Shown here one piece after another: positions 1-64,000 of a stretch of DNA of 64,000 nt (positions are counted from its first letter, which is position 1; the number at the start of each line of letters is the position of its first letter). The stretch is from Arthrobacter sp. MYb229. Lineage in GTDB: Bacteria; Actinomycetota; Actinomycetes; Actinomycetales; Micrococcaceae. A program made the translations under genes and the position numbers. The stretch lies in assembly GCF_002975405.1 (NCBI RefSeq), contig NZ_PCPS01000002.1, forward strand, positions 1-64,000, given 5' to 3'. The notes under the pieces are model-generated. The model did not search any database. It was not told the origin of the DNA and saw only the letters and a list, made by a program, of their open reading frames with translations.

Positions 1-126
1 TTATATATCCACCAAATTAAAAATAATTCGGTATCAATAAACTTGGCACACTATTGAGTTCTCAAACAACAAACACTCTCGACACCACAACCACCGCAAT
101 CGGCGGCTGCTTCGCTCCGGAGCAAC
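1..126 (-). promoter_or_regulatory. rRNA operon leader with boxA-like antitermination region
   Basis: Read on the minus strand, positions 70 to 43 give a TTTGAGAACTCAATAGTGTG-type sequence, the conserved boxA-like antitermination element that precedes 16S rRNA in many actinobacteria. An AT-rich stretch follows to the window edge. The 16S gene itself lies outside the window, so this is the leader only. The region contains no open reading frame worth calling. Assignment rests on recognising the element and on a good promoter just upstream at 133-160. Confidence 0.8.
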
Positions 127-132
127 TTTACA

Positions 133-160
133 ACTCTAGCATGTTTCGTGAACCGGTCAA
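133..160 (-). promoter_or_regulatory. Probable rrn promoter (minus strand)
   Basis: On the minus strand a -35 TTGACC (160-155) and a -10 TAGAGT (138-133) are separated by 16 bp, placing the transcription start near 126, about 55 bp before the boxA-like element. The position and near-consensus hexamers fit a sigma70-type rRNA promoter. Other rrn promoters may lie further upstream, but none as good is visible before 332. Confidence 0.65.
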
Positions 161-320
161 AACCAGTCGAAACGCCTTGTGAAAAGCTCTTTGCCACCGG
201 ATGAATTCTACGTGTATTCCACGTTGTTTGCGTTCCGGCAACAGAGAAAAACTATACAGAGACTTCGGTTAACTTACAAATCGACGGAGGGGGTTCTGCG
301 TCACATTCAATTTGGTGTCC

Positions 321-326
321 TAGTCT
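321..326 (+). promoter_or_regulatory. -10 box of a probable leaderless promoter
   Basis: TAGTCT ends six bases before the ATG at 333, so transcription would begin at or next to the start codon. No Shine-Dalgarno sequence lies in the six intervening bases. The -35 region is weak. Confidence 0.4.
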
Positions 327-332
327 GGCGTT

Positions 333-1295
333 ATGAGCGACCTTCAGACACTCCTTGGATACCGTGAGCCAATCTTTAACGCTTCGATGGCAGGCGCCGC
401 CGGCGGCCAGCTCGCTGCCGCCGTCAGCGCCGCCGGCGGCGTAGGGATGATTGGCTGCCCGGCCACCCCCACCGGCGAATGGATTTCGGAGCAGGCAGCC
501 CATCTGGGCTCAACAGATTCCCCCTGGGGTGTCGGTTTCATGGCGTGGTCTTTGGAAAATGACTTGAGCGCCTTGGAAAGCTTCCTCGACTACGAGCCGT
601 CATTGGTTGTGTTGAGTTTCGGCGACCCCACCAGGAGTGCGGCCCTAGCCCACGAAGCGGGAGTGCTCACTGCCATGCAGGTGGGAAACGCGGAAGACCT
701 CGCCCGGGCCATGCAAGATGATATCGATGTTGTCATTGCCCGGGGCGGCGAAGGCGGCGGCCATGGGCGCAACGAAGCGGGAACGCTGCCGCTGGTGCAG
801 CTGGCGACGATGCAGAACGTTAAACCGGTGATCGCCGCCGGCGGCATCGGCACCGCCCGGGCCGTGGCTGCGGTATTGGCCGCCGGCGCAGATGCGGCTT
901 GGGTAGGGACGCGTTTCCTTGCTAGTGCCGAAGCCAGCGGACACGAGAACTTAAAGGCCGCGGTCCTGGCCTCCGGATTAGACGACACCGTATACACCCG
1001 CGCATTTGATATCGCACAGCAGCTTCCCTGGGCGGAAGAGTTTGGCGGACGGGCGCTGAGAAACGAATTCAGCCAGCACTGGGCCGGGGACATTCCCGGG
1101 CTGCAGGCCGCTGCCACGGAACAGCTGCGTGAACAGATGCGCACTGCCCGCGCGCAAGCGCTGGTCTCGATGGCCCCGGTTTATGCCGGTGAAGCGGTCC
1201 AATTCGTTCAAGCAGAGGAAAGCGCCGCGCAGATCATGGCCGAGTTGGGACAATTCCGCGAAATTCTCGAGCGGACCGCACGACGCTTCGACTGA
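333..1295 (+). CDS. Nitronate monooxygenase family flavoprotein
   Basis: A 320-residue TIM-barrel flavoprotein of the nitronate monooxygenase (2-nitropropane dioxygenase) family, which oxidises alkyl nitronates using FMN and oxygen. Visible family features are the glycine-rich stretch RGGEGGGHG near residue 140 and the phosphate-binding segment AAGGIGTARA followed by GADAAWVGTRF. Length is usual for the family. The start at 333 has no ribosome-binding site but a -10 box six bases upstream, suggesting a leaderless message. It stands alone between the divergent rrn promoter and the convergent panC, whose stop begins one base after this gene ends. The true substrate could also be an enoyl-type compound, since some relatives are reductases. 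Confidence 0.82.
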   Translation: MSDLQTLLGYREPIFNASMAGAAGGQLAAAVSAAGGVGMIGCPATPTGEWISEQAAHLGSTDSPWGVGFMAWSLENDLSALESFLDYEPSLVVLSFGDPTRSAALAHEAGVLTAMQVGNAEDLARAMQDDIDVVIARGGEGGGHGRNEAGTLPLVQLATMQNVKPVIAAGGIGTARAVAAVLAAGADAAWVGTRFLASAEASGHENLKAAVLASGLDDTVYTRAFDIAQQLPWAEEFGGRALRNEFSQHWAGDIPGLQAAATEQLREQMRTARAQALVSMAPVYAGEAVQFVQAEESAAQIMAELGQFREILERTARRFD

Positions 1296-1296
1296 C

Positions 1297-2163
1297 TTAA
1301 ATTGGCTGGTTATCGATCAAGCGCACATTACCGACCTTGGCCGCCACCAGCACGAGGCCCTGCCCGGTAAAGGGAGTGTCCTGGCAATTGAAGGCTAGCT
1401 CCTGGAGGGTATTGGGGTCTACCACCACGAAATAGTCGAGCTCGACTAGTGGTTCCATCTGGAACAGGCCCAGCGCGTCGTCAATATTCAGCGGTTCGTG
1501 ACGGGCAGCACGCCCGGAAATCAGTTCTATCGCACGGTGCAGCACCAACGCGGCCCGCAATTCTTCGGCGTTGAGCAACGCATTGCGGCTGGACAGCGCC
1601 AGCCCTTCGGGGCTCCTTACGATCGGCACCGAGCGCAGTTGCACCGGGTAGTCCAAATCTGCGACCATCCGCCGGATGAGCGCCAACTGCTGAGCGTCCT
1701 TCTGCCCGAAATAGGCGCGGTATTCGCCTTGCCGCGGATCTGCCAGGTGAAGCAGCTTGGCCACCACCGCCAGCATCCCGTCGAAATGCCCCGGGCGGGA
1801 GGCCCCCTCGTACATTTCGCCCAGCACCCCGCTGTTCAGCCGGATCAACGGCATCCCCGCGTGGTAGATTTCCTCGGCGCGCGGCGCGAAGACGATATCG
1901 ACCCCGGCCTGCGCGGCCAATTGCACATCGGCATCTAGGTCACGCGGGTAATTGGCATAGTCCTGTGCATCATTGAATTGCAGCTCATTGACGAAGACCG
2001 AACTGACCACCAACTCGTTTTCGGTACGCGCCTTGGCAAAAAGTCGCGCGTGCCCCTCATGCAATGCCCCCATGGTGGGAACAAAGCCCAGAGTTTGCGG
2101 GTTGGCCTGAGCGATCGCTGTCTTCAGCTCATCGCGGGTTTGAACAATCATCGGGGTCTTCAC
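1297..2163 (-). CDS. panC: Pantoate--beta-alanine ligase
   Basis: A 288-residue pantothenate synthetase that joins D-pantoate and beta-alanine with ATP in the last step of vitamin B5 synthesis. The nucleotidyltransferase motif TMGALHEGH (HxGH at residues 35-38) and the C-terminal SSRNALL segment that closes over ATP are both present. It is the last gene of a long minus-strand run. The DUF2520 gene ends five bases upstream, so the two are surely co-transcribed, an arrangement common in actinobacteria. No panB or panD is seen in the window. Confidence 0.96.
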   Translation of the reverse strand: MKTPMIVQTRDELKTAIAQANPQTLGFVPTMGALHEGHARLFAKARTENELVVSSVFVNELQFNDAQDYANYPRDLDADVQLAAQAGVDIVFAPRAEEIYHAGMPLIRLNSGVLGEMYEGASRPGHFDGMLAVVAKLLHLADPRQGEYRAYFGQKDAQQLALIRRMVADLDYPVQLRSVPIVRSPEGLALSSRNALLNAEELRAALVLHRAIELISGRAARHEPLNIDDALGLFQMEPLVELDYFVVVDPNTLQELAFNCQDTPFTGQGLVLVAAKVGNVRLIDNQPI

Positions 2164-2168
2164 GCCCT

Positions 2169-3035
2169 CTATTCTAGAACCTGCAGCAGTTCTTGAAGTG
2201 TTCCCGGCGAGATCCGCCCGAGTGCCGCCGCACGTTGCGCGGTAGCCCGCGAGAGGCTGCGGTAACTGTCCACGGTCTCGGTTTGGTCCTTGGCCATCGC
2301 GGCCAGATGCGCCCTGACGGTTCCCACGTCGCCCCGGGCTACCGGCCCGGTCAAGGCTCCGGCTCCCGAACGCAAGGCGTTGTCCAGGCTTGCGCCCATC
2401 AACGCACGCAGCGTAGCCGCCGGATCTTGCACCCCGATCCGGCGTAGCATATCGGCCGACTGCGCGGTAATGGTGTTCAGATGATTTGCCGCATGGGCCA
2501 GCGCCGCGTGATAGCTCACGCGGTCTGCCTCGGCGATTACCACCGGCTCTCCGCGCATCTCCACCACGAGCGCCTGAGCCACGGGGAGCATGATTTCATC
2601 CGCGGTGACGGCGAAAACGCAGTCGGTAAGCCGTTGCAGATCCAAGCTCATCCCGGTAAAGGTCATTGCCGGGTGGATGGCCAGCGGGAAGGCTCCGGCG
2701 GCTCGCGCGGGCTCCAGGATCCCGGTGCCGTACCGTCCGGCGGTGTGGGCAACCAGCTGGCCTGTCACAAAGTGCCCAGCGGCGGCCAAGCCCTGGACCA
2801 GTTCGCCGAGCACATCATCTGGGACCGCGAAGAGCACCAGCTCGCTGCGCCGCAGGATTTCGGCCGGATCCAGGATCTCCACGCCGGGCAGCAACACCTC
2901 GGCACGGTCCCGCGACGCTTCGGAGACCGCATGCACGCCGGTGATCCGGTGCCCGGCGGCCGCCAATGCGGCTCCGAGGACCGCTCCGACCTTGCCGGCG
3001 GAGATGATTCCAATGCCTAAGCGTGGTGCCTCCAT
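2169..3035 (-). CDS. Rossmann-like/DUF2520 oxidoreductase-like protein
   Basis: About 288 residues. The N-terminus LGIGIISAGKVGAVLG is a Rossmann dinucleotide-binding turn, and the C-terminal half, with YHAALAHAANHLNT, is the DUF2520 domain that resembles the helical domain of ketopantoate reductase and pyrroline-carboxylate reductase. The ATG at 3035 is preferred over one 13 codons upstream because GAGAGG lies at the right distance and the upstream gene stops at 3040. Position directly before panC suggests a role in pantothenate synthesis, possibly as a ketopantoate reductase. That is inference, because the family is not well characterised. Confidence 0.82.
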   Translation of the reverse strand: MEAPRLGIGIISAGKVGAVLGAALAAAGHRITGVHAVSEASRDRAEVLLPGVEILDPAEILRRSELVLFAVPDDVLGELVQGLAAAGHFVTGQLVAHTAGRYGTGILEPARAAGAFPLAIHPAMTFTGMSLDLQRLTDCVFAVTADEIMLPVAQALVVEMRGEPVVIAEADRVSYHAALAHAANHLNTITAQSADMLRRIGVQDPAATLRALMGASLDNALRSGAGALTGPVARGDVGTVRAHLAAMAKDQTETVDSYRSLSRATAQRAAALGRISPGTLQELLQVLE

Positions 3036-3039
3036 GGAT

Positions 3040-4350
3040 CTACCTCTCAACCTGTCGCCGCGCTTGCGCCGCAAAAAATTCTGTCGCTACCTGCTCATCG
3101 AGCTGATGCATGTAGCCCATGATCGAGCCACCTGCGCTGTACAGGCGGATCCCCGCCAACTCCCGGCGACGCTCCCAGGGGCCCTGCTGCAGCACCATCC
3201 CCTGGATCCGCCTATGCGGCACGAAGGCCGCGCTGCGCGAAAGCCAACCGAAGCGGGTGATCACGCAACTGCCGGTGCTCAAAAACGCCTGATGCTTCCA
3301 GGCCCCCGGAGACAACGCCTTGGCACGAGCCGGTGAGCTGGTGAAACCGTGGTCGGTTCCGCTGGTGATGGCGGTATGCAGCACCGCGCGCTGGTTCTCG
3401 ACCCCCAACTCGGGCAGCAAGATCCCCATCACCTGGGTGACCGCTTCGAAGTCCCCGACGGGCAGCACCAGCAGATTCGACATTTCTTCTTCACCGACAC
3501 CGAGCGCGTTGACCTCCACCCGGTACCAGCCGAGCAGCCGCCAAAAGGCCGGCGAACTGATCTGGATCGACTGCACCCGGCCGGCCGGCAACGACTGCTG
3601 CTTGGTATCGGCCAGCCCGTGGCTGATCCGCAGGCCGGTATCCGTGGCGCTCGCACTGAAGTTCCATGAGTTGTTCAGTTCCTTGTAGAACCAGCCGCCG
3701 AAGCCGAGCAGCATCGGCACCAGGCCGGCAACCAGCACGCCAACCCCCGAGAGGCTCAGGATGCCCAGAACCAACGCCAAGAGCACGCCAACCACCGTGG
3801 GAAGCCGCAGGAACATGGAGGCGAGCAGGCGTCCGGCTGGCACCTTGGCCATCAGCGGAACCGGCTGCGCGGCTTCTTCCTGCACCGGGATCTCGCCTTG
3901 GGCCAGCGCCAGGATCTCGGCACGCAGCTGGTGGGCGTGCGCCTTGCGCAGGAAGGACAGGCGCATGACCGAGGCCGAACCGTCGGCCACATCGAAGCGC
4001 AGTTCGGCCAAGCCGAGCAGCCGGGCCACCAGGGGCTGGGCGATGTCGATGCCCTGCACCCGGTCGATGCGCGCCTGCTTTTGGCTGCGGAAGACCATTC
4101 CGGCGTTCACATAAACGTGGGTTTCGCTGATCCGGTAGCGGGTGAAATACCAGGACAGCGCGTAGAAGATGAGCACCAGCGCCAGCGCCGCCGAGCCGAT
4201 GCCCACGGTCCAGGCCAGCCGGCTGCCGGTGAAACGTTCCGCCCAGGAAATGTCATCGGTATTCTGCCAGTACACCCAGGCCAAACCGACGATGGCCAGC
4301 CAGCCGTGCACAAAGGGGCTGGCCGGGTGGACCCGCTGCCATTCGTTCAC
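3040..4350 (-). CDS. PH domain-containing membrane protein (YdbT-like)
   Basis: About 436 residues with several pairs of hydrophobic segments alternating with bacterial PH (DUF304/YdbT) domains, for example the repeated pattern RISETHVYVNAGMVFR...RIDRVQGIDI and LRISHGLADTKQQSLPAGRVQSIQI. The GTG start at 4350 overlaps the upstream stop codon as GTGA, a coupled arrangement. A longer reading in the same frame exists upstream but is the shadow of the neighbouring gene. Role unknown; pairs of small and large YdbS/YdbT-like proteins are common in Gram-positive bacteria and have been linked to envelope stress and bacteriocin resistance. Confidence 0.8.
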   Translation of the reverse strand: MNEWQRVHPASPFVHGWLAIVGLAWVYWQNTDDISWAERFTGSRLAWTVGIGSAALALVLIFYALSWYFTRYRISETHVYVNAGMVFRSQKQARIDRVQGIDIAQPLVARLLGLAELRFDVADGSASVMRLSFLRKAHAHQLRAEILALAQGEIPVQEEAAQPVPLMAKVPAGRLLASMFLRLPTVVGVLLALVLGILSLSGVGVLVAGLVPMLLGFGGWFYKELNNSWNFSASATDTGLRISHGLADTKQQSLPAGRVQSIQISSPAFWRLLGWYRVEVNALGVGEEEMSNLLVLPVGDFEAVTQVMGILLPELGVENQRAVLHTAITSGTDHGFTSSPARAKALSPGAWKHQAFLSTGSCVITRFGWLSRSAAFVPHRRIQGMVLQQGPWERRRELAGIRLYSAGGSIMGYMHQLDEQVATEFFAAQARRQVER

Positions 4351-4844
4351 AGCAGGTTCGCCTCGCCGGCCGCGACCAAGCGTTCGCGCAATGCCTGCCC
4401 GGTGTCTTCGCGCAGCCCGGGGATGACCGCGGTGGCCGACCCGGCGGCGGTGTTCAGCGTCAGCTTGCACAACCCATAGCGGCGTTCCAGCGGCCCGCTG
4501 GTGACCTCGACATATTGCATGCGCCCGTAGGGGATGACAAGTTGCTTGCGCCAGAGCACCCCGGAACGCACCAGCAGGTCTTCTTCGCGTTCCCGGTAGC
4601 CCAGCGCCCGCACCTGGCGGCGCAGCATGCGCAGGATCGGCAAGGCCAGGCCGAGGACCAGCACCGGCGGGAGGATGACCAACCACCAGGGCACGGGGAG
4701 GCCGAACAGGCGCAGGATCAACGGCAGCAGCGCCACCAGCAGGTAGCTGCCGGTCTGGATCAGCCAGGTGGCCAGCTTGACCTTAAAATAGTCGGGGTCC
4801 ACCGCGGTGAAGTTATTCGGTGACGATTCCATCGGTATTTTCAT
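4347..4844 (-). CDS. PH domain-containing membrane protein (YdbS-like)
   Basis: About 165 residues: two adjacent hydrophobic helices (LATWLIQTGSYLLVALLPLI and a proline-rich second helix) followed by one bacterial PH domain with the characteristic YREREEDLLVRSGVLWRKQLVIPYGRMQ-type sequence. This is the small partner of the YdbS/YdbT pair and overlaps the larger gene by four bases. The ATG at 4844 is chosen because GAGG lies six bases upstream; it overlaps the end of the DUF3180 gene by 32 bp. An ATG at 4832 is the alternative. Function is unknown. Confidence 0.78.
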   Translation of the reverse strand: MKIPMESSPNNFTAVDPDYFKVKLATWLIQTGSYLLVALLPLILRLFGLPVPWWLVILPPVLVLGLALPILRMLRRQVRALGYREREEDLLVRSGVLWRKQLVIPYGRMQYVEVTSGPLERRYGLCKLTLNTAAGSATAVIPGLREDTGQALRERLVAAGEANLL

Positions 4845-5274
4845 CGGTGTCCTCGGGCGGTAGTTTGCAAAGGTGCTGGACAAGGTAGCCGATGACCACC
4901 ATCAGGATCCCGGCGCCGGTGAGGACCATCGCGCGGGTGAGCGTGGGGCTCGAGCCGGAGGCGAACAGCAAGGTCAGCAGCGGGGCCAGATGCCAGCCGG
5001 TAATCAGTGCGCCGGCGTAGGCGGCCGCCTGCGCGAGCACAAGCGTGCGCGCGGCGGCGATCGGGTCGATATGGCCGCGGCCCAGGGTTGAACGCTTGAC
5101 CCGGATGCCGAGGAAGAGGACCACCGCGCACACCGCGCCCAGGGAGAACAACGCGGCGTAGTCGAGCACCGGGGAGAACCTGCCGGCGGCCGTGAGCAGG
5201 CGCAAGGCAACCCAACCGGTCACGCCGCCAAGCAGCGTGCACCAGATGAGCGTGCGCAGCTTGAGCCGGTTCAT
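4813..5274 (-). CDS. DUF3180 family membrane protein
   Basis: A 153-residue protein with four predicted transmembrane helices (LIWCTLLGGVTGWVALRLL, YAALFSLGAVCAVVLFLGI, an alanine-rich third helix, and GAGILMVVIGYLVQHL). The central RVKRSTLGRGHIDPIAAARTLVLAQAAA segment between helices two and three is typical of DUF3180 proteins, which sit after folK in many actinobacteria. Its ATG overlaps the folBK stop as ATGA, so translation is probably coupled. No function is established for the family. Confidence 0.85.
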   Translation of the reverse strand: MNRLKLRTLIWCTLLGGVTGWVALRLLTAAGRFSPVLDYAALFSLGAVCAVVLFLGIRVKRSTLGRGHIDPIAAARTLVLAQAAAYAGALITGWHLAPLLTLLFASGSSPTLTRAMVLTGAGILMVVIGYLVQHLCKLPPEDTDENTDGIVTE

Positions 5275-6104
5275 AGCCTGATGATGTCCGCGGTGTCCGC
5301 CGCTTCGGCCGCCAGCCGGGATACCAGCTGTCCGTTGAGCACCGCGTCGGCATCCATCCAGCTCCACGGGGCGAGCACGAACCCGCGGGTGTGGGCGCGC
5401 GGATGCGGCAGGGTCAGCAGTTCCTCGTCCAGGCGCAGCTGGTCGAAGGTGATCAGATCCAGGTCCAGCGTGCGCGCCTCCCAGCGCACCTCGCGGGTGC
5501 GCTCGTGGTTGGCCTCGATGCTTTGGCACAGCTCAAGCAGCTCGTATGGACCCAGCGTGGTGCGCACCTCGATGACCTGGTTGGTGTAATCGGGCTGCTC
5601 CGGCGGGCCGCCCACCGGCTTGGTCAGCGCTACCGGGGAGGTCCGCAGCACCTCGAGGTGCTCGCGCAGTTCCGCGATGGCCGAGCGCAGCGTCGCGGCG
5701 CTGTCCCCGAGGTTGGCGCCCAGCGCGATAATCGCGGTATGTACGCTCTGCTGCCGGGTCAGCGAGATGCTCACATCGGAAAAAGGCACCGGAATCGGAG
5801 CCTGCGGCTTGTGCACCACCACCTCCACGGTGGCCACCGAGCGCCAGGCGGCGAGGATCGCCTCGGCGATCTGCGCACCGAGCTTTTCGATCAGGTCCCA
5901 GGGTCCGGCCTGGATCTGCGCGACCACCAGCTGGCTGACGGCCCCGTAGTCCACGGTGTCCGCCACGTCATCGCTCAGCGCGGCCCGGGTGATGTCCACA
6001 TGCAGCACCACGTCGATGCGGAATTCCTGGCCTTCGCGCTTCTCGTGGTCGAAGACCCCGTGATAGCCGGTGGCGGAAATTCCCTGAATGCTAATGCGAT
6101 CCAT
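5271..6104 (-). CDS. folBK: FolB-FolK fusion: dihydroneopterin aldolase / HPPK
   Basis: A 277-residue bifunctional folate enzyme. Residues 1-120 are dihydroneopterin aldolase (MDRISIQGISATGYHGVFDHEKREG start; VVHKPQAPIP end), and about 125-277 are 6-hydroxymethyl-7,8-dihydropterin pyrophosphokinase (IIALGANLGD; ARTLDLDLITF; LPHPRAHTRGFVLAPW). The two activities are consecutive steps before folP. The ATG at 6104 overlaps the end of folP by 14 bp. Separate folB and folK genes are the more common actinobacterial state, so the fusion is mildly unusual. No stop or frameshift lies between the halves. Confidence 0.92.
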   Translation of the reverse strand: MDRISIQGISATGYHGVFDHEKREGQEFRIDVVLHVDITRAALSDDVADTVDYGAVSQLVVAQIQAGPWDLIEKLGAQIAEAILAAWRSVATVEVVVHKPQAPIPVPFSDVSISLTRQQSVHTAIIALGANLGDSAATLRSAIAELREHLEVLRTSPVALTKPVGGPPEQPDYTNQVIEVRTTLGPYELLELCQSIEANHERTREVRWEARTLDLDLITFDQLRLDEELLTLPHPRAHTRGFVLAPWSWMDADAVLNGQLVSRLAAEAADTADIIRL

Positions 6105-6993
6105 AGGCCTGCACGACTTCCAACGCGTCGCGGCTGGCCGCCACATCGTGCACGCGCACCGCCCAGGCGTTGTCCCGGGCGGCGAGCACGGTGGTCGCGG
6201 CGGTCGCCACGTCGCGGCCCAGCGGTTCGCGCGGGTCCTTGCCGTCGGCCAGCAGTTCGCCGAGGAAACGCTTGCGGCTGGTGCCGACCAGCACCGGGTG
6301 GCCCAGCGCCGCGAAGGCCGCCAGGTTGGCCAGCAGCGCCCAGTTGTGCTCGGCATTTTTCGCGAAGCCCAGGCCCGGGTCGAGGATCAGCTGTTCGGGC
6401 TTCACGCCCTTGGCCAGGAACTCGTCGCGCAGGGTGCGCAGCTCGGCGAGCACCTCGGCCACCGGGTCCCCGTAGTTCGCCTCGTGCACCATATTCGCGG
6501 CGGTGCCGCGGCGGTGCATCAGCACGTAGGGGACCCCGGTTTCGGCGATCAGTTCCGCCATGCCCTGCTCATAGGTCAGCCCGGAGACATCGTTGACCAG
6601 CTGCGCCCCGGCGGCGATGGCCGCGCGGGCGGTGGACACGTGCATGGTGTCCACGGAGATTACCGCGCCGGCCTTGGCCAGCGCCTCGATCACCGGGATG
6701 ATGCGCGCCTGCTCCAGGGCGGGATCCACGTCCTTGGCTCCGGGACGGGTGGATTCCCCGCCCACGTCGATGATGTCGGCTCCGGCGTAGAGCAGCTTCA
6801 GCCCGTGGTCCAGCGCCTTGTCGGTGCCCAGGAACTCGCCGCCGTCGGAGAAGGAGTCCTCGGTGACGTTCAGGATCCCCATCACCAGGGTGCGCCCGGT
6901 GGGCAGGTCCGCGAAGCTCTTCCGCTTCGACTTGCGGATCACGGTCAGCGGGCTGGTGGCCGGGCCGGTGCCCGGGATGGCTCCAAGTGACAT
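6091..6993 (-). CDS. folP: Dihydropteroate synthase
   Basis: About 300 residues. It condenses 6-hydroxymethyl-dihydropterin pyrophosphate with p-aminobenzoate and is the sulfonamide target. Family motifs are MGILNVTEDSFSDGG near residue 36, DVGGESTRPGA, the SVDTMHV strand, NDVSGL, and DPGLGFAKNAEHN. The ATG at 6993 has GGAAGG eight bases upstream and leaves five bases after folE. It has an N-terminal extension of about 30 residues before the barrel begins. It is translated between folE and the folB-folK fusion in one operon. Confidence 0.95.
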   Translation of the reverse strand: MSLGAIPGTGPATSPLTVIRKSKRKSFADLPTGRTLVMGILNVTEDSFSDGGEFLGTDKALDHGLKLLYAGADIIDVGGESTRPGAKDVDPALEQARIIPVIEALAKAGAVISVDTMHVSTARAAIAAGAQLVNDVSGLTYEQGMAELIAETGVPYVLMHRRGTAANMVHEANYGDPVAEVLAELRTLRDEFLAKGVKPEQLILDPGLGFAKNAEHNWALLANLAAFAALGHPVLVGTSRKRFLGELLADGKDPREPLGRDVATAATTVLAARDNAWAVRVHDVAASRDALEVVQAYGSH

Positions 6994-6998
6994 AATTG

Positions 6999-7577
6999 CT
7001 ACCTTCCGAGGATCAGGCTCATGGCTTCGGCACGGGTTGCGGTCTCGCGCAGCTGTCCGCGCACCGCACTGGTGACGGTCTTCGCGCCGGGCTTGCGCAC
7101 CCCGCGCATCGACATGCACATGTGCTCGCATTCGATCACGACGATCGCGCCGGTGGGTTCGAGGTGTTCGACGAGCGCATCGACGATCTGGGTGGTCAAG
7201 CGCTCTTGCACCTGCGGGCGGCGGGCGAAGACCTCGACCAGGCGCGCCAGCTTGCTCAGACCGGTGACCTTGCCGCCGCGGCCCGGAATGTAGCCGATAT
7301 GCGCGGTGCCGTAGAACGGGACCAGGTGGTGTTCGCAGGTGGAATAGAACGGGATGTCCTTGACCAGCACCAGTTCGTCATGTTCGATGTCGAAAGTGGT
7401 GGACAGGTGTTCGGCGGCATCCTGATGCAAACCGGCGAAGAATTCGGCGTAGGCCTTGGCTACCCGCTTCGGGGTGTCCAGCAGGCCATCGCGGTCCGGA
7501 TCTTCGCCGATCGCTTCGAGGATTTCGCGGACCGCCGCGGCAATGCGCGGCTGGTCGATCTCATTGACTTCAATCAC
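6999..7577 (-). CDS. folE: GTP cyclohydrolase I
   Basis: A 192-residue enzyme that opens GTP to 7,8-dihydroneopterin triphosphate, the first step of folate synthesis. The zinc ligands are visible as CEHH (Cys81, His84) and the Cys in EHMCMSMRG (Cys154). The [12 protein letters not shown] segment is also conserved. It lies ten bases after ftsH and directly before folP, the usual actinobacterial order. Nothing odd is seen. Confidence 0.97.
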
Positions 7578-7587
7578 GACTTCGATC

Positions 7588-9513
7588 CTAGTCGGTCGAA
7601 CGCGCCGCGCGCTCCTTGGGGCTTAATACCGGGCCTTGTTCGTGGACCGGACGCTCGTCGTTGCTCAGCCACACGTCGCGCTTGTCGCGCTTGACCAGAT
7701 CGACGAAGAGCTCGGCGATTTCCTTCTGGTTCAGCGTTTCGTGCTCCAGCAGGGCCAGCGCGAGGCGGTCCAGCACGTGGCGGTTGGCGGTCAGCGCCCA
7801 GTAGGCGTCGTCGTGCGCCTGCTCGATGAGCGTGCGCACCTCCTCGTCGACCAGGTGGGCCATCTCATCGGAGTAGTCCCGGCTCCCGGTGCCCATGCCC
7901 TGCGCGGCGGCCGAGGAGGCCAGGCGCACCGCGCCGATCTTCTCGCTCATGCCGTATTCGGTGACCATCTTGCGTGCGGTGTCGGTGGCCTTCTCGATGT
8001 CGTTGGACGCGCCGGTGGAGGGATCGTGGAAGACGATCTCCTCGGCCACGCGGCCGCCCATGGCGTAGGCCATCTGGTCCAGCAGTTCGTTGCGGGTGAT
8101 CGAGTACTTATCGGACTCCGGGACCACCATGGTGTAGCCCAGGGCGCGGCCGCGGGGCAGGATGGTGATCTTGGTGACCGGTGCGGTCTGGTTCATCGCC
8201 GCGGCCACCAGCGCGTGGCCGCCCTCGTGGTAGGCGGTGACCTTGCGCTCGTGCTCGTCCATCAGCCGGGTGCGCTTCTGCGGCCCGGCCATCACCCGGT
8301 CGATCGCTTCGTCCAGCGCGCGGTCATCGATCAGGTTGGCGTTCGAGCGGGCGGTGAGCAGCGCGGCCTCGTTGAGCACGTTGGCCAAATCCGCGCCGGT
8401 GTAGCCCGGGGTCTTCTTCGCCACCGCGTTCAGATCCACCGTGGCGTCCATCGGCTTGCCGGCCACGTGGACCTTCAGGATCTGTTCGCGGCCCTTCAGA
8501 TCCGGTGCCTCCACCGGGATCTGCCGGTCGAAGCGTCCCGGGCGCAGCAGCGCCGGGTCCAGCACGTCCGGACGGTTGGTCGCGGCGATCAGGATGACGT
8601 TGGTGGAGGCGTCGAAGCCGTCCATCTCGACCAGCAGCTGGTTCAGCGTCTGCTCGCGTTCGTCGTTGCCGCCGCCGATTCCGGCGCCGCGGTGCCGGCC
8701 CACGGCGTCGATCTCATCAACGAAGATGATCGCCGGGGAATTGGTCTTGGCCTGTTCGAACAGGTCGCGCACGCGCGAGGCACCCACGCCGACGAACATC
8801 TCGACGAAGTCGGAACCGGAGATCGAGTAGAACGGGACCGCCGCCTCGCCGGCCACGGCCTTGGCCAGCAGCGTCTTGCCGGTGCCCGGAGGGCCGTAGA
8901 GCAGCACGCCCTTGGGAATCTTCGCGCCCACGGCCTGGAATTTGGCGGGCTCCTGCAGGAACTCCTTGATTTCGTGCAGTTCCTCCACCGCCTCTTCGGC
9001 GCCGGCCACGTCCACGAAGGTCACCTGCGGCATATCCTTGGTGATCAGTTTCGCCTTGGACTTGCCGAACTGCATCACCTTCGAACCGCCACCCTGGCTG
9101 CGCGCCAGGATGAACCAGAAGATGCCTGCAATCAGGATGAAGGGGATAATGATGCCGAGCATCGAGAGCAGCCAGTTGTTTTCCACCGGCTGATCGGTGA
9201 ACTTGCTCAGCTGCGCGTCGTTCATCGCGTCGACCACCTGGTCGGCGCGGGGTACGGAGTAGTAGAAGGAAATCTTCTTTCCCTTGTCCACTCCGTCGAC
9301 GTTCAGCGCGTCGCGCAAGGTCAGGTCTACTCGTTGATCTCCGTCGAAGATCTTCGCTTCGGTGGCGTTACCGCTGGTGAGTTGGTTCAGGCCCACGGAG
9401 GTATCCACTTGTGCCGAACCGTTGCCGAATACCATCGGCAGGAACAACACCATCGCGGTCACACCGACCAGGACCCAAATGATCCAGCTGTTAAAAATCT
9501 TCTTAGTTTTCAT
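7588..9513 (-). CDS. ftsH: ATP-dependent zinc metalloprotease FtsH
   Basis: A 641-residue membrane-bound AAA+ protease that degrades misfolded and regulatory membrane proteins. There are two N-terminal transmembrane helices (residues about 9-30 and 113-137) around an extracytoplasmic domain. The Walker A motif GPPGTGKT is at 207-214, Walker B IIFVDE at 262-267, the second region of homology [20 protein letters not shown] at about 311-330, and the zinc site HEGGH at 429-433. The family more often has HEAGH; the Gly form still keeps both His and the Glu. It is the first gene before folE in the minus-strand operon. Confidence 0.97.
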
Positions 9514-9620
9514 CGACCCGAAAGGTCCCGTACCTTTCGCATCCCCCTCACGCGTTCTGCCGGCGTCCGGGCAACGCCACCTTCGATTCAGTTCAACGCC
9601 TAAGCGGCGTTAAAAGTTCC

Positions 9621-10172
9621 CTACTCGTAGATGTGCGGAGCCAAGGTGCCCACGCAGTCCAGGTTGCGGTACTTTTCCGCGTAATCCAAGCCGTAGCCGA
9701 CAACAAATTCGTTGGGAATGTCCATGCCGACGTATTTCACGTCGATTTCCACCTTCGCCGCTTCCGGCTTGCGCAGCAGGGTGCAGATTTCCACCGAGGC
9801 CGGGCCGCGGGATTCCAGGTTGGCCTTCAACCAGGACAGGGTCAGGCCCGAGTCGATGATGTCTTCGACGATGAGCACATGCTTGCCCATCAAATCGGTG
9901 TCCAGGTCCTTGAGAATACGCACCACGCCGGAAGACTGGGTTCCGGAACCGTAGGAGGAGACCGCCATCCAGTCCATGGACAGGTGGGACTTCAGCGCGC
10001 GGACCAGATCCGCCATGACCATCACCGCACCCTTGAGCACGCCGACAACGAGGATGTCGCGTCCCTCGTAATCCTTGTCGATCTGTGCGGCCAGGTCATC
10101 GATGCGAGCCTGGATTTCTTCCTTGGTATACAGTACGTGCGCGAGATCGGCCTTGACTGTGTTCGAATCCAC
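9621..10172 (-). CDS. hpt: Hypoxanthine phosphoribosyltransferase
   Basis: About 183 residues of the purine salvage enzyme making IMP or GMP from free base and PRPP. The PRPP-binding loop VLIVEDIIDSGLTL, the GVLKGAVMVMADLVRAL loop and the VGYGLDYAEKYRNLD C-terminal motif are intact. A GTG at 10172 with AGGAG eight bases upstream is preferred; a TTG at 10208 would add 12 residues. It lies between tilS and ftsH, an order conserved across many bacteria. Confidence 0.94.
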   Translation of the reverse strand: MDSNTVKADLAHVLYTKEEIQARIDDLAAQIDKDYEGRDILVVGVLKGAVMVMADLVRALKSHLSMDWMAVSSYGSGTQSSGVVRILKDLDTDLMGKHVLIVEDIIDSGLTLSWLKANLESRGPASVEICTLLRKPEAAKVEIDVKYVGMDIPNEFVVGYGLDYAEKYRNLDCVGTLAPHIYE

Positions 10173-10222
10173 GAGGGTTCTCCTGATTCTCAGAGGTGGG
10201 GTACTCAACTAGAGTGCCACAT

Positions 10223-11179
10223 TTAGTTTAGTGTTGTTGAGCTTGTGGTCGTGAAAACTATCACCGAGGAGCGCCGCAACGCACTGATCTTGCCTTCGAG
10301 CTGCACCGGACCGGCCGAACGGGACTTGCTCGCCCCCACCCCGGCCAGCGCGCACAAGGCCGCCGTGCGCTCGCTGCCCAGATTCTGCGCCCCGGCCTCG
10401 GCGGCGGCCAGGCGCAGCACCCTGGAGGCGATGGCTTCGGGAAAAGTGGCAAGAATCCGCAAGTCCACCCCGGCGGCGCTGCGTGCCTGCGCCCAGGCTC
10501 GGCCGGCCCAGGAGTCCAGCGCGTCTGCGTCCGCCGCCGCCAGCGCCGCGGTGCGGGCCAGCGCCTCGGTCAGGTGCCCGCCGAGCTGCGCACGCAAAAA
10601 CGGGAGCACCTCGTGGCGGATGTGGTTGCGTCGGTAGGCGGTGTCCGCATTGCTCGGGTCTTCCCAGTACTCGACGCCGGCCCGCGCGCAGATGTGCTCG
10701 GTGTCTTGGCGGGTCAGCTCCAGCAGCGGGCGGGCGTAGGGGCCGCGCGAGACGGGTATTCCGGCCAAGGACCTGGTGCCCGAACCGCGCAGGATCCCCA
10801 GCAGCACCTGTTCGGCCTGATCGTCTTTGGTGTGCGCGAGCAGCAGGCGTTGCGCCCCGGTCTGCTCCATGGCTTGCTCGAAGGCCGCATATCGGGCGGC
10901 CCGGGCGGAGGCCTCGTCCCCGGCGGTGTGCACCGTCTTGAGCAGCACCTCCTCCAGGCCCAGCGCCTGGCATTGCGCGGCGGCGCGCGCCGCCACCGCG
11001 GCGCTGCCCGCTTGCAGGCCATGGTCCACGATCACCACGGCGAAGCGGATCCGCTCGCGCAGCTGGCTGGCGGCAACGGCCAGCGCCAGGGAGTCGGCCC
11101 CGCCCGAAACGCCGAGCAGCGCGAATTCTCCGGCCTGCGCCGCCACCGCGTTGCGGGCCAGGTCGATCGGCCGGCTCAT
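10223..11179 (-). CDS. tilS: tRNA(Ile)-lysidine synthetase
   Basis: A 318-residue N-type ATP pyrophosphatase that modifies C34 of the tRNA reading AUA to lysidine, giving isoleucine decoding. The PP-loop signature is GVSGGADSLAL near residue 23, followed by VVIVDHGLQ, LAHTKDDQAEQVLL and YRRNHIRHEVLPFL, all family hallmarks. The ATG at 11179 overlaps the upstream DUF2342 stop as ATGA. It is shorter than the E. coli enzyme and lacks the far C-terminal domain, as is normal in actinobacteria. Confidence 0.94.
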   Translation of the reverse strand: MSRPIDLARNAVAAQAGEFALLGVSGGADSLALAVAASQLRERIRFAVVIVDHGLQAGSAAVAARAAAQCQALGLEEVLLKTVHTAGDEASARAARYAAFEQAMEQTGAQRLLLAHTKDDQAEQVLLGILRGSGTRSLAGIPVSRGPYARPLLELTRQDTEHICARAGVEYWEDPSNADTAYRRNHIRHEVLPFLRAQLGGHLTEALARTAALAAADADALDSWAGRAWAQARSAAGVDLRILATFPEAIASRVLRLAAAEAGAQNLGSERTAALCALAGVGASKSRSAGPVQLEGKISALRRSSVIVFTTTSSTTLN

Positions 11180-12099
11180 CGGGTGCGGGCCAGCCAGCGT
11201 GCGGGGTTGTCGAGTTCCGCGGAGCTGGGGAACAGTTCCCGGTCGGTGAAGATCTCGTTGAAGCCGGCATAGCCGATCTCGTCCACCAGGTGGCGCACGA
11301 ACTTCGCGCCGCGCTCGTACTGGCGGGCCTTGGCGTCCATGCCCAGCAGCTTGCCGATCCAGCTGGCCCAGGGCGAACGGTTCTTGCCGCGGGCGGTGAA
11401 GCGGTTGCGGATGGTCTTGATCGTGCGGATCGAGCTGACATCGTTCATCACGACCATTGCGTGGCCTTCGAGCACCGACATGATGCTGGTCAGCTCGCCG
11501 ACCTCGCTGCGCATGGTTTTGATCCGCGCCCCGATGTCGTTCATCGAGTTGGTCTTCCCGCCCAGCGGCTCGAAGACCTCGGCCAGGGTCTGCTTCATCA
11601 CCCCAGGGATCCATGGCGCATGTTCGAACTGCAGCCGGTGGGTCTGCTCGTGGGTGGCGATCCACAGGTAGAAGTCCCGCGCGTTCAGGTTCAGCTCGCC
11701 GCGGATCTGGGTGATCGTCGGGGCGTTGAGCAGCAGCCGGGGGCCGGCGAACGGGTCGAATTGCCCCAGCACCCGGGGGCCGAGCACCGAAAGCACCGCA
11801 CCGAGTTCCGCCCCGGCGATCAGCGGCAGGGCGGTGGGGGTTTTGGGCAGCTCGGGAAGCATTGCGGCGAAGTTCTGGCTGACCGCCTTGGCCCATCCGG
11901 CGCGGTCCACCACGAGGGTTTCGGAGGGTGCGGTGGAGGTCAGCTGCGAGATCCGTTCGGCCTCGGTGAGCCCCTGCCCGCCGGCGATGCGCAGTTCTTC
12001 CACGATCCGCGCCGCCTGTTTGCCGCTCAGCGCCGGCCCGGCGGGCATCAGCGTTTTTGCGGTGCTTACGGCGAGATCCCAATCGATGAACTGGCTCAT
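11176..12099 (-). CDS. Zinc-dependent metalloprotease, DUF2342 family
   Basis: A 307-residue protein with an HEQTH zinc-binding motif at residues 150-154, set in YLWIATHEQTHRLQFEHAPW. The GVMKQTLAEVFEPLGGKTNSMNDI stretch and the VLEGHAMVVMNDV segment are typical of DUF2342, sometimes mislabelled as coenzyme F420-associated. Substrate unknown. The gene sits between dacB and tilS, and its stop overlaps the tilS start. Actinobacteria conserve this position, which suggests a housekeeping role. Confidence 0.85.
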   Translation of the reverse strand: MSQFIDWDLAVSTAKTLMPAGPALSGKQAARIVEELRIAGGQGLTEAERISQLTSTAPSETLVVDRAGWAKAVSQNFAAMLPELPKTPTALPLIAGAELGAVLSVLGPRVLGQFDPFAGPRLLLNAPTITQIRGELNLNARDFYLWIATHEQTHRLQFEHAPWIPGVMKQTLAEVFEPLGGKTNSMNDIGARIKTMRSEVGELTSIMSVLEGHAMVVMNDVSSIRTIKTIRNRFTARGKNRSPWASWIGKLLGMDAKARQYERGAKFVRHLVDEIGYAGFNEIFTDRELFPSSAELDNPARWLARTR

Positions 12100-12108
12100 G
12101 TAATTCTC

Positions 12109-13470
12109 CTACCGGCACCCACAGCCGCGCAGGGCGGTGACTGCCTGGTCGATGGTTGGTTTATGTGGTGCCAGCGCCCCGTTGGGCTGTGCGGCAAAGA
12201 TGCTGAAAGCGATCAGCCGCCCGTCTTCGGTCAGCGTCATCCCGGTCAGCGTGGCCACCCCGGTCAGCGAGCCGGTTTTCGCCCGCACCAGCCCGAGGGT
12301 AGCGGCGGCATCGAGCCGGTTCATCAGGGTGCCGTTGTATCCAGCGACGGGCAGCGAGTAGACCAGTTCGCGCAGTTCGGGTTTTCCGCTGGTGGCCGCG
12401 GCGCGCAGCAGCGTGGTCAACGCGGCCGGTGAAATTTGGTTGGCTGCGGCCAGCCCGCTGGTATCCACCAAGGATATGCCGGTGGCGCCATATGTTTGTG
12501 CCACCTGCTGCACGGCCAATCCGGCCTGCTTCGGGTCCAGGCCCTGGCGCACCGCGACCAGCCGGCCCATGGCTTCGGTCAGGTAGTTGTCCGAGACCAG
12601 CAGCATGTGCTTGATCTGCACGCGCAGCGGGGCGGAGAGCACCTCGGTGAGCTGTTCCCCGCCCTCGTAGGCGCCGCGTCCGCCCGTGCTGACCTTCACC
12701 TGCTTGCCCAGCTCGGCGGCGAAAACCTTGCGCACCTGCTGGGCGGCGTCTGACTGATAGGCCGAGCGGGTGCTTTCGGCGGCGCGTCCGGCGTAGTGCG
12801 CGATCGGGTATACCGCGCCGATGTTATTCGAGGTGAACAACGACTTATCCCAGGCCGGGTTCGTCTGCGCATCGCCGAAGAGCGAATCGTCGAGCCAGAG
12901 CTCCACCTCGCCGATGCCGCGATCCTCCAGCGCCTTCGCGGTTTGCGCCGCGAGAGTGGCCAGGCCCGCGTAGCCCTTGGGGTGCGCGGGGTCGGACTCG
13001 CCGTCGCCCAGCAGCACATCCCCGCCGCCGCGCAATACCAGGGTGTTACCGTCTAGCCACACGCTGGTGGACAGTTGGTGCTCCCCGCCGAGGGTATCCA
13101 GCGCGGCCAGCGCGGTGGCCACCTTCAGGCTTGAGGCCGGAGTTCCGGGAGTTTGCGCATTCTTGTCGTAGAGCACCTTGCCGCTGGCCACGTCGACCAC
13201 CTGGGCATTGAAGGAGGTCTGATCCCCCTTGGTGCCCAGGATCGCATCCAGTTGCGCGGCGAGCACCGCGCTATCGGGCAGGGGAGCTTCGGGATCCAGA
13301 TCCTTGACGGTGACCGGCGCGGCGTCCGGAGCGGTTGCGCTGGCACGGACGTAGTGCGCCTGCGGTTCACCGGTGAAGCTGCGCGGCGCGCTGAACATCG
13401 CCACGGCCATGCCCACCACTGCCAACAGCGCCACCGCAAGCGTCAGCACGCGTCTTACGGCACTGTTCAT
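12109..13470 (-). CDS. dacB: D-alanyl-D-alanine carboxypeptidase/endopeptidase (PBP4, S13 family)
   Basis: A 453-residue penicillin-binding protein that trims or cuts D-Ala-D-Ala crosslinks in peptidoglycan. An uncleaved or cleaved signal helix occupies residues 8-27. The three active-site motifs are SSLK (nucleophile Ser113, Lys116), SDN in VSDNYLTEAMGRL, and KTG in VRAKTGSLTGV. The insert between motif one and two fits family S13. It ends nine bases before the DUF2342 gene and faces ppa across a divergent promoter region. Confidence 0.92.
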   Translation of the reverse strand: MNSAVRRVLTLAVALLAVVGMAVAMFSAPRSFTGEPQAHYVRASATAPDAAPVTVKDLDPEAPLPDSAVLAAQLDAILGTKGDQTSFNAQVVDVASGKVLYDKNAQTPGTPASSLKVATALAALDTLGGEHQLSTSVWLDGNTLVLRGGGDVLLGDGESDPAHPKGYAGLATLAAQTAKALEDRGIGEVELWLDDSLFGDAQTNPAWDKSLFTSNNIGAVYPIAHYAGRAAESTRSAYQSDAAQQVRKVFAAELGKQVKVSTGGRGAYEGGEQLTEVLSAPLRVQIKHMLLVSDNYLTEAMGRLVAVRQGLDPKQAGLAVQQVAQTYGATGISLVDTSGLAAANQISPAALTTLLRAAATSGKPELRELVYSLPVAGYNGTLMNRLDAAATLGLVRAKTGSLTGVATLTGMTLTEDGRLIAFSIFAAQPNGALAPHKPTIDQAVTALRGCGCR

Positions 13471-13568
13471 GTGAGCATGTTCCTCTCGCGGGTTTAGCTA
13501 CTTATGCCCCCGGGGGCGATACGCTTATTAGCGGATATCCCTAAGACTAGTTTAGGAGTGTGCTTTTT

Positions 13569-14048
13569 ATGAGCCACGACGTGACCATCGAGATCCCAAC
13601 CGGATCACGCGTCAAGTACGAAATCGACCACGAGACCCATCGCTTGCGCCTGGATCGAGTGCTCTTCACCTCCATGCAGTACCCGACCCACTACGGCTAC
13701 TTCGACGACACCCTGGGCGAAGACGGCGATCCATTGGACGCCATGGTTTACATCCCGGGTGTCGATTTGATCCCGGGCGTCATCGTCGAGTCCCGCCCCA
13801 TCGGCGTTTTCAACATGACCGACGATGGCGGTGGCGACGCGAAGCTGCTGTGCGTGCCGACCGACAAGCGCTTCGACCACATCAAGGAACTCGAAGACAT
13901 CGATCAGTGGCTGATCAAGGAAATCGAGCACTTCTTCACCCGCTACAAGGACCTGGAACCGGGCAAGTGGGTCAAGGCCGAGGGCTGGGAGGGCCGCGCG
14001 GCCGCCGAGGCCGAACTGGCTCGCTCCATCGAGCGCTTCAAGGCCTAG
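13569..14048 (+). CDS. ppa: Inorganic diphosphatase
   Basis: A 159-residue family I pyrophosphatase that hydrolyses PPi to two phosphates. Catalytic signatures are KYEIDHET, YPTHYGYFDDTLGEDGDPLDAMV (the Asp-rich metal-binding segment) and KRFDHI. The ATG at 13569 follows TAGGAGTG by eight bases; an in-frame start three codons earlier would lose that spacing. The gene is monocistronic, divergent from dacB and followed by terminator-like hairpins. Confidence 0.96.
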   Translation: MSHDVTIEIPTGSRVKYEIDHETHRLRLDRVLFTSMQYPTHYGYFDDTLGEDGDPLDAMVYIPGVDLIPGVIVESRPIGVFNMTDDGGGDAKLLCVPTDKRFDHIKELEDIDQWLIKEIEHFFTRYKDLEPGKWVKAEGWEGRAAAEAELARSIERFKA

Positions 14049-14062
14049 TTCTCCACCGGTGT

Positions 14063-14124
14063 TGCCGCTTCGGCGGCAATGGGGTCCGATTCATCGCTTC
14101 CAAGCGGTGGCCGGGCCCCATTTC
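14063..14124 (+). terminator. Two hairpins after ppa, probably bidirectional terminator
   Basis: A perfect 7-bp stem with TTCG loop (TTGCCGC/GCGGCAA, 14063-14080) is followed by a nested structure whose outer arms TGGGGTCCG (14081-14089) and CGGGCCCCA (14113-14121) pair with one G-U and end in TTT. An inner CGCTT/AAGCG hairpin lies between. It separates the convergent ppa and MocR genes. Confidence 0.6.
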
Positions 14125-14170
14125 CGCTTAAGCCGGCAAGTGCCCGGGCTTCCGCGCCGCGTAACGCACC

Positions 14171-15583
14171 TCAGGCCACCGTCTTCCAGGCTTCGACCAA
14201 CTGCGGCACAGCCCGAGCCAGGCTTTCGCCATCGAGGGCGTAGGGCACGCGCAGCCAGTGGTCCAGGCCGTGGTCCTGAACGGCGAAGGTGGCCCCGGGA
14301 CTCAGCACCAATCCCGCCTTCCGGGCCTGCGCCGCCAGGGCCGCGGACCTGGGCGCCGGGAGATTGCACCACAGCGACATTCCGCCGCCGGGTTTCTGGA
14401 TCTTCCACTCGGGCAGTTCGGCTCCCAAGGATCCGTGGAGCCAGTCACGGCTGGCGCGCAGACTGGCGCGCGTCGGCTCGTCTAGGCCCGCCCGTTCGGT
14501 GATGAGCATGCTCAGCACCAGCTGTTCCAGCACCGGTGCGCCGAGGTCGATGGTGGCCCGGACCTGGTTGATGGCCCCCACCAGCGCTCGCGGCGCCCTG
14601 ATCCAGCCCAGCCGCAGGCCGCCCCAGTAGGTTTTGCTGGCGCTGCCCACGGTAATCAGGTTCTCGCCGAACTTCGCCATCGGAAATACCGGCGGCCGCT
14701 CGTCCAGCCACAGCTCGGCGTTCGTCTCGTCGATGATCCCCTGGACGCCGTGGCGGGCCAACGCCCGGGCCCAGCGCTCGCGTCCCTCATTCTCCAGCAG
14801 GGTACCGGTCGGGTTGTGGAAGTCCGGCAGGCACAGCATGGCGCCGATCCCGCCGCGGGCCAGAGCGGCTTCGATGCCCGCCACGTCGCTGCCCTCGGGT
14901 CCGATGGGCATCGCGAGCATGCGCGCTCCGTGCTGCCGCAGGGAGTTCACGGAGTTCGGGTAGCTGGGGCTTTCGGCCAGCACCCGGGCTGAGCGGGCCA
15001 GCACCGTCCGGGCGGCGGTGGCCACCCCCGACAGCGCGCCGGCGGTCACGATGATCTGCTCGGGGCCGGTGGGCAGGCCGCGGCGGGCGTAGTCTTCGGC
15101 GATCGCCTCGCGCAGCAACGGAAGGCCCAGCGGGTAGTAGCCCATCCCGCCGATGTAGCCGGGCAGCTGATCGAGGGCGCGTTGGTAGTAGCTGGCCAGG
15201 CCCAACGGAGCAGTAGGCGCCCCGCAGGTGAGGTCGATTCCACCGGGCGGAAGCGTTTCCTGCACGCCCACCGCCAACGGCTCGGCGCCTCCCCCGATCT
15301 CCCCGCCGGGAATCCGGATCCTGGTCCCCGAGCCCTGCCGGGCCTCGGCGAAGCCGCGTTCGCGGAGCTCCTGATAGGCGCGCGTGATTGTGGTGCGGCT
15401 CATTCCGAGCTCGGCCACCAGCTCGCGCTCGCTGGGCAGCATGGTTCCATGGAGCACCCGGCCGTTGACCACCAGTTGCCGGATTCCCTCCGAGAGCCAG
15501 CTGTAGGCCGCTTGCTCGCCCGCCCGCTGTCCGAGCATCCCGCTCAATCGCCGGGCGGGCAGATGGCGTTGGTTCACTGTCAT
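14171..15583 (-). CDS. MocR-type regulator: GntR HTH fused to PLP aminotransferase domain
   Basis: About 470 residues. The first 75 form a GntR winged helix (LPSERELVAELGMSRTTITRAYQELRERGF), and the rest is a fold-type I aminotransferase with the PLP lysine in VGSASKTYWGGLRLGW and conserved DFHNPTG and IDETNAE segments. MocR proteins act as PLP-sensing or amine-sensing regulators rather than as enzymes. The divergent gene encodes a YczE-type membrane protein, a pairing known for the YczR subgroup, and a palindrome between them is the likely operator. A very long upstream extension of the frame is antisense to that gene and was excluded. Confidence 0.88.
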   Translation of the reverse strand: MTVNQRHLPARRLSGMLGQRAGEQAAYSWLSEGIRQLVVNGRVLHGTMLPSERELVAELGMSRTTITRAYQELRERGFAEARQGSGTRIRIPGGEIGGGAEPLAVGVQETLPPGGIDLTCGAPTAPLGLASYYQRALDQLPGYIGGMGYYPLGLPLLREAIAEDYARRGLPTGPEQIIVTAGALSGVATAARTVLARSARVLAESPSYPNSVNSLRQHGARMLAMPIGPEGSDVAGIEAALARGGIGAMLCLPDFHNPTGTLLENEGRERWARALARHGVQGIIDETNAELWLDERPPVFPMAKFGENLITVGSASKTYWGGLRLGWIRAPRALVGAINQVRATIDLGAPVLEQLVLSMLITERAGLDEPTRASLRASRDWLHGSLGAELPEWKIQKPGGGMSLWCNLPAPRSAALAAQARKAGLVLSPGATFAVQDHGLDHWLRVPYALDGESLARAVPQLVEAWKTVA

Positions 15584-15602
15584 AGGTCCAGTGTGCACTA
15601 AT

Positions 15603-15623
15603 TGGCACTTTTTTTGAATGCCA
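15603..15623. promoter_or_regulatory. Candidate MocR operator between divergent genes
   Basis: TGGCACT (15603-15609) and AATGCCA (15617-15623) form an inverted repeat with one mismatch across a 7-bp T-rich spacer, in the 60-bp gap between the MocR gene and the yczE-like gene. An overlapping GTGC/GCAC pair lies just upstream. Position supports joint control of both genes. Confidence 0.5.
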
Positions 15624-15643
15624 TTTGCCGAGATGATTGATTC

Positions 15644-16327
15644 ATGGCAACTTTCAGCTCCCCCAAATTGGCCCGCCTGACACCCCTGGCGCAGCTTCGC
15701 GCCGGGCGGCTTCCGCGGCGCCTCATCCAGCTCTTCGTGGGCCTGACCCTTTTTGGCCTGGCCATGGCGGGCTTTGTCCGTTCGGGACTGGGCCTGGCCC
15801 CATGGGATGTGCTCCATTACGGCGTGACCCTGCACACCGGCCTCAGCCTGGGCACAGTGGTGATCCTCTTCGGCTTCCTCGTGCTGCTGCTCTGGATCCC
15901 GCTGCGCCAGATGCCCGGCCTGGGCACCATCGCCAACGTCATCTGGATCGGAGTGGCCGCCGACATCGGACTGGCCGTGATTCCGCAGGCAGATTCCCTC
16001 CCCACGCAGCTGGCCCTGTTCGCCGGCTCCCTGCTGGTGAACGGGTTCGGCGGCGGGCTCTATATCGGCAGCCAGCTTGGCCCGGGGCCGCGCGACGGAC
16101 TGATGACCGGGCTGCATGCGCGCACCGGAGTCAGCCTGCGCCTGGCGCGCACCGGAGTCGAAGTCAGCGTGCTGGCCATCGGCTGGCTGCTGGGCGGCAT
16201 CGTCGGCTTCGGAACCGTTTTGTATGCGGTGGCCATCGGACCGGTCACCCAGCTCTTCCTGCGCTTCTGCATCGTCGAGCTGCGCGCGGAGCACCCCGCC
16301 GAGGAAGCGCCCACGCCCGCCGCTTAG
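15644..16327 (+). CDS. YczE/YyaS/YitT family membrane protein (copy 1)
   Basis: A 227-residue polytopic membrane protein with about five hydrophobic helices. Family features are the RSGLGLAPWDVLHYGVTLHTGLSLG start, PGLGTIANVIWIG, and GSQLGPGPRDGLMTGLHARTG. No transport substrate is established for the family. It is transcribed divergently from a MocR regulator that probably controls it. A close paralogue without an adjacent regulator lies at 25356-26000; the two share the same layout and nearly the same motif sequences. Confidence 0.82.
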   Translation: MATFSSPKLARLTPLAQLRAGRLPRRLIQLFVGLTLFGLAMAGFVRSGLGLAPWDVLHYGVTLHTGLSLGTVVILFGFLVLLLWIPLRQMPGLGTIANVIWIGVAADIGLAVIPQADSLPTQLALFAGSLLVNGFGGGLYIGSQLGPGPRDGLMTGLHARTGVSLRLARTGVEVSVLAIGWLLGGIVGFGTVLYAVAIGPVTQLFLRFCIVELRAEHPAEEAPTPAA

Positions 16328-16364
16328 CGGGAGGTGACCGGAGTTCCGCTGCATACTTGGGATT

Positions 16365-16415
16365 GTGAATCGCCTACCCTGGATCGGCGCGGCGGTTCGG
16401 CCCCTGATTTCTTGA
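16365..16415 (+). other. Possible 16-codon leader ORF before the acetyltransferase gene
   Basis: A GTG-started frame of 16 codons (beginning MNRLPWIGAAVRPL) ends at a TGA lying inside the GAAAGG ribosome-binding site of the next gene. CATACT ends seven bases before the GTG, so it could be translated from a leaderless message. Only position supports this; no residue pattern suggests attenuation. Confidence 0.2.
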
Positions 16416-16425
16416 AAGGTTACCC

Positions 16426-16920
16426 ATGCTCGCCACGCTCGACCTGCCCACGCCGCTGAACTCCGAGGTGCTGCTGCGCCGCGCCGAACCGGCCGACCTT
16501 CCGGCAATGCGCCAGCTCTTGGCCGACGATGCGCTTGGCGCCGCGCGCGAAGCGACGGCCGATTCCGCGGGCTATGCGCAGGCCCTGGAGCGGCTGCTGG
16601 CCGATCCGGGCAACGATCTGGTGCTCGGCGAACGCGCCGGCGAGGTGATCGCGATGCTGCAGTTGACTTCCATCCCCGGGATCTCCCGGAGCGGATCCGT
16701 CAGGCTGAACGTGGAGGCGGTCCGCGTGCGCTCCGATTCCCGCTCGACGGGCCTGGGCTCGGCGATGCTGCGCTGGGTGATCGACGCGGCGGCGCCGGCC
16801 TGCGCCGCCGGGCTGGTCCAGCTCACCTCGGATGCCTCGCGGGCAGAGGCGCACCGCTTCTACGAGCGGCTGGGCTTCACCGCCTCGCATCTCGGATTCA
16901 AGCTGCGGCTGGACCGCTAG
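16426..16920 (+). CDS. GNAT family N-acetyltransferase
   Basis: A 164-residue acetyl-CoA-dependent acetyltransferase. The fold is recognisable from VLLRRAEPADLPAMRQLL at the N-terminus, the acetyl-CoA pyrophosphate loop RSDSRSTGLGSAMLRWVID (motif A, with S-x-G-LG in place of the usual RGxGxG) and the closing EAHRFYERLGF. Substrate unknown. GAAAGG lies eight bases before the ATG. The gene converges on rmuC, and the two stop codons overlap in CTAG. Confidence 0.85.
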   Translation: MLATLDLPTPLNSEVLLRRAEPADLPAMRQLLADDALGAAREATADSAGYAQALERLLADPGNDLVLGERAGEVIAMLQLTSIPGISRSGSVRLNVEAVRVRSDSRSTGLGSAMLRWVIDAAAPACAAGLVQLTSDASRAEAHRFYERLGFTASHLGFKLRLDR

Positions 16921-18146
16921 CGCCCGAGCGCCTGCTCCAAAACCGGCTCTTCGGGCAGGCTTTGGACATCCTTCAACCTGCGTTCCACCGCCCGGGTTCG
17001 GGTTCCGGCTTCCTTGACCGTGTTCTGCGCGGTGCTCAACTGCTTCTCCAGCTTGTCCCATACGTCCCCGTACTTGCGGAACTCCGCCTTCGCCGCGGAC
17101 AGCACCTGCCAGACCTCGCTGCTGCGCTTTTCGATGGCCAGGGTCCGGAAGCCCATCTGCAGCGAATTGAGCAGGCTCATCAGCGTCGTCGGGCCGGTGA
17201 CCAGCACCCGGTGTTCGGTTTGCAGCCGGCTGGCAAGTCCCGGGCGGCGCACCACCTCGGCGAAGAGCCCCTCGGTGGGCAGGTACATGATCGCGAAGTC
17301 CGTGCTGTGCGGCGGTTCGATGTACTTCTCGGCGATCTTCTTCGCCTGGATGGTGATGGCCCTATCCAGCGCCTTGCTCGCCGCATCGAGCTGCAGCTTG
17401 TCGCCCGATTCCTGGGCGTCTAAAAGCCGCTCGTAGTCTTCCTGCGGCAGCTTCGAGTCGATCGGCAGATACACCGGCTTCTCCTCACGCCCGGGCATGA
17501 TCACCGCGAACTCGACGCTGTCGCGGCTCTCGGGCCGAATCACCACGTTCTGCGCATACTGCTCCGTGGTGAGCAGGTCTTCCAATTGGCGCGAGAGCTG
17601 CACCTCACCCCAGGTGCCGCGGCTCTTCACATTCGTCAGCACGCGCTTGAGCCCGCCGACGTCCGCGGCCAGATTCTGCATTTCGCCCAGCCCCTTTTGC
17701 ACCTGCTCCAAGCGCTGGCTGACAAGCTCAAAGGATTCACCGAGCCGCTTCTCCAAGGTCCCTTGCAGCTTCTCGTCGACCGTCTCGCGCATCTTCTCGA
17801 GCTTCGACTCGTTGCCCACGCGCAAGCGCTCTAGTTCTTCGCGCAGCGCACTGTGCAGCTGGCGGTGCATGTGCTGGTTCGATTCGTTCAACGCGGTGAT
17901 CTTCGCGTCCACGGTGGCGCGGATCGTTTCCAGCCGCTGCTCGCTGTCCCGGCGCACCTCGTGCAGCGAATCGCGCAGTTCGGCGCGTTGCGCACCCAGG
18001 TCCTGGCGCAGCTCGCCATGGGTTGCGCGCACCGCCGCGGCAATCTGCGCCTGGTCGTTCGAACCGGTCCGCCGCACGATCAGCAAGAGCGCGCCGACAA
18101 CGAGCAGGATATTGAGTAGCACAAGCACCAACAGCACAATAGTCAT
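16917..18146 (-). CDS. rmuC: DNA recombination protein RmuC
   Basis: A 409-residue protein with one N-terminal membrane helix (residues 3-23), a long coiled coil from about 30 to 170 rich in Glu, Arg and Gln heptads, and the RmuC nuclease-like domain with SRGTWGEVQLSRQLED, LPIDSKLPQEDYERL, YIEPPHSTDFAIMYLPTEGLFAEV and GPTTLMSLLNSLQMGF. RmuC limits inversions at short repeats in E. coli. It stands alone, convergent with the acetyltransferase gene. Confidence 0.93.
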   Translation of the reverse strand: MTIVLLVLVLLNILLVVGALLLIVRRTGSNDQAQIAAAVRATHGELRQDLGAQRAELRDSLHEVRRDSEQRLETIRATVDAKITALNESNQHMHRQLHSALREELERLRVGNESKLEKMRETVDEKLQGTLEKRLGESFELVSQRLEQVQKGLGEMQNLAADVGGLKRVLTNVKSRGTWGEVQLSRQLEDLLTTEQYAQNVVIRPESRDSVEFAVIMPGREEKPVYLPIDSKLPQEDYERLLDAQESGDKLQLDAASKALDRAITIQAKKIAEKYIEPPHSTDFAIMYLPTEGLFAEVVRRPGLASRLQTEHRVLVTGPTTLMSLLNSLQMGFRTLAIEKRSSEVWQVLSAAKAEFRKYGDVWDKLEKQLSTAQNTVKEAGTRTRAVERRLKDVQSLPEEPVLEQALGR

Positions 18147-18194
18147 AGCTCAAGAGCTATCAGCACCATCGGACATAATAGGCCGCAACCGGCC

Positions 18195-18926
18195 TCAGCG
18201 CTGGCTTTCAAGAGCTTTGAATAATTCGGATTCCACGCCCATGATGATTCGATCTCCCGGGTGCGTATCGCGTAGAAATTTCTCCACCGTAGCCAGATCC
18301 GTGGAGATGCAACCCCAGGTTTCGCGCAGTCCCGCATGGAGGAATATCGCGAAGCTCCGCCCGTGCACCGGCCGAGCGTCGGGCGCTCGGTTGTAGTTGA
18401 CAACGGCTGCCTGCTGGTAGTCCCCGGCCTGCATATATCGCCAGAGCGGTTCGTCGGGAAACTCGCCCGCTCCCTCAAAATAGCTGTTAAAGCGCCGCCC
18501 CTCGCGCCCACTCCAATAGGAATCCTCGGTGAGCTCACGGTAGCCAAGGCTCGTTCCCGGATTGCTTCGACCAAACGCTTCGGTGACGCTATAGGACCCG
18601 GTTGGTGTCTGCAGCGAATTGACATACACGGGACCGGGTCTGGCAAAACCGGCGCTGCCGGCAAAGCCCCGGGCATTCCACTGCTGCGTGTAACCATCGC
18701 GGCCGAGCAGACAATTGGTGATGGTTACCTCGGTTTGTCCATAGGCCGGCGCCAGCACGAAGGTGACGCGCTGGCTCAGTTCAAGTTCCGGCTTCAACCG
18801 GTGGATCGATGCGCAGGGCCCGCTTTGGGCCGGCGACCGGTCCGGCAAATCGCGGTGAGGAGCCCCGGCTGCCAGCGCAAGCATGCCGACCAGCAGGGCA
18901 CTCATCAACCGTTGTTGTAGCTTCAT
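18195..18926 (-). CDS. Murein L,D-transpeptidase catalytic domain-like secreted protein
   Basis: A 243-residue exported protein with a signal peptide (LMSALLVGMLALAAGAP) followed by an L,D-transpeptidase-like domain. The catalytic block is SFAIFLHAGLRETWGCISTD, with the His and the Cys-Ile-Ser core of the HxxG-GCxS family pattern. YQQAAVVNYNRAPD precedes it. It probably acts on peptidoglycan peptides or cell-wall amides. The ATG at 18926 begins just before the signal sequence, although its ribosome-binding site is poor and an ATG seven codons later is possible. The gene is divergent from the large NRPS-like gene. Confidence 0.78.
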   Translation of the reverse strand: MKLQQRLMSALLVGMLALAAGAPHRDLPDRSPAQSGPCASIHRLKPELELSQRVTFVLAPAYGQTEVTITNCLLGRDGYTQQWNARGFAGSAGFARPGPVYVNSLQTPTGSYSVTEAFGRSNPGTSLGYRELTEDSYWSGREGRRFNSYFEGAGEFPDEPLWRYMQAGDYQQAAVVNYNRAPDARPVHGRSFAIFLHAGLRETWGCISTDLATVEKFLRDTHPGDRIIMGVESELFKALESQR

Positions 18927-19307
18927 GCAATGATCTTCGCAGAACCAGGGGCCATGCTGTGCACGTAGCGGCCGCTGTCGAATTTGGAGGAACTTCTCAG
19001 CTCTGCTGGCCACCAAAAGGAAATATTCATCTCACTAGTACGGATGGCCTAGGGTGAATGCCTGCTGATCGAAATTATTTGAATGCTCAGCCGCTCCGAA
19101 GCCCGCCGCGAGCGCGCCGAGTTGACGCACGCGGCAAATAATTGCAATGATTTTATTTAGTGGCTCACGCCAGTGGAGGCTCCTGACCATGGGGATGGGC
19201 AGGAAGAGTTCCACGCGGCGCGAGTTGGCTTCGCAGAGTTTAACCACCGGCGAAGCGCGATTGCTGGGGAGCAATCGCCCGGAGCCATTCCGGTTCACAA
19301 CATAACA
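18927..19307. other. 381-bp divergent intergenic region
   Basis: This gap separates the L,D-transpeptidase and NRPS-like genes and holds no convincing coding sequence; a minus-strand frame (19035-19388) has no recognisable product. A plus-strand TTGACG (19122-19127) followed after 18 bp by AATGAT (19146-19151), next to a GCAA-ATAA-TTGC palindrome (19133-19144 region), is a weak promoter candidate for the NRPS gene. Local AT content is higher than in the flanking genes. Confidence 0.45.
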
Positions 19308-22300
19308 ATGATCCTTGGGGGAAAATTGATCGATTGGGACTATTCCGCGCGCTCCGGCGCCTCGTCGGACGTTATTCCGGCAGCACACAAATTTGACTCC
19401 TCGATAGTCGAGAATCCGGCGGACAGCGAAACAGCACTCTTTGCGAGCACCGCACCGGCTCCCGCGCGGACCCTGGTCGATATCATCACCACGACCATGG
19501 AGGTCTACCCTTCGGCGCTGGCCCTCGACGACGGAACCTGTGCGCTGAGCTACGCCCAGTTGCGTGTTGAAACCGAAGAATTAGCCAAACGACTGTGGGC
19601 CATGGACATCGGCGCCGGGGACCGCGTCGGGGTGCGGGTGCCTTCGGGTTCCAAGAATCTCTACGTCGCCATTTTGGGCACCCTCTTCGCCGGGGCGGCC
19701 TACGTCCCGGTAGACGCCGACGAGCCCGAGGATCGCGCCACCACGGTGTGGGAGGAAGCCGGAGTCTGCGTGGTCATCGGCGAGAACCTGGCCATCACCC
19801 ACCGCGCGGGAGTGCGCACGCAAGGCAATAGCCCGTTTCCCACCCCGGTCGATGACGCGTGGATCATCTTCACCTCCGGTTCCACCGGAAAGCCCAAGGG
19901 CGTGGCCATCACCCACCGATCGGCGGCCGCCTGGGCCGATGCGGAGGCCGAGATGTTCCTCCAGGATGCCCCGCTGACCCGCGGGGACCGGGTGCTGGCC
20001 GGACTTTCTGTCGCCTTTGACGCCTCCTGCGAGGAAATGTGGCTCGCCTGGCGCCACGGGGCCTGCCTGGTTCCGGCGCCGCGGGACATCGTGCGCTCCG
20101 GCGCCGACCTCGGCGACTGGCTCGGCGAGCGCAAGGTCACCGTGGTCTCCACCGTTCCCACGCTCGCAGCCCTGTGGCCGGCGGAAACCCTGGAGAATAT
20201 CCGCCTGCTGATTTTCGGCGGCGAAGCGCTCCCGCCGGAGCTGGTCGAGCGCCTGGCCGGTCCGACCCGCGAGGTTTGGAACACCTACGGGCCGACCGAA
20301 GCCACGGTGATCGCCTGCGGAGCGCCCGTGGCTGGCGGTGGTCCGGTCAGCATCGGCTTGCCGCTGCGCGGCTGGGACCTGGCCGTGGTTGACGCCGAAG
20401 GCTTTCCGGTGCCCTGGGGCTCGGAGGGTGAGCTGATCATCGGCGGCGTGGGCCTGGGACGCTACCTCGACCCGCAGAAGGACGCGCAGAAGTTTGCCCC
20501 GATGCCGACCCTGGGCTGGGAGCGGGCCTACCGTAGCGGGGATATGGTCCGCGCCGAGCGCGACGGGCTGCTTTTTGTGGGCCGCGCCGACGAGCAGGTC
20601 AAGCTCGGCGGGCGCCGCGTGGAACTCGGCGAGATCGACGAGGCGTTGGCGGCGCTGCCCGGCGTGGCCCAAGCGGCCGCGGCGGTGCAGTCCACCCCGA
20701 GCGGAAATAAGGTGCTGGCCGGCTATCTGGTTCCCGACGCCGGCGCCGCCCTCGACCTGGCGGCCTGCCGATCCCGGCTCGCCGAATTCCTGCCCGCCCA
20801 GCTGGTCCCCGCGCTGGGGCAGGTCGCCGAGCTGCCGCTGAAAACCTCCGGCAAGGTGGACCGCAAGGGGTTGCCCTGGCCGCTCCATGGCGCCACGGAA
20901 GAACCGATTGGGCATCGGCTCACCGGCACCGAAGGCTGGGTTGCCGAGATCTGGACCGAGCTGCTCGGCCCGGTGGCTTTGGATGCGGACAGCGACTTCT
21001 TCGCCGCAGGCGGCGCCAGCGTGGCGGCGGCCCAACTGGTTGGCGTGCTGCGCACCCGCCACCGGCAGGCGTCCATCGCCGATATCTATAACCGGCCCAC
21101 CCTCGGCGCGCTGGCGGCACATCTGGATGCCCAGGGAACCACCGAGGCAACGGTCCGCGAACAGCGGCCAACCGGATGGTGGATCGGGTTGGTGCAGGCA
21201 CCAGTCATCGGTGCCCTGTACTCGATCATCGGTTTGCGCTACGTCACCGGCATGGCATTGGTGTGCTGGATCCTGTTCAACTTCATGGATGCCAGCTGGG
21301 TTCCCAACCCGCCGCTGATCCCGCTCCTGGCGGCCTGGGTGGTGCTCTACACCTTGCCCTTCCGGGTGCTGCTGGTCGTGGTTTCGGCCCGCCTGCTGCT
21401 CGCCGGGGTGCACGCCGGTGCATACCGGCGCGGCGGCGGCGTGCATCTGCGCCTTTGGGCGGTGGAGCGCATCGTGACCTTCGCAAAAGTCGAAGCGCTG
21501 ATGGGCACGCCGCTGGCACCGTGGTACGCCCGCGCCCTGGGCAATAAGATCGGCAAGAATGTGCACCTCGACGCCATGCCTCCCGTCACCGGGCTGGCCC
21601 GCATCGGCTCGGACACGGCCATCGAATACGAGGTTGACCTCGCCGGGCATTGGCTCGACGGGGACACTCTGCGCATCGGGCAGATCGACATCGGCCAGCG
21701 GGTGCGCATCGGCACCCGTTCAACTATTAACCCCGGCGCGCGGATCGGCAACGGGGCGGAGATCGAGGCCGGCAGCAGCGTGGACGGAACGGTTGGGCCC
21801 AATGAGCTCGTCTCGGGCTCCCCGCTGGAATATGCAGGCGTCGCGGGCGATAGCTGGCCGCAGGCCGAGCCCCGCGCACCGCGCCACGGCTTCCGCGTCG
21901 GCCTCGGCGGGCTCTACGCGCTGGGCCTGGGCTATCTGGCCCTGCTCCCGATGCTCTCGGTGCTGCCCGGCGGGCTGCTCCTGTTCTCGCTGATCGATGG
22001 CGGCTCCGCGCTGGGCGAAGTGCTCTGGCAGCTGGCCGCTTGGGCACCGGTGTTCATCGTGCTGATGGTGCTCAGCTTCGCCGGCCTCACCGCGCTCAGC
22101 GTCCGGCTGCTGGCCCGCTTGCTGACTCCCGGCTTCCACAGCGCCCACGGCCTCACCGCCTGGGCCTGCTGGCTGAGCAACCTGCTGCTGGCCAAGTCGC
22201 TGATGTCCCTGTACCCGATCTACGCAAGCATCATCACCCCGCTGTGGCTGCGGATGCTCGGCGCCAAGGTCGGGGCGCACACCGAAATCTCCACCCTGGA

Positions 22301-23279
22301 AACCATCCCGCACCTGACCACGCTGGGCGACCGCTGCTTCATGGCCGATCACTCGTTGGCCTCCCATCGGCGAGTTCGCGGCCAGTGGCTGCAGCTGGGG
22401 CAGGCAACGGTCGGGGCGAAGTCCTTTGTGGGCAACTCGGCCATCGTCGGGCCGGACACCGTGGTGCCGGCCGATTCGCTGATCGCCGTGCTCTCGTCGG
22501 CTCCGCAGGACATGCCGGTCGCGTCAAACTGGTTTGGCCGCCCGGCCATGGAACTGCCCCGCCCGATAGACAACGCCGAATCCGCGCTGACCTACAATCC
22601 ATCGCGAGGGCTGATGGCCGCCCGCGCCCTGGTCGAGCTTTGCCGCATCTTGCCGATGCTCATCACCAGCTGGCTGGCGCTGGGCACCGTCTGGATACTC
22701 TCGGAGATCTTCGACCGGTCCGGGCTGGCACTCACCTTGCTGCTGTCCGGTCCGGTGCTGCTGGGCTCGGCGAGCATCGCCGCATTGACCGCACTCATCG
22801 CCAAGTGGGCGCTGGTCGGCCGTTTCCGGGCCGAGGAACATCCGCTGTGGACCTCGTTCATCTGGCGCAACGAGCTGGCAGACGTATTCAGCGAGTCGCT
22901 GGCCGTGGCGGGAGTGGTGCGCATGAGCCTGGGCACCCCGATGCTCAATTTATGGTTTCGCCTGCTCGGCGCGCGCATTGGCCGCCGAGTCTGGTGCGAA
23001 ACCTGGTGGCTGCCGGAGCAGGACCTGATCAGCATCGGCGACGGAGCAAGCATCAACCGCGGCACCGTGCTGCAGACCCATCTCTTCCATGACCGCATTA
23101 TGCGCCTGGAGGAGGTGCACCTCGGCGCGCAGGCAACATTGGCACCGAACGGGGTGATCCTGCCCGGTAGCCGAATTGGCGATGCGGCGGCAATCGGCCC
23201 CTGCTCGCTGGTGATGCGCTCGGAACAGGTTCCCGCAAACGGGCGTTGGCGCGGCAACCCGATCCGCAGCTGGTCCTGA
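19308..23279 (+). CDS. Pls-like NRPS: adenylation, carrier and membrane/hexapeptide C-terminal domains
   Basis: About 1,323 residues with no condensation or thioesterase domain. An adenylation domain (about 50-540) shows IIFTSGSTGKPKG, NTYGPTE, YRSGD, GRADEQVKLGGRRVELGEID and LKTSGKVDRK. A carrier domain follows, with FFAAGGAS holding the phosphopantetheine Ser. The last 650 residues alternate transmembrane helices with three left-handed beta-helix (hexapeptide) acyltransferase-like blocks. This A-T-membrane layout and length match epsilon-poly-L-lysine synthetase (Pls) and the TIGR02353 terminal domain. Aligned by eye to GrsA, the specificity residues read D-A-E-S-I-G-T-V-I-K, close to codes assigned to lysine. 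The ATG at 19308 lacks a ribosome-binding site; a TTG at 19326 after GGGGGA is an alternative. Confidence 0.88.
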   Translation: MILGGKLIDWDYSARSGASSDVIPAAHKFDSSIVENPADSETALFASTAPAPARTLVDIITTTMEVYPSALALDDGTCALSYAQLRVETEELAKRLWAMDIGAGDRVGVRVPSGSKNLYVAILGTLFAGAAYVPVDADEPEDRATTVWEEAGVCVVIGENLAITHRAGVRTQGNSPFPTPVDDAWIIFTSGSTGKPKGVAITHRSAAAWADAEAEMFLQDAPLTRGDRVLAGLSVAFDASCEEMWLAWRHGACLVPAPRDIVRSGADLGDWLGERKVTVVSTVPTLAALWPAETLENIRLLIFGGEALPPELVERLAGPTREVWNTYGPTEATVIACGAPVAGGGPVSIGLPLRGWDLAVVDAEGFPVPWGSEGELIIGGVGLGRYLDPQKDAQKFAPMPTLGWERAYRSGDMVRAERDGLLFVGRADEQVKLGGRRVELGEIDEALAALPGVAQAAAAVQSTPSGNKVLAGYLVPDAGAALDLAACRSRLAEFLPAQLVPALGQVAELPLKTSGKVDRKGLPWPLHGATEEPIGHRLTGTEGWVAEIWTELLGPVALDADSDFFAAGGASVAAAQLVGVLRTRHRQASIADIYNRPTLGALAAHLDAQGTTEATVREQRPTGWWIGLVQAPVIGALYSIIGLRYVTGMALVCWILFNFMDASWVPNPPLIPLLAAWVVLYTLPFRVLLVVVSARLLLAGVHAGAYRRGGGVHLRLWAVERIVTFAKVEALMGTPLAPWYARALGNKIGKNVHLDAMPPVTGLARIGSDTAIEYEVDLAGHWLDGDTLRIGQIDIGQRVRIGTRSTINPGARIGNGAEIEAGSSVDGTVGPNELVSGSPLEYAGVAGDSWPQAEPRAPRHGFRVGLGGLYALGLGYLALLPMLSVLPGGLLLFSLIDGGSALGEVLWQLAAWAPVFIVLMVLSFAGLTALSVRLLARLLTPGFHSAHGLTAWACWLSNLLLAKSLMSLYPIYASIITPLWLRMLGAKVGAHTEISTLETIPHLTTLGDRCFMADHSLASHRRVRGQWLQLGQATVGAKSFVGNSAIVGPDTVVPADSLIAVLSSAPQDMPVASNWFGRPAMELPRPIDNAESALTYNPSRGLMAARALVELCRILPMLITSWLALGTVWILSEIFDRSGLALTLLLSGPVLLGSASIAALTALIAKWALVGRFRAEEHPLWTSFIWRNELADVFSESLAVAGVVRMSLGTPMLNLWFRLLGARIGRRVWCETWWLPEQDLISIGDGASINRGTVLQTHLFHDRIMRLEEVHLGAQATLAPNGVILPGSRIGDAAAIGPCSLVMRSEQVPANGRWRGNPIRSWS

Positions 23280-23314
23280 ACCGCTTCCCGACATCGAATT
23301 TGGAGAGTTATCAC

Positions 23315-24511
23315 ATGCACCAGCAGATCGAGCGCGCCCCGAACCCGGCGCCGCAGTCGCGGCTCGCGGGGATCGACGCGGCCCGCGGCCTAGCCCTGTT
23401 GGGCATGATCGCCATCCACGTGCTGCCAGCCAGCAGCGAAGCCTTCGAACCCACGCTGATCTGGCGGATCGCCGCGGGCACCTCCGCGGCCCTGTTCGCG
23501 CTGCTAGCCGGGGTCGGCCTGAGCCTGGGCGCAAGAACTGCGGGCCATTCGGCGCTCGAACTGGCCGGGGCGCGGGCCGCGCTAGCTACCCGCGCGGCAT
23601 TCATGCTCTGTTTGGGCCTGCTGCTGGCGCTCATCGATATGCCTGCGTTCATCATCCTCGGCTATTACGGGGTGATGTTTGCCCTGGCCATCCCGTGGGT
23701 CTCACGCAGCGCGGCAACCCTCGGCTTCGCGTGCCTGGGCTTTGCTACCCTAGGCACCATTTTCACTTGGCAGCTGGGCGCTTCGCTGCCCCACCTGGAT
23801 GGCATCGATCCGTCGCTGACCACACTCTTCACCGAACCCGGGGCGACGCTCAGCGCACTGCTGTTCACCGGAACCTACCCGGCGGTGCCGTGGATGAGCT
23901 ATATCTGCGCCGGCATGGCACTAGGCACGCTGAACTTACGCTCCAAGGATCTGCAACTGCGCCTGCTGCTGACCGGGCTGGGCCTCTGGCTAGCAACCTG
24001 GGCCAGCTCGGCGCTGCTGCTCGGCCCCTTGGGCGGCAGGTCTGCGCTGATCAAGTCGACCGAAGGTTGGCTGAGCGCCGCCGAGGTCGATGAATCACTG
24101 AGCTTCGGGCTGCCCTCAGGGGTTCCGCTAGATTCCGCCTGGTGGCAGGTGGCGCTCGCCCCGCACTCGAATATGCTCTTCGAAACGCTCAACACCCTTG
24201 GCGTCGCGCTGCTGGTTTTCGCCGTCGCCCTGATGCTCGGCCAACGAGTCGCCTGGTTGCTGCGCCCGTTGGGCATCCTCGGCTCGATGACGCTCACGCT
24301 CTACACGCTGCACCTGCTGTTGCTGGCCACCGGCTTGGGCGCGCAGCATCCGGCGAGCTCCTGCTCCCTGCAGATCGGCGGCGCACTGCTGTTCGCGGTA
24401 CTTTGGAAGAACGTTTCGGGGCTCGCCCAGGGCCCCTTGGAGCACCTGGTCGGTTCACTGGCCCGAAACGCTCGCTCCCGGGCGCGCCGACGCCGGCGCG
24501 TGGCTCCGTAG
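23315..24511 (+). CDS. DUF418/DUF1624-type acyltransferase-like membrane protein
   Basis: About 398 residues and roughly ten transmembrane helices. The N-terminal GIDAARGLALLGMIAIHV block is the signature of the acyltransferase-3/heparan-alpha-glucosaminide acetyltransferase-like superfamily (DUF1624/DUF418). PWMSYICAGMALG and the closing GPLEHLVGSL fit as well. GGAGAG lies before the ATG at 23315. It starts 35 bases after the NRPS-like gene on the same strand and is likely co-transcribed, so it may acylate, export or otherwise finish that product. That link is inference. An Arg-rich cytoplasmic tail ends the protein. Confidence 0.72.
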   Translation: MHQQIERAPNPAPQSRLAGIDAARGLALLGMIAIHVLPASSEAFEPTLIWRIAAGTSAALFALLAGVGLSLGARTAGHSALELAGARAALATRAAFMLCLGLLLALIDMPAFIILGYYGVMFALAIPWVSRSAATLGFACLGFATLGTIFTWQLGASLPHLDGIDPSLTTLFTEPGATLSALLFTGTYPAVPWMSYICAGMALGTLNLRSKDLQLRLLLTGLGLWLATWASSALLLGPLGGRSALIKSTEGWLSAAEVDESLSFGLPSGVPLDSAWWQVALAPHSNMLFETLNTLGVALLVFAVALMLGQRVAWLLRPLGILGSMTLTLYTLHLLLLATGLGAQHPASSCSLQIGGALLFAVLWKNVSGLAQGPLEHLVGSLARNARSRARRRRRVAP

Positions 24512-24572
24512 CGAAGACGCGCAACGTGTCAAGGATTGCACCGCACCGTGCGGGTAGGCGATACTCGGAGCC

Positions 24573-24728
24573 GTGGATACCGAACGCGAGCTCGCCGGCC
24601 AGGCCCTGTATGAAAGCCGGCTCAAGACACTGAACGGGCTGATGATGCCCGATGCCCCGGCCTGGCAGGAACTGAGCGACGAGGTCCGCGAACGCTGGTG
24701 TTCCTACGCGGATGCCGGGCAGAGCTGA
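24573..24728 (+). CDS. Small hypothetical protein (51 aa)
   Basis: A short frame with a GTG start after CGGAG, ending 10 bases before pcp. It encodes a 51-residue acidic, probably helical peptide (VDTERELAGQALYESRLKT at the start; PAWQELSDEVRERWCSYAD near the end). Third codon positions are strongly G or C, as in real genes here. The W-x-x-L-x-x-x-V-R-x-x-W pattern resembles small helical domains found in many actinobacterial proteins. Function unknown. Placement and spacing suggest it is translated with pcp. Confidence 0.55.
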   Translation: MDTERELAGQALYESRLKTLNGLMMPDAPAWQELSDEVRERWCSYADAGQS

Positions 24729-24738
24729 ACCGCAACCC

Positions 24739-25329
24739 ATGCGCATCCTGGTCACCGGCTTTGAGCCCTTCGGAACCGACACCCACAACGCCAGCGCCGA
24801 GATCGTGCGCCGGCTGCCGGCCACGGCCGGCGAACACCAGATCGTGACCGGACTCCTGCCGGTGTCCTTCTCCCGCGCATTCCCGACCCTGGGCGAGTTA
24901 CTTCGCACACACCAGCCCGACGCGCTGGTGCTGCTCGGTGAGGCCGGCGGACGCACCGAGATCAATCTGGAGCGCTGGGCGGTCAACGAGAACAATGCGC
25001 GCATCGCCGATAACGACGGCCACCAACCGGCCGGCGAGCGCATTGCCCCCAACGGTGCACACCGCCGCGAAGCAACGCTGGAAACACCTAGTCAGCTTCG
25101 GGTCAGCGAGGATGCCGGCAGGTTCTTGTGCAACCATATCGCCTACCACGCCTACGGTTTGGGGATCCCGGCGCAATTTATCCACGTCCCCGCATGGCGC
25201 CCCGGCAACGCGCGGGCGCTGGTTGGCGCGGAGACCGATGACGCCGCCGGGCAGCGCAGCGCTCTGGGCCTGGCGGAGCTGGTCGAGTCGCTCACCGAGT
25301 ACTTGTTGGGCCTCCGCTTTCGCGGCTAG
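24739..25329 (+). CDS. pcp: Pyroglutamyl-peptidase I
   Basis: A 196-residue cysteine peptidase removing N-terminal pyroglutamate from peptides. The catalytic triad is visible as Glu79 in EINLERWAVN, Cys131 in FLCNHIAY and His149 in FIHVPA; the GFEPFG start is a family hallmark. The ATG at 24739 is ten bases after the small upstream ORF. It may supply recycled amino acids together with the peptide uptake system encoded elsewhere in the window. Confidence 0.92.
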   Translation: MRILVTGFEPFGTDTHNASAEIVRRLPATAGEHQIVTGLLPVSFSRAFPTLGELLRTHQPDALVLLGEAGGRTEINLERWAVNENNARIADNDGHQPAGERIAPNGAHRREATLETPSQLRVSEDAGRFLCNHIAYHAYGLGIPAQFIHVPAWRPGNARALVGAETDDAAGQRSALGLAELVESLTEYLLGLRFRG

Positions 25330-25355
25330 GCCCGGCACTGGCTACCGTTGAGCCT

Positions 25356-26000
25356 ATGAGCTTGACGAACCTATCCCCGCGCCAGCAGTTTGCCGCCGGC
25401 CGGGTCGCGCTGCGCCTGGCGAACCTGTTCGGCGGGCTGCTGCTCTTCGCGTTGGCGATGGCGCTGATGGTGCGCGCCGATCTGGGCGTGGACCCGTGGA
25501 ACGTCTTCCACCTGGGCATCACCCACCACGTGCCGCTGTCGCTGGGCACCGTGGTGATCCTCGTGGGCGTTCTGATGCTGCTGACCTGGATCCCGATGAA
25601 GCAGTGGCCGGGGCTCGGCACCGTGGCCAATGTCTTTGTCATCGGCCTGGCCCTGGACCTCTTTCTGCTCATCCTTCCGCAGGTCTCCGGGCTGGGCTGG
25701 CAGATCCTCACGCTGCTCGGCGCGATCGCGATCAACGGGCTGGGCGGTGCGATGTACATCGGCAGCCACTTCGGCGCCGGGCCGCGCGACGGGTTGATGA
25801 CCGGGCTGCACCTGCGCACCGGGTTGAGCATCCGGCTGGTGCGCACCAGCATCGAGCTGCTGGTGCTGGGCATCGGCTGGCTGCTCGGCGGCCCGGTGGG
25901 CCTGGGCACGGTGGCCTATGCGCTGCTCATCGGTCCCGCCACGCAGTTCTTCTTCCGCTTCACCATCATCAAGCTAGGCGCCACCGGCGCGCGGATCTGA
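25356..26000 (+). CDS. YczE/YyaS/YitT family membrane protein (copy 2)
   Basis: A 214-residue five-helix membrane protein and a paralogue of the one at 15644. It shares DLGVDPWNVFHLGITHHVPLSLGTVVIL, PGLGTVANVFVIGL, and IGSHFGAGPRDGLMTGLHLRTG with it. TACCGT ends seven bases before the ATG, so it may be transcribed from its own leaderless promoter rather than with pcp. Its 3' end overlaps the convergent M20 hydrolase gene by 27 bp. Function unknown. Confidence 0.82.
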   Translation: MSLTNLSPRQQFAAGRVALRLANLFGGLLLFALAMALMVRADLGVDPWNVFHLGITHHVPLSLGTVVILVGVLMLLTWIPMKQWPGLGTVANVFVIGLALDLFLLILPQVSGLGWQILTLLGAIAINGLGGAMYIGSHFGAGPRDGLMTGLHLRTGLSIRLVRTSIELLVLGIGWLLGGPVGLGTVAYALLIGPATQFFFRFTIIKLGATGARI

Positions 26001-27191
26001 GGCCAGTTCGCCCAGCGCCGCGATGACCATGGCTTCCACGCCGCGGGCCAGGGTCGGCTCGATCAGCGGGGCGAAATGCGGCGAATGGTTCGCCGCCGCC
26101 TTGCCTTCCGCGTAGGCCTGCGGGTCCATTCCGCCGAGCAGCCAGTAGCTGTAGGGCACGCCGAACGCGTCGGGGATCCGGCTGAAGTCCTCCGAGGCGC
26201 TCTGCCGGCTGGCGTTGCCCACCGTCCCGAAGTACGCTTCGAAGGCCGCGCTCACCCGCTCGGTGACCGCTTCGTCGTTGGTGGTCAGCGGGAACTGGTC
26301 GTAGTACTCGAACTCGGGTTCCACCGGGGAGCCGGCCGCCGCGCACTCCCCGCGGACGATCCGCTCCACCGCGGCGATCAGCGTTTCGCGCATCGCATTG
26401 TCGTAGCTGCGCAGGTTCAGCAGCAGCGTCGCCCTATCCGCGATGATATTGGACTTCGTGCCCACCTGCACCGAACCGATGGTCAGCACCGCGAATTCGC
26501 CGGGCTGCACCTCGCGGGAGACCACCGACTGCAGGCGCAGCACGATCGCCGCGGCCAGCACCACCGGGTCCACCGACAGCTGCGGCATCGAACCGTGTGC
26601 CCCCTGGCCGTGCACGGTGATGCGGATCGAGTCCCCGGCCGAAAGCACCGGGCCGGCGACGGTCTGCAGGCTCCCGGCCGGCTGCGCCATCACATGCTGG
26701 GCGAAGGCCACATCGGGGGCGGGGATCTTGTCCGCCAACCCGTCGGCGAGCATCGCCGCGGAGCCCTGCGCGGTCTCCTCGGCCGGCTGGAAGAGCGCAA
26801 GGTACGTGCCGGCCCACTGTTCGCGGTGGTCGGCCAGCAGCTTTGCGGCGCCCAGCAGGGCCGCGACGTGCACATCGTGCCCGCAGGCGTGCATCACCCC
26901 GTCATTTTCCGAGGCGTAGTCCAGCCCGGTGGCCTCGCGCACCGGCAGTGCATCCATATCCGCGCGGGCCAGCACGGTGCGCCCGGGGCCGTTGTCCAGC
27001 ACGCCGACCACCCCGGTGCCGCCCACCCGATGCACCCGGTAGCCGAACTCTTCCAGCTTGCGGACCACCAGCGCCGAGGTGCGGGTTTCCTCCAGGCTCA
27101 ATTCCGGATGCCGATGCAGGTCACGATAGGTCTCATGGATCCATTCCAGTTCCGGGTCGAGTTCGGCCAATACCTTGCGTGCGGCGTCCAT
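25974..27191 (-). CDS. M20 family amidohydrolase
   Basis: About 405 residues of a zinc-dependent amidohydrolase of the aminoacylase/hippurate hydrolase (IAA-amino acid hydrolase) group. Metal and catalytic segments are LARADMDALPV, HACGHDVHVAALLGAA, LFQPAEETAQGSAAML, and the C-terminal HSPHFAP; the dimerisation insert begins at GDSIRITVHGQGAHGS. The ATG at 27191 has AAAGGGAG at good distance, and upstream frame extension was excluded. The substrate is probably an N-acyl amino acid. It is convergent with the second yczE gene. Confidence 0.88.
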   Translation of the reverse strand: MDAARKVLAELDPELEWIHETYRDLHRHPELSLEETRTSALVVRKLEEFGYRVHRVGGTGVVGVLDNGPGRTVLARADMDALPVREATGLDYASENDGVMHACGHDVHVAALLGAAKLLADHREQWAGTYLALFQPAEETAQGSAAMLADGLADKIPAPDVAFAQHVMAQPAGSLQTVAGPVLSAGDSIRITVHGQGAHGSMPQLSVDPVVLAAAIVLRLQSVVSREVQPGEFAVLTIGSVQVGTKSNIIADRATLLLNLRSYDNAMRETLIAAVERIVRGECAAAGSPVEPEFEYYDQFPLTTNDEAVTERVSAAFEAYFGTVGNASRQSASEDFSRIPDAFGVPYSYWLLGGMDPQAYAEGKAAANHSPHFAPLIEPTLARGVEAMVIAALGELASDPRAGGA

Positions 27192-27264
27192 GGGGCTCCC
27201 TTTCAGCAGACAAGACCCAATATATGCCCCGCGGCGACCCTGCGGAAAGCATATGTCGCGCTCC

Positions 27265-27311
27265 CCGGTTGCACTGCAAAACCACCAACTCAAGCAATGC
27301 TTGAACCATGT
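27265..27311 (+). repeat. 47-bp repeat, copy 1, ending in ATG
   Basis: This copy matches 27396-27442 at 40 of 47 positions. It contains a perfect TCAAGC-AAT-GCTTGA palindrome and a -10-like AATGCT six bases before an ATG. The ATG opens a frame of about 31 codons with genuine-looking G/C third positions (starting MYSDSARPVEVKHY) that then runs into the second copy, so it looks like the 5' stump of a lost gene. Confidence 0.7.
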
Positions 27312-27397
27312 ACTCCGATTCGGCTCGTCCCGTCGAGGTCAAGCACTACAAGGTCCACGTGGCCGGCGGCCAGCGCCTCGCGATCGTCATTTTCGCC
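27308..27397 (+). pseudogene. Probable 5' gene remnant between the two repeats
   Basis: Thirty codons beginning with the ATG of repeat copy 1 read MYSDSARPVEVKHYKVHV and onward, with third positions mostly G or C. Beyond 27397 the frame enters the second repeat and then an alternate frame of the next gene, where the codon bias is lost, so the coding part appears truncated. No family was recognised. Confidence 0.35.
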
Positions 27398-27442
27398 GGT
27401 TGCACGACAAAACCACCGGCTCAGGCAATACTTGAATCATGT
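27396..27442 (+). repeat. 47-bp repeat, copy 2, promoter/start of the SatD-like gene
   Basis: Second copy of the 47-bp element, 131 bp after the first. It carries AATACT six bases before the ATG of the SatD-like gene at 27439, so it probably holds a leaderless promoter. The TCAAGC palindrome of copy 1 is degenerate here (TCAGGC-AAT-ACTTGA). Confidence 0.7.
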
Positions 27443-28041
27443 TTGTCCTTGCGCTCAGCCCGAAGCCGCGCTCCGTCACCGACGTGCAGGCGGCCGCCGA
27501 ACTCCTCTGGGACCAACTAGAGCACGTGCACGCCCATGCACCGTTCATGGCGCTCAGCGGCCAGCTCTTGCTTGGAGTGCCGCATGACGCACAGTCGGCT
27601 ATCGACGCGATCATGCGTTGCGCCCGGTTGAATTTCTGCCACATCGGCCTAGGGATAGGCACGCTCTATGAGCCGGTCCCGGACCAAGCCGACCTCATTG
27701 AGGGCATCGCCCAGCGCCGCGCCCTGGGTGCGCTGGAGGCCGCCACGCACCGCGGGGAACGCGTGCCGATCAGCGTCTCCTGCGGCGATCCGGACCTGGA
27801 CCTCGAGCTCGAAGGCCTGCTGCGCCTGCTCGGCCATTCGGTGCGCACCCGCACCGAGGCCGAATGGGCGGTGGTCGACCTGCTGACCCCCGGTGTGCGC
27901 GGCCAGCAGAAGGCCATCGCCGAGGTCCTGGACATCACCCCGCAGGCGGTCTCCGCCGCGATCGTGCGCTCCGGCTACCACGATGAGATCGACGCCCGTG
28001 GTGGCATCGCAAGGCTGCTGGAGCTCGCCGATCAGCATTAA
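27439..28041 (+). CDS. SatD-like DNA-binding protein (tentative)
   Basis: A 200-residue protein. The C-terminal part QQKAIAEVLDITPQAVSAAIVRSGYHDEI is a clear helix-turn-helix. The middle (MALSGQLLLGVPHDAQSAIDAIMR...LGIGTLYEP) resembles the region of SatD-family proteins that looks like a degenerate nucleotidyl-cyclase or GGDEF-like fold, and IAQRRALGALEAATH fits too. Typical SatD proteins are similar in length. No ribosome-binding site is present, and the start codon is the end of a 47-bp repeated element. Probably autoregulatory, given the palindrome in that element. A generic HTH regulator is the alternative. Confidence 0.5.
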   Translation: MFVLALSPKPRSVTDVQAAAELLWDQLEHVHAHAPFMALSGQLLLGVPHDAQSAIDAIMRCARLNFCHIGLGIGTLYEPVPDQADLIEGIAQRRALGALEAATHRGERVPISVSCGDPDLDLELEGLLRLLGHSVRTRTEAEWAVVDLLTPGVRGQQKAIAEVLDITPQAVSAAIVRSGYHDEIDARGGIARLLELADQH

Positions 28042-28052
28042 AACCACTATAT

Positions 28053-28068
28053 TCGAAGACATTTTCGA
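28053..28068. promoter_or_regulatory. LexA-like SOS box upstream of the DUF222-HNH gene
   Basis: TCGAAGACATTTTCGA is a 16-bp palindromic match to the Gram-positive/mycobacterial SOS box TCGAAC-N4-GTTCGA, with only the two inner symmetric positions off. It overlaps the expected -35 region of the promoter whose -10 is TAGAAT (28079-28084). Confidence 0.55.
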
Positions 28069-28078
28069 ACTAATGCGG

Positions 28079-28084
28079 TAGAAT
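28079..28084 (+). promoter_or_regulatory. -10 box of leaderless DUF222-HNH gene
   Basis: TAGAAT ends six bases before the ATG at 28091; a second TATAGT abuts the ATG. No Shine-Dalgarno sequence is present. Confidence 0.5.
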
Positions 28085-28090
28085 TATAGT

Positions 28091-29542
28091 ATGTCCGAAG
28101 CAATGGTGCGACGACATCGCCCACCAACACCGGCGCTGCATCAGGATCTCGAATCGCTGATGGGTCGGCTGCAGAGCAAACTGGCGTGGATCGAAGAACA
28201 CGGCAGCGAAGCGGAATGCGCCCAAGCCATTGAGGAACTCGAAGAGCTCATCTCCAGCTACCGCTATCACCAGGCGGCCCTCTCGCACCAAGTCGAAAAG
28301 GAAGTTGTGCGCCAGCATGAGTTCCAGGGAACCTGCTCCGCCGATCTCACCCGGGGAGCGGCCAGTACGATCGCCTTGGCCCGGAAGCAGTCACCCAACG
28401 GATACCGCAGTTATCTGGTCAACTGCCGGATCTTGGCCGAAGATACCCCCTACCTCGCAGAGTGCTTCTCTCGCGGCGAACTCACCGAAGCCCAAGTCCT
28501 GGCGGTTCTTACGCCCCTGCAAGAGGTCAAAGCCGAACGCCGGACCGAATTCGACGCCACCTTCCGTGACAACCCGGACATGTTCGAGTCCCAAGGCCCC
28601 AAACAGCTCACCGACACGGTGCAACGCTTCACCTTGGCCCATGCCTCAGATGATCAGTGCCGGAAAATGAAGCAAGCGGACACCAAACGCCATGTCCGCT
28701 TCTCCAAAGGAAAGAACTGCGTACGCATCAGCGGCACCTTGCCCGTCGTCGCCGGCACAGCACTGCAAATGCATCTGCGCCAAGAGTCATTCCGTCTGAA
28801 GAAACAAGGCGATCTGCGTACCAGGGAGCAGATCAAAGCCGACCTGCTCTGCACCTACTTGCTGGCCGGCCGGCCGGAGAAGTTGCCGTTGCAACTGCAC
28901 GTCGGGCTGATCATGACCGATAAGACCCTCCTCCTCGGCGAACGCGAACCGGCCTATATGGAAGGCTACGGATACGTTCCGCCGCAATACGCGCGGGAAC
29001 TAATCGCCGGAAATTCCATTGGCAATGAGCAGAGTTTCGCCGAAATGGAATCCGCCAAAGCTCAGGAGCATCTGGATCGCCTAGAGACCCTGGCCGACGT
29101 GACGCGACTCTACACCGCCCCAGGGGACGGGGAATTGATCGCAATGGACTCCAAGGCCCGCGCCTTCCCCGAAAAGCTTCGCCGCTTCGTGAGGATTCGA
29201 GACCGGCACTGCCGCACCCCATTCTGCGATGGGCTGGTCGAAGAGACCGACCACGTACTTCAGCATCACCTAGGCGGCCCTACGGATAGCGACAATGCGG
29301 CAGGGCGCTGCCCGACCTGCAATAAGGCCAAAGAAAAACCCGGTTGGCTTGAAGTCGTAGCGCTCAAGGGACCGCACACCATGCGAGTGAACCCGGGCTC
29401 CTCGATGATGTATCTATCGACGGCCCCGCCGGCGACCGGATACCTGCACAAACCATTTCCGCAACTACTGCGTGATTCAAAATGGGTGCGAGGCGTCAAG
29501 CTCCGGCTGATAAATCAGGAATCCAGCGGTCCCGGACCATAG
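28091..29542 (+). CDS. DUF222 domain HNH endonuclease family protein (13E12-like)
   Basis: A 483-residue protein of the actinobacterial DUF222-HNH family (the 13E12 repeat family of mycobacteria). The DUF222 part spans about residues 30-330 (YRYHQAALSHQVE, GELTEAQVLAVL). The C-terminal HNH motif is RIRDRHCRTPFCDGLVEETDHVLQHHLGGPTDSDNAAGRCPTCNK, where the first HNH His is replaced in context by an ETDH pair but both zinc-type Cys sets remain. Several mycobacterial relatives are LexA-regulated, which fits the SOS-like box upstream. Base composition is somewhat lower in GC than the neighbours, and these genes often move between genomes. Confidence 0.85.
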   Translation: MSEAMVRRHRPPTPALHQDLESLMGRLQSKLAWIEEHGSEAECAQAIEELEELISSYRYHQAALSHQVEKEVVRQHEFQGTCSADLTRGAASTIALARKQSPNGYRSYLVNCRILAEDTPYLAECFSRGELTEAQVLAVLTPLQEVKAERRTEFDATFRDNPDMFESQGPKQLTDTVQRFTLAHASDDQCRKMKQADTKRHVRFSKGKNCVRISGTLPVVAGTALQMHLRQESFRLKKQGDLRTREQIKADLLCTYLLAGRPEKLPLQLHVGLIMTDKTLLLGEREPAYMEGYGYVPPQYARELIAGNSIGNEQSFAEMESAKAQEHLDRLETLADVTRLYTAPGDGELIAMDSKARAFPEKLRRFVRIRDRHCRTPFCDGLVEETDHVLQHHLGGPTDSDNAAGRCPTCNKAKEKPGWLEVVALKGPHTMRVNPGSSMMYLSTAPPATGYLHKPFPQLLRDSKWVRGVKLRLINQESSGPGP

Positions 29543-29573
29543 CCCACGCTCCGTAGGCAGTGCTTACTCCCAG

Positions 29574-30404
29574 CTAGCGCTGCAACAGCCGTTCTAGAAC
29601 GATCGCCAAACCATCTTCGTCCACCGAAGCGGTTACCTCGTCTGCGACGATTTTGACCTCGTCGGGGGCTTGGCCCATCGCGACCCCGAGGCCGGCCCAC
29701 TGGAGCATCTCAATGTCGTTACGACCATCGCCCACAGCGATTGATTGAGCCGATGCGAACTTCAGCTCGGTGCGCAACCGCTCAAGCCCACTGGCCTTGG
29801 TGACACCCTCGGCGGCGATATCCAACCATGCGGTCCAACCCACCGAGTAGGTGACGCCGGAAAGGCCCAGACCGTGTACGGCCTGGCCGAAGTCTTCGGC
29901 CGTCGCATCGGTGGAGAAGACCACCACGCGGACAGCCCTGCTGCGTAGCAATTCGTCAAAGTCAACGACCTTGGATTCGGCACCAAAACTCGCATCGGTA
30001 AAAACATCGCTGGACAAGAATTCACCGCGTTCATTCTCCACCGCATATTTCGCGTTCGGCAGCTGACGCATCAACGCCGCCAGTGCGAGCGACGGGTCAA
30101 AGACCTCGCGGTGCAGTACTTCTACCTTCTCGCCCTGCACGCGGGCGAGCACGCCACCGTTGCTGGCCACGACAAAGCCGTGGTCGATGCCTAGCTCGCT
30201 CATAATAGGCAGTGCCGCACCGAGCGAACGCCCGGTGGAGATCACGACCTCATGCCCGGCGGACACCACCGCGCGGGCAACGTCGCGCACCCGGGCGCTC
30301 ATCAAACCTTGGTGATTGACGATCGTCCCGTCGACATCCAGGCAAATCATCAACTTTTCGTTCTGCAGCCGGTCGTCGTTGCCGGTCTTAGTCAAAATAG
30401 TCAT
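29574..30404 (-). CDS. Cof-type HAD-IIB hydrolase
   Basis: A 276-residue phosphatase of the HAD superfamily, subclass IIB. Motif I is CLDVDGTIV, motif II VVISTGRS, the motif III lysine lies in VTKASGLERL, and motif IV is AVGDGRNDIEML. The C2B cap occupies about residues 90-200. Likely a small sugar phosphate or flavin/phosphorylated-metabolite phosphatase; specificity cannot be read. The ATG at 30404 has a poor ribosome-binding site, and a start near residue 19 is possible. Convergent with the DUF222-HNH gene. Confidence 0.88.
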   Translation of the reverse strand: MTILTKTGNDDRLQNEKLMICLDVDGTIVNHQGLMSARVRDVARAVVSAGHEVVISTGRSLGAALPIMSELGIDHGFVVASNGGVLARVQGEKVEVLHREVFDPSLALAALMRQLPNAKYAVENERGEFLSSDVFTDASFGAESKVVDFDELLRSRAVRVVVFSTDATAEDFGQAVHGLGLSGVTYSVGWTAWLDIAAEGVTKASGLERLRTELKFASAQSIAVGDGRNDIEMLQWAGLGVAMGQAPDEVKIVADEVTASVDEDGLAIVLERLLQR

Positions 30405-30481
30405 GATTCAAGTGAACCACCGCTGCGTGGATATTGCGATGATCCACGGCACAATGGCAGGTGAACTGCGGATTAAAAGAC

Positions 30482-30515
30482 AATCGACCGGCCTTTGCGG
30501 GGCCGGTCGATTAGC
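30482..30515 (-). terminator. Rho-independent terminator of serS
   Basis: A perfect 12-bp stem (AATCGACCGGCC at 30482-30493 with GGCCGGTCGATT at 30501-30512) with a 7-nt loop lies three bases beyond the serS stop; on the minus strand it is followed by GTCTTTTAAT. Confidence 0.8.
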
Positions 30516-31793
30516 TTACTTCAGGACTTCAAGCCCACCCAGGTAGGGTTGCAGCGCCTTAGGCACGTTGACCGTGCCATCCGCGTTCTGGTGGTTTTCC
30601 ATAATCGCAACGATCCAACGGGTCGTGGCGAGTGTGCCGTTCAGGGTGGCTACCGCGCGGGTCTTGCCAGGCTTGCCGTCGACGATCTCGCGTTCGCGGA
30701 TATTCAACCGGCGGGACTGGAAGGTCGTGCAGTTCGAGGTCGAGGTCAGCTCGCGGAAGGTCTCCTGCGATGGCACCCAAGCCTCGCAGTCAAACTTACG
30801 CGCCGCACTCATCCCCAGATCCCCGGCGGCGGTGTCGATGACACGGTATGGAAGCTCCATGCGCTTGAGCATTTCTTCCTCCATCGCCAGCAGACGCTCG
30901 TGTTCGGCCTCGGCCTGGTCAACCGTGGTGTAAATGAACATTTCGAGCTTATTGAACTGGTGCACGCGGATGATGCCACGGGTGTCCTTGCCCGCGGAAC
31001 CGGCCTCGCGGCGGTAGCAGGAGGACCAGCCGGCGTAGCGGATCGGACCCTCGGACAGGTCCATGATCTCGTTGGCATGGTAACCGGCCAGCGCGACCTC
31101 TGAAGTGCCGACCAGATACAGGTCGTCACGTTCCAGCTTGTAGATCTCATCGTCGTGTTCGACGTCGAAGCCGGTACCCTGCATGGTTTCCGGGCGGACT
31201 AGGGTCGGGGTGATCATTGGAATGAATTCGCGTTCGACCGCGAGCTCCAGCGCCATGTTCATCATCGCGATTTCCAGGCGCGCGCCGATGCCCTTCAGGA
31301 AGTAGAAGCGTGATCCGGAGACCTTCGCACCGCGTTCCATGTCGATCGCGCCGAGCTTCTCGGCGATCTGCAGATGGTCCAGCGGTTCGAAGCCTTCGGC
31401 GGCGAAGTCGCGCGGGGTGCCGACGGTCTTCACCAGGGCGAAGTCGTCTTCACCGCCGGCTGGGATACCGTCGATGATCAGGTTTGGGATGGAGCGCTGC
31501 AAGGAGGTGCAGGTAGCGGCCGCTTCGTCGGAGGAAGCCTGGGCAGCCTTGACGGCCACCGCAAGCTCCTTGACCTCCGCAAGCAGTGCTGCACGTTCCT
31601 CGCCCTTGGCGGCGCCAACCTTCTTGGAGAACGCATTCTGCTCTGCGCGCAGGCGTTCGTAGGTGGCTATGGTTTCGCGACGCGCCGAGTCAGCCTCAAT
31701 CAGCTGGTCAATCAGCGCTTCGTCGGCACCGCGCGCGCGTTGCGAGGCGCGGTACTTATCCGGATTATCGGTGAGCATTTTCAGGTCGATCAC
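30516..31793 (-). CDS. serS: Seryl-tRNA synthetase
   Basis: A 425-residue class II aminoacyl-tRNA synthetase. An N-terminal antiparallel coiled coil (residues 30-100) binds the long variable arm of tRNA(Ser). Motif 2 is [24 protein letters not shown], and motif 3 includes [18 protein letters not shown]. It starts with GTG at 31793; TACGCT on the minus strand ends six bases upstream, so the message is probably leaderless. A strong hairpin ends the transcript. Confidence 0.96.
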
Positions 31794-31799
31794 ATCTTA

Positions 31800-31805
31800 A
31801 GCGTA
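31800..31805 (-). promoter_or_regulatory. -10 box of probable leaderless serS promoter
   Basis: On the minus strand TACGCT (31805-31800) lies six bases before the GTG of serS. The divergent gene has TACGAT (31817-31822) nine bases before its ATG, so both promoters share a 38-bp gap. Confidence 0.4.
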
Positions 31806-31831
31806 GCAATCTTGAGTACGATGAGAGCACT

Positions 31832-32878
31832 ATGCAGAGAAACCGCGTGATCTTATTATCCGTAGCCGGTGCCGCAGCTGTGCTCGCGGCCGTAACCGGG
31901 TATTCCGTGCGTAAGCTTTCTCAGGACGGGAAACCGATGAGCCAGCACCCTTCGGCGAAGGAGCAATCCGAGTCGAAGAAGGTTGGGCTGGTCATCAATC
32001 CATCCAAGTCAGGTGCCGACGAAGCGCGTGATGCGGTGGCCCACGTGTGTGCCGAGGCCGGCCTCGAAGAGCCGCTGGTTTTCGAAACGACACCGGAGAA
32101 CGCGGGTCAAGAAGCCGCCCAAAATGCGCTCGATGCCGGATGCGACACAATTATTGCCGCCGGTGGCGACGGCACGATTCGCGCCGTCGCAGAAGTACTC
32201 GAAGGCACCGAAACGACTCTCGGGTTGCTGCCGCTGGGCACCGGCAACCTGCTGGCCCGAAACGTCGAGGTGCCGCTCGACGACCTGCACACCGCGGCGC
32301 TGGTCGCCGTGCGCGGCATGGTGCGACGCATCGACGTGGGCCATATGAAGCTGAAACTGCTGGATGGCAACAGCGCGGACCACGCGTTCTTGGTGATCGC
32401 CGGGGTGGGTACCGACGCGGACCTGTTCGACGACACCGACGAGGAGCTGAAATCCAAGGTCGGCTGGCTTGCCTACTCGGAGGCGGGGCTGCGCCAGCTG
32501 CCCGGGCGGCGCAAAAAGGTCGAGATCAAGCTCTCCAACGACGACGCCTGGCAGACTCGTAAGGTCCGCTCGGTACTCTTCGCCAACTGCGGCAAGCTGC
32601 AGGGCGTGGACTTTGTCCCGGATGCGAAGATCGACGACGGGGTGCTCGACGCGGTGGTGCTCTCGCCGCGTTCGGCCGCCGGGTGGGGCTGGATCCTGTT
32701 GAAGACCGCATTCCGCTCGCGCAACAAGATCCCGGTGATGAGCTTCTACCAGAGCACCGACATCTCATTGCGCTGCGTGGAACCGATGAACACGCAGATC
32801 GACGGGGATCCAACCGGCCAGGTCAACGAGCTGCAGGTCTCGGTCAACCCGTCCTCGCTGCGCATTCGCACGCCCTAG
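31832..32878 (+). CDS. Diacylglycerol kinase family lipid kinase, membrane-anchored
   Basis: A 348-residue protein with one N-terminal transmembrane anchor (VILLSVAGAAAVLAAVTGYSV), a short hydrophilic linker and a DAGK/sphingosine kinase catalytic domain. The ATP-binding motif is AAGGDGTIRAVAEVL, with LGLLPLGTGNLLARN and the C-terminal QIDGDP also diagnostic. It likely phosphorylates diacylglycerol for phospholipid recycling. The membrane anchor is unusual for this normally peripheral family. Divergent from serS; its end overlaps convergent pheA by four bases. Confidence 0.88.
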   Translation: MQRNRVILLSVAGAAAVLAAVTGYSVRKLSQDGKPMSQHPSAKEQSESKKVGLVINPSKSGADEARDAVAHVCAEAGLEEPLVFETTPENAGQEAAQNALDAGCDTIIAAGGDGTIRAVAEVLEGTETTLGLLPLGTGNLLARNVEVPLDDLHTAALVAVRGMVRRIDVGHMKLKLLDGNSADHAFLVIAGVGTDADLFDDTDEELKSKVGWLAYSEAGLRQLPGRRKKVEIKLSNDDAWQTRKVRSVLFANCGKLQGVDFVPDAKIDDGVLDAVVLSPRSAAGWGWILLKTAFRSRNKIPVMSFYQSTDISLRCVEPMNTQIDGDPTGQVNELQVSVNPSSLRIRTP

Positions 32879-33798
32879 AGGCGGGCCTTCAGCTTGAGCA
32901 CCCAGTCCCGGGCATCGCTGAACGCACCGTCTGAATTGTGCGTGTCGATGAACGGGCGGGTGCCCTGCGCCGCCGGGTAGGACCCCAAGAAGCGCAGCTC
33001 CGGGCAGAGCCGGTGCAACCCGGCAAGGGCCGCGGAGACGCGCTCTTCGGCGATGTGCCCCTCGACGTCGACGGAGAAGAAGTAGCGCCCCAGGCCCGCG
33101 CCGGTGGGGCGGGATTCGATGCGCGAGAGGTTGACCCCGCGCGCGGTGAATTGCTCCAGAATTCCCATCAACGCGCCTGGCCGGTCCTCGGAAAGCGGCA
33201 GAATCAGCGTCGACTTATCCACACCCGTCGGCGCCGGGATCGCCCCCGGCGAGGTGACCAGGATAAAACGGGTGACCGCCCCGGCGTTGTCTTCCACGCC
33301 ACGCACCAGCACCTTCAGGCCGCGCGCCTCGGCAACCAGCGGTGAGCAGATCGCCGCGTCGTGGTGCTGCTCCGGGTCCAGCAGTCCCAGCGCGCCGGCG
33401 GCCGTGGAAGCAGCCGGGGTGAAAACCGCGGCCGGGATATTCGCTTCGGCCCACAACCGGCATTGCGCCCAAGCGTGCCCGTGCGTGGAAATTTCGCGGA
33501 TCTGCTCCAGCGCGCCGATATTCGCCCGGACCGCCAGCACGAAGCTGATCGGCACCAGCACCTCGGCGACGATCTGCAGGGATTCTCCGGCGGCGATGGC
33601 GTCCAGGGTGGCCGACACGCCGCCCTCCACCGAGTTCTCGATCGGCACCATCGCGGCGTCGGCACTGCCCTCGCGGACCATCGCCAATGCGCTATTAACG
33701 CTGCTGGCCGGAATGCGCTCGGAATCGAGCGCCCCGGGAACCTGCAAAAGTGCCGCCTCGGTGAAAGTTCCGGCAGGGCCTAAATAGGCGTATTTCAT
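32875..33798 (-). CDS. pheA: Prephenate dehydratase
   Basis: A 307-residue enzyme converting prephenate to phenylpyruvate in phenylalanine synthesis. The catalytic domain shows YLGPAGTFTEAAL, VPIENSVEGGVSATLD and the essential NAGAVTRFILV (TRF) motif. An ACT regulatory domain begins near residue 200 (RPGALMGILEQFTARGVNLSRIESRP), implying feedback control by phenylalanine. Its ATG overlaps the rhodanese stop codon as ATGA. Confidence 0.95.
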   Translation of the reverse strand: MKYAYLGPAGTFTEAALLQVPGALDSERIPASSVNSALAMVREGSADAAMVPIENSVEGGVSATLDAIAAGESLQIVAEVLVPISFVLAVRANIGALEQIREISTHGHAWAQCRLWAEANIPAAVFTPAASTAAGALGLLDPEQHHDAAICSPLVAEARGLKVLVRGVEDNAGAVTRFILVTSPGAIPAPTGVDKSTLILPLSEDRPGALMGILEQFTARGVNLSRIESRPTGAGLGRYFFSVDVEGHIAEERVSAALAGLHRLCPELRFLGSYPAAQGTRPFIDTHNSDGAFSDARDWVLKLKARL

Positions 33799-34121
33799 CG
33801 AACGGTGGGTTCCTGACCGTTATCCGCTTCCATCGGGAGCTTGGCTTCGAGCCACGCGTCCGAGCCACCGGCGATGTTGAACGCCGTGTAGCCCAGGCCG
33901 GTCAGCCAGGCCGCCGCCTGCGCCGAGCGTCCACCGGTGCGGCAGATGACGTAGGTGTCAACATCCGGGTCCAGCTCTTCCACGCGGGTCGGCAGCTCGC
34001 CGAGCACGATGTGCTTGGCTCCAACGGCGCGGCCGGCCTCCCACTCGAAGTCCTCGCGCACGTCGAGAATCAACGCTTCCTTCGGTACGTCGGTGACCTG
34101 AACAGTCTCAAAGTCGCTCAT
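33795..34121 (-). CDS. Rhodanese-like domain protein
   Basis: A 108-residue single-domain sulfurtransferase-like protein. LILDVREDFEWEAG is the CH2A motif and VICRTGGRSAQAAAWL carries the active-site Cys followed by the six-residue loop. Length fits a GlpE/PspE-type protein. GAGG sits ten bases before the ATG at 34121; another in-frame ATG at 34130 abuts the GAGG and is less likely. Co-transcribed with pheA by overlap; a functional tie is not evident. Confidence 0.88.
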   Translation of the reverse strand: MSDFETVQVTDVPKEALILDVREDFEWEAGRAVGAKHIVLGELPTRVEELDPDVDTYVICRTGGRSAQAAAWLTGLGYTAFNIAGGSDAWLEAKLPMEADNGQEPTVR

Positions 34122-34188
34122 GGTTGGCATTCCTCTCTGGTTGGGTGTTTGCTTATAAGACTAGTCATTCCCCGCCTCGAAAGCAGAT

Positions 34189-35535
34189 ATGAAGACGAGA
34201 TCCGCCCTGAAATTGCGTGATGAGCTGGCCAGTGGAGAGCGTTCCAGCCGCGAGGTGACCGAACACTATCTGCGTCGCATCGATGAGCTCGACTCGCTTG
34301 GCGCATTTGTGTACGTGTCTCCCGACGCGATGGATGCGGCGGCGGCGGCCGATGAGAAGCAGGTGCGCGGGCAGATCGGCCGGTTGCACGGGCTGCCTTC
34401 GGCATTCAAGGACCTGAACGAGGTGGCCGGCATGCCCACCACCTACGGATCCGCCGCCATGGAGCACCAGCTCGCGACGGCGGATCACCCGCTGGTCGCG
34501 CGGTTGCGTTCCGAGGGCGTGGTGATCACCGGCAAGACGCAGGTTCCGGAATTCGGACTGAGCAGCTACTCGGAAAATCTCGTCGCTCCGCCCTCGCGCA
34601 ATCCCCTGGATCCGCGGCTGACCTCAGGGGGTTCCTCCGGCGGCCAGGCCGCGGCGATCGCCGCCGGGATGATTCCCGTAGGCCCGGGTTCCGATGGCGG
34701 CGGGTCGGTGCGGATCCCCGCCGCAGCCTGCGGCCTGGTGGGGCTCAAGCCCTCGCTGGGCCGGGTGCCCAGCGACGTGGCCGACGGCTACCTGGACGCG
34801 TTCGGCGCACCGAAGATGACGGTTTCCGGCCCGTTGGCCCACGATGCCTTGGATGCGGCGATGCTGCTCGATGCGATGCGCGGCAGCGACCACTTTCTGC
34901 CGCTGCTGCGCGGCAGCTACCCCGAAAGGCTCAAGGGGTTGCGCATCGGCTACAGCACCCTCTCCCCCTTCGAAAGCGCCTACCCGATCACCCTGCAGGC
35001 GCCCGCGCGCGAGGCCTTCGAACGCGCCAAGCGGCTGCTGGAGGCCAGGCACCGGGTGGAACCGGCGGATCTTCACTACGCGGGCGACTACCCGGAAACC
35101 TTCGCCCGGGTGTGGACCAATGGATTGCGCAATATTCCGGTCGACGATGAGAGCCTGCTCGGCGAGTTGGCCAGAGACTTCCGCCGGCGCTCCACCGCGC
35201 GCAGCCTCGAGGTGAGCCTGCAGGCGGCATCCCGGCTGAAGCAGATCGCTGCGGATTTTGTGCGACAATGGTCCGCCCATGACGTGATCCTCACCCCGGC
35301 GATGGCTTCGACTCCGCCGGAGATTGGCTATTTCACCCGCAAGGATGCGGATACCGACTATATGCTGCAGTGCCAGTACACCCCCTATACCTCGATGGTG
35401 AACGTCTCCTCGGTCGCCGCAATCACGGTTCCGATCACGAATTCGAGCTCCGGAATGCCGATGAGCGTCCAGCTGATCTCGCCGCGCGCCGATGAGGGAC
35501 TGCTTTTGGCGTTGGCCAAACAATTGGGCAAGTGA
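34189..35535 (+). CDS. Amidase signature family hydrolase
   Basis: A 448-residue amidase. The Ser-cisSer-Lys triad is visible: Lys74 in PSAFKDLNEVAG, the cis Ser in LTSGGSSGGQAAA near residue 150, and nucleophile Ser173 in GSDGGGSVRIPA. It hydrolyses small amides or acts like an indoleacetamide or 6-aminohexanoate-type amidase; the substrate is unknown. It is divergent from the rhodanese gene, and the peptide transporter gene follows 85 bp downstream on the same strand. Confidence 0.9.
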   Translation: MKTRSALKLRDELASGERSSREVTEHYLRRIDELDSLGAFVYVSPDAMDAAAAADEKQVRGQIGRLHGLPSAFKDLNEVAGMPTTYGSAAMEHQLATADHPLVARLRSEGVVITGKTQVPEFGLSSYSENLVAPPSRNPLDPRLTSGGSSGGQAAAIAAGMIPVGPGSDGGGSVRIPAAACGLVGLKPSLGRVPSDVADGYLDAFGAPKMTVSGPLAHDALDAAMLLDAMRGSDHFLPLLRGSYPERLKGLRIGYSTLSPFESAYPITLQAPAREAFERAKRLLEARHRVEPADLHYAGDYPETFARVWTNGLRNIPVDDESLLGELARDFRRRSTARSLEVSLQAASRLKQIAADFVRQWSAHDVILTPAMASTPPEIGYFTRKDADTDYMLQCQYTPYTSMVNVSSVAAITVPITNSSSGMPMSVQLISPRADEGLLLALAKQLGK

Positions 35536-35620
35536 GCCGGGAAATTTACCGTTACCAGCAGTATGGGTAACATGTGAAATAGATCGCAAAAGTGGGCACT
35601 TGCCCAAGGAAAAGCGAAAA

Positions 35621-37087
35621 ATGTTACGCATGTCTACTGTTACTTCGAGCACCCCGGGTACCAATAAAACTTTCTTTGGCCATCCGCGTGCGCTCGCAAA
35701 CCTCTTTAGTGTCGAAATGTGGGAGCGCTTCTCCTTCTACGGCATGCAGGCTCTGCTGGCCTACTACATGTACTACTCGGTCACCGATGGTGGCCTGGGC
35801 ATGGATCAAAGCTTGGCGCTGTCGCTCGTCGGCGCCTACGGCGGCGCCGTCTACCTGTCCACAATTCTTGGCGCCTGGCTCTCGGACCGCCTCTTCGGCT
35901 CCGAACGGGTGCTGTTCTTCTCGGCGATCGGCATTATGGCCGGCCACGTCGCCCTGGCGCTGCTGCCGGGCTACCTTGGACTGACCTTGGGCCTGATCCT
36001 GGTGGCCGTCGGCTCCGGCGGATTGAAGGCCAACGCGGTGGCCTTGGTCGGTTCGCTGTACTCCAAGGAAGACTCGCGCATCGACGCGGGCTTCTCGCTG
36101 TTCTACATGGGCGTGAACATCGGCGGTCTGCTCGGCCCGCTGCTGACCGGCCTGCTGCACCAGAAGCTCGGCTTCCATTACGGTTTTGGCGCCGCGGCCG
36201 TCGGCATGGCCCTCGGACTGATTATCTACACCAAGGGGCGCAAGAACCTCCCGGACACCGCGGGGCAGGTGGCCAACCCGCTGCCGGCCAACGAGCGCAA
36301 GCGCTACGCGGGCATCTTCGCGGGGATCCTGGCGGTGATCGTGCTCGTCTTCGCGCTGAAGATCGTCACCCCGGCAAACCTTGCAAGCACCATCGCCTAC
36401 GTGGTGATCGCCGCCAGCGTGGTGTACTTCGTATTGATCCTGCGCAGCAAGAAGGTCAGCGCCGTCGAACGCAAGCACGTCTGGGCGTTCATCCCGTTCT
36501 ACATCGGCTCGGCGGCCTTCTGGGCGCTGTTCCAGCAGCAGTTCACCTTCATCGCGGCCTACTCCGATAGCCGCTTGGATCGCACCCTGGGCGGCTGGGA
36601 GATGCCGGCGAGCTGGGTGCAGTCGATCAACCCGGTATTCATCATCCTGCTTGCCAGCGTGTTCGCCGCCATGTGGACCAAGCTGGGGAAGCGCCAGCCG
36701 CGCACTTCGGTGAAATTCGGCTTGGCTCTGGTCGTCGTGGGTGCCGCGTTCTTGTGCTTCATCCCGCTCGAATCCCTGGAGATGACTCCGCTGCTTGCGA
36801 TGGTCGGCATCCTGTTGCTGTGCACCATTGCCGAGCTGCTGCTCTCCCCGATCGGGCAGGCGGTTGCCACCAAGCTGGCTCCGGCGGCGTTCGGGACGCA
36901 GATGATCGCGCTGTTCTTCCTCTCGGTATCCCTGGGCACCACGCTTTCGGGCGTGCTGGCAGGCTACTATGTTGCGGGCAACGAAATCCCGTACTTCCTC
37001 GCGATGGGCGGCACCGCCATCGTGCTGGGCGTGGCAATGATCGCGGCCACCCCGGCGCTGAAGAAGCTCATGGGCTCGGTGCTCTAA
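35621..37087 (+). CDS. POT family proton-coupled peptide transporter
   Basis: A 488-residue membrane protein with about 14 helices. The N-terminal VEMWERFSFYGMQALLAYYM contains the ExxERFxxYG proton-coupling motif, and VGSGGLKANAVALVG and FSLFYMGVNIGGLLGP are PTR2 signatures. It imports di- and tripeptides. The ATG at 35621 has AAGGA ten bases upstream; a second ATG lies three codons on. A strong terminator follows. Together with pcp and the amidase nearby, it suggests peptide use. Confidence 0.93.
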   Translation: MLRMSTVTSSTPGTNKTFFGHPRALANLFSVEMWERFSFYGMQALLAYYMYYSVTDGGLGMDQSLALSLVGAYGGAVYLSTILGAWLSDRLFGSERVLFFSAIGIMAGHVALALLPGYLGLTLGLILVAVGSGGLKANAVALVGSLYSKEDSRIDAGFSLFYMGVNIGGLLGPLLTGLLHQKLGFHYGFGAAAVGMALGLIIYTKGRKNLPDTAGQVANPLPANERKRYAGIFAGILAVIVLVFALKIVTPANLASTIAYVVIAASVVYFVLILRSKKVSAVERKHVWAFIPFYIGSAAFWALFQQQFTFIAAYSDSRLDRTLGGWEMPASWVQSINPVFIILLASVFAAMWTKLGKRQPRTSVKFGLALVVVGAAFLCFIPLESLEMTPLLAMVGILLLCTIAELLLSPIGQAVATKLAPAAFGTQMIALFFLSVSLGTTLSGVLAGYYVAGNEIPYFLAMGGTAIVLGVAMIAATPALKKLMGSVL

Positions 37088-37100
37088 GCTCCGAATTTTT

Positions 37101-37140
37101 GGCAGGCCTCCGCATCCATGCGGGGGCCTGCCTTCGTTTT
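37101..37140 (+). terminator. Rho-independent terminator after the peptide transporter
   Basis: GGCAGGCCTCCGCA (37101-37114) pairs with TGCGGGGGCCTGCC (37119-37132) with one G-rich mismatch, followed by TTCGTTTT. Confidence 0.85.
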
Positions 37141-37342
37141 AAGCCAAGACCAGCAGTTCGCCGATCTCGCAGTCGAGCGCTTGGCAGATCGCGACGAGAG
37201 TGGAGTAGCGGATCGCCTTCGCTCGGTCATTCTTGAGAATCGATAGATTCACCACCGAGACATCGACGAGCTCACTGAGCCGTGCGAGGGTCATCCCACG
37301 CTCCGCGAGCAAGTCACCAAGCCTGCAATGCACGCTGCCCAT
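37139..37342 (-). CDS. Small XRE-type HTH regulator (YozG-like)
   Basis: A 67-residue protein that is little more than one Cro/CI helix-turn-helix: LGDLLAERGMTLARLSELVDVSVVNLSILKNDRAKAIRYSTLVAICQALDCEIGELL. This is the pattern of small YozG-type regulators that accompany DUF2975 membrane proteins. The ATG at 37342 is chosen because it matches the family start; one six codons upstream would overlap the preceding gene. It overlaps nothing else and ends at the peptide-transporter terminator. Confidence 0.8.
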   Translation of the reverse strand: MGSVHCRLGDLLAERGMTLARLSELVDVSVVNLSILKNDRAKAIRYSTLVAICQALDCEIGELLVLA

Positions 37343-37346
37343 GGGC

Positions 37347-38096
37347 CTACACCAGCCCATCTGTATCTGCTTGGAGACGCTGGTTCTGCGTAGTCAGCGT
37401 CAGGCCAACGGTGACGAGCTCGGCGACCACCAGAATGCCCAGAGCCAAGAACAGCGCACCGAATTCGAAGTAGATCGCGAAGGTCGGTTCGGGCCAGGGG
37501 GTGGCGGCGGTAAATTCTTGAGCCGCGCTGGTGAATCCGTCGATCCGCAGGGTTTCTTCACCGGCAAGGCTACTGCCAAAGCCATTCAAGAATTGCCCGA
37601 GGGTATTGCCCAGGGCAAGGATCGCCGCTACTAGCCAGCCGGCGCGGCGCAACCGCGGGGTAAACGCCACCCCGGCGCGAAGCCGGTTGCATAACAGGAT
37701 CACCGCGAGAATCACCGCGCAGCCGGCCAGCCCCTCGAAGATGGCCCCGGAGGCGAGCAGCAGGCGGACACCCAGGCTCAGGTTGCTCGCGGTCACCAGC
37801 ACTTCGTTGATTTCCGCGGCGACAGCTTCGCCGTGTTCCGGAGTCACGTCCGTGACGTTTGGGTATTCCGGCCAATATGGCACCACCGGAACCAAGACTT
37901 CAACCGGGCCGCCGAAGATCAAGACGGCAGCTGACGCGATCGTGGTTACCCCGACTCCGACAAGTCCGATGATCGCTACGATGCGGGTGAAAGCAACAAT
38001 CGAGGGCCCACGCTTCGAGCCGAAAACCGCGATGAGCAGCAGGGCGAGAGCCCCAATGGCGAGGACTGCTGCGAGTCCGAAGGCTAAGCCCGACAT
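37347..38096 (-). CDS. Four-helix membrane protein, probably DUF2975-like
   Basis: A 249-residue membrane protein with helices at about residues 5-24, 36-62, 105-135, 148-170 and 205-232. An extracytoplasmic loop lies after the second helix and another before the last. Sequence alone gives no sure family, but the pattern of helices, the LRRAGWLVAAILALGNTLGQ segment and the partner YozG-type HTH gene that starts five bases downstream suggest DUF2975. Such pairs are widespread and uncharacterised. Confidence 0.6.
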   Translation of the reverse strand: MSGLAFGLAAVLAIGALALLLIAVFGSKRGPSIVAFTRIVAIIGLVGVGVTTIASAAVLIFGGPVEVLVPVVPYWPEYPNVTDVTPEHGEAVAAEINEVLVTASNLSLGVRLLLASGAIFEGLAGCAVILAVILLCNRLRAGVAFTPRLRRAGWLVAAILALGNTLGQFLNGFGSSLAGEETLRIDGFTSAAQEFTAATPWPEPTFAIYFEFGALFLALGILVVAELVTVGLTLTTQNQRLQADTDGLV

Positions 38097-38169
38097 GGCC
38101 GATCCTATCGATAGTCGTTAACAACGAATATCGTTATGCTAACTCGGAAGGTTGATGAATACCAGCGGC

Positions 38170-38493
38170 CTAGGCGAACTCGCTCAGGCCCGAATAGTCG
38201 ACTTCGTAGTTCTCGATCACCCCGACGGAGAAAACAACCAACCAGATGATGAACGCATAAAGCAATACCGCGATCACCAGGCCGACCCACGAGGTAATCA
38301 AGCCGGCCAAACTCAGCCCGCGGCTTGACGGTTCACGGCGCTGGGCCAGATGGCCGGTGATTACCCCGGCCAAGGGAACTAGGATGATTATGCAGAAGCC
38401 GAGCATCGAGAGGATGCCCAGCACGAGCGAAGCCGTCGAAAGCCCTGCGGGCTCTCGCGGTTGCTGATACGGATTATTCGGATAGTAAGTCAT
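38170..38493 (-). CDS. DUF4190 domain membrane protein
   Basis: A 107-residue protein with a short Pro/Gln/Tyr-rich cytoplasmic start ([14 protein letters not shown]) followed by two helices. [30 protein letters not shown] and [16 protein letters not shown] match DUF4190, a two-helix domain common in actinobacteria. Function unknown. It is divergent from pgm across a 55-bp gap. Confidence 0.85.
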
Positions 38494-38548
38494 CGATTTC
38501 GATTATTCTATGAACCCGGCCAAAATGCACGAAGACAAGAGGGACCAC

Positions 38549-40147
38549 ATGGCACACGAACGAGCCGGAGCGCCTGCGCGCGAGGCAGATCTCATCGACC
38601 TGGACGCGGTACTCGACGCGTACGCCTCGATCCTCCCCTCGCCGGAGAACCCGGACCAGGCGGTCATCTTCGGCACCTCCGGGCACCGGGGAAGCTCGCT
38701 GAACGGAACGTTCAACGAGCTCCACATCGCGGCCATCACCCAGGCGGTCGTGGACTACCGCAAGTCCGTGGGAATCACCGGGCCGATGTATGTGGGCAAG
38801 GACAGCCACGCGCTCTCCGAACCCGCCTATTACACCGCTCTGGAGGTCTTGGCGGGCAATGGCGTGCGGGTTCTCGCCGATGCCGGCCTGACCCCCACCC
38901 CGGCGGTCAGCCACGCGATCCTGGTCCACAATGCCGCGGTCGGCGAGCTTGCCGACGGACTGATCATCACCCCTTCGCATAATCCACCGGCCGAGGGCGG
39001 CATCAAGTACAACCCGCCGCACGGCGGGCCGGCGGAATCCGAAATCACCGGACCGATCGCGGCTCGGGCCAATGAACTGATGGGCAGCGGGGAGATCCTG
39101 CGCGGGGTCGCGAACCCGGAGGACTTCGACTTCCGTGAGCTGTACATTGCGGATTTGGCCCAGGTGATCGACTTCGAGGCGATCGCCGCCTCGGGGATCT
39201 CGATCGGCGCGGATCCGCTCGGCGGCGCCTCGGTGCACTACTGGGGTGAGATCTCACGGCGCTACGGGCTGAACCTGAGCGTGGTGAACGAAGAGGTGGA
39301 TCCGCGCTTTGGCTTCATGACGCTGGATAAGGATGGCAAGATCCGCATGGACTGCTCCTCGCCGCATGCGATGGCCTCGCTGGTCGCGAACCGGGATAAA
39401 TACGATATCGCCACGGGCAACGATGCGGACGCCGACCGGCACGGAATCGTCACCCCGGATGGCGGCTTGATGAACCCGAACCATTTTCTGGCCGTGGCCA
39501 TCGACTATCTGCTCACGCACCGCCCGCAGTGGCCCGCCGACGCGCAGATCGGCAAGACGCTGGTCTCTTCGGTGCTGATCGACAAGGTGGTCGCGGCGCA
39601 TGGGCGCGAACTACGCGAGGTGCCGGTGGGCTTCAAATACTTCGTCGAACCGCTGGCCTCCGGCAAGGTGGCCTTCTGCGGTGAAGAATCGGCCGGAGCG
39701 AGCTTCCTGGACTTCAACGGACGGGCGTTCAGCACCGACAAGGACGGGCTGATGCTCGCGCTGCTTGCCAGTGAAATCCGCGCGGTGACCGGCAAGAGCC
39801 CGAGCCAGCGGCATGCGGAGCTGGTCGCCACGCACGGGCAGAGTTTCTATGACCGCTTCGATGCCCCGGCAACCCGGGCGCAGAAGGTCGTGCTGGGCAA
39901 GCTGGACCCGCAGGCGGTCACCGCGACCGAGCTCGCCGCGGATCCGATCACCGCGAAGCTCACCGAGGCCTCGGGATTCGCCATTGGCGGGCTGAAGGTC
40001 TCCAGCGAACACGCGTGGTTTGCCGCACGCCCCTCGGGGACCGAGGACATCTACAAGATCTACGCCGAATCCACCCGCTCGGCCGAGCACCTCGCGCAGG
40101 TATTGCGCGAGGCCCAGCTCATAGTTAATGCCGCACTGGCCGCCTAG
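38549..40147 (+). CDS. pgm: Phosphoglucomutase (alpha-D-glucose phosphate-specific)
   Basis: A 532-residue enzyme interconverting glucose-1-phosphate and glucose-6-phosphate. The phosphoserine loop is [16 protein letters not shown], the metal loop [11 protein letters not shown], and the phosphate-binding end is [13 protein letters not shown]. The ATG at 38549 is preferred over one at 38510: GAGGG lies six bases upstream and the resulting start [19 protein letters not shown] aligns with E. coli Pgm. It would process glucose-1-phosphate; the GH65 phosphorylase in this window releases the beta anomer, which needs its own mutase. Convergent with lysP, with a four-base overlap. Confidence 0.95.
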
Positions 40148-41586
40148 CGCAGGTTCCAGGGGTCGATTTTGACCTCCGGCTGCTTGCGCGTCTTCCACCA
40201 GTGGCCCGCCCAGAGCAGCAGGAAGAGCGGCAGCCCGATATAGCTGGAGAGCACCTCCAGCACCCGGCCCTGGATCACCGCCTCGTAGTTCTGCCCGGCG
40301 ATCACCACGATCAAGATCACGAAGGCGAGGATCGGGCCCAGCGGGAAAAGCGGCGCCCGGTAGGGAAGCTTGGCCAGGTCCTGCCCGCTGGCGATGTATG
40401 CCTTGCGGAACTTGTAGTGGCTGACCGCGATGCCCACCCAGGCGATAAATCCGGACAGGCCCGAGACGTTCAGCAGCCAGGTGTAGGCCGAGCCTTGCCC
40501 GATGAGGGCGGTGAGGAAGCCGAAGAGGCCCACCGAAGCGGTTAAAAGCATGGCCGGCACGGGCACTCCGCGGCGGTTGAGGCGACCGAAGATCTTCGGC
40601 GCCTTGCCGTCGCGGGCCATCGAATAAAGCATGCGCGCAGAGGCATACAGTCCGGAGTTGCCCGCCGAAAGGATCGCGGAGAGGATCACCGCATTCATCA
40701 GTGCCGCGGCGAAGGCGATGCCGGCGCGCTCGAAGACCATGGTGAATGGCGAATTGGCGATATCCGACTCACCGCTGGCGAGCAGGGTTGGGTCGGTATA
40801 TGGCAGCAGGGTGCCGATGATGAAGATTGCGCCCACGTAGAAGAGCATGATGCGCCAGAAGATCGCCTTGATCGCCTTGGGGATATCGCGCTGCGGATTC
40901 TCCGCTTCGCCGGCGGCCACACCCACCAGCTCGGTGCCCTGGAAGGAGAAGCCGGCGATCATGAACACCGAGACCACCGAGAGCCACCCGCCGACGAACG
41001 GCGCGTCTCCGGTTGACCAGTTGCTGAAGCCCGGGGAGTTGCCGCCCATAATGCCCAGCACCATGGCTACGCCGCAGATGAGGAACACGATCACCGTGAT
41101 GACCTTGATCATCGCCAGCCAATATTCGCTTTCGCCGAAGGCCTTGGTGGACAGCGCGTTCAGGGCGGTGAGCAAGAGCAGGAAGATCCCGGCCCAGATC
41201 CAACCGGGGACGTCCGGCAACCAGTAGGACATCACGATGCCCGCGGCAACCAGTTCCGCGGCTACGGTAATGGCCCAGTTGAACCAGTAGTTCCAGCCGA
41301 TGGCGAAGCCGAAGTGGCGGTTGACGAAGACCGAAGCATAGGTCTGGAAGGATCCTGCCACCGGCAAACGTGCGCTCATTTCGCCCAAGGACTGCATCAG
41401 GAGCAAGACCATCAGGCCGATCAGCGCGTAGGCGAGCAGCGAACCGCCCGGGCCTGCCTGGGCGATCGTGCCGCCGGAGGCGACAAAGAGTCCGGTGCCA
41501 ATCGACCCGCCGATGGCGATCATCTGCATATGGCGCGCTTTGAGGCCACGCTTCAAACCATCGGTGGACGGTGCGGGCTCGGTCAT
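40144..41586 (-). CDS. lysP: Lysine-specific permease (AAT family, LysP-like)
   Basis: About 480 residues and 12 helices. It aligns throughout with E. coli LysP as I recall it: [93 protein letters not shown] and the C-terminal LGPILAF segment. It is therefore a proton-coupled lysine importer with good confidence, rather than a general amino acid permease. The ATG at 41586 has CAGGAG seven bases upstream. No lysine riboswitch is seen in the 76-bp leader. The ALDH gene lies upstream on the same strand. Confidence 0.88.
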
Positions 41587-41662
41587 GCAAATGCTCCTGA
41601 AGTAAGGTTTTTGGGCCTTAACAATCATTCCACTTGGAAAGCTTCAGCAGCTATGAACCGCG

Positions 41663-43096
41663 CTACAGTAAGCGATCAATAATCTTTCGCTTAGCCCATG
41701 TATATGGAGGATATATTGCGCTCAAGGTGTCAATGACCGTCGTTTTGCTGAGTTCTGAGCGGATTTGTGAAAGCCGATCGAAGCCATACTTGCCGTGATA
41801 GGACCCCATTCCGCTGGCCCCCACCCCGCCGAAGGGCAGGGACGGGACTACCGCCTGGGCCATGGGCGCATTGTGCACAATCGCGCCGGCGCGCACTCGA
41901 TCCGAGAAGATCGACTGCAGCCGCGGGGACTCGCTCATCAGGTAGGCGGCCAACGGGGAGGGGCGCGAGGCGATGAATTCAAGCGCCTCGTCGAAGGAGG
42001 CCACCTCGATGACCGGAAGGATCGGACCGAAGATTTCTTCCTGCATCAGCCTCGAGCCGAGGTCGACATGGCGCATGATGGTCGGGGCGATGCGCAAGGT
42101 GTCCGCGTCGTAGTCGCCGCCATGGACCACCTCACCCGAATCGAGCATGCCCACCAGCCGGTCGAAATGCTTCCGGCTGACGATTCGGCCATAATCCGGG
42201 TGGTTGATCGGGTCTTTGCCGTAGAAGCCGGCAATTGCCTGGCCAAGCCGTGAAATTAGCGCGTCGGTGTCCCCGAAAGAGAGCACATAGTCCGGGGCCA
42301 CGCAGGTCTGTCCGGTATTCATGAACTTCGCATAGGCCAGGCGCTTGGCGGTGGGCAACGAGTTGTTGTCTACCACCGCCGGGCTTTTGCCGCCGAGTTC
42401 CAGGGTGGTGGGCGTCAGCTGCTTGGCGGCCGCTTCGGCGACCACCCGCGCGACCTGCTGTCCACCGGTGAAGAAGATGTGGTCCCAGCGTGCGGCGAGC
42501 AGCTCGGTGGCGGTGTCGACGCCGCCCTCGAGGACCGCGTAGACCCGGGCGTCCAGGTACATCGGGAGCAGTTTCGCCAGCACCCCCGAGGTGGCCGGTG
42601 CGAGCTCCGAAGGCTTGAGCACCGCGGCGTTTCCGGCGGCGATCGCGGCGACCAGTGGAGCCAGCATCAACTGCAAGGGATAGTTCCACGGCCCGATGAT
42701 CAGCACGACCCCCAGCGGCCGGGGTTCGACCTTGGCCATGGCCGGCTGCAGCGCGAGGGGAACCTTGACGGCGGTTGAATCCATCCACTCCGAGAGATGC
42801 CGTTGGGCATGGTCGATTTCGGAACGGACCACGTCGATTTCGCTGAATTTCGCCTCGGTGGCGCTCTTGCCAAGGTCCTCGGCGAGCGCGTCGAGGAATT
42901 CTCCCGTGCGTTCGGCCAACATCTTTTCCAGGGCACGCAGCTGCTGGGCGCGAAAGCGCCGCGGGTGCGTAATGCGGGTGTCGGCGGAGCGGCGCAGGTG
43001 CCCGAGGACCTCGGTGATGCGCGAGGGGTGCTCGTCTACCGGCGGTGCGGCGTCGCCGACGGGATCTGGAAGCGGATTTGAGGTAAAGAGACCCAT
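41663..43096 (-). CDS. Aldehyde dehydrogenase (class 3-like)
   Basis: A 477-residue NAD(P)-dependent aldehyde dehydrogenase. GPWNYPLQLMLAPLVAAIAAGNA, the cofactor turn FFTGGQQV, catalytic Glu in LELGGKSPAVV and the nucleophilic Cys in NTGQTCVAPDYVL are all present. A hydrophobic C-terminus (GKYGFDRLSQIRSEL then YPPYTWAKRKIIDRLL) fits the fatty/coniferyl aldehyde class 3 group. The gene precedes lysP on the same strand, about 76 bp apart. A link to lysine breakdown aldehydes is possible but only inference. Confidence 0.9.
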   Translation of the reverse strand: MGLFTSNPLPDPVGDAAPPVDEHPSRITEVLGHLRRSADTRITHPRRFRAQQLRALEKMLAERTGEFLDALAEDLGKSATEAKFSEIDVVRSEIDHAQRHLSEWMDSTAVKVPLALQPAMAKVEPRPLGVVLIIGPWNYPLQLMLAPLVAAIAAGNAAVLKPSELAPATSGVLAKLLPMYLDARVYAVLEGGVDTATELLAARWDHIFFTGGQQVARVVAEAAAKQLTPTTLELGGKSPAVVDNNSLPTAKRLAYAKFMNTGQTCVAPDYVLSFGDTDALISRLGQAIAGFYGKDPINHPDYGRIVSRKHFDRLVGMLDSGEVVHGGDYDADTLRIAPTIMRHVDLGSRLMQEEIFGPILPVIEVASFDEALEFIASRPSPLAAYLMSESPRLQSIFSDRVRAGAIVHNAPMAQAVVPSLPFGGVGASGMGSYHGKYGFDRLSQIRSELSKTTVIDTLSAIYPPYTWAKRKIIDRLL

Positions 43097-43136
43097 GGCT
43101 CGATGCTACTTCATTGATTCCCCGGGATATTCCATT

Positions 43137-43156
43137 TGTATCAGGTGTTTGATACA
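43137..43156. promoter_or_regulatory. Palindromic operator upstream of the membrane/GntR operon
   Basis: TGTATCA (43137-43143) and TGATACA (43150-43156) are perfect 7-bp inverted arms around GGTGTT. The site lies 28 bp before the membrane-protein ATG and between divergent genes. A YtrA-type GntR is encoded at the end of the operon, so this is its probable autoregulatory operator. Confidence 0.65.
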
Positions 43157-43183
43157 TTAGTTTTTCAACTTACGGAGGTAATT

Positions 43184-44713
43184 ATGGATCAGCTCTCCAC
43201 CGCCGCGTTCAGCATGGCGATCGGCGCAGCCCTGATCTACGCGTGGCTGCGCACGGTTGCCCGTCAAGACAACAGGCCCGCACTGCTGCGGGCGAGATCC
43301 CACTCCTTCTGGTGCGCGTTGATTGCCTTCTTCGTAAGCAGTTCCGGCGGGGTGAGCAACCAGCAAGCGGCCAACGCCGACGCCGGCGAATCCCTGTGGG
43401 CCAGCGACCTGCTCGCCGCCACCGGTCCGGCACTCTGGCTGCTGTCGATCTATCTGATCGGCCTCTACTCCTGGCCGTCGTCGGTGGCGAATGTGCGCGC
43501 GGCCTCCCTGGAACCTCGCTCGGTGATGACGCCGTTGCCTAAGGCCTTGAGTGCCGTGGCCGCGCTGGTACTCCTCGGCGCCGGTCTTACCCTGTGGATG
43601 ATCCGCGACGTCACCGGGGTCCCCCCGCAATATGCGGTTGCCTCCTCGGACGCCTACGGAAGCACCTGGGTTTCGCAGTCCGCGACCGACGGGCTGCGTG
43701 CGGCGGACCAGATGCTGGCCCTGTTTGCCATCAACCTGGCCTCCCTGGCGCTGGCCCTGCTCATCGCGATGCTCTTCATTTTGCTGCGCAAACCGCTTGG
43801 TTCGCTCAGCCCCCACGATAACCAGGTATTGCGCGAAGTCTGGCTCAACCGGCTGCTGCGCACCTCGACCCTGGCCTTTGCGTCCGTTGGAGCCTCGGCG
43901 CTGCATTACAAGGCCTCGTGGCTTATGTCGCTGGATCGCACCATGTATCAACCCTGGCAAAACACCGCCAACGTGGCCATGCTCATCACCTTCATCGCCA
44001 TGGCATTGTGGAAGCCACCGGAAAATTTTGCCAGAACCACTAGCCCAAAGCCAGCCTCCTCCTTTTTGCGGATGCGCGAAAATTTGCTTGCCATTGGATT
44101 CCTCACCACCGCACTCACACTCATCGCACTGGCCTGCTCCTCCTCGCTTGTGCAGACCGAGTACGCGGACAATGCGCGCCCCGGTGAGAACGCCCCGCAG
44201 GCAATTGTGTCGCTCCTGGTGGTAGCCCTCTTGTTCTTGGTGCTCAATGCCGGGTTCCTGGGCTACCTGCACCTGAAGTCCAGGGGAACCCATTCACTGG
44301 CTCGGCACAGCGCAGACCTGCCGCGCTATGTCTATGTGCTCGCCGGGCTCTTGCTCATCGGCGCCACATACCTGCTGATCAATCCACCATTCGAATATTT
44401 TTGGGGTCTAGTTCCGGTCAAACCGGTCTTCGCGCTGGGTGCGCTCCTCGCGTTGCTTGCCGCTACCGCCTGCCACATCTGGTGGGTTCGGCGTGCGGCC
44501 TTGCCTTGGGATGTCACCGTGGAGCAAGAAATTTGGTACCGCCAGGTCCACGAACTACGCGCCCTCCGCGTAGTCACCGCGGCGGCCGTCACCATGCTGG
44601 CCTGGGGTTACGAGGCAGGTCCCTACGTTTCGGCCGTGGGGATCATCGTCTTCTGCTGCCCGGCAGTGATCATTTTGGCCCGCCCAGAAGCTCGGGTGCC
44701 GCAGCGCGTATGA
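43184..44713 (+). CDS. Polytopic membrane protein of unknown family
   Basis: A 509-residue integral membrane protein with about 12-13 hydrophobic helices, beginning FSMAIGAALIYAWLRT and ending VSAVGIIVFCCPAVIILARP. I do not recognise its family; a charged loop before GALLALLAATACHIWWV and a large loop near residue 290-310 (FARTTSPKPASSFLRMREN) are the main soluble parts. GGAGG sits six bases before the ATG. Its stop overlaps the GntR start as ATGA, and a palindromic operator precedes it. Such pairs often encode exporters or sensors controlled by short GntR regulators. Confidence 0.75.
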   Translation: MDQLSTAAFSMAIGAALIYAWLRTVARQDNRPALLRARSHSFWCALIAFFVSSSGGVSNQQAANADAGESLWASDLLAATGPALWLLSIYLIGLYSWPSSVANVRAASLEPRSVMTPLPKALSAVAALVLLGAGLTLWMIRDVTGVPPQYAVASSDAYGSTWVSQSATDGLRAADQMLALFAINLASLALALLIAMLFILLRKPLGSLSPHDNQVLREVWLNRLLRTSTLAFASVGASALHYKASWLMSLDRTMYQPWQNTANVAMLITFIAMALWKPPENFARTTSPKPASSFLRMRENLLAIGFLTTALTLIALACSSSLVQTEYADNARPGENAPQAIVSLLVVALLFLVLNAGFLGYLHLKSRGTHSLARHSADLPRYVYVLAGLLLIGATYLLINPPFEYFWGLVPVKPVFALGALLALLAATACHIWWVRRAALPWDVTVEQEIWYRQVHELRALRVVTAAAVTMLAWGYEAGPYVSAVGIIVFCCPAVIILARPEARVPQRV

Positions 44714-45078
44714 GCCACCATATTTTCGTGGACCTGGACGCGGCGGTCCCGCCCTATGAACAGATCCGCACACAAATCTCATCGCTGATTTCCTTGGGCG
44801 AGCTGCCGGCGGGAAGCAAGCTGCCTACGGTGCGCGCACTGGCCACCGATTTGGGGGTCGCTTCCGGGACGGTGGCCCGCGCCTACAAGGAACTCGAGGC
44901 CACCGGCCTGGTTTCCTCCCGACGGCGTGCCGGAACGCTGGTGAACGCCGGAGCGGATATGGAGAAATCCTCCGGTGATCTGGTTCAAGCGGTGGATCGG
45001 GTATGGGAATTAGCCCGAGCTCAGGGAATCGATGAGGCCACCGTCAGGGCGCTGGTGCAACGCCGCGCACGGCAATAA
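44710..45078 (+). CDS. GntR family regulator, YtrA subfamily
   Basis: A 122-residue short GntR repressor: winged helix YEQIRTQISSLISLGELPAGSKLPTVRALATDLGVASGTVARAYKELEATGLV, then a small C-terminal helical dimerisation part. The lack of a large ligand domain is typical of YtrA-type proteins, which usually control an adjacent membrane protein or ABC system. The start overlaps the membrane protein stop. It most likely binds the 7-6-7 palindrome at 43137-43156. Confidence 0.88.
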   Translation: MSHHIFVDLDAAVPPYEQIRTQISSLISLGELPAGSKLPTVRALATDLGVASGTVARAYKELEATGLVSSRRRAGTLVNAGADMEKSSGDLVQAVDRVWELARAQGIDEATVRALVQRRARQ

Positions 45079-45079
45079 T

Positions 45080-45109
45080 TTGTTCTTCCGCGGCTTTGGT
45101 GAGTACGCT
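45080..45109 (+). promoter_or_regulatory. Probable promoter of the thi operon
   Basis: TTGTTC (45080-45085) and TACGCT (45104-45109) with an 18-bp spacer would start transcription near 45116, just before the TPP riboswitch. The match is moderate. Confidence 0.45.
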
Positions 45110-45117
45110 CTAGCCAG

Positions 45118-45192
45118 TGACACGGGGTGTCGGATTCACCGACTGAGATGAGACCCGTCGAACCTGAACTAGTTCAAACTAGCGGAGGGATG
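45118..45192 (+). promoter_or_regulatory. TPP riboswitch (THI element)
   Basis: The leader contains CACGGGGTG, CTGAGATGAGACCC, GAACCTGAACTAGTT and finally AGCGGAGGGA, the conserved blocks of the thiamine pyrophosphate riboswitch in order. GGAGGGA is also the ribosome-binding site of thiM, whose ATG follows at 45197, so TPP binding probably blocks translation. Confidence 0.93.
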
Positions 45193-45196
45193 TCGC

Positions 45197-45991
45197 ATGA
45201 CCCTGACTTCCGTTGCCCGGAATTATCGGCAACAATCCCCTTTGGTGTTTTGCCTGACCAATACCGTGGTCGCCAACTTCACCGCGAATGCACTGCTGGC
45301 CTCCGGGGCGGCTCCGGCGATGACCAACCTGCCCGGCGAAGCCGGGCCATTTGCCGCGGTGGCCTCCGCGGTCCTGGTGAACCTGGGCACTCCGAGCACC
45401 GAACAGCTGCGCGCCATGGACGAAGCGGTCCATGGGGCGAACCAGGCCGGCACCCCCTGGGTGCTGGACCCGGTGGCCGTGGGCGCATTGCCGGTACGCA
45501 CTGACTTCGCGCGAAAAATCGTGGCCCAGCGCCCCACCCTGATCCGCGGCAATGCCTCGGAGATTCTGGCGCTGGCCGGGCGCAGCTCGACCGGGCGCGG
45601 AGTGGACGCGCAGGACACCGTGCACGCGGCCATCGAGGCTGGACGCGAGTTGGCCATCGAATATGGTTCGGTGGTCGCGATCTCCGGAGCGGCCGATGCG
45701 ATCATCGATGCCAAGCGCACCACGCTGGTGCACAGCAACGGGATCGGCTTGACCGGGATTACCGGCGGCGGCTGCGCCCTGGGTGCAATCTGCGCCGGGA
45801 TGCTCGCGGTGAGCGAAGACCCGTTCGACGCGGCCATCGCAGCCCACGGCCTGTACGGACTGGCCGCCGAAAAGGCCCTGGCCATCGGCCGCGGCCCGGG
45901 TAGTTTCGCCGCGGCCTTCCTCGACGAACTCTCGCTGCTGGACCCCGACGAATTGCACAACCTGCGCCTTGAGGAGGCAAATAATGCGTGA
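45197..45991 (+). CDS. thiM: Hydroxyethylthiazole kinase
   Basis: A 264-residue salvage kinase that phosphorylates 4-methyl-5-(2-hydroxyethyl)thiazole. Family features are CLTNTVVANFTANALLASGAAPAM at the N-terminus, WVLDPVAVG, IRGNASEILALAG and the catalytic GITGGGCALGAICAG near the C-terminus. It is the first gene of a TPP-riboswitch operon. The GTG/ATG overlap with thiE is eight bases. Confidence 0.96.
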   Translation: MTLTSVARNYRQQSPLVFCLTNTVVANFTANALLASGAAPAMTNLPGEAGPFAAVASAVLVNLGTPSTEQLRAMDEAVHGANQAGTPWVLDPVAVGALPVRTDFARKIVAQRPTLIRGNASEILALAGRSSTGRGVDAQDTVHAAIEAGRELAIEYGSVVAISGAADAIIDAKRTTLVHSNGIGLTGITGGGCALGAICAGMLAVSEDPFDAAIAAHGLYGLAAEKALAIGRGPGSFAAAFLDELSLLDPDELHNLRLEEANNA

Positions 45992-46625
45992 TCTGGGAAT
46001 CTACCTGGTAGCCAACACCGAAAGCTGCCAGCCGCGCAGCACCCTGGAAGTCATCGAAGGCGCGGTGGCCGCGGGAGTGCAGTGGGTGCAGCTGCGGGCC
46101 AAGAACGAGACGGCCCGCGAATTCTTCGAACTGACCTGCGCGGCGGCGGAACTCACCGCCGGCAAGGCCGAGCTGCTGGTCAACGACCGCATCGACGTAT
46201 TCCTCGCCGCACGCGCCGCGGGGGCCGCGGTCACCGGCATCCATATCGGGCAGAAGGATATTGCGGTGCGCTACGCCCGCGAAATCATCGGCGAGGGGAT
46301 TATCGGGCTCAGCGCGTCCACCGATGAACAGCTGGCCGGGGCCAACGCCGACGCGAAATACCTCGATTACCTGGGGGTCGGGGCGATCCGCGCGACGCCC
46401 ACGAAGAAGGACCATCCCACCCCGCTGGGCATCGATGGATTCCTGCGGGCCAATCGGCTCACCGAGCTGCCCTGCGTGGCCATCGGCTCGCTGACCGCCG
46501 CGGACGCCGCGGCGCTGCGCGGCGGCGGGGCCGCCGGCATGGCGGTGGTCCGCGCGATCTGCGCCGCGGAGGATCCACAGGCGGCGAGCGCCGAACTGCG
46601 CAATCTCTGGGAAGGCGCCAAATGA
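45984..46625 (+). CDS. thiE: Thiamine phosphate synthase
   Basis: A 213-residue TIM-barrel enzyme joining HMP pyrophosphate and thiazole phosphate. VQWVQLRAKNETAREFFEL, LLVNDRIDVFLAARAAGAAVTGIHIGQKD, and the phosphate-binding VAIGSLTAADAAALRGGGAAGMAVVRAI are recognisable. The ATG at 45984 has GAGGAGG upstream. It overlaps thiM by eight bases and thiD by four. Confidence 0.95.
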   Translation: MRDLGIYLVANTESCQPRSTLEVIEGAVAAGVQWVQLRAKNETAREFFELTCAAAELTAGKAELLVNDRIDVFLAARAAGAAVTGIHIGQKDIAVRYAREIIGEGIIGLSASTDEQLAGANADAKYLDYLGVGAIRATPTKKDHPTPLGIDGFLRANRLTELPCVAIGSLTAADAAALRGGGAAGMAVVRAICAAEDPQAASAELRNLWEGAK

Positions 46626-48058
46626 GTCCCAACATTCTTTCGATCGCCGGCTCCGACCCCTCGGGAGGTGCGGGAATCCAGGCAGACCTGAAGGCCATCG
46701 GCGCCAACGGCGGCTACGGCATGGCCGTGATTACCGCGCTCACCGCGCAGAATACCCTCGGCGTGGATGCGGTGCAGGCCGTCGACGCGGGGTTCGTGGC
46801 CAAGCAGCTGGAATCGGTGTCCGCAGATGTGCGCATCGACGCGATCAAGATCGGCATGCTGGCCAATTCACAGATCATCACCGCGGTGTCCCGGTGGCTG
46901 GAAACGGTGCACGCTCCGGTGGTGCTGGACCCGGTGATGATCTCGACCAGCGGGGACCGGCTGCTGGCCGATGGTTCGGCGTTGGACGCACTGCTTTCCC
47001 GGGCGGATGTGCTCACCCCGAATACCGCAGAGCTTGCGGCCCTGCTCGGCGAGCAACCGGTGCGTGGCTGGGAGGAACTGCTCGAACAGGCCCAACGCCT
47101 GGCGGCCAAATACGAGGTGCTGGTGATCGCTAAGGGCGGCCACCTGCCCACCGAACGCTGCCCCGACGCGCTGGTGGGCCCGGCCGGGGTGATCGCCTGC
47201 TATGACGGCCCACGCCACGCCACCGCCAACACCCACGGCACCGGTTGCACGCTATCCAGCGCGCTGGCCACGCACTATGCCCGCGGCGGGGATTGGGCCA
47301 CCGCCCTGGGCGCGGCGAAGGAGTACCTCTTCGCGGCGATTGCCGCGGCCGATGAATTGCAGGTGGGCAGCGGGCACGGACCGGTGAACCACTTTGCCGG
47401 GCTCTTCGCGGGGCACAGCGCGGATCCGATGGCCGATTGGTGGGAGCGGATCGCCGAGTTGCGCGGTGGAATCGATGAGCTTCAGTTCATCCTCGAGCTC
47501 TCCGCGGGCACGCTGGAGCGCGAACGTTTCGAGTACTACCTGGCCCAGGACGCCCTGTATCTGCAGCGCTATGCGCAGGTGCTCGCGCGGGCCAGCGCGC
47601 TGGCCCCGCAGCTCGAGGCGCAACGCTTCTGGGCCAAGGGCGCGGAAGGAATCCTGGAGGGTGAGCTGAAGCTGCACCGCAGCGAGCTACTCGACCTGGC
47701 CCCCGAGCCGAGCGCCACCACGTTGAACTACGTCAACCACCTCAGCTCCTGCGCATCCAGCTATCCGGAGCTGATCGCCGCGATCCTGCCCTGCTATTGG
47801 ATCTATCAGGACATCGGCAATCGGCTGAGCGCCGCGAATCATGCCGGGCACCGGTATGAGAGCTGGCTGGCCACCTACAGTTCGGCGGAGTTCGACGAGG
47901 CCACCGCGGCGGCCATCGAGCTGGTCGCCGCCGCCTGGCGGCTCGCGGATCCGGCGCTGCGCGAGCGGATGTGGGATGCATTCCGGCGTTCGGCCGAGCA
48001 CGAGCTGTCTTTCTTCGCCCAAGCGCACGCGAAGGGCGTAGACTTCTCTACGGCCTAA
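46622..48058 (+). CDS. thiD: ThiD-TenA fusion: HMP(-P) kinase / thiaminase II-like
   Basis: A 478-residue fusion. Residues 1-265 are the ribokinase-fold hydroxymethylpyrimidine/phosphomethylpyrimidine kinase (SIAGSDPSGGAGIQADLKA, VLDPVMISTSG, NTHGTGCTLSSALA). Residues about 270-478 are TenA-like (ERFEYYLAQDALYLQRYAQVL; ILPCYWIYQDIG with the catalytic Cys; SAEHELSFFAQAH with the acid Glu), which recovers HMP from degraded thiamine. The fusion places salvage and phosphorylation of the same pyrimidine in one polypeptide. No thiC or thiG is nearby, so the operon looks dedicated to salvage. Confidence 0.94.
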   Translation: MSPNILSIAGSDPSGGAGIQADLKAIGANGGYGMAVITALTAQNTLGVDAVQAVDAGFVAKQLESVSADVRIDAIKIGMLANSQIITAVSRWLETVHAPVVLDPVMISTSGDRLLADGSALDALLSRADVLTPNTAELAALLGEQPVRGWEELLEQAQRLAAKYEVLVIAKGGHLPTERCPDALVGPAGVIACYDGPRHATANTHGTGCTLSSALATHYARGGDWATALGAAKEYLFAAIAAADELQVGSGHGPVNHFAGLFAGHSADPMADWWERIAELRGGIDELQFILELSAGTLERERFEYYLAQDALYLQRYAQVLARASALAPQLEAQRFWAKGAEGILEGELKLHRSELLDLAPEPSATTLNYVNHLSSCASSYPELIAAILPCYWIYQDIGNRLSAANHAGHRYESWLATYSSAEFDEATAAAIELVAAAWRLADPALRERMWDAFRRSAEHELSFFAQAHAKGVDFSTA

Positions 48059-48087
48059 ACGCGGGGCCAGGAATTCTGGAGGAACGC

Positions 48088-49359
48088 ATGAAGTGGAGCA
48101 TTCACGGCAACGGGAAGACCATCACCGAAGGTGAGGTCGTTGCCCCGGATGAGCGGCTGCATTGGCCGCAGACCATTTCCATCGGAGCCCAGCATATTCT
48201 GGCGATGTTCGGCGCCAGCATCCTGGTTCCGACGCTGACCGGTTTCCCGGTGACCACCACGCTGCTGTTCACCGGCGTCGCGACGATCATCTTCTTGCTG
48301 ATCACGAAGAACAAGGTGCCCAGCTACCTGGGGTCCTCCTTCGCGCTGATCGCCCCGGTGATGGCCTCGAAGGTCGGCGACGACTTCTCCGCGGCGCTGG
48401 GCGGCATCGCGATGACCGGTGCGGCGCTGTTCATCGTCGGCGCGATCGTGGCGAAGACCGGCACCCGGTGGATCCACGCGTTGATGCCGCCGGTGGTTAT
48501 GGGCACCATCGTCGCGCTGATCGGCTTGAACCTCGCCAGCGCCACGCTGGCTCCGATGCGCGATTTCCCGGCGACGACCTTCCTCACGGTGCTCGCCGTG
48601 GTGCTGTCCACCGTCGCGTTCAAGGGGCTGCTCGGGCGCCTGTCGATCCTGGTGGGCCTGGTGATCGGCTACGCGATTGCGCTCCTCCAGGGCCAGGTGG
48701 ACTTTGCCGCCGTGGGTCAGGCGGGCTGGATTGGGCTGCCGCAGTTCCATGCCCCCAGCTTTGACTTCAACGTGGCGTTGATGTTCCTGCCGGCGGTATT
48801 CGTGCTGATCGCGGAGAATATCGGCCATGTGCGTACCGTGGGCATCATGACCGGCAAGGACCTCTCCGAATTCAATGGGCGGGCGCTGATGGCCGATGGC
48901 GTCGGAACCCTGGTGGCCGGCATGGGCGGCGGCTCGGCGACGACCACCTATGCGGAGAATATCGGCGTGATGGCCGCCTCGCGCGTCTACTCCACCGCGG
49001 CCTATTGGGTCGCGGCGATTGCCGCGATAGCGCTGGCCTTCCTGCCGAAATTCGGGGCCTTGATCAATACCATTCCGGCCGGGGTGATCGGCGGGCTGGG
49101 GATCGTGCTGTACGGAATGATCGGCATTATCGGTGCCCGGTTGTGGATCGAGGCGAAGGTGGATTTCCAGAACCCGGTGAACCTGATGACCGCCGGAACC
49201 GGACTGATTATCGCGATTGCGGTCACCACCGATCTGACCTTCGGCCAGTTCCAGGTGGGCGGCATCGCGCTGGGCACCATTGCGACCCTTGTGGTTTACC
49301 ACCTGATGAATACCGTGGCCAAGCTGCGCAATAGCACCCTTGAACCGGTTGAGCGCTAA
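48088..49359 (+). CDS. NCS2 family nucleobase permease (uracil/xanthine permease-like)
   Basis: A 423-residue transporter of about 14 helices. SIGAQHILAMFGASILVPTLTGFP, PSYLGSSFALIAP and the signature ENIGHVRTVGIMTGKDLS plus GGGSATTTYAENIGVM mark the uracil branch of NCS2. TGGAGGAA precedes the ATG. It starts only 29 bases after thiD-tenA with no terminator between, so it is in reach of the TPP riboswitch. It may therefore carry a pyrimidine thiamine precursor rather than uracil; both are possible. A strong terminator follows. Confidence 0.87.
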   Translation: MKWSIHGNGKTITEGEVVAPDERLHWPQTISIGAQHILAMFGASILVPTLTGFPVTTTLLFTGVATIIFLLITKNKVPSYLGSSFALIAPVMASKVGDDFSAALGGIAMTGAALFIVGAIVAKTGTRWIHALMPPVVMGTIVALIGLNLASATLAPMRDFPATTFLTVLAVVLSTVAFKGLLGRLSILVGLVIGYAIALLQGQVDFAAVGQAGWIGLPQFHAPSFDFNVALMFLPAVFVLIAENIGHVRTVGIMTGKDLSEFNGRALMADGVGTLVAGMGGGSATTTYAENIGVMAASRVYSTAAYWVAAIAAIALAFLPKFGALINTIPAGVIGGLGIVLYGMIGIIGARLWIEAKVDFQNPVNLMTAGTGLIIAIAVTTDLTFGQFQVGGIALGTIATLVVYHLMNTVAKLRNSTLEPVER

Positions 49360-49376
49360 GCCAAGACCGAAGAACC

Positions 49377-49418
49377 AGCCGGCATTGTGACGAAGCTCAC
49401 GATGCCGGTTTTCTTTTG
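49377..49418 (+). terminator. Rho-independent terminator of the thi operon
   Basis: CCGGCATTGTGA and TCACGATGCCGG pair across CGAAGC with one mismatch (about 49379-49408) and are followed by TTTTCTTTT. Confidence 0.88.
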
Positions 49419-49590
49419 CCCTCCTGGAGAGGCCCGGCCTCGGCACCTTACCCGATTTGCGCGGGATTTCGGGGCTGGGTTGCGCGGATCCCCGAACCGC
49501 CCGAACACCTATTGTAAGGATTCTTTCCAAATTATGGCCAAGGTCGCATAAGCCGGCGGCCCGCGCGGGCATAAAACCCGCTGGAAATGT

Positions 49591-49618
49591 TTTGCGCCCC
49601 AGCCCAATCCGATAGCAT
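49591..49618 (+). promoter_or_regulatory. Probable promoter of the sugar MFS gene
   Basis: TTTGCG (49591-49596) and TAGCAT (49613-49618) are 16 bp apart; TAGCAT ends eight bases before the GTG at 49627, so the message is likely leaderless. Confidence 0.4.
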
Positions 49619-49626
49619 GGCTCCTT

Positions 49627-51033
49627 GTGACTGCGACTACATCTGACGGAAAGATATCCGCTCGACTCATCCTGATCGCCCTCGGGGCTGCCCTGGGTGG
49701 GTTCGTTTTTGGATATGACTCATCAATCGTTAACGGCACCGTGGACGCTGTCGAGCACGAGTTCGGGCTCAACGCGCTAACCATCGGTTTCACCGTTTCC
49801 TGCGCCCTGCTTGGCGCTGCGCTCGGCGCCTGGATCGCCGGAATGGTCTCCGAACGCATAGGCCGCGTGCGCACCATGGTGATCGCCTCCGCGATGCTGC
49901 TGATCTCCGCGCTGGGCTGCGGATTGTGCTTCGGCGCGTTCGACCTCATCATCTGGCGCATCGTCGGCGGCATCGGCGTCGGCTTCGCCTCGGTGATCGC
50001 CCCGGCCTACATCGCCGAGGTATCCCCCGCCAAGCACCGCGGACGCCTGGGCTCCATGCAGCAGATGGCCATCGTGCTCGGTATCTTCGTCGCCTTCCTG
50101 GTCAGCGCGCTGCTGGTCTTCGTGATGGGTTCGGCCGACGCCATCGGCTGGTTCGGCCTTTCGGCCTGGCGCTGGATGTACCTCTCGCTGGCCATCCCGG
50201 CGATCCTCTATGGCGTGCTGGCTATGCGCCTACCGGAATCCCCGCGCTATCTGGTCGAGCGGGGCCGCTACGTCGAGGCGGCAACCGTACTGACCCGCGA
50301 TATGGGCATGGTCCCGGGGGCCGAAACCGAAGCCAAGATCGAGGAAATCCGCAACACGGTCCACGTCGAGCGCCGCCAGGTGTTCAAGGACCTGCTCGGG
50401 CGCTTCGGCTTCCACCCGCTGGTGTGGGTGGGCATCCTGCTCTCGGTCTTCCAGCAGTTCGTGGGCATCAACGTAATCTTCTACTACTCCACGACGCTGT
50501 GGAAGTCTGTCGGCTTTGCCGAATCCGATTCCTTCACCATCTCGCTGATCACCTCGATCACCAACGTGGTGGCCACGATCGTTGCGGTGCTGCTGATCGA
50601 CGTGCTCGGCCGCAAGCTGCTGCTGTTGATCGGCTCGTCCATCATGACCGTGTCATTGGGCATGATGGCCATCGCCTTCGCCCAGTCGGTCACCATCGAC
50701 GGCGCAGTTTCACTGCCCGGCAGCTGGGGCATCGTGGCGCTGGTCTCCGCGAACCTGTTTGTGGTTGGCTTCGGCGCGACCTGGGGTCCAGCCGTCTGGG
50801 TGCTGCTCGGCGAAATCTTCCCGAACTCCATCCGCGCGCTGGCGCTCGGCGTTGCCGCCTCCGCCCAGTGGATCGCCAACTTCGCCGTCTCCACCACCTT
50901 CCCGACCCTCGCCGAGGCAGGCCTGGCGCTGGCCTACGGCATCTACGCGTTCTTCGCGCTGCTTTCGCTGATCTTCGTGATCTTCATGGTGCGCGAAACC
51001 AAGGGACGCCAGCTCGAGGAGATGAGCCTCTAG
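49627..51033 (+). CDS. Sugar porter family MFS transporter
   Basis: A 468-residue 12-helix proton/sugar symporter. GFVFGYDSSIVNGTV, ERIGRVRTMVIAS, GVGFASVIAPAYIAEVSPAKHRG, RLPESPRYLV, QQFVGINVIFYYSTTLW and the C-terminal ETKGR are the hallmark motifs of the sugar porter family (XylE/GLUT-like). The GTG start has no Shine-Dalgarno sequence. The convergent neighbour is a disaccharide phosphorylase, so maltose, trehalose or a related disaccharide is a reasonable cargo guess. Confidence 0.92.
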   Translation: MTATTSDGKISARLILIALGAALGGFVFGYDSSIVNGTVDAVEHEFGLNALTIGFTVSCALLGAALGAWIAGMVSERIGRVRTMVIASAMLLISALGCGLCFGAFDLIIWRIVGGIGVGFASVIAPAYIAEVSPAKHRGRLGSMQQMAIVLGIFVAFLVSALLVFVMGSADAIGWFGLSAWRWMYLSLAIPAILYGVLAMRLPESPRYLVERGRYVEAATVLTRDMGMVPGAETEAKIEEIRNTVHVERRQVFKDLLGRFGFHPLVWVGILLSVFQQFVGINVIFYYSTTLWKSVGFAESDSFTISLITSITNVVATIVAVLLIDVLGRKLLLLIGSSIMTVSLGMMAIAFAQSVTIDGAVSLPGSWGIVALVSANLFVVGFGATWGPAVWVLLGEIFPNSIRALALGVAASAQWIANFAVSTTFPTLAEAGLALAYGIYAFFALLSLIFVIFMVRETKGRQLEEMSL

Positions 51034-51059
51034 GACGCAGGAAACTTCCGCCGCTAAGG

Positions 51060-51096
51060 ACGTCGGGCGGGCACCCAGTGGGTGCCCGCCCGACGT
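51060..51096. terminator. Bidirectional terminator hairpin
   Basis: A perfect 17-bp stem (ACGTCGGGCGGGCACCC and its complement) around an AGT loop lies between the convergent MFS and phosphorylase genes. No T-run follows, so it may act with Rho or as a stabilising hairpin. Confidence 0.7.
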
Positions 51097-51103
51097 GTCT
51101 TGG

Positions 51104-54100
51104 CTACCAGGGCTTGTTAGGCACCTCGGCACCGGCCTCTCGTTGCAGCGAGAGCACATGTTCTAGGCTCGGACGCCCGGAGAGCTGCGGCCCCTGATCG
51201 CGCAGGGCCACCCGGTGGCGCTGGCCGGTCTGCAGCACGATCTCCTCGCTCCGCACCCAGAGGCTTTGCGGCCCCCGGCCGGTGAGCGAGAATTCGATTC
51301 CGCTGGCATCGAGCAGCACCTTGATCACCGAACCGTTATAGGCCAGCTGGAATCGCAGGGATCTGAAGCGCTCGGGCAGCCGCGGGTCGAAATGCAACCG
51401 TTGGTCATCGTCGCGCAGCCCGGCGAAGCCGTTGACCAGCGCGGCCCACACGCCACCGGTGGACGCCACATGCACCCCGTCGGCGGTATTTCCATGGAGG
51501 TTTTCCAGGTCGACATTCAACGCATGTTCGAAGTAGTCGAAGGCCAGGTCCCGATAGCCGACCTCGGCCGCAAGGATTGACTGTACGGTGGCCGAAAGCG
51601 TCGAGTCTCCAGTGGTCAATGGGTCATAGTAGTTGAAATCGGCGAGTTTCTGCTCGGCCGTGAAATCGCTGGAGCGCAGCCACAGCGCCAGCACCGTATC
51701 GGCCTGCTTGATGACCTGGAAGCGGTAAATCACCAACGGGTGGTAATGCAGCAGCAGCGGACGTTTATCCGGGCCGCTGGCCTCGAGATCCCAGACCTCG
51801 CGATTCAGGAAATGCTCGTCCTGCGGGTGGATTCCCACGGCCTTCGAATACGGGATATGGATTCGTTCGGCCGCCAGCTGCCAGGTGGAGATCTCCGCTG
51901 AATCAATTCCCATCCGCTCGGCCAGCTCGGCATAGAACTGCGGGCGCCGGGCGGCCAGCTCGCGTATCAGCTGCGCCGAACGGCGCAGGTTAAAGCGCGC
52001 CATCACATTGGTGTAGGTGTTGTCGTTGACCACCGCGGTGTACTCATCCGGGCCGGTCACCCCGTGAATATGGAAGCTGCGCTGATCCCCGGTACCGCGC
52101 CAGAAACCCAAAGACGCCCACATCCGGGCGGTGCCGACCAGAATTTCTGCGGCGCCCGCCTCGAGGAACTCGTCATCGCAGGCCGCGTCGAGATAGCGGT
52201 TGAGCGAATACACCACGTCTGCGTTGATGTGATACTGCGCGGTACCCGCCGGGTAGTACGCGCTGGCTTCCTCACCGTTAATGGTGCGCCAGGGGAAGAG
52301 CAGCCCCTCCTCGTTCATGATGCGTGCCCGACGCGTCGCCGCCGGGATCATCGAGATCCGCGCGCGGAGCGTATTTCTGGCCCACTGCTGGTTCGTGTAG
52401 GTCAAAAACGGCAGCACGTAGATTTCGGTATCCCAGAAGTAGTGCCCGGAATATCCGTTGCCGCTGACCCCCTTGGCGCTGATCCCCAAGCCGTCGGCTC
52501 GGGCCGAGGCCTGGGCAAGCTGGAAGAGGTTCCAGCGGATCTTGCGTTGCAGGCTCGGATCGTCGCTGTCCACCAGGACGTCGCTGCGCTGCCAGTAATC
52601 CTTCATAAATGCGCGCTGTGCACGGAAGTGCTCGTCGATCCCCCGGGGCACCAGATGGTTCAGTGCGCGGCTCGAACGCTGCAGCATTTCTTTGGCCGGG
52701 TGCCGGCGCGAGGAGTGGTAGGCCGCGAACTTGGCCACGCGCAGGCCCTGTCCCGCTTCGAGGTTCGCGCTTGAAACCTCGTCGGCACGATCGGGCTTCG
52801 CCGAACGCTCCGTTTGAATCTGGGCGCTGGCACCACCGGTGGTATTCACCAGGTGTTCCACGACTGCCGACACGGACATATTGGATCCCGCCACGGTGTA
52901 GGAAAGCCCAAGACGGGTTCCTTCCGCTATCTGGCCGGCCGGGTGCAAAGGATTATCCGAGGACTCGTCGGACTTGCGCGGGTCCTGGCCCGCGTCGAGA
53001 TCGGCCGGAGAAGACACCTCCGGTTCGGAGCGATAGCCGATCACCGAGGACTGGACCAGCACATGCGCCGGTCCGTCGAGCAGGCGCACATGCAGATCTT
53101 GGAGCGCCAGATGCCGGTCGCTGAAGGAAATCATGGTCCGTGCCGTGACCGCCACCCGATGGCCTTCTGCGGTGCGCCACAGGGTCTGTGAAATCAATGT
53201 CCCCTCGCGGAAGTCCAAGCGCAAGTCATCGCGGAGCATTTCGGTTCGCCCCACCTCCAGCGCCTCGTCGTTGATGAACACACGCAGGGTCCGGAAATCT
53301 GGGGCGCTGATCATCGTCTGCCCGGTTTCGGCAAGCCCGAACGCGCTTTCTGCGTGGCGGATCTGCCAGGTTTCGTGCAGCCCGTTGAGGAAAGTCCCGG
53401 CGACTTGCTCGCCCAGGCCCACCTGGGCCGAACGAGCGCCAAGGAAGCCGTTGCCCAGGGCGAAGACCGTGTCTTGGGCGCCCGTCTCATCGCGTTCGGC
53501 TTCCCGAGTGATGGACCAGGGGTCAAAGTTCCAGGCCTTAACCGCGGAGGCTGAAACCAACTCGCTGAGGTCCTGGACCACAAAGAGCGCACCGGCATCC
53601 AATAGCTGCTGCTCATTGTCTTCACGTGCCACCCCGACGACCATGAAGCCGCCTTCCTGGGCGGCTTGCACGCCGCTGGTGGCATCCTCGATGACCACGC
53701 ACTCTTCGGGGCGCCAACCGAGGTCCTTGGCGGTCGCCAAGAACGTGGCGGGCGATGGCTTGCCAGGCAGCTCGCGTGCCGCTGCCTCGTGCCCGCCCAT
53801 GATGGTGGTGAAGAACCTTTCCAGCCCCGCGGCTTCCAGTACCGAGCGGGCATTGCGTGATGAGGAGACCACGGCTACATCCAGCCCTGCCTCCAGGACC
53901 TGTTGCAGGTAGTTGCTGGACCCGGAATAGGGCGCAATCCCATCACGCTCCAGCACCGTGGTGAAAACCGAATTCTTCAGATTTCCCAGCGCGCACACCG
54001 AGGTGTATCCCGCAGGGTCCTTCGGGTCTCCCCAGGGCAGCGCTATTCCCCGGGACTCGAGTACGGCGCCGACGCCCTCATAGCGTGGCCTGCCGTCGAG

Positions 54101-54283
54101 TAGCTCGAAATAGTCCGGATCGGTATAGGGCGGCACGCCCGGGTGTTCTTGGGCGAAGAATCCGGTAAATAATTCTTTCCAAGCCGCACGGTGCAATAGC
54201 GCGGTAGGTGTGAGAACACCATCCAAATCAAAAAGGACGGCCTTGAAATCACGGTGGCGGTACGTCGGGCGTGTAGCGTTCAC
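51104..54283 (-). CDS. Fusion of beta-phosphoglucomutase (HAD) and GH65 disaccharide phosphorylase
   Basis: A 1,059-residue fusion. Residues about 10-235 are a HAD beta-phosphoglucomutase (VLFDLDGVLTPTA with the Asp nucleophile; VVSSSRNARSVLEAAGL; PSPATFLATAKDLG; VVIEDATSGVQAA). Residues about 250-1050 are GH65: GNGFLGAR, GYSGHYFWDTEIYVLPFLTY and the catalytic acid in HGVTGPDEYT (Glu near 747). Phosphorolysis of maltose, trehalose, kojibiose or nigerose gives beta-glucose-1-phosphate, which the fused mutase turns into glucose-6-phosphate. A GTG at 54283 with GAAGGA upstream is the start. The exact disaccharide is undetermined. Confidence 0.9.
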   Translation of the reverse strand: MNATRPTYRHRDFKAVLFDLDGVLTPTALLHRAAWKELFTGFFAQEHPGVPPYTDPDYFELLDGRPRYEGVGAVLESRGIALPWGDPKDPAGYTSVCALGNLKNSVFTTVLERDGIAPYSGSSNYLQQVLEAGLDVAVVSSSRNARSVLEAAGLERFFTTIMGGHEAAARELPGKPSPATFLATAKDLGWRPEECVVIEDATSGVQAAQEGGFMVVGVAREDNEQQLLDAGALFVVQDLSELVSASAVKAWNFDPWSITREAERDETGAQDTVFALGNGFLGARSAQVGLGEQVAGTFLNGLHETWQIRHAESAFGLAETGQTMISAPDFRTLRVFINDEALEVGRTEMLRDDLRLDFREGTLISQTLWRTAEGHRVAVTARTMISFSDRHLALQDLHVRLLDGPAHVLVQSSVIGYRSEPEVSSPADLDAGQDPRKSDESSDNPLHPAGQIAEGTRLGLSYTVAGSNMSVSAVVEHLVNTTGGASAQIQTERSAKPDRADEVSSANLEAGQGLRVAKFAAYHSSRRHPAKEMLQRSSRALNHLVPRGIDEHFRAQRAFMKDYWQRSDVLVDSDDPSLQRKIRWNLFQLAQASARADGLGISAKGVSGNGYSGHYFWDTEIYVLPFLTYTNQQWARNTLRARISMIPAATRRARIMNEEGLLFPWRTINGEEASAYYPAGTAQYHINADVVYSLNRYLDAACDDEFLEAGAAEILVGTARMWASLGFWRGTGDQRSFHIHGVTGPDEYTAVVNDNTYTNVMARFNLRRSAQLIRELAARRPQFYAELAERMGIDSAEISTWQLAAERIHIPYSKAVGIHPQDEHFLNREVWDLEASGPDKRPLLLHYHPLVIYRFQVIKQADTVLALWLRSSDFTAEQKLADFNYYDPLTTGDSTLSATVQSILAAEVGYRDLAFDYFEHALNVDLENLHGNTADGVHVASTGGVWAALVNGFAGLRDDDQRLHFDPRLPERFRSLRFQLAYNGSVIKVLLDASGIEFSLTGRGPQSLWVRSEEIVLQTGQRHRVALRDQGPQLSGRPSLEHVLSLQREAGAEVPNKPW

Positions 54284-54361
54284 GATCGAAATCCTTCGTC
54301 GAGGAGCAATTGTTGGCCGTAGACCCAACGGTAGCAAGTGATCCCGCTTGCATCGACATAC

Positions 54362-54367
54362 TACGAT
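54362..54367 (+). promoter_or_regulatory. -10 box of probable leaderless APH-like gene
   Basis: TACGAT ends seven bases before the GTG at 54375; the -35 is weak. Confidence 0.35.
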
Positions 54368-54374
54368 TGGGATT

Positions 54375-55352
54375 GTGGCTCAGTGGATAGATGAATGGAA
54401 TAGCGACCAATGGCGTGAGTCTGCCGCCTATTGGATCGATGAGGCCTGCGCGGCCTACGGCATCGAGCGTGTCGCGGGACCGGATTTTTGGCCGGCCTCC
54501 TTGGACCAGGTTTCGGCGCTGGTTGGGACCGACGCAGCCGATCTGGTGTTTAAGGCGAATGCGCCGGGATTGGCAGCTGAGGCAGCGGTGACGATTACCG
54601 CCGGCGGACTGCAGCCCGAACGTGTGGTGATGCCGCTGGCAATCGACCGCATGGCCGGCTATATGCTCTCCCCCGATTTTGGTCACACCCTGGCGGATTT
54701 GGGCGACAGCGCCGAGAACTGGCAGCTGGCGCTTGCCTCGCTCGGCTCCTTCCAGGTGGCTTTGATGGGCAACGAAGAGGCCTTCTTCGACGTTGGCATG
54801 CCGGTGGTGGATCCGCAGTTCCTCCCAGAACAGTTTGAGCAGGCATTGACCATGCATGTTTCTCTCGAGGCAAACCATCCGTTGCATTTGGACCCGCGAC
54901 AGGCCGACGCTTTGCATGGCCAACTAAAGACCCTTTCCGACGCCTGCGAAGCCTTGCATCGCGGTCCCATCCCGCTGAGCCTGGAACATGGCGCCTTCGA
55001 TTTGGCGCAGACGGTGGTGCCCTCGGAAAAGGGCCAGCATGCGCGGATCACGAACTTTGCGACGGCCCACTGGGCTCATCCGTTTTCTTCGCTGGCGGCC
55101 CCACTGGCGGCAATGACCCAGTCGTGGAAATGCCGGACCGACGACGAGCGTGTTATGCGTGCCCTGGGCGCCTACCTAGGTGAGTTCGCCGCATACGGCA
55201 GCGCCGACGAGCTCTATGACTTAGTCGCCCCCGCATGCCTAGTGGCTCCGCTATCCCAGCATGAGACTTGGTTGCGGCTGCTGCTTGACGCGGACGATGA
55301 GCATCTGCAGGAAAACGCCGCATCTGTCTTGGACACACTGTTTATAAACTAA
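54375..55352 (+). CDS. Degenerate aminoglycoside phosphotransferase-like protein
   Basis: A 325-residue protein without a confident family. The C-terminal half resembles the APH/choline-kinase fold: PLSLEHGAFDLAQTVVP stands where HGDLHPxN normally is, and RITNFATAHWAHPFSSLAAPL stands where the IDWEdaxxGxPxxDLA metal segment is. The catalytic Asp of HGD is replaced by Ala and the metal Asp by Asn, so kinase activity is doubtful. The N-terminal half has a DLVFKANAPGLAAEAAV stretch like the lobe carrying the ATP Lys. It is divergent from the GH65 phosphorylase. A GTG start follows a -10 box directly. Confidence 0.55.
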   Translation: MAQWIDEWNSDQWRESAAYWIDEACAAYGIERVAGPDFWPASLDQVSALVGTDAADLVFKANAPGLAAEAAVTITAGGLQPERVVMPLAIDRMAGYMLSPDFGHTLADLGDSAENWQLALASLGSFQVALMGNEEAFFDVGMPVVDPQFLPEQFEQALTMHVSLEANHPLHLDPRQADALHGQLKTLSDACEALHRGPIPLSLEHGAFDLAQTVVPSEKGQHARITNFATAHWAHPFSSLAAPLAAMTQSWKCRTDDERVMRALGAYLGEFAAYGSADELYDLVAPACLVAPLSQHETWLRLLLDADDEHLQENAASVLDTLFIN

Positions 55353-55355
55353 AAA

Positions 55356-55395
55356 GCCTGGCGGGGAATTAAACATTCCCCGCCAGTCTTATATT
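55356..55395. terminator. Bidirectional terminator
   Basis: CTGGCGGGGAAT (55358-55369) and ATTCCCCGCCAG (55375-55386) form a perfect 12-bp stem. Plus-strand TCTTATATT and minus-strand TTTTT runs flank it, serving both converging genes. Confidence 0.85.
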
Positions 55396-55415
55396 CAGAT
55401 CAAACCGTGTGTTTG

Positions 55416-56732
55416 CTATTCAACGGCAGAGCGCATCTCGTTCAACGCGTTGGTTGCCGCATCTTGCGGCGACTGCCGCTTGAAGAAGATTTCCATCTCG
55501 TAGCGGTACAAAATGTCTTGGATCTTGCTGAATCCCATGGGTGGAATTGGTTCAGACCCTGCCAGCTCAGTTTCAATTCCGGTGACGAACTCCGCTGAAG
55601 CGGCCTCGATTGGCTCAAGGTCGGACACTACCAAGTCGCGAATCTCAGTGTTGGCCGGCAGCCCGCGGTCCATTTTGTTCAGCTCGCCAGCTTCTTCGGA
55701 ATTCACCATGAAGTCAATGAACTTCTTGACCTCTTCGGGATGCTTGGACTTGCTGTACCCGGACATCATCATCGATGACTTGTACCAAAGCCCGTTGTCT
55801 TCGGCTTCGCCCGTGGAGCTAGGCAGGCGCAGGGGCACCAGATCAACGCCTGCCGCTGCGGAAAGTGAACCGAGCTGGTTGCTCCACCACATGCCAAAGG
55901 CCGAAGTGCCGGTACCGGTCATGGAACGATCAGGCCCGGCATTCTGATTCTCGGCTAGAACCGAGGCCACTGGATAGGATCCGTTATCCAGCAAGTCCTG
56001 GTGGTGCTGGAAATAGCCGGCCAGATCCTCAACGGTCAATCCAAGCTCTCCGGATTCAGTGGTTAAGTGCTTATCCGATTGCCTCAGCCAGGACTGCAAT
56101 CCAGCGGGTTCATTCGGCGCCTCGGAACCGTATTTCCCTTCGGCTTTTTCGCTAACGGTTTTGGTGATTTCGCGATAATCGTCCCATGTCCAAGTCTTGT
56201 CGTCCGGGATATCCAGCCCAGCTTCCTTCAAAACCTTGGGGTTTGCGGTCAATGTAAACGAGTTAATTCCCGTCGTAATGCCAACCAATCCATCTTCGGT
56301 GGTGCCGTTGGAAACGGAAACCTCTTCAAAGTTGGAGACGTCAACACCGTCAAGATCGAGAAGCGCGCCACGGTCGGCGTATTCGCGAAGGTACTTGTCG
56401 TCCATCTGGATAATATCCGGGGCATCATTCGAGGCGACTTGGGTAGCGAGCTTGTCCCAATATCCGCTCCAGTCCGAATACTCGCCCTGAACGTCGATAT
56501 TTGGATTCTCTGCCTCGAAGGCCTCGATGATCTCGTTGGTAGCCTGCGCCCTTGAGTCCGAACCCCACCAGGCGAATCGCAAACTCACCTTTCCATCGGC
56601 GCTGTCAGCCGCGTTCCCGCCTCCGCCGCACCCCGTCAATGCCAGCGCTGCGACTGCAGCTATGGCAAGGGACTTGGTTAGTCGCTGACCGGCAATGCGA
56701 CGCATGCCTTCGGACCGTTGTTGATTGTTCAT
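55416..56732 (-). CDS. Sugar ABC transporter substrate-binding lipoprotein
   Basis: A 438-residue family 1 (MalE-like) solute-binding protein. The signal peptide ends in the lipobox LALTGCGGGG, so it is lipid-anchored. VSLRFAWWGSDSRAQATNEIIEAFEAENPNIDV and the hinge segment GYSKSKHPEEVKKFIDFMVNSEEA are typical of carbohydrate binders. GGAGGAG lies before the ATG. No permease or ATPase genes follow it: the next feature downstream is a terminator and a convergent gene, so the partner permeases must lie elsewhere. A LacI operator just after its -10 box ties it to the adjacent regulator. Confidence 0.92.
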   Translation of the reverse strand: MNNQQRSEGMRRIAGQRLTKSLAIAAVAALALTGCGGGGNAADSADGKVSLRFAWWGSDSRAQATNEIIEAFEAENPNIDVQGEYSDWSGYWDKLATQVASNDAPDIIQMDDKYLREYADRGALLDLDGVDVSNFEEVSVSNGTTEDGLVGITTGINSFTLTANPKVLKEAGLDIPDDKTWTWDDYREITKTVSEKAEGKYGSEAPNEPAGLQSWLRQSDKHLTTESGELGLTVEDLAGYFQHHQDLLDNGSYPVASVLAENQNAGPDRSMTGTGTSAFGMWWSNQLGSLSAAAGVDLVPLRLPSSTGEAEDNGLWYKSSMMMSGYSKSKHPEEVKKFIDFMVNSEEAGELNKMDRGLPANTEIRDLVVSDLEPIEAASAEFVTGIETELAGSEPIPPMGFSKIQDILYRYEMEIFFKRQSPQDAATNALNEMRSAVE

Positions 56733-56804
56733 GGACTCCTCCTTGGATGGGCGAGAACTCGCGAGGGTTTACTCAGTGTCGAGACACCTGTGCGCCGACG
56801 CGAA

Positions 56805-56820
56805 TGGAAAGCGCTTCCCA
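56805..56820. promoter_or_regulatory. LacI-family operator of the binding-protein gene
   Basis: TGGAAAGCGCTTCCCA is a near-perfect palindrome with the central CG typical of LacI-family sites. It lies directly downstream of the -10 box of the binding-protein promoter, where a bound repressor would block initiation. Confidence 0.82.
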
Positions 56821-56823
56821 AGT

Positions 56824-56853
56824 AATCTAGATGTGATTCAGCTCACGAGTCAA
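56824..56853 (-). promoter_or_regulatory. Promoter of the binding-protein gene
   Basis: On the minus strand TTGACT (56853-56848) and TAGATT (56829-56824) are separated by 18 bp; transcription would start inside the LacI operator, about 85 bp before the ATG. Confidence 0.7.
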
Positions 56854-56917
56854 GATCGAAGTGGGAATATGTCGATGACACCTTTGAATCGAATGATTCC
56901 AAAAAGGTATCGACGGA

Positions 56918-57928
56918 TCAACGGCTCTCGGTGCTTTCCCGCAAAACCGGGGTTCCCGAAACAACCAGCAGCTTCGAATCACTATGCGCGAGAACCATCT
57001 CGCCGGCCATGCGGCCCATTTCTTCGAGCGGAAGGCGGGCGGTAGACACCGACGGGGTGACATCAATCAGCGTTGGGATGTCGTCGAAGCCGGCAATCGC
57101 AATATCGTCGGGAATCCGCAAGCCGTGCTCGCGAATTGCGCGAATCGCCCCCAGCGCCATGACGTCAGATACGCAGAAGACGCAGACCGGACCGGTGTTT
57201 TCGGTGGATTGATACCCTCGCAAGTAGTCGCTCATGACCAAATAACCCCCCTCGCGCGAGAAAGCTCCGTGGAGCACTTCCTCAACCGGCACGCCGGAGC
57301 GCTCAAGCTTGGACACAAACCCGTCGGCACGATGTTTCGCGGTCACCAAGTTCGGGTTGCCGGCCAAAACGACAAAACGGCGATGACCGGCTTTGAGTAG
57401 TTCCCCGGCCAGGTCGCTAGCGGTCCCGGCGTTATCGACCTGAATTCCGCCCGTTGCGGGAAAGGTTTGCCCAATCATCGCCACTTGGCCACCGTTGCCC
57501 TGGTAGCTTTCCAGCAATTCCATGAGCTCCTGATCGCCGCTCAAGCGCCGGGTTCCAGAAATGATAATAGCGTCGGTCCGGTGCGACATGAAGGCGCGAA
57601 CGGCAGCTATTTCCCGGTCATGTTCCGCGCCAGTACTAGTCAGCAGCAGTTGGATGCCACTGGCGTCCAGCCCGCGCTGCACCCCGCGGGCAATGGACGA
57701 GAAATACGGGTCGGCAATGTCGTGCACCACGAGGCCCACCAGCTTAGTCGAGGATCGGGCAAGCGCTTGCGCCTGAGCGTTGGGGAAATATCCCAATTTC
57801 TCTGCCGCCGCACGAACTCGGAGGGAGATTTCCTCGGCAGGCTTGCGCGCCGACCCGTTCAGTACGCGCGATGCGGTTGCCAATGAAACTCCGGCTTCAT
57901 TAGCCACGTCAGTTAGTCGAATAGCCAC
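56918..57928 (-). CDS. LacI family transcriptional regulator
   Basis: A 336-residue repressor. The N-terminal HTH and hinge read RLTDVANEAGVSLATASRVLNGSARKPAEE...RVRAAAEKLGYFPNAQAQALA, followed by a periplasmic-binding-like sugar domain (VGLVVHDIADPYFSSIARGVQ, IAGFDDIPTLIDVTPSVST). The GTG start at 57928 has AAGGA upstream. It lies between the binding-protein gene and the divergent catabolic operon, and matching operators at both promoters imply it controls both. The inducer is presumably the sugar taken up or an early keto-intermediate. Confidence 0.93.
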   Translation of the reverse strand: MAIRLTDVANEAGVSLATASRVLNGSARKPAEEISLRVRAAAEKLGYFPNAQAQALARSSTKLVGLVVHDIADPYFSSIARGVQRGLDASGIQLLLTSTGAEHDREIAAVRAFMSHRTDAIIISGTRRLSGDQELMELLESYQGNGGQVAMIGQTFPATGGIQVDNAGTASDLAGELLKAGHRRFVVLAGNPNLVTAKHRADGFVSKLERSGVPVEEVLHGAFSREGGYLVMSDYLRGYQSTENTGPVCVFCVSDVMALGAIRAIREHGLRIPDDIAIAGFDDIPTLIDVTPSVSTARLPLEEMGRMAGEMVLAHSDSKLLVVSGTPVLRESTESR

Positions 57929-57987
57929 ATGAAATCCTTATCACCCATTGCAATTTTGAACAAGCTTATCTCCCTGAACGGAGATGG

Positions 57988-58016
57988 TTGACACACTAAT
58001 TGGGCAACACTATCGT
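57988..58016 (+). promoter_or_regulatory. Promoter of the Gfo/Idh-DUF993 operon
   Basis: A consensus TTGACA (57988-57993) and TATCGT (58011-58016) with a 17-bp spacer. Transcription would start about 58023, inside the LacI operator, mirroring the arrangement at the binding-protein gene. Confidence 0.78.
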
Positions 58017-58032
58017 GGAAAGCGCATTCCCA
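58016..58032. promoter_or_regulatory. LacI-family operator of the catabolic operon
   Basis: TGGAAAGCGCATTCCCA matches the operator at 56805-56820 apart from one inserted A at the centre. It overlaps the -10 end and start site of the operon promoter. Confidence 0.78.
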
Positions 58033-58071
58033 ATTCCTTTCTTAACAATCCCTTGCACGAGGAGCACCCCC

Positions 58072-59238
58072 ATGACAGAACCACGAGTACTTCGCATCGC
58101 CATGAGTGGCATCACCGGCCGCATGGGCTATCGGCAGCACCTGCTCCGCTCCATCCTGCCGATCCGTGATCAGGGAGGAATTACCTTGCCCGACGGTTCC
58201 AAGGTGACCGTCGAGCCAATTCTCGTTGGCCGCAACGAGGCGAAACTCAAGGAACTGGCCCAGCTCCACAACGTTGAGCACTACTCCACCGACCTCGACT
58301 CGCTAATCAACGACGACTCCGTCGACATCGTCTTTGACGCCTCGATGACGTCGCTGCGCTACGACACCCTGTCCAAGGCCATCACAGCCGGTAAGCACAT
58401 CTTCACCGAAAAACCGACCGCCGAAACCCTTACCGAAGCGGTAGACCTGGCGCGCCAAGCCAAGAGCAAGGGCATTACCGCCGGCGTAGTGCACGACAAG
58501 TTGTACCTGCCAGGCTTGGTCAAACTGCGCCGGCTTGTCGACGAGGGCTTCTTTGGCCGGATCCTGTCCCTGCGCGGAGAATTCGGTTACTGGGTCTTCG
58601 AAGGCGAAATCCAGGAAGCCCAACGTCCGTCATGGAACTACCGGCTGGCCGATGGCGGATCGATGACCACCGACATGTACTGCCACTGGAACTACGTCCT
58701 CGAAGGCATCATCGGCAAGGTCAAATCAGTTACCTCCAAAACCGCAACTCACATCCCCACCCGGTGGGATGAAAAGGGTGCGCCCTACGAGGCAACCGCG
58801 GACGACGCAGCCTACGGAATCTTTGAACTTGAAACTCCTGCCGGAGATCAAGTTGTTGCCCAGATCAACTCCTCCTGGGCGGTGCGTGTCTATCGCGACG
58901 AGCTCGTTGAGTTCCAGATCGACGGAACTCACGGATCCGCGGTGGCAGGTCTGAACAAATGCGTCGCCCAACAGCGAGCCAACACACCCAAGCCGGTCTG
59001 GAACCCGGACCTTCCGGTCACCGAATCCTTCCGCGATCAGTGGCTGGAAGTGCCGGCCAACGCGGATCTGGACAACGGGTTCAAATTGCAGTGGGAAGAA
59101 TTCCTGGCCGATGTCGTGGCCGGCCGCGAACACCGCTACGGCTTGCTGTCGGCCGCTCGTGGCGTGCAGCTTGCCGAGCTGGGCCTGCAGTCCAGCGCCG
59201 AACGGCGCACCATCGACATCCCGGAGATCACCCTGTGA
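58072..59238 (+). CDS. Gfo/Idh/MocA family oxidoreductase
   Basis: A 388-residue NAD(P)-dependent sugar oxidoreductase. The Rossmann turn is RIAMSGITGRMGYRQHLL, the substrate-site motif is HIFTEKPTAETLTEA, and the C-terminal domain carries DGGSMTTDMYCHWNYVLEG in place of the usual GGGVLxDxGxH. GAGGAGC precedes the ATG at 58072. First gene of a LacI-controlled operon, so it probably oxidises a sugar or cyclitol, commonly at C3, to a keto form for the next enzymes. The GTG of the DUF993 gene overlaps its stop. Confidence 0.9.
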   Translation: MTEPRVLRIAMSGITGRMGYRQHLLRSILPIRDQGGITLPDGSKVTVEPILVGRNEAKLKELAQLHNVEHYSTDLDSLINDDSVDIVFDASMTSLRYDTLSKAITAGKHIFTEKPTAETLTEAVDLARQAKSKGITAGVVHDKLYLPGLVKLRRLVDEGFFGRILSLRGEFGYWVFEGEIQEAQRPSWNYRLADGGSMTTDMYCHWNYVLEGIIGKVKSVTSKTATHIPTRWDEKGAPYEATADDAAYGIFELETPAGDQVVAQINSSWAVRVYRDELVEFQIDGTHGSAVAGLNKCVAQQRANTPKPVWNPDLPVTESFRDQWLEVPANADLDNGFKLQWEEFLADVVAGREHRYGLLSAARGVQLAELGLQSSAERRTIDIPEITL

Positions 59239-60491
59239 GCCAGCAACAAGCACAACCGACAATCATCCTGCCCAACGAGCACGGGGAACCCTACAGCTAC
59301 ACGCTCTCCGGCCCCGGAGATTTTCGCCGCCCCACCGCACCGATCAGCACACGCAAGGTCTACGCTGCGGCCCACGTAATTCCGCTGATGACCGCCGATA
59401 ACACCCCGGGGGCACCGGCCGCCTTGGACTGGGAAGCAACCTTGGATTACCGCCACGAACTGTGGTCCTACGGTTTAGGCGTCGCCGATGCCATGGACAC
59501 CGCTCAACGTGGCATGGGCCTGGACTACGCGGCGACCAGGGAACTCATTCAACGTTCCGCCGCCGAAGCGGCAAGGGTAGTTGCCAGCAATAGCTATCCG
59601 GCGCTGACCGGGCGTAGCGTGCGAGACCTGCTGGCCTGCGGAGTCGGCACCGACCAGCTGGATCCGCTCAGCGTGCAGGCCGGCGACTTGGCCCGGGTCA
59701 CAGACTCCTATTTGGAGATGCTGGGACTCGTCGAAGAGTCCGGGGCGAAGGTCATTTTGATGTGTTCGCGGGCGCTGGTCCGCGCCGCCGAATCGTCCGA
59801 AGACTACCTGAACGTCTACGGCACCCTGCTGGAAGCCGCCACCAAACCGGTGATTCTGCATTGGCTCGGGGAAATGTTTGATCCCGCGCTGGCTGGCTAC
59901 TGGGGGGACACCGATATCGAGACGGCAACCGCCACCTTCGCCAGCCTGGTGGAGAACCATGCGGCCAAGATCGATGGCGTCAAGGTTTCACTTTTGGATG
60001 CCGAGCATGAAAAGTATTTGCGCGCACGGCTGCCACAGGGTGTCCGGCTCTACACCGGTGACGACTTCAACTACCCGGAACTTATCCAAGGCGACGGCAC
60101 CAGGCACTCCGATGCCCTGCTAGGCATCTTCGCTGCAATCTATCCGGCGGCCTCGACCGCGCTTCAGGCCTTCGACGCGGGAGATGGACAGCGGGCACGC
60201 ACCATCCTGGATTCCACTCGGGATCTGGGACTGCATATTTTCTCCGCACCGACGTTCTACTACAAGACCGGAATCGCCTTCCTTTCCTGGCTCAACGGGC
60301 ACCAAGCCGGTTTCCAAATGGTCGGCGGACTGCATGCCGGCCGCTCAATTCTGCATCTGGTGCGCACGTTTGTCCTGGCCGATCAGGCCGGTCTGTTGCT
60401 GAATCCCGAGCTAGCCGCTGAACGCCTGAAACAGCTATTGGAAATTAATGGCGTGTTCTCCCCCGTCCCAACTCTGACTGGAGTCGCATGA
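59235..60491 (+). CDS. DUF993 family protein, dihydrodipicolinate synthase-like fold
   Basis: A 418-residue protein of DUF993, a family related to DapA/N-acetylneuraminate lyase aldolases. The segment KIDGVKVSLLD near residue 250 matches the Schiff-base lysine strand (usual pattern GxKxS), with Lys250 as the likely catalytic residue. The TIM-barrel strands AKVILMCSRAL and KPVILHWLGEM precede it. It is overlapped GTGA by the upstream dehydrogenase and ATGA by the downstream isomerase, so all three are translationally coupled. A retro-aldol or dehydratase step on an oxidised sugar is the natural guess, but no member's reaction is known to me. Confidence 0.82.
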   Translation: MSQQQAQPTIILPNEHGEPYSYTLSGPGDFRRPTAPISTRKVYAAAHVIPLMTADNTPGAPAALDWEATLDYRHELWSYGLGVADAMDTAQRGMGLDYAATRELIQRSAAEAARVVASNSYPALTGRSVRDLLACGVGTDQLDPLSVQAGDLARVTDSYLEMLGLVEESGAKVILMCSRALVRAAESSEDYLNVYGTLLEAATKPVILHWLGEMFDPALAGYWGDTDIETATATFASLVENHAAKIDGVKVSLLDAEHEKYLRARLPQGVRLYTGDDFNYPELIQGDGTRHSDALLGIFAAIYPAASTALQAFDAGDGQRARTILDSTRDLGLHIFSAPTFYYKTGIAFLSWLNGHQAGFQMVGGLHAGRSILHLVRTFVLADQAGLLLNPELAAERLKQLLEINGVFSPVPTLTGVA

Positions 60492-61396
60492 GCTTCGAAC
60501 TGGCACTGAACACCGGCACTACACCTCGGCTGAATCTGCGCGAAGCAGTGCAGGCAGCGGCCGAGGCGGGCCTGAGCCATATTGGTCCCTGGCGCCACCT
60601 CATTAGCGACGTGGGCGGGGCAGGACCGGCGGCGAAGATCATCGCCGGCGCCGGGTTGAAGGCAAGCACGCTGTGCCGCGGCGGTTTCCTGACCAGCAAT
60701 TCGGCTGCGGGGCGAAGCGAAGCGTTGGAATCGAACCGCGAAGCGATCCGCGAGGCTGCCATCATCGGCGCCAACGAGCTGATCATGGTTGTGGGCGGGC
60801 TTCCCGCCGCCGCGCATATCCTCGGTGGCCAGGGGGACGGGGCCGACAAAAACATTGTTGCGGCCCGCGACCGCGTCGCCAAGGCCCTGGGGGAATTGGT
60901 TCCCTACGCCGCCGAACATGGCGTGCGGCTGGTTCTCGAGGCCCTGCACCCCATGTACGTGGCCGACCGCGCGGTGCTCTCCACCTTGGGCCAGGCCCTG
61001 GACTTGGCCACTCCCTACCCGACTTCGGCCGTGGGTGTCGTGGTGGATACCTTCCACGTATTCTGGGATCCCCAGCTTCAAGCTCAAATTCAGCGGGCCG
61101 GTCACGAGGGTCGACTGGCAAGCTACCAGATCTGCGACTTCAACCTCCCGATCGCCCGCGATGCCCTGCAGTCACGGGGCATGATGGGCGATGGATACAT
61201 TGAGTTCGCTTCCATTTCCCGCTGGGTCGCCCAAGCCGGATACCGCGGTCCCGTTGAGGTGGAGATCTTCAACGAAGAAGTTAATAATCAAGCCGCGGAG
61301 CTGACCATTCGCACCATGAAAGAGCGTTACGAGCAGCTAGTGCTCCCGCACCTCAATGAAGCTTCAGGGGTGCTGGAGGCGAGCACCGCCAACTAG
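60488..61396 (+). CDS. Sugar phosphate isomerase/epimerase (TIM-barrel, AP endonuclease 2 fold)
   Basis: A 302-residue xylose isomerase-like TIM-barrel protein. Probable metal ligands are the Glu of LVLEALHPMY, the Asp/His of VVVDTFHVFWD, the His/Asp region ASYQICDF and the Glu of PVEVEIFNEE. This fold includes IolE/IolI-type inosose dehydratases and isomerases, and 3-keto-glycoside enzymes. Its ATG overlaps the DUF993 stop. A role after oxidation by the Gfo/Idh enzyme is likely; substrate unknown. Confidence 0.88.
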   Translation: MSFELALNTGTTPRLNLREAVQAAAEAGLSHIGPWRHLISDVGGAGPAAKIIAGAGLKASTLCRGGFLTSNSAAGRSEALESNREAIREAAIIGANELIMVVGGLPAAAHILGGQGDGADKNIVAARDRVAKALGELVPYAAEHGVRLVLEALHPMYVADRAVLSTLGQALDLATPYPTSAVGVVVDTFHVFWDPQLQAQIQRAGHEGRLASYQICDFNLPIARDALQSRGMMGDGYIEFASISRWVAQAGYRGPVEVEIFNEEVNNQAAELTIRTMKERYEQLVLPHLNEASGVLEASTAN

Positions 61397-61443
61397 CTCG
61401 TATCCTTATTTCACTTAGTCAACGACGTTAACCAAGGACGGGT

Positions 61444-63549
61444 ATGACCGACTTATCGCAGCAAGGTGCCACGACAACGGATGCGCCGGATCACAGAGTA
61501 CCGGGGATCGCGCTAGTAGGGCTGAACGGGTTCGGACGCCAGCACCTGCTGAACATCCACCGCCTCGTTGCGCTGGGTAAAGCCAATTTTGTGGCCGGTG
61601 CCGGCCCCGACGATCCGGGGCCGGACATCCGCGGTGAAGACACCCCCATATTCGCCTCCCTTGATGCGTTGATCGACTCCGATATCAGCCCGGATATCAT
61701 CATTGTTTCGACGCCAATCAACACCCACCACGAACTGGCGCTCAAGGCACTTATGACCGGCGCCGATCTGTACCTGGAGAAGCCTCCTACGGCTACCTTC
61801 GCGCAATACCAGGAACTGCTTTCTGCTGCCCGGGAGGCCGGAGGCCGGGTGCAGGTCGGTTTTCAGGCAGTTGGCTCCTTGGCTTTAGCGGCTCTCGAGG
61901 AGTTTTTTGTTGATGATGCGCGTGATTCACCCATCGGCGAGTTGCGCGCCGTCGGTGCCTCCGGTACCTGGCTGCGCACTCAGGGGTATTATGATCGGGC
62001 GCCTTGGGCCGGCCACCGAGTCCTGGATGGCATCCACATTGCCGACGGGGTCATCACCAATCCGCTGGCCCACGCGGTGATGAGTGCCCTGCACATTGCC
62101 GGGGCACGCCGAGCCGAGGATGTCGCCGCACTTTCCACCGAGCTTTACCACGCCCATGATATCGAAGCCGATGACACCTCGGTGCTCTGCCTGCGCACGG
62201 TGAAGGGGATCCCGGTGACTGCCGCGTTAACCGTGTGCGCGGCCGAGCAACGCGACCCGTGGGTCACCGTCTACGGGACCGAAGGTCAAGCAACCCTGTA
62301 CTACACACGAGACGAGCTGGTGGTTCGCCCCAACCCGGATCTCGGCGGTGAAGAATATATCCGCAGCTTCGGTCGAGTTAACCTGCTCGAAAATCTTGTG
62401 GATGTGCGAAGCGGCGCAGCGCCAAAACTGCTGTGCCCCTTGGAAAATGCCGGAGCGTTCATGAAAGTCCTCGAACAGGTGCGGACCTCACCCGATCCGC
62501 AAGCGATCTGCCGCAGCGAGGTTTATGGCGTAGGCGAAGATGGAGAATATCATCCGGTGGTTCCAGACATCGAAAGGTTCATTGACCGCGCGGTGGCCGC
62601 GCAAACTGCGTTCTCTTCCCTAGGAGCCCCGTGGGCCAAGCCGGCACCCACTAGCGGAACTCTCCAGATCGCCCATCCGATCAGTGGCGATCCCGTGGAG
62701 GTTGCGCGGCTACGCACCGGAACGGACATTGCCCCGACAAACTCACCACGCCCATTCCTTGATCAGCTGCGCACGCTCGACGGTGTCACCGTCAGTGACC
62801 AGCAACCCCTGGACCACACCTGGCATCTCGGTCTGGGAGTCGCGCTGCAGGATGTCAATGGAACCAATTTCTGGGGCGGACGAACCTACACGCGCTCAGC
62901 TGGGCGTTATCTCTGGAAAGCTGACCATGGGCACATTCGCGCCGTCTGCGAGGAATTCAACGAATCCAATTCCGCTGTCACTTCGCATCTTGAATGGGTT
63001 GACCACCATGGACAAGTGCTCCTTGATGAATACCGTACCGTTCGAGCGGAGGCTTTTGAACGGTTGCAAATCCGAGGCTGGTCATTGGACTTTGAGTTTG
63101 CCCTGCAAGCGCGCGACCAGCAGGTATCGCTGGGGTCTCCTGGTTCCAACGGGCGGGACCAGGGCGGCTATGGCGGATTCTTCTGGCGCCTGCCGGCCGT
63201 GCATCGGGGCGAAATCTATACAGCAAATGCCTCCGGTGAATCGGCCGTGCATGGCTCCACCAGTGATTGGCTGGCATTTAGCGCAGTTTTTTCCGCCGAT
63301 TCGGTGGGATTGAATTCCCGCGACCTGGGCCATGGGGCCGCAACGCTCATCTTCTGTTCCACAGCGCATGACCCATGGTTTGTTCGGTACTCGGGATATC
63401 CCGGCATCGGCGCATCGCTGGCGTGGGATAGCCCGGTGATTCTGGAGCCAAGCGCCTTGGCCAGCCGCAAGGTTCGGATTCTGGTCGTTGACGGAGCACT
63501 CTCCAAGCAGCAAAGTGCCCAGCTGGCCGAAACGTTCAATCAAGAATAA
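61444..63549 (+). CDS. Gfo/Idh/MocA oxidoreductase fused to a DUF6807 (PmoA-like) domain
   Basis: A 701-residue fusion. Residues 1-400 are a Gfo/Idh/MocA dehydrogenase (GIALVGLNGFGRQHLLNIHRL and LYLEKPPTATFAQYQELL). Residues about 410-700 form a beta-rich domain of the DUF6807/PmoA type, with HTWHLGLGVALQDVNGTNFWGGRTY and GGYGGFFWRLPAV resembling the conserved His/Gly-rich stretches of that family. The two are usually separate genes. It lies 47 bp after the isomerase and 28 bp before the next gene, so it belongs to the LacI-controlled operon. The DUF6807 part may bind a carbohydrate; no activity is known. Confidence 0.85.
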   Translation: MTDLSQQGATTTDAPDHRVPGIALVGLNGFGRQHLLNIHRLVALGKANFVAGAGPDDPGPDIRGEDTPIFASLDALIDSDISPDIIIVSTPINTHHELALKALMTGADLYLEKPPTATFAQYQELLSAAREAGGRVQVGFQAVGSLALAALEEFFVDDARDSPIGELRAVGASGTWLRTQGYYDRAPWAGHRVLDGIHIADGVITNPLAHAVMSALHIAGARRAEDVAALSTELYHAHDIEADDTSVLCLRTVKGIPVTAALTVCAAEQRDPWVTVYGTEGQATLYYTRDELVVRPNPDLGGEEYIRSFGRVNLLENLVDVRSGAAPKLLCPLENAGAFMKVLEQVRTSPDPQAICRSEVYGVGEDGEYHPVVPDIERFIDRAVAAQTAFSSLGAPWAKPAPTSGTLQIAHPISGDPVEVARLRTGTDIAPTNSPRPFLDQLRTLDGVTVSDQQPLDHTWHLGLGVALQDVNGTNFWGGRTYTRSAGRYLWKADHGHIRAVCEEFNESNSAVTSHLEWVDHHGQVLLDEYRTVRAEAFERLQIRGWSLDFEFALQARDQQVSLGSPGSNGRDQGGYGGFFWRLPAVHRGEIYTANASGESAVHGSTSDWLAFSAVFSADSVGLNSRDLGHGAATLIFCSTAHDPWFVRYSGYPGIGASLAWDSPVILEPSALASRKVRILVVDGALSKQQSAQLAETFNQE

Positions 63550-63577
63550 CTTCCTACTCCATCTCGGCAGGAGAAGT

Positions 63578-64000
63578 ATGCCCCTCAATGAATATAACCT
63601 CAAGCATGCCCAGCTGGTGGATCTGCTCGACGAGCTGGGCGCGGACGCTATCTTGCTGTCCACCGCGGGGTCGCTGTCGTGGTACCTAGCCGGCGCTCGA
63701 ACCCATGTTTCGCTGGCGAGTCCTCCGGCACTGCGTGTGTTGGTGCACCGCGAAGGTTGTGAGATCGCCACGCCGCTGAGCGAAGCGGACCGCTTGCTTG
63801 CCGAAGAACTGCGCAAAGTCCCCGAGGCCCGGTTGCACATTCTGGACTGGTACGAGTCACTCGACGACTATGCGGCATGGTGCCCAGAGGTGCGTGGACT
63901 GGAGGTCTTGTCCGAGGCCCGAGTGGAGGTGCAGCTGCGAGGCTTGCGTACCGTTCTATGCGACGCCGAGGTCAGCAGGTACCGAGGTCTCTGTGTGGCT
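63578..64000 (+). CDS. N-terminal part of an M24-like peptidase/creatinase-fold protein (cut by window end)
   Basis: At least 141 residues with no stop before the window ends. AGGAGAA lies before the ATG. The start (HAQLVDLLDELGADAILLSTAGSLSWYLAGARTHVS) resembles the N-terminal creatinase domain of M24 proteins, in which a region like YLTGxR precedes the metal-binding C-terminal domain. The catalytic part lies outside. It is the last visible gene of the LacI-controlled operon. M24-like members appear in sugar and cyclitol catabolic loci, where their role is unclear. Confidence 0.55.
   Translation, partial: MPLNEYNLKHAQLVDLLDELGADAILLSTAGSLSWYLAGARTHVSLASPPALRVLVHREGCEIATPLSEADRLLAEELRKVPEARLHILDWYESLDDYAAWCPEVRGLEVLSEARVEVQLRGLRTVLCDAEVSRYRGLCVA

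Follow-up and report, generated by a model that had tools for sequence, protein, structure and literature searches.

The window analysed here comprises the first 64,000 nucleotides of contig NZ_PCPS01000002.1 of Arthrobacter sp. MYb229 and carries on its forward strand a gene coding for a Pls-like synthetase (pls), with a transmembrane acyltransferase gene immediately 3' of it and a gene for a YkuD-like protein divergent from it (Table 1). The synthetase frame is intact and, at 1,323 residues, has the length of Pls, as the initial annotation had pointed out. Where translation starts is uncertain: the open frame reaches back to 19173, no convincing ribosome-binding site was found upstream of 19308, and the alignments of relatives to the window synthetase begin mostly at residues 35-50. 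The open frame of the acyltransferase begins with a TTG at 23246 and overlaps the end of pls.

Table 1. Features of the clade B pls locus in the window and of the related gene pair elsewhere in the genome
Feature	Position	Strand	Remarks
pls-like synthetase gene (clade B)	19308..23279	+	1323 aa; exact start codon uncertain
Adenylation domain, residues 36-528	19413..20891	+	pocket code DAESIGTVIK, A3-A10 motifs intact
Carrier (T) domain, residues 544-606	20937..21125	+	phosphopantetheine site GGAS
Membrane polymerisation half, residues 612-1323	21141..23276	+	TIGR02353 terminal domain
Beta-helix block 1 (C1), residues about 764-845	21597..21842	+	Pfam, AlphaFold2 model, fold search
Beta-helix block 2 (C2), residues about 1004-1083	22317..22556	+	AlphaFold2 model, fold search
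Beta-helix block 3 (C3), residues about 1241-1321	23028..23270	+	conserved QTHLFHDR; model, fold search
Transmembrane acyltransferase (HGSNAT_cat/AT3, TmAT superfamily)	23315..24511	+	DxxRx10H, FxxxxG, TMH9 Tyr conserved
YkuD/L,D-transpeptidase-like protein	18195..19016	-	divergent from pls; invariant H...GC motif
Divergent dapA/acyltransferase pair	G000:C19:84205-85776		equivalents in G001, G002, G004, G050, G096, G099

The domain anatomy of the synthetase is far beyond chance. Pfam searches revealed a single AMP-binding domain (residues 63-383), a single PP-binding domain (residues 544-606) with its carrier serine intact, and one Hexapep stretch (residues 795-825); the second and third beta-helix blocks gave no Pfam match. 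TIGR02353, the NCBIfam model of the Pls/PosA terminal domain, matched residues 642-1319 with 576.1 bits (cut-off 423.1 bits), covering model positions 10-695 of 695. Classical condensation and thioesterase domains were absent in Pfam and NCBIfam searches, and hydropathy analysis placed three clusters of membrane segments at residues 625-692, 868-939 and 1107-1168. An AlphaFold2 model of residues 612-1323, built from 63 relatives (pLDDT 93.5, pTM 0.92), shows a unit of long paired helices, core helices and a left-handed β-helix that occurs three times, and the nearest solved structures in a fold search of the PDB were hexapeptide acetyltransferases. These results bear out the proposal, made from the letters of the DNA, of one adenylation and carrier module followed by membrane helices alternating with three hexapeptide-like blocks. 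An ordinary NRPS and a DltA-like ligase were rejected as candidates, the respective models scoring far under their cut-offs.

The best PDB match of the adenylation domain was 7WEW, the crystallised adenylation domain of ε-poly-L-lysine synthase (640 bits, 62.6% identity). The pocket codes DAESIGTVIK of the window enzyme and DAESIGTVVK of 7WEW differ by one change, valine to isoleucine at position 9, while positions 1, 2 and 3 (Asp, Ala, Glu) are identical. According to Patel and Gulick (PMC10522769), these three positions set charge and chain length of the monomer; position 2 is proposed to set chain length, with Ala in lysine, Met in ornithine and Phe in diaminopropionate or diaminobutyrate activators, and Glu at position 3 has been shown to bind the side-chain amine in PosA. 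Both the Ala at position 2 and the Glu at position 3 thus favour lysine, which, judged by pocket, tree and motifs, is very probably the monomer of the window synthetase. The product is likely to be ε-poly-lysine, with isopeptide linkage.

Phylogenetic analysis was performed on 98 sequences by a quick method that gave long-branch warnings, and the verified Pls of Corynebacterium variabile was not included. In this tree 12 rows with the pockets DFECLSVVTK or DGESVSVVNK stood apart from 86 lysine-pocket rows. The window protein fell within the lysine-pocket superclade that also contains 7WEW, as part of a separate clade of 31 rows from Micrococcaceae and Corynebacterium (clade B, support 100); the remaining lysine-pocket rows are referred to as clade A, the classical type. 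Clade B was also recovered with the adenylation half alone (81/99.9) and with the membrane half alone (100), and a chimera joining an adenylation domain and a membrane half from different lineages was rejected, as both halves yield the same clade. The comparison with Pls and TIGR02353 proteins that the initial annotation had called for thus groups the window protein with lysine-pocket Pls enzymes, away from the DFE and DGE types; together with the TIGR02353 and 7WEW matches and the intact core motifs, it upholds the assignment to the Pls architecture and not to that of a normal NRPS. Kinship to the known bacterial synthetase of the antimicrobial polymer ε-poly-lysine is almost certain and the same job is probable. 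The window enzyme is probably an L-lysine-polymerising synthetase of the Pls type from a lineage distinct from those characterised.

A different cationic homopolymer, built of ornithine, diaminobutyrate, diaminopropionate, beta-lysine or another diamino acid, appears very improbable as the product. Such a monomer could be argued from the isoleucine at pocket position 9 and from the presence of Pls-family members with other pockets in the same bacterial family. Against it stand the Ala at position 2, found in lysine activators, as opposed to the Met of PosA, the Phe of PDAP and PDAB and the Gly of the beta-lysine type (PMC10522769), the clustering of the window protein with lysine-pocket enzymes away from the DFE and DGE types, and the dapA neighbours of its relatives, which point to lysine supply. 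With pocket and tree speaking against a different monomer, this candidate was set aside, and the suggestion of a new cationic isopeptide is disfavoured, the pocket being a lysine pocket with positions 1, 2 and 3 as in Pls.

The genome of the window carries a second pls (G000:C19:19381-23274), 48% identical to the window copy, which has the pocket DAESIGTVVK and belongs to clade A. Within the genus, full-length members of the family were found in 14 of 18 genomes; all 14 carry the classical type, and only the window genome and one other (G002) have a clade B pls in addition. In the bacterial family as a whole, 82 of 149 genomes hold a TIGR02353 member over the cut-off. Several TIGR02353 matches in G099, G100, G134, G147 and other genomes lie in frames of only about 1050-1130 aa, less than a full Pls, which suggests that in some members the adenylation part is shortened or lacking. 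Synthetases with the diaminobutyrate/diaminopropionate-type pocket DFECLSVVTK are present in several Micrococcaceae genomes (L152, L142, L164, L168, L172, L176 and others); some of these genomes contain several genes of the Pls type.

The neighbours of 118 usable lysine-pocket loci (26 of clade B, 92 of clade A), searched with profiles, differ markedly between the two clades. An acyltransferase of the HGSNAT/AT3 type adjoins pls at 25 of the 26 loci in clade B and at none of the 92 in clade A; an M1 peptidase was found nearby at 6/26 and 87/92, respectively. For dapA nearby the counts were 14/26 versus 1/92, and for an adjacent YkuD-like gene 12/26 versus 0/92. Fisher p-values for these associations are very small but overstated, since the loci are related and were treated as independent. 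In nearer relatives the genes commonly follow one another as pls, dapA, acyltransferase, most having dapA directly after pls; the YkuD-like gene lies either divergently upstream or downstream. At the window locus dapA is absent from the pls cluster, as is the PldII-like M1 peptidase, an accessory feature that does not define Pls. An M1 peptidase resembling the polylysine-degrading PldII adjoins the classical pls of the same genome, in keeping with the peptidase context in Streptomyces and C. variabile, to which it is likened by context and not by sequence (PMC8117764). In that context PldII degrades ε-PL and has been proposed to protect the producer (PMC8117764).

Further genes of the window were discarded as cluster members: the pyroglutamyl peptidase (24712), YczE (25356) and M20 peptidase (25974) genes have no homologues near pls in relatives. 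The window contains two genes for YczE-like membrane proteins, at 15644-16327 (recognised by eye) and 25356-26000 (by NCBIfam match), the former adjoining a minus-strand gene for a MocR-like (PLP-dependent) regulator.

Enzymes of the TmAT superfamily use cytosolic acyl-CoA to acylate acceptors outside the cytosol, which in known cases are mostly carbohydrates, and HGSNAT acetylates an amine. The partner acyltransferase of the window matched HGSNAT_cat with only 35 bits (cut-off 22), and the same model matched all 26 aligned homologues. Conserved in the protein are Asp and Arg in TMH1 and, separated from them by ten residues, a His, as well as Phe-x4-Gly in TMH2 and Tyr in TMH9. In a survey of TmAT proteins Asp, Arg, Phe, Gly and Tyr are conserved superfamily-wide, and the His is a feature of the AT3 family proposed for catalysis (PMC12423673). 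With DxxR, Phe-x4-Gly and Tyr conserved, the motifs of the acyl-CoA site are thus kept in the partner. A PDB sequence search with the acyltransferase found nothing; the fold search with its model (pLDDT 93.3) did, the 12 best matches all being chains of human HGSNAT with TM-scores of about 0.5. Genes matching HGSNAT_cat number only 1-3 per genome within the genus. The same acyltransferase family also occurs near two DFE-type synthetases and beside a synthetase with the pocket DGESVSVVNK. The pocket of this last synthetase, a Micrococcaceae Pls homologue, differs by one residue from the reported code for epsilon-poly-beta-lysine. Its gene is flanked by dapA, the acyltransferase and a gene resembling lysine 2,3-aminomutase; the locus (L141, G096:C63:80500-92500, at 4047-11698) is likely a poly-beta-lysine cluster outside Streptoalloteichus.

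From these data a working model can be drawn, probable in its synthetase part. The adenylation domain would activate lysine and load the carrier domain, and the membrane half with its three beta-helix blocks would link lysines one after another, each time through the activated carboxyl and the side-chain amine of a further lysine, delivering the resulting short isopeptide homopolymer to or across the membrane. The TmAT-family partner might then use cytosolic acyl-CoA to acylate, most simply to acetylate, free amines of the polymer on the outer side. It would thereby fill the position that the PldII-like peptidase has in classical pls operons, and might serve to protect the producer itself. Such N-acylation is plausible, since TmAT enzymes transfer acyl groups outward, HGSNAT acts on an amine and polylysine presents many amines outside; still, we put acylation of the polymer by this partner at somewhat below even chances. 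The fuller picture, of a second ε-poly-lysine lineage whose exported polymer is N-acylated by a dedicated TmAT and, in certain genera, attached by the YkuD-like protein to the wall, so that the product would be a previously undescribed polylysine that is modified, self-protected or wall-bound, is offered with still more reserve.

It is possible, though rather doubtful, that the acyltransferase instead serves lysine/diaminopimelate metabolism or the cell wall and clusters with pls only through a shared lysine supply or through dapA, leaving the polymer untouched. A divergent pair of dapA and a paralogous HGSNAT-type acyltransferase was found away from pls in all 7 genomes checked, and the pls-linked subfamily itself has close copies at sites apart from pls; the target of the acyltransferase may therefore not be the polymer. 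The clade B loci of Kocuria and Corynebacterium argue the other way, as they combine pls and acyltransferase without dapA.

The YkuD-like protein bears on another alternative, that the polymer is a component of the cell envelope and not a free antimicrobial, the YkuD-like protein attaching polylysine through its amines to peptidoglycan and the acyltransferase trimming the charge of the polymer. L,D-transpeptidases are able to join the side-chain amine of lysine to peptidoglycan, as in Braun lipoprotein. The H...GC motif is invariant in 12 members of the YkuD-like family, and a search of 148 genomes of the bacterial family gave eight best matches (at least 395 bits) that all lie beside a clade B pls, the next ones (339 bits and below) being located elsewhere. 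Along with the adjacency to nearly half of the clade B loci and to none of clade A, in varying arrangement, these matches speak for an envelope role; the weak Pfam match to YkuD, under its cut-off (18.5 versus 23.4 bits), and the lack of the gene at the clade B loci of Kocuria, Nesterenkonia and Corynebacterium speak against it, and we consider an envelope component an improbable product. Wall attachment of polylysine is accordingly speculative. The modified surface component that had been put forward as an alternative product may nonetheless be made, given the two neighbours of pls, the YkuD-like gene and that of the transmembrane acyltransferase.

The product of such proteins in Micrococcales-like organisms had been described as not generally known. 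This does not hold, as Jiang et al. (2021) showed that the Pls of C. variabile makes epsilon-poly-L-lysine and listed Pls homologues in Arthrobacter, Glutamicibacter, Microbacterium, Micrococcus and others, so that homologues in coryneform and Micrococcales bacteria are already known; C. variabile gave no native epsilon-PL under the culture conditions tried (PMC8117764). Calls of ε-PL clusters exist for Agrococcus and Microbacterium as well (PMC12067966). Taken alone, the window synthetase is one more probable polylysine producer on an already long list. In the open-access literature we found no experimental test of any clade B member, no report of an acyltransferase linked to polylysine and no description of the clade-specific set of acyltransferase, dapA and YkuD-like genes, which is weak evidence of absence. 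The exchange of the peptidase for an acyltransferase in this lineage, which recurs beside synthetases of the poly-β-lysine and DFE types, provides a simple handle on producer survival and on the tailoring of cationic polymers, which are poorly understood in the ε-PL literature, and makes polylysine-type polymers a candidate class of acceptors for TmAT acyltransferases.

By mechanism the window synthetase appears to be an ordinary member of the Pls/PosA family; its lineage is uncharacterised and has a set of partners that is different yet consistent. It shares domain order, length and the TIGR02353 terminal domain with Pls of Streptomyces albulus (7WEW) and of C. variabile (PMC8117764), and with Pls nine of ten pocket residues and 63% identity over the adenylation domain; unlike Pls, it belongs to a separate clade in which a pls-linked acyltransferase replaces the PldII-like peptidase, often along with dapA and the YkuD-like gene. 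PosA, the delta-poly-L-ornithine synthetase of Acinetobacter baumannii, has the same architecture, and our model of the membrane half agrees with the published description of three beta-helices on six membrane helices, whereas the pocket of PosA, DMEHNGTVSK, accepts ornithine (PMC10522769). The epsilon-poly-beta-lysine synthetase of Streptoalloteichus (DGESISVVNK, PMC10522769) shares the family architecture and differs in pocket and tree position; the Micrococcaceae member with the nearly identical beta-lysine code has dapA and acyltransferase neighbours in common with clade B. Among the members of the TmAT superfamily (HGSNAT, AT3/OafB, YeiB; PMC12423673), the partner is alike in DxxR, the x10-His, FxxxxG and the TMH9 Tyr and in a model that matches human HGSNAT, and stands apart by its mere 35 bits to HGSNAT_cat.
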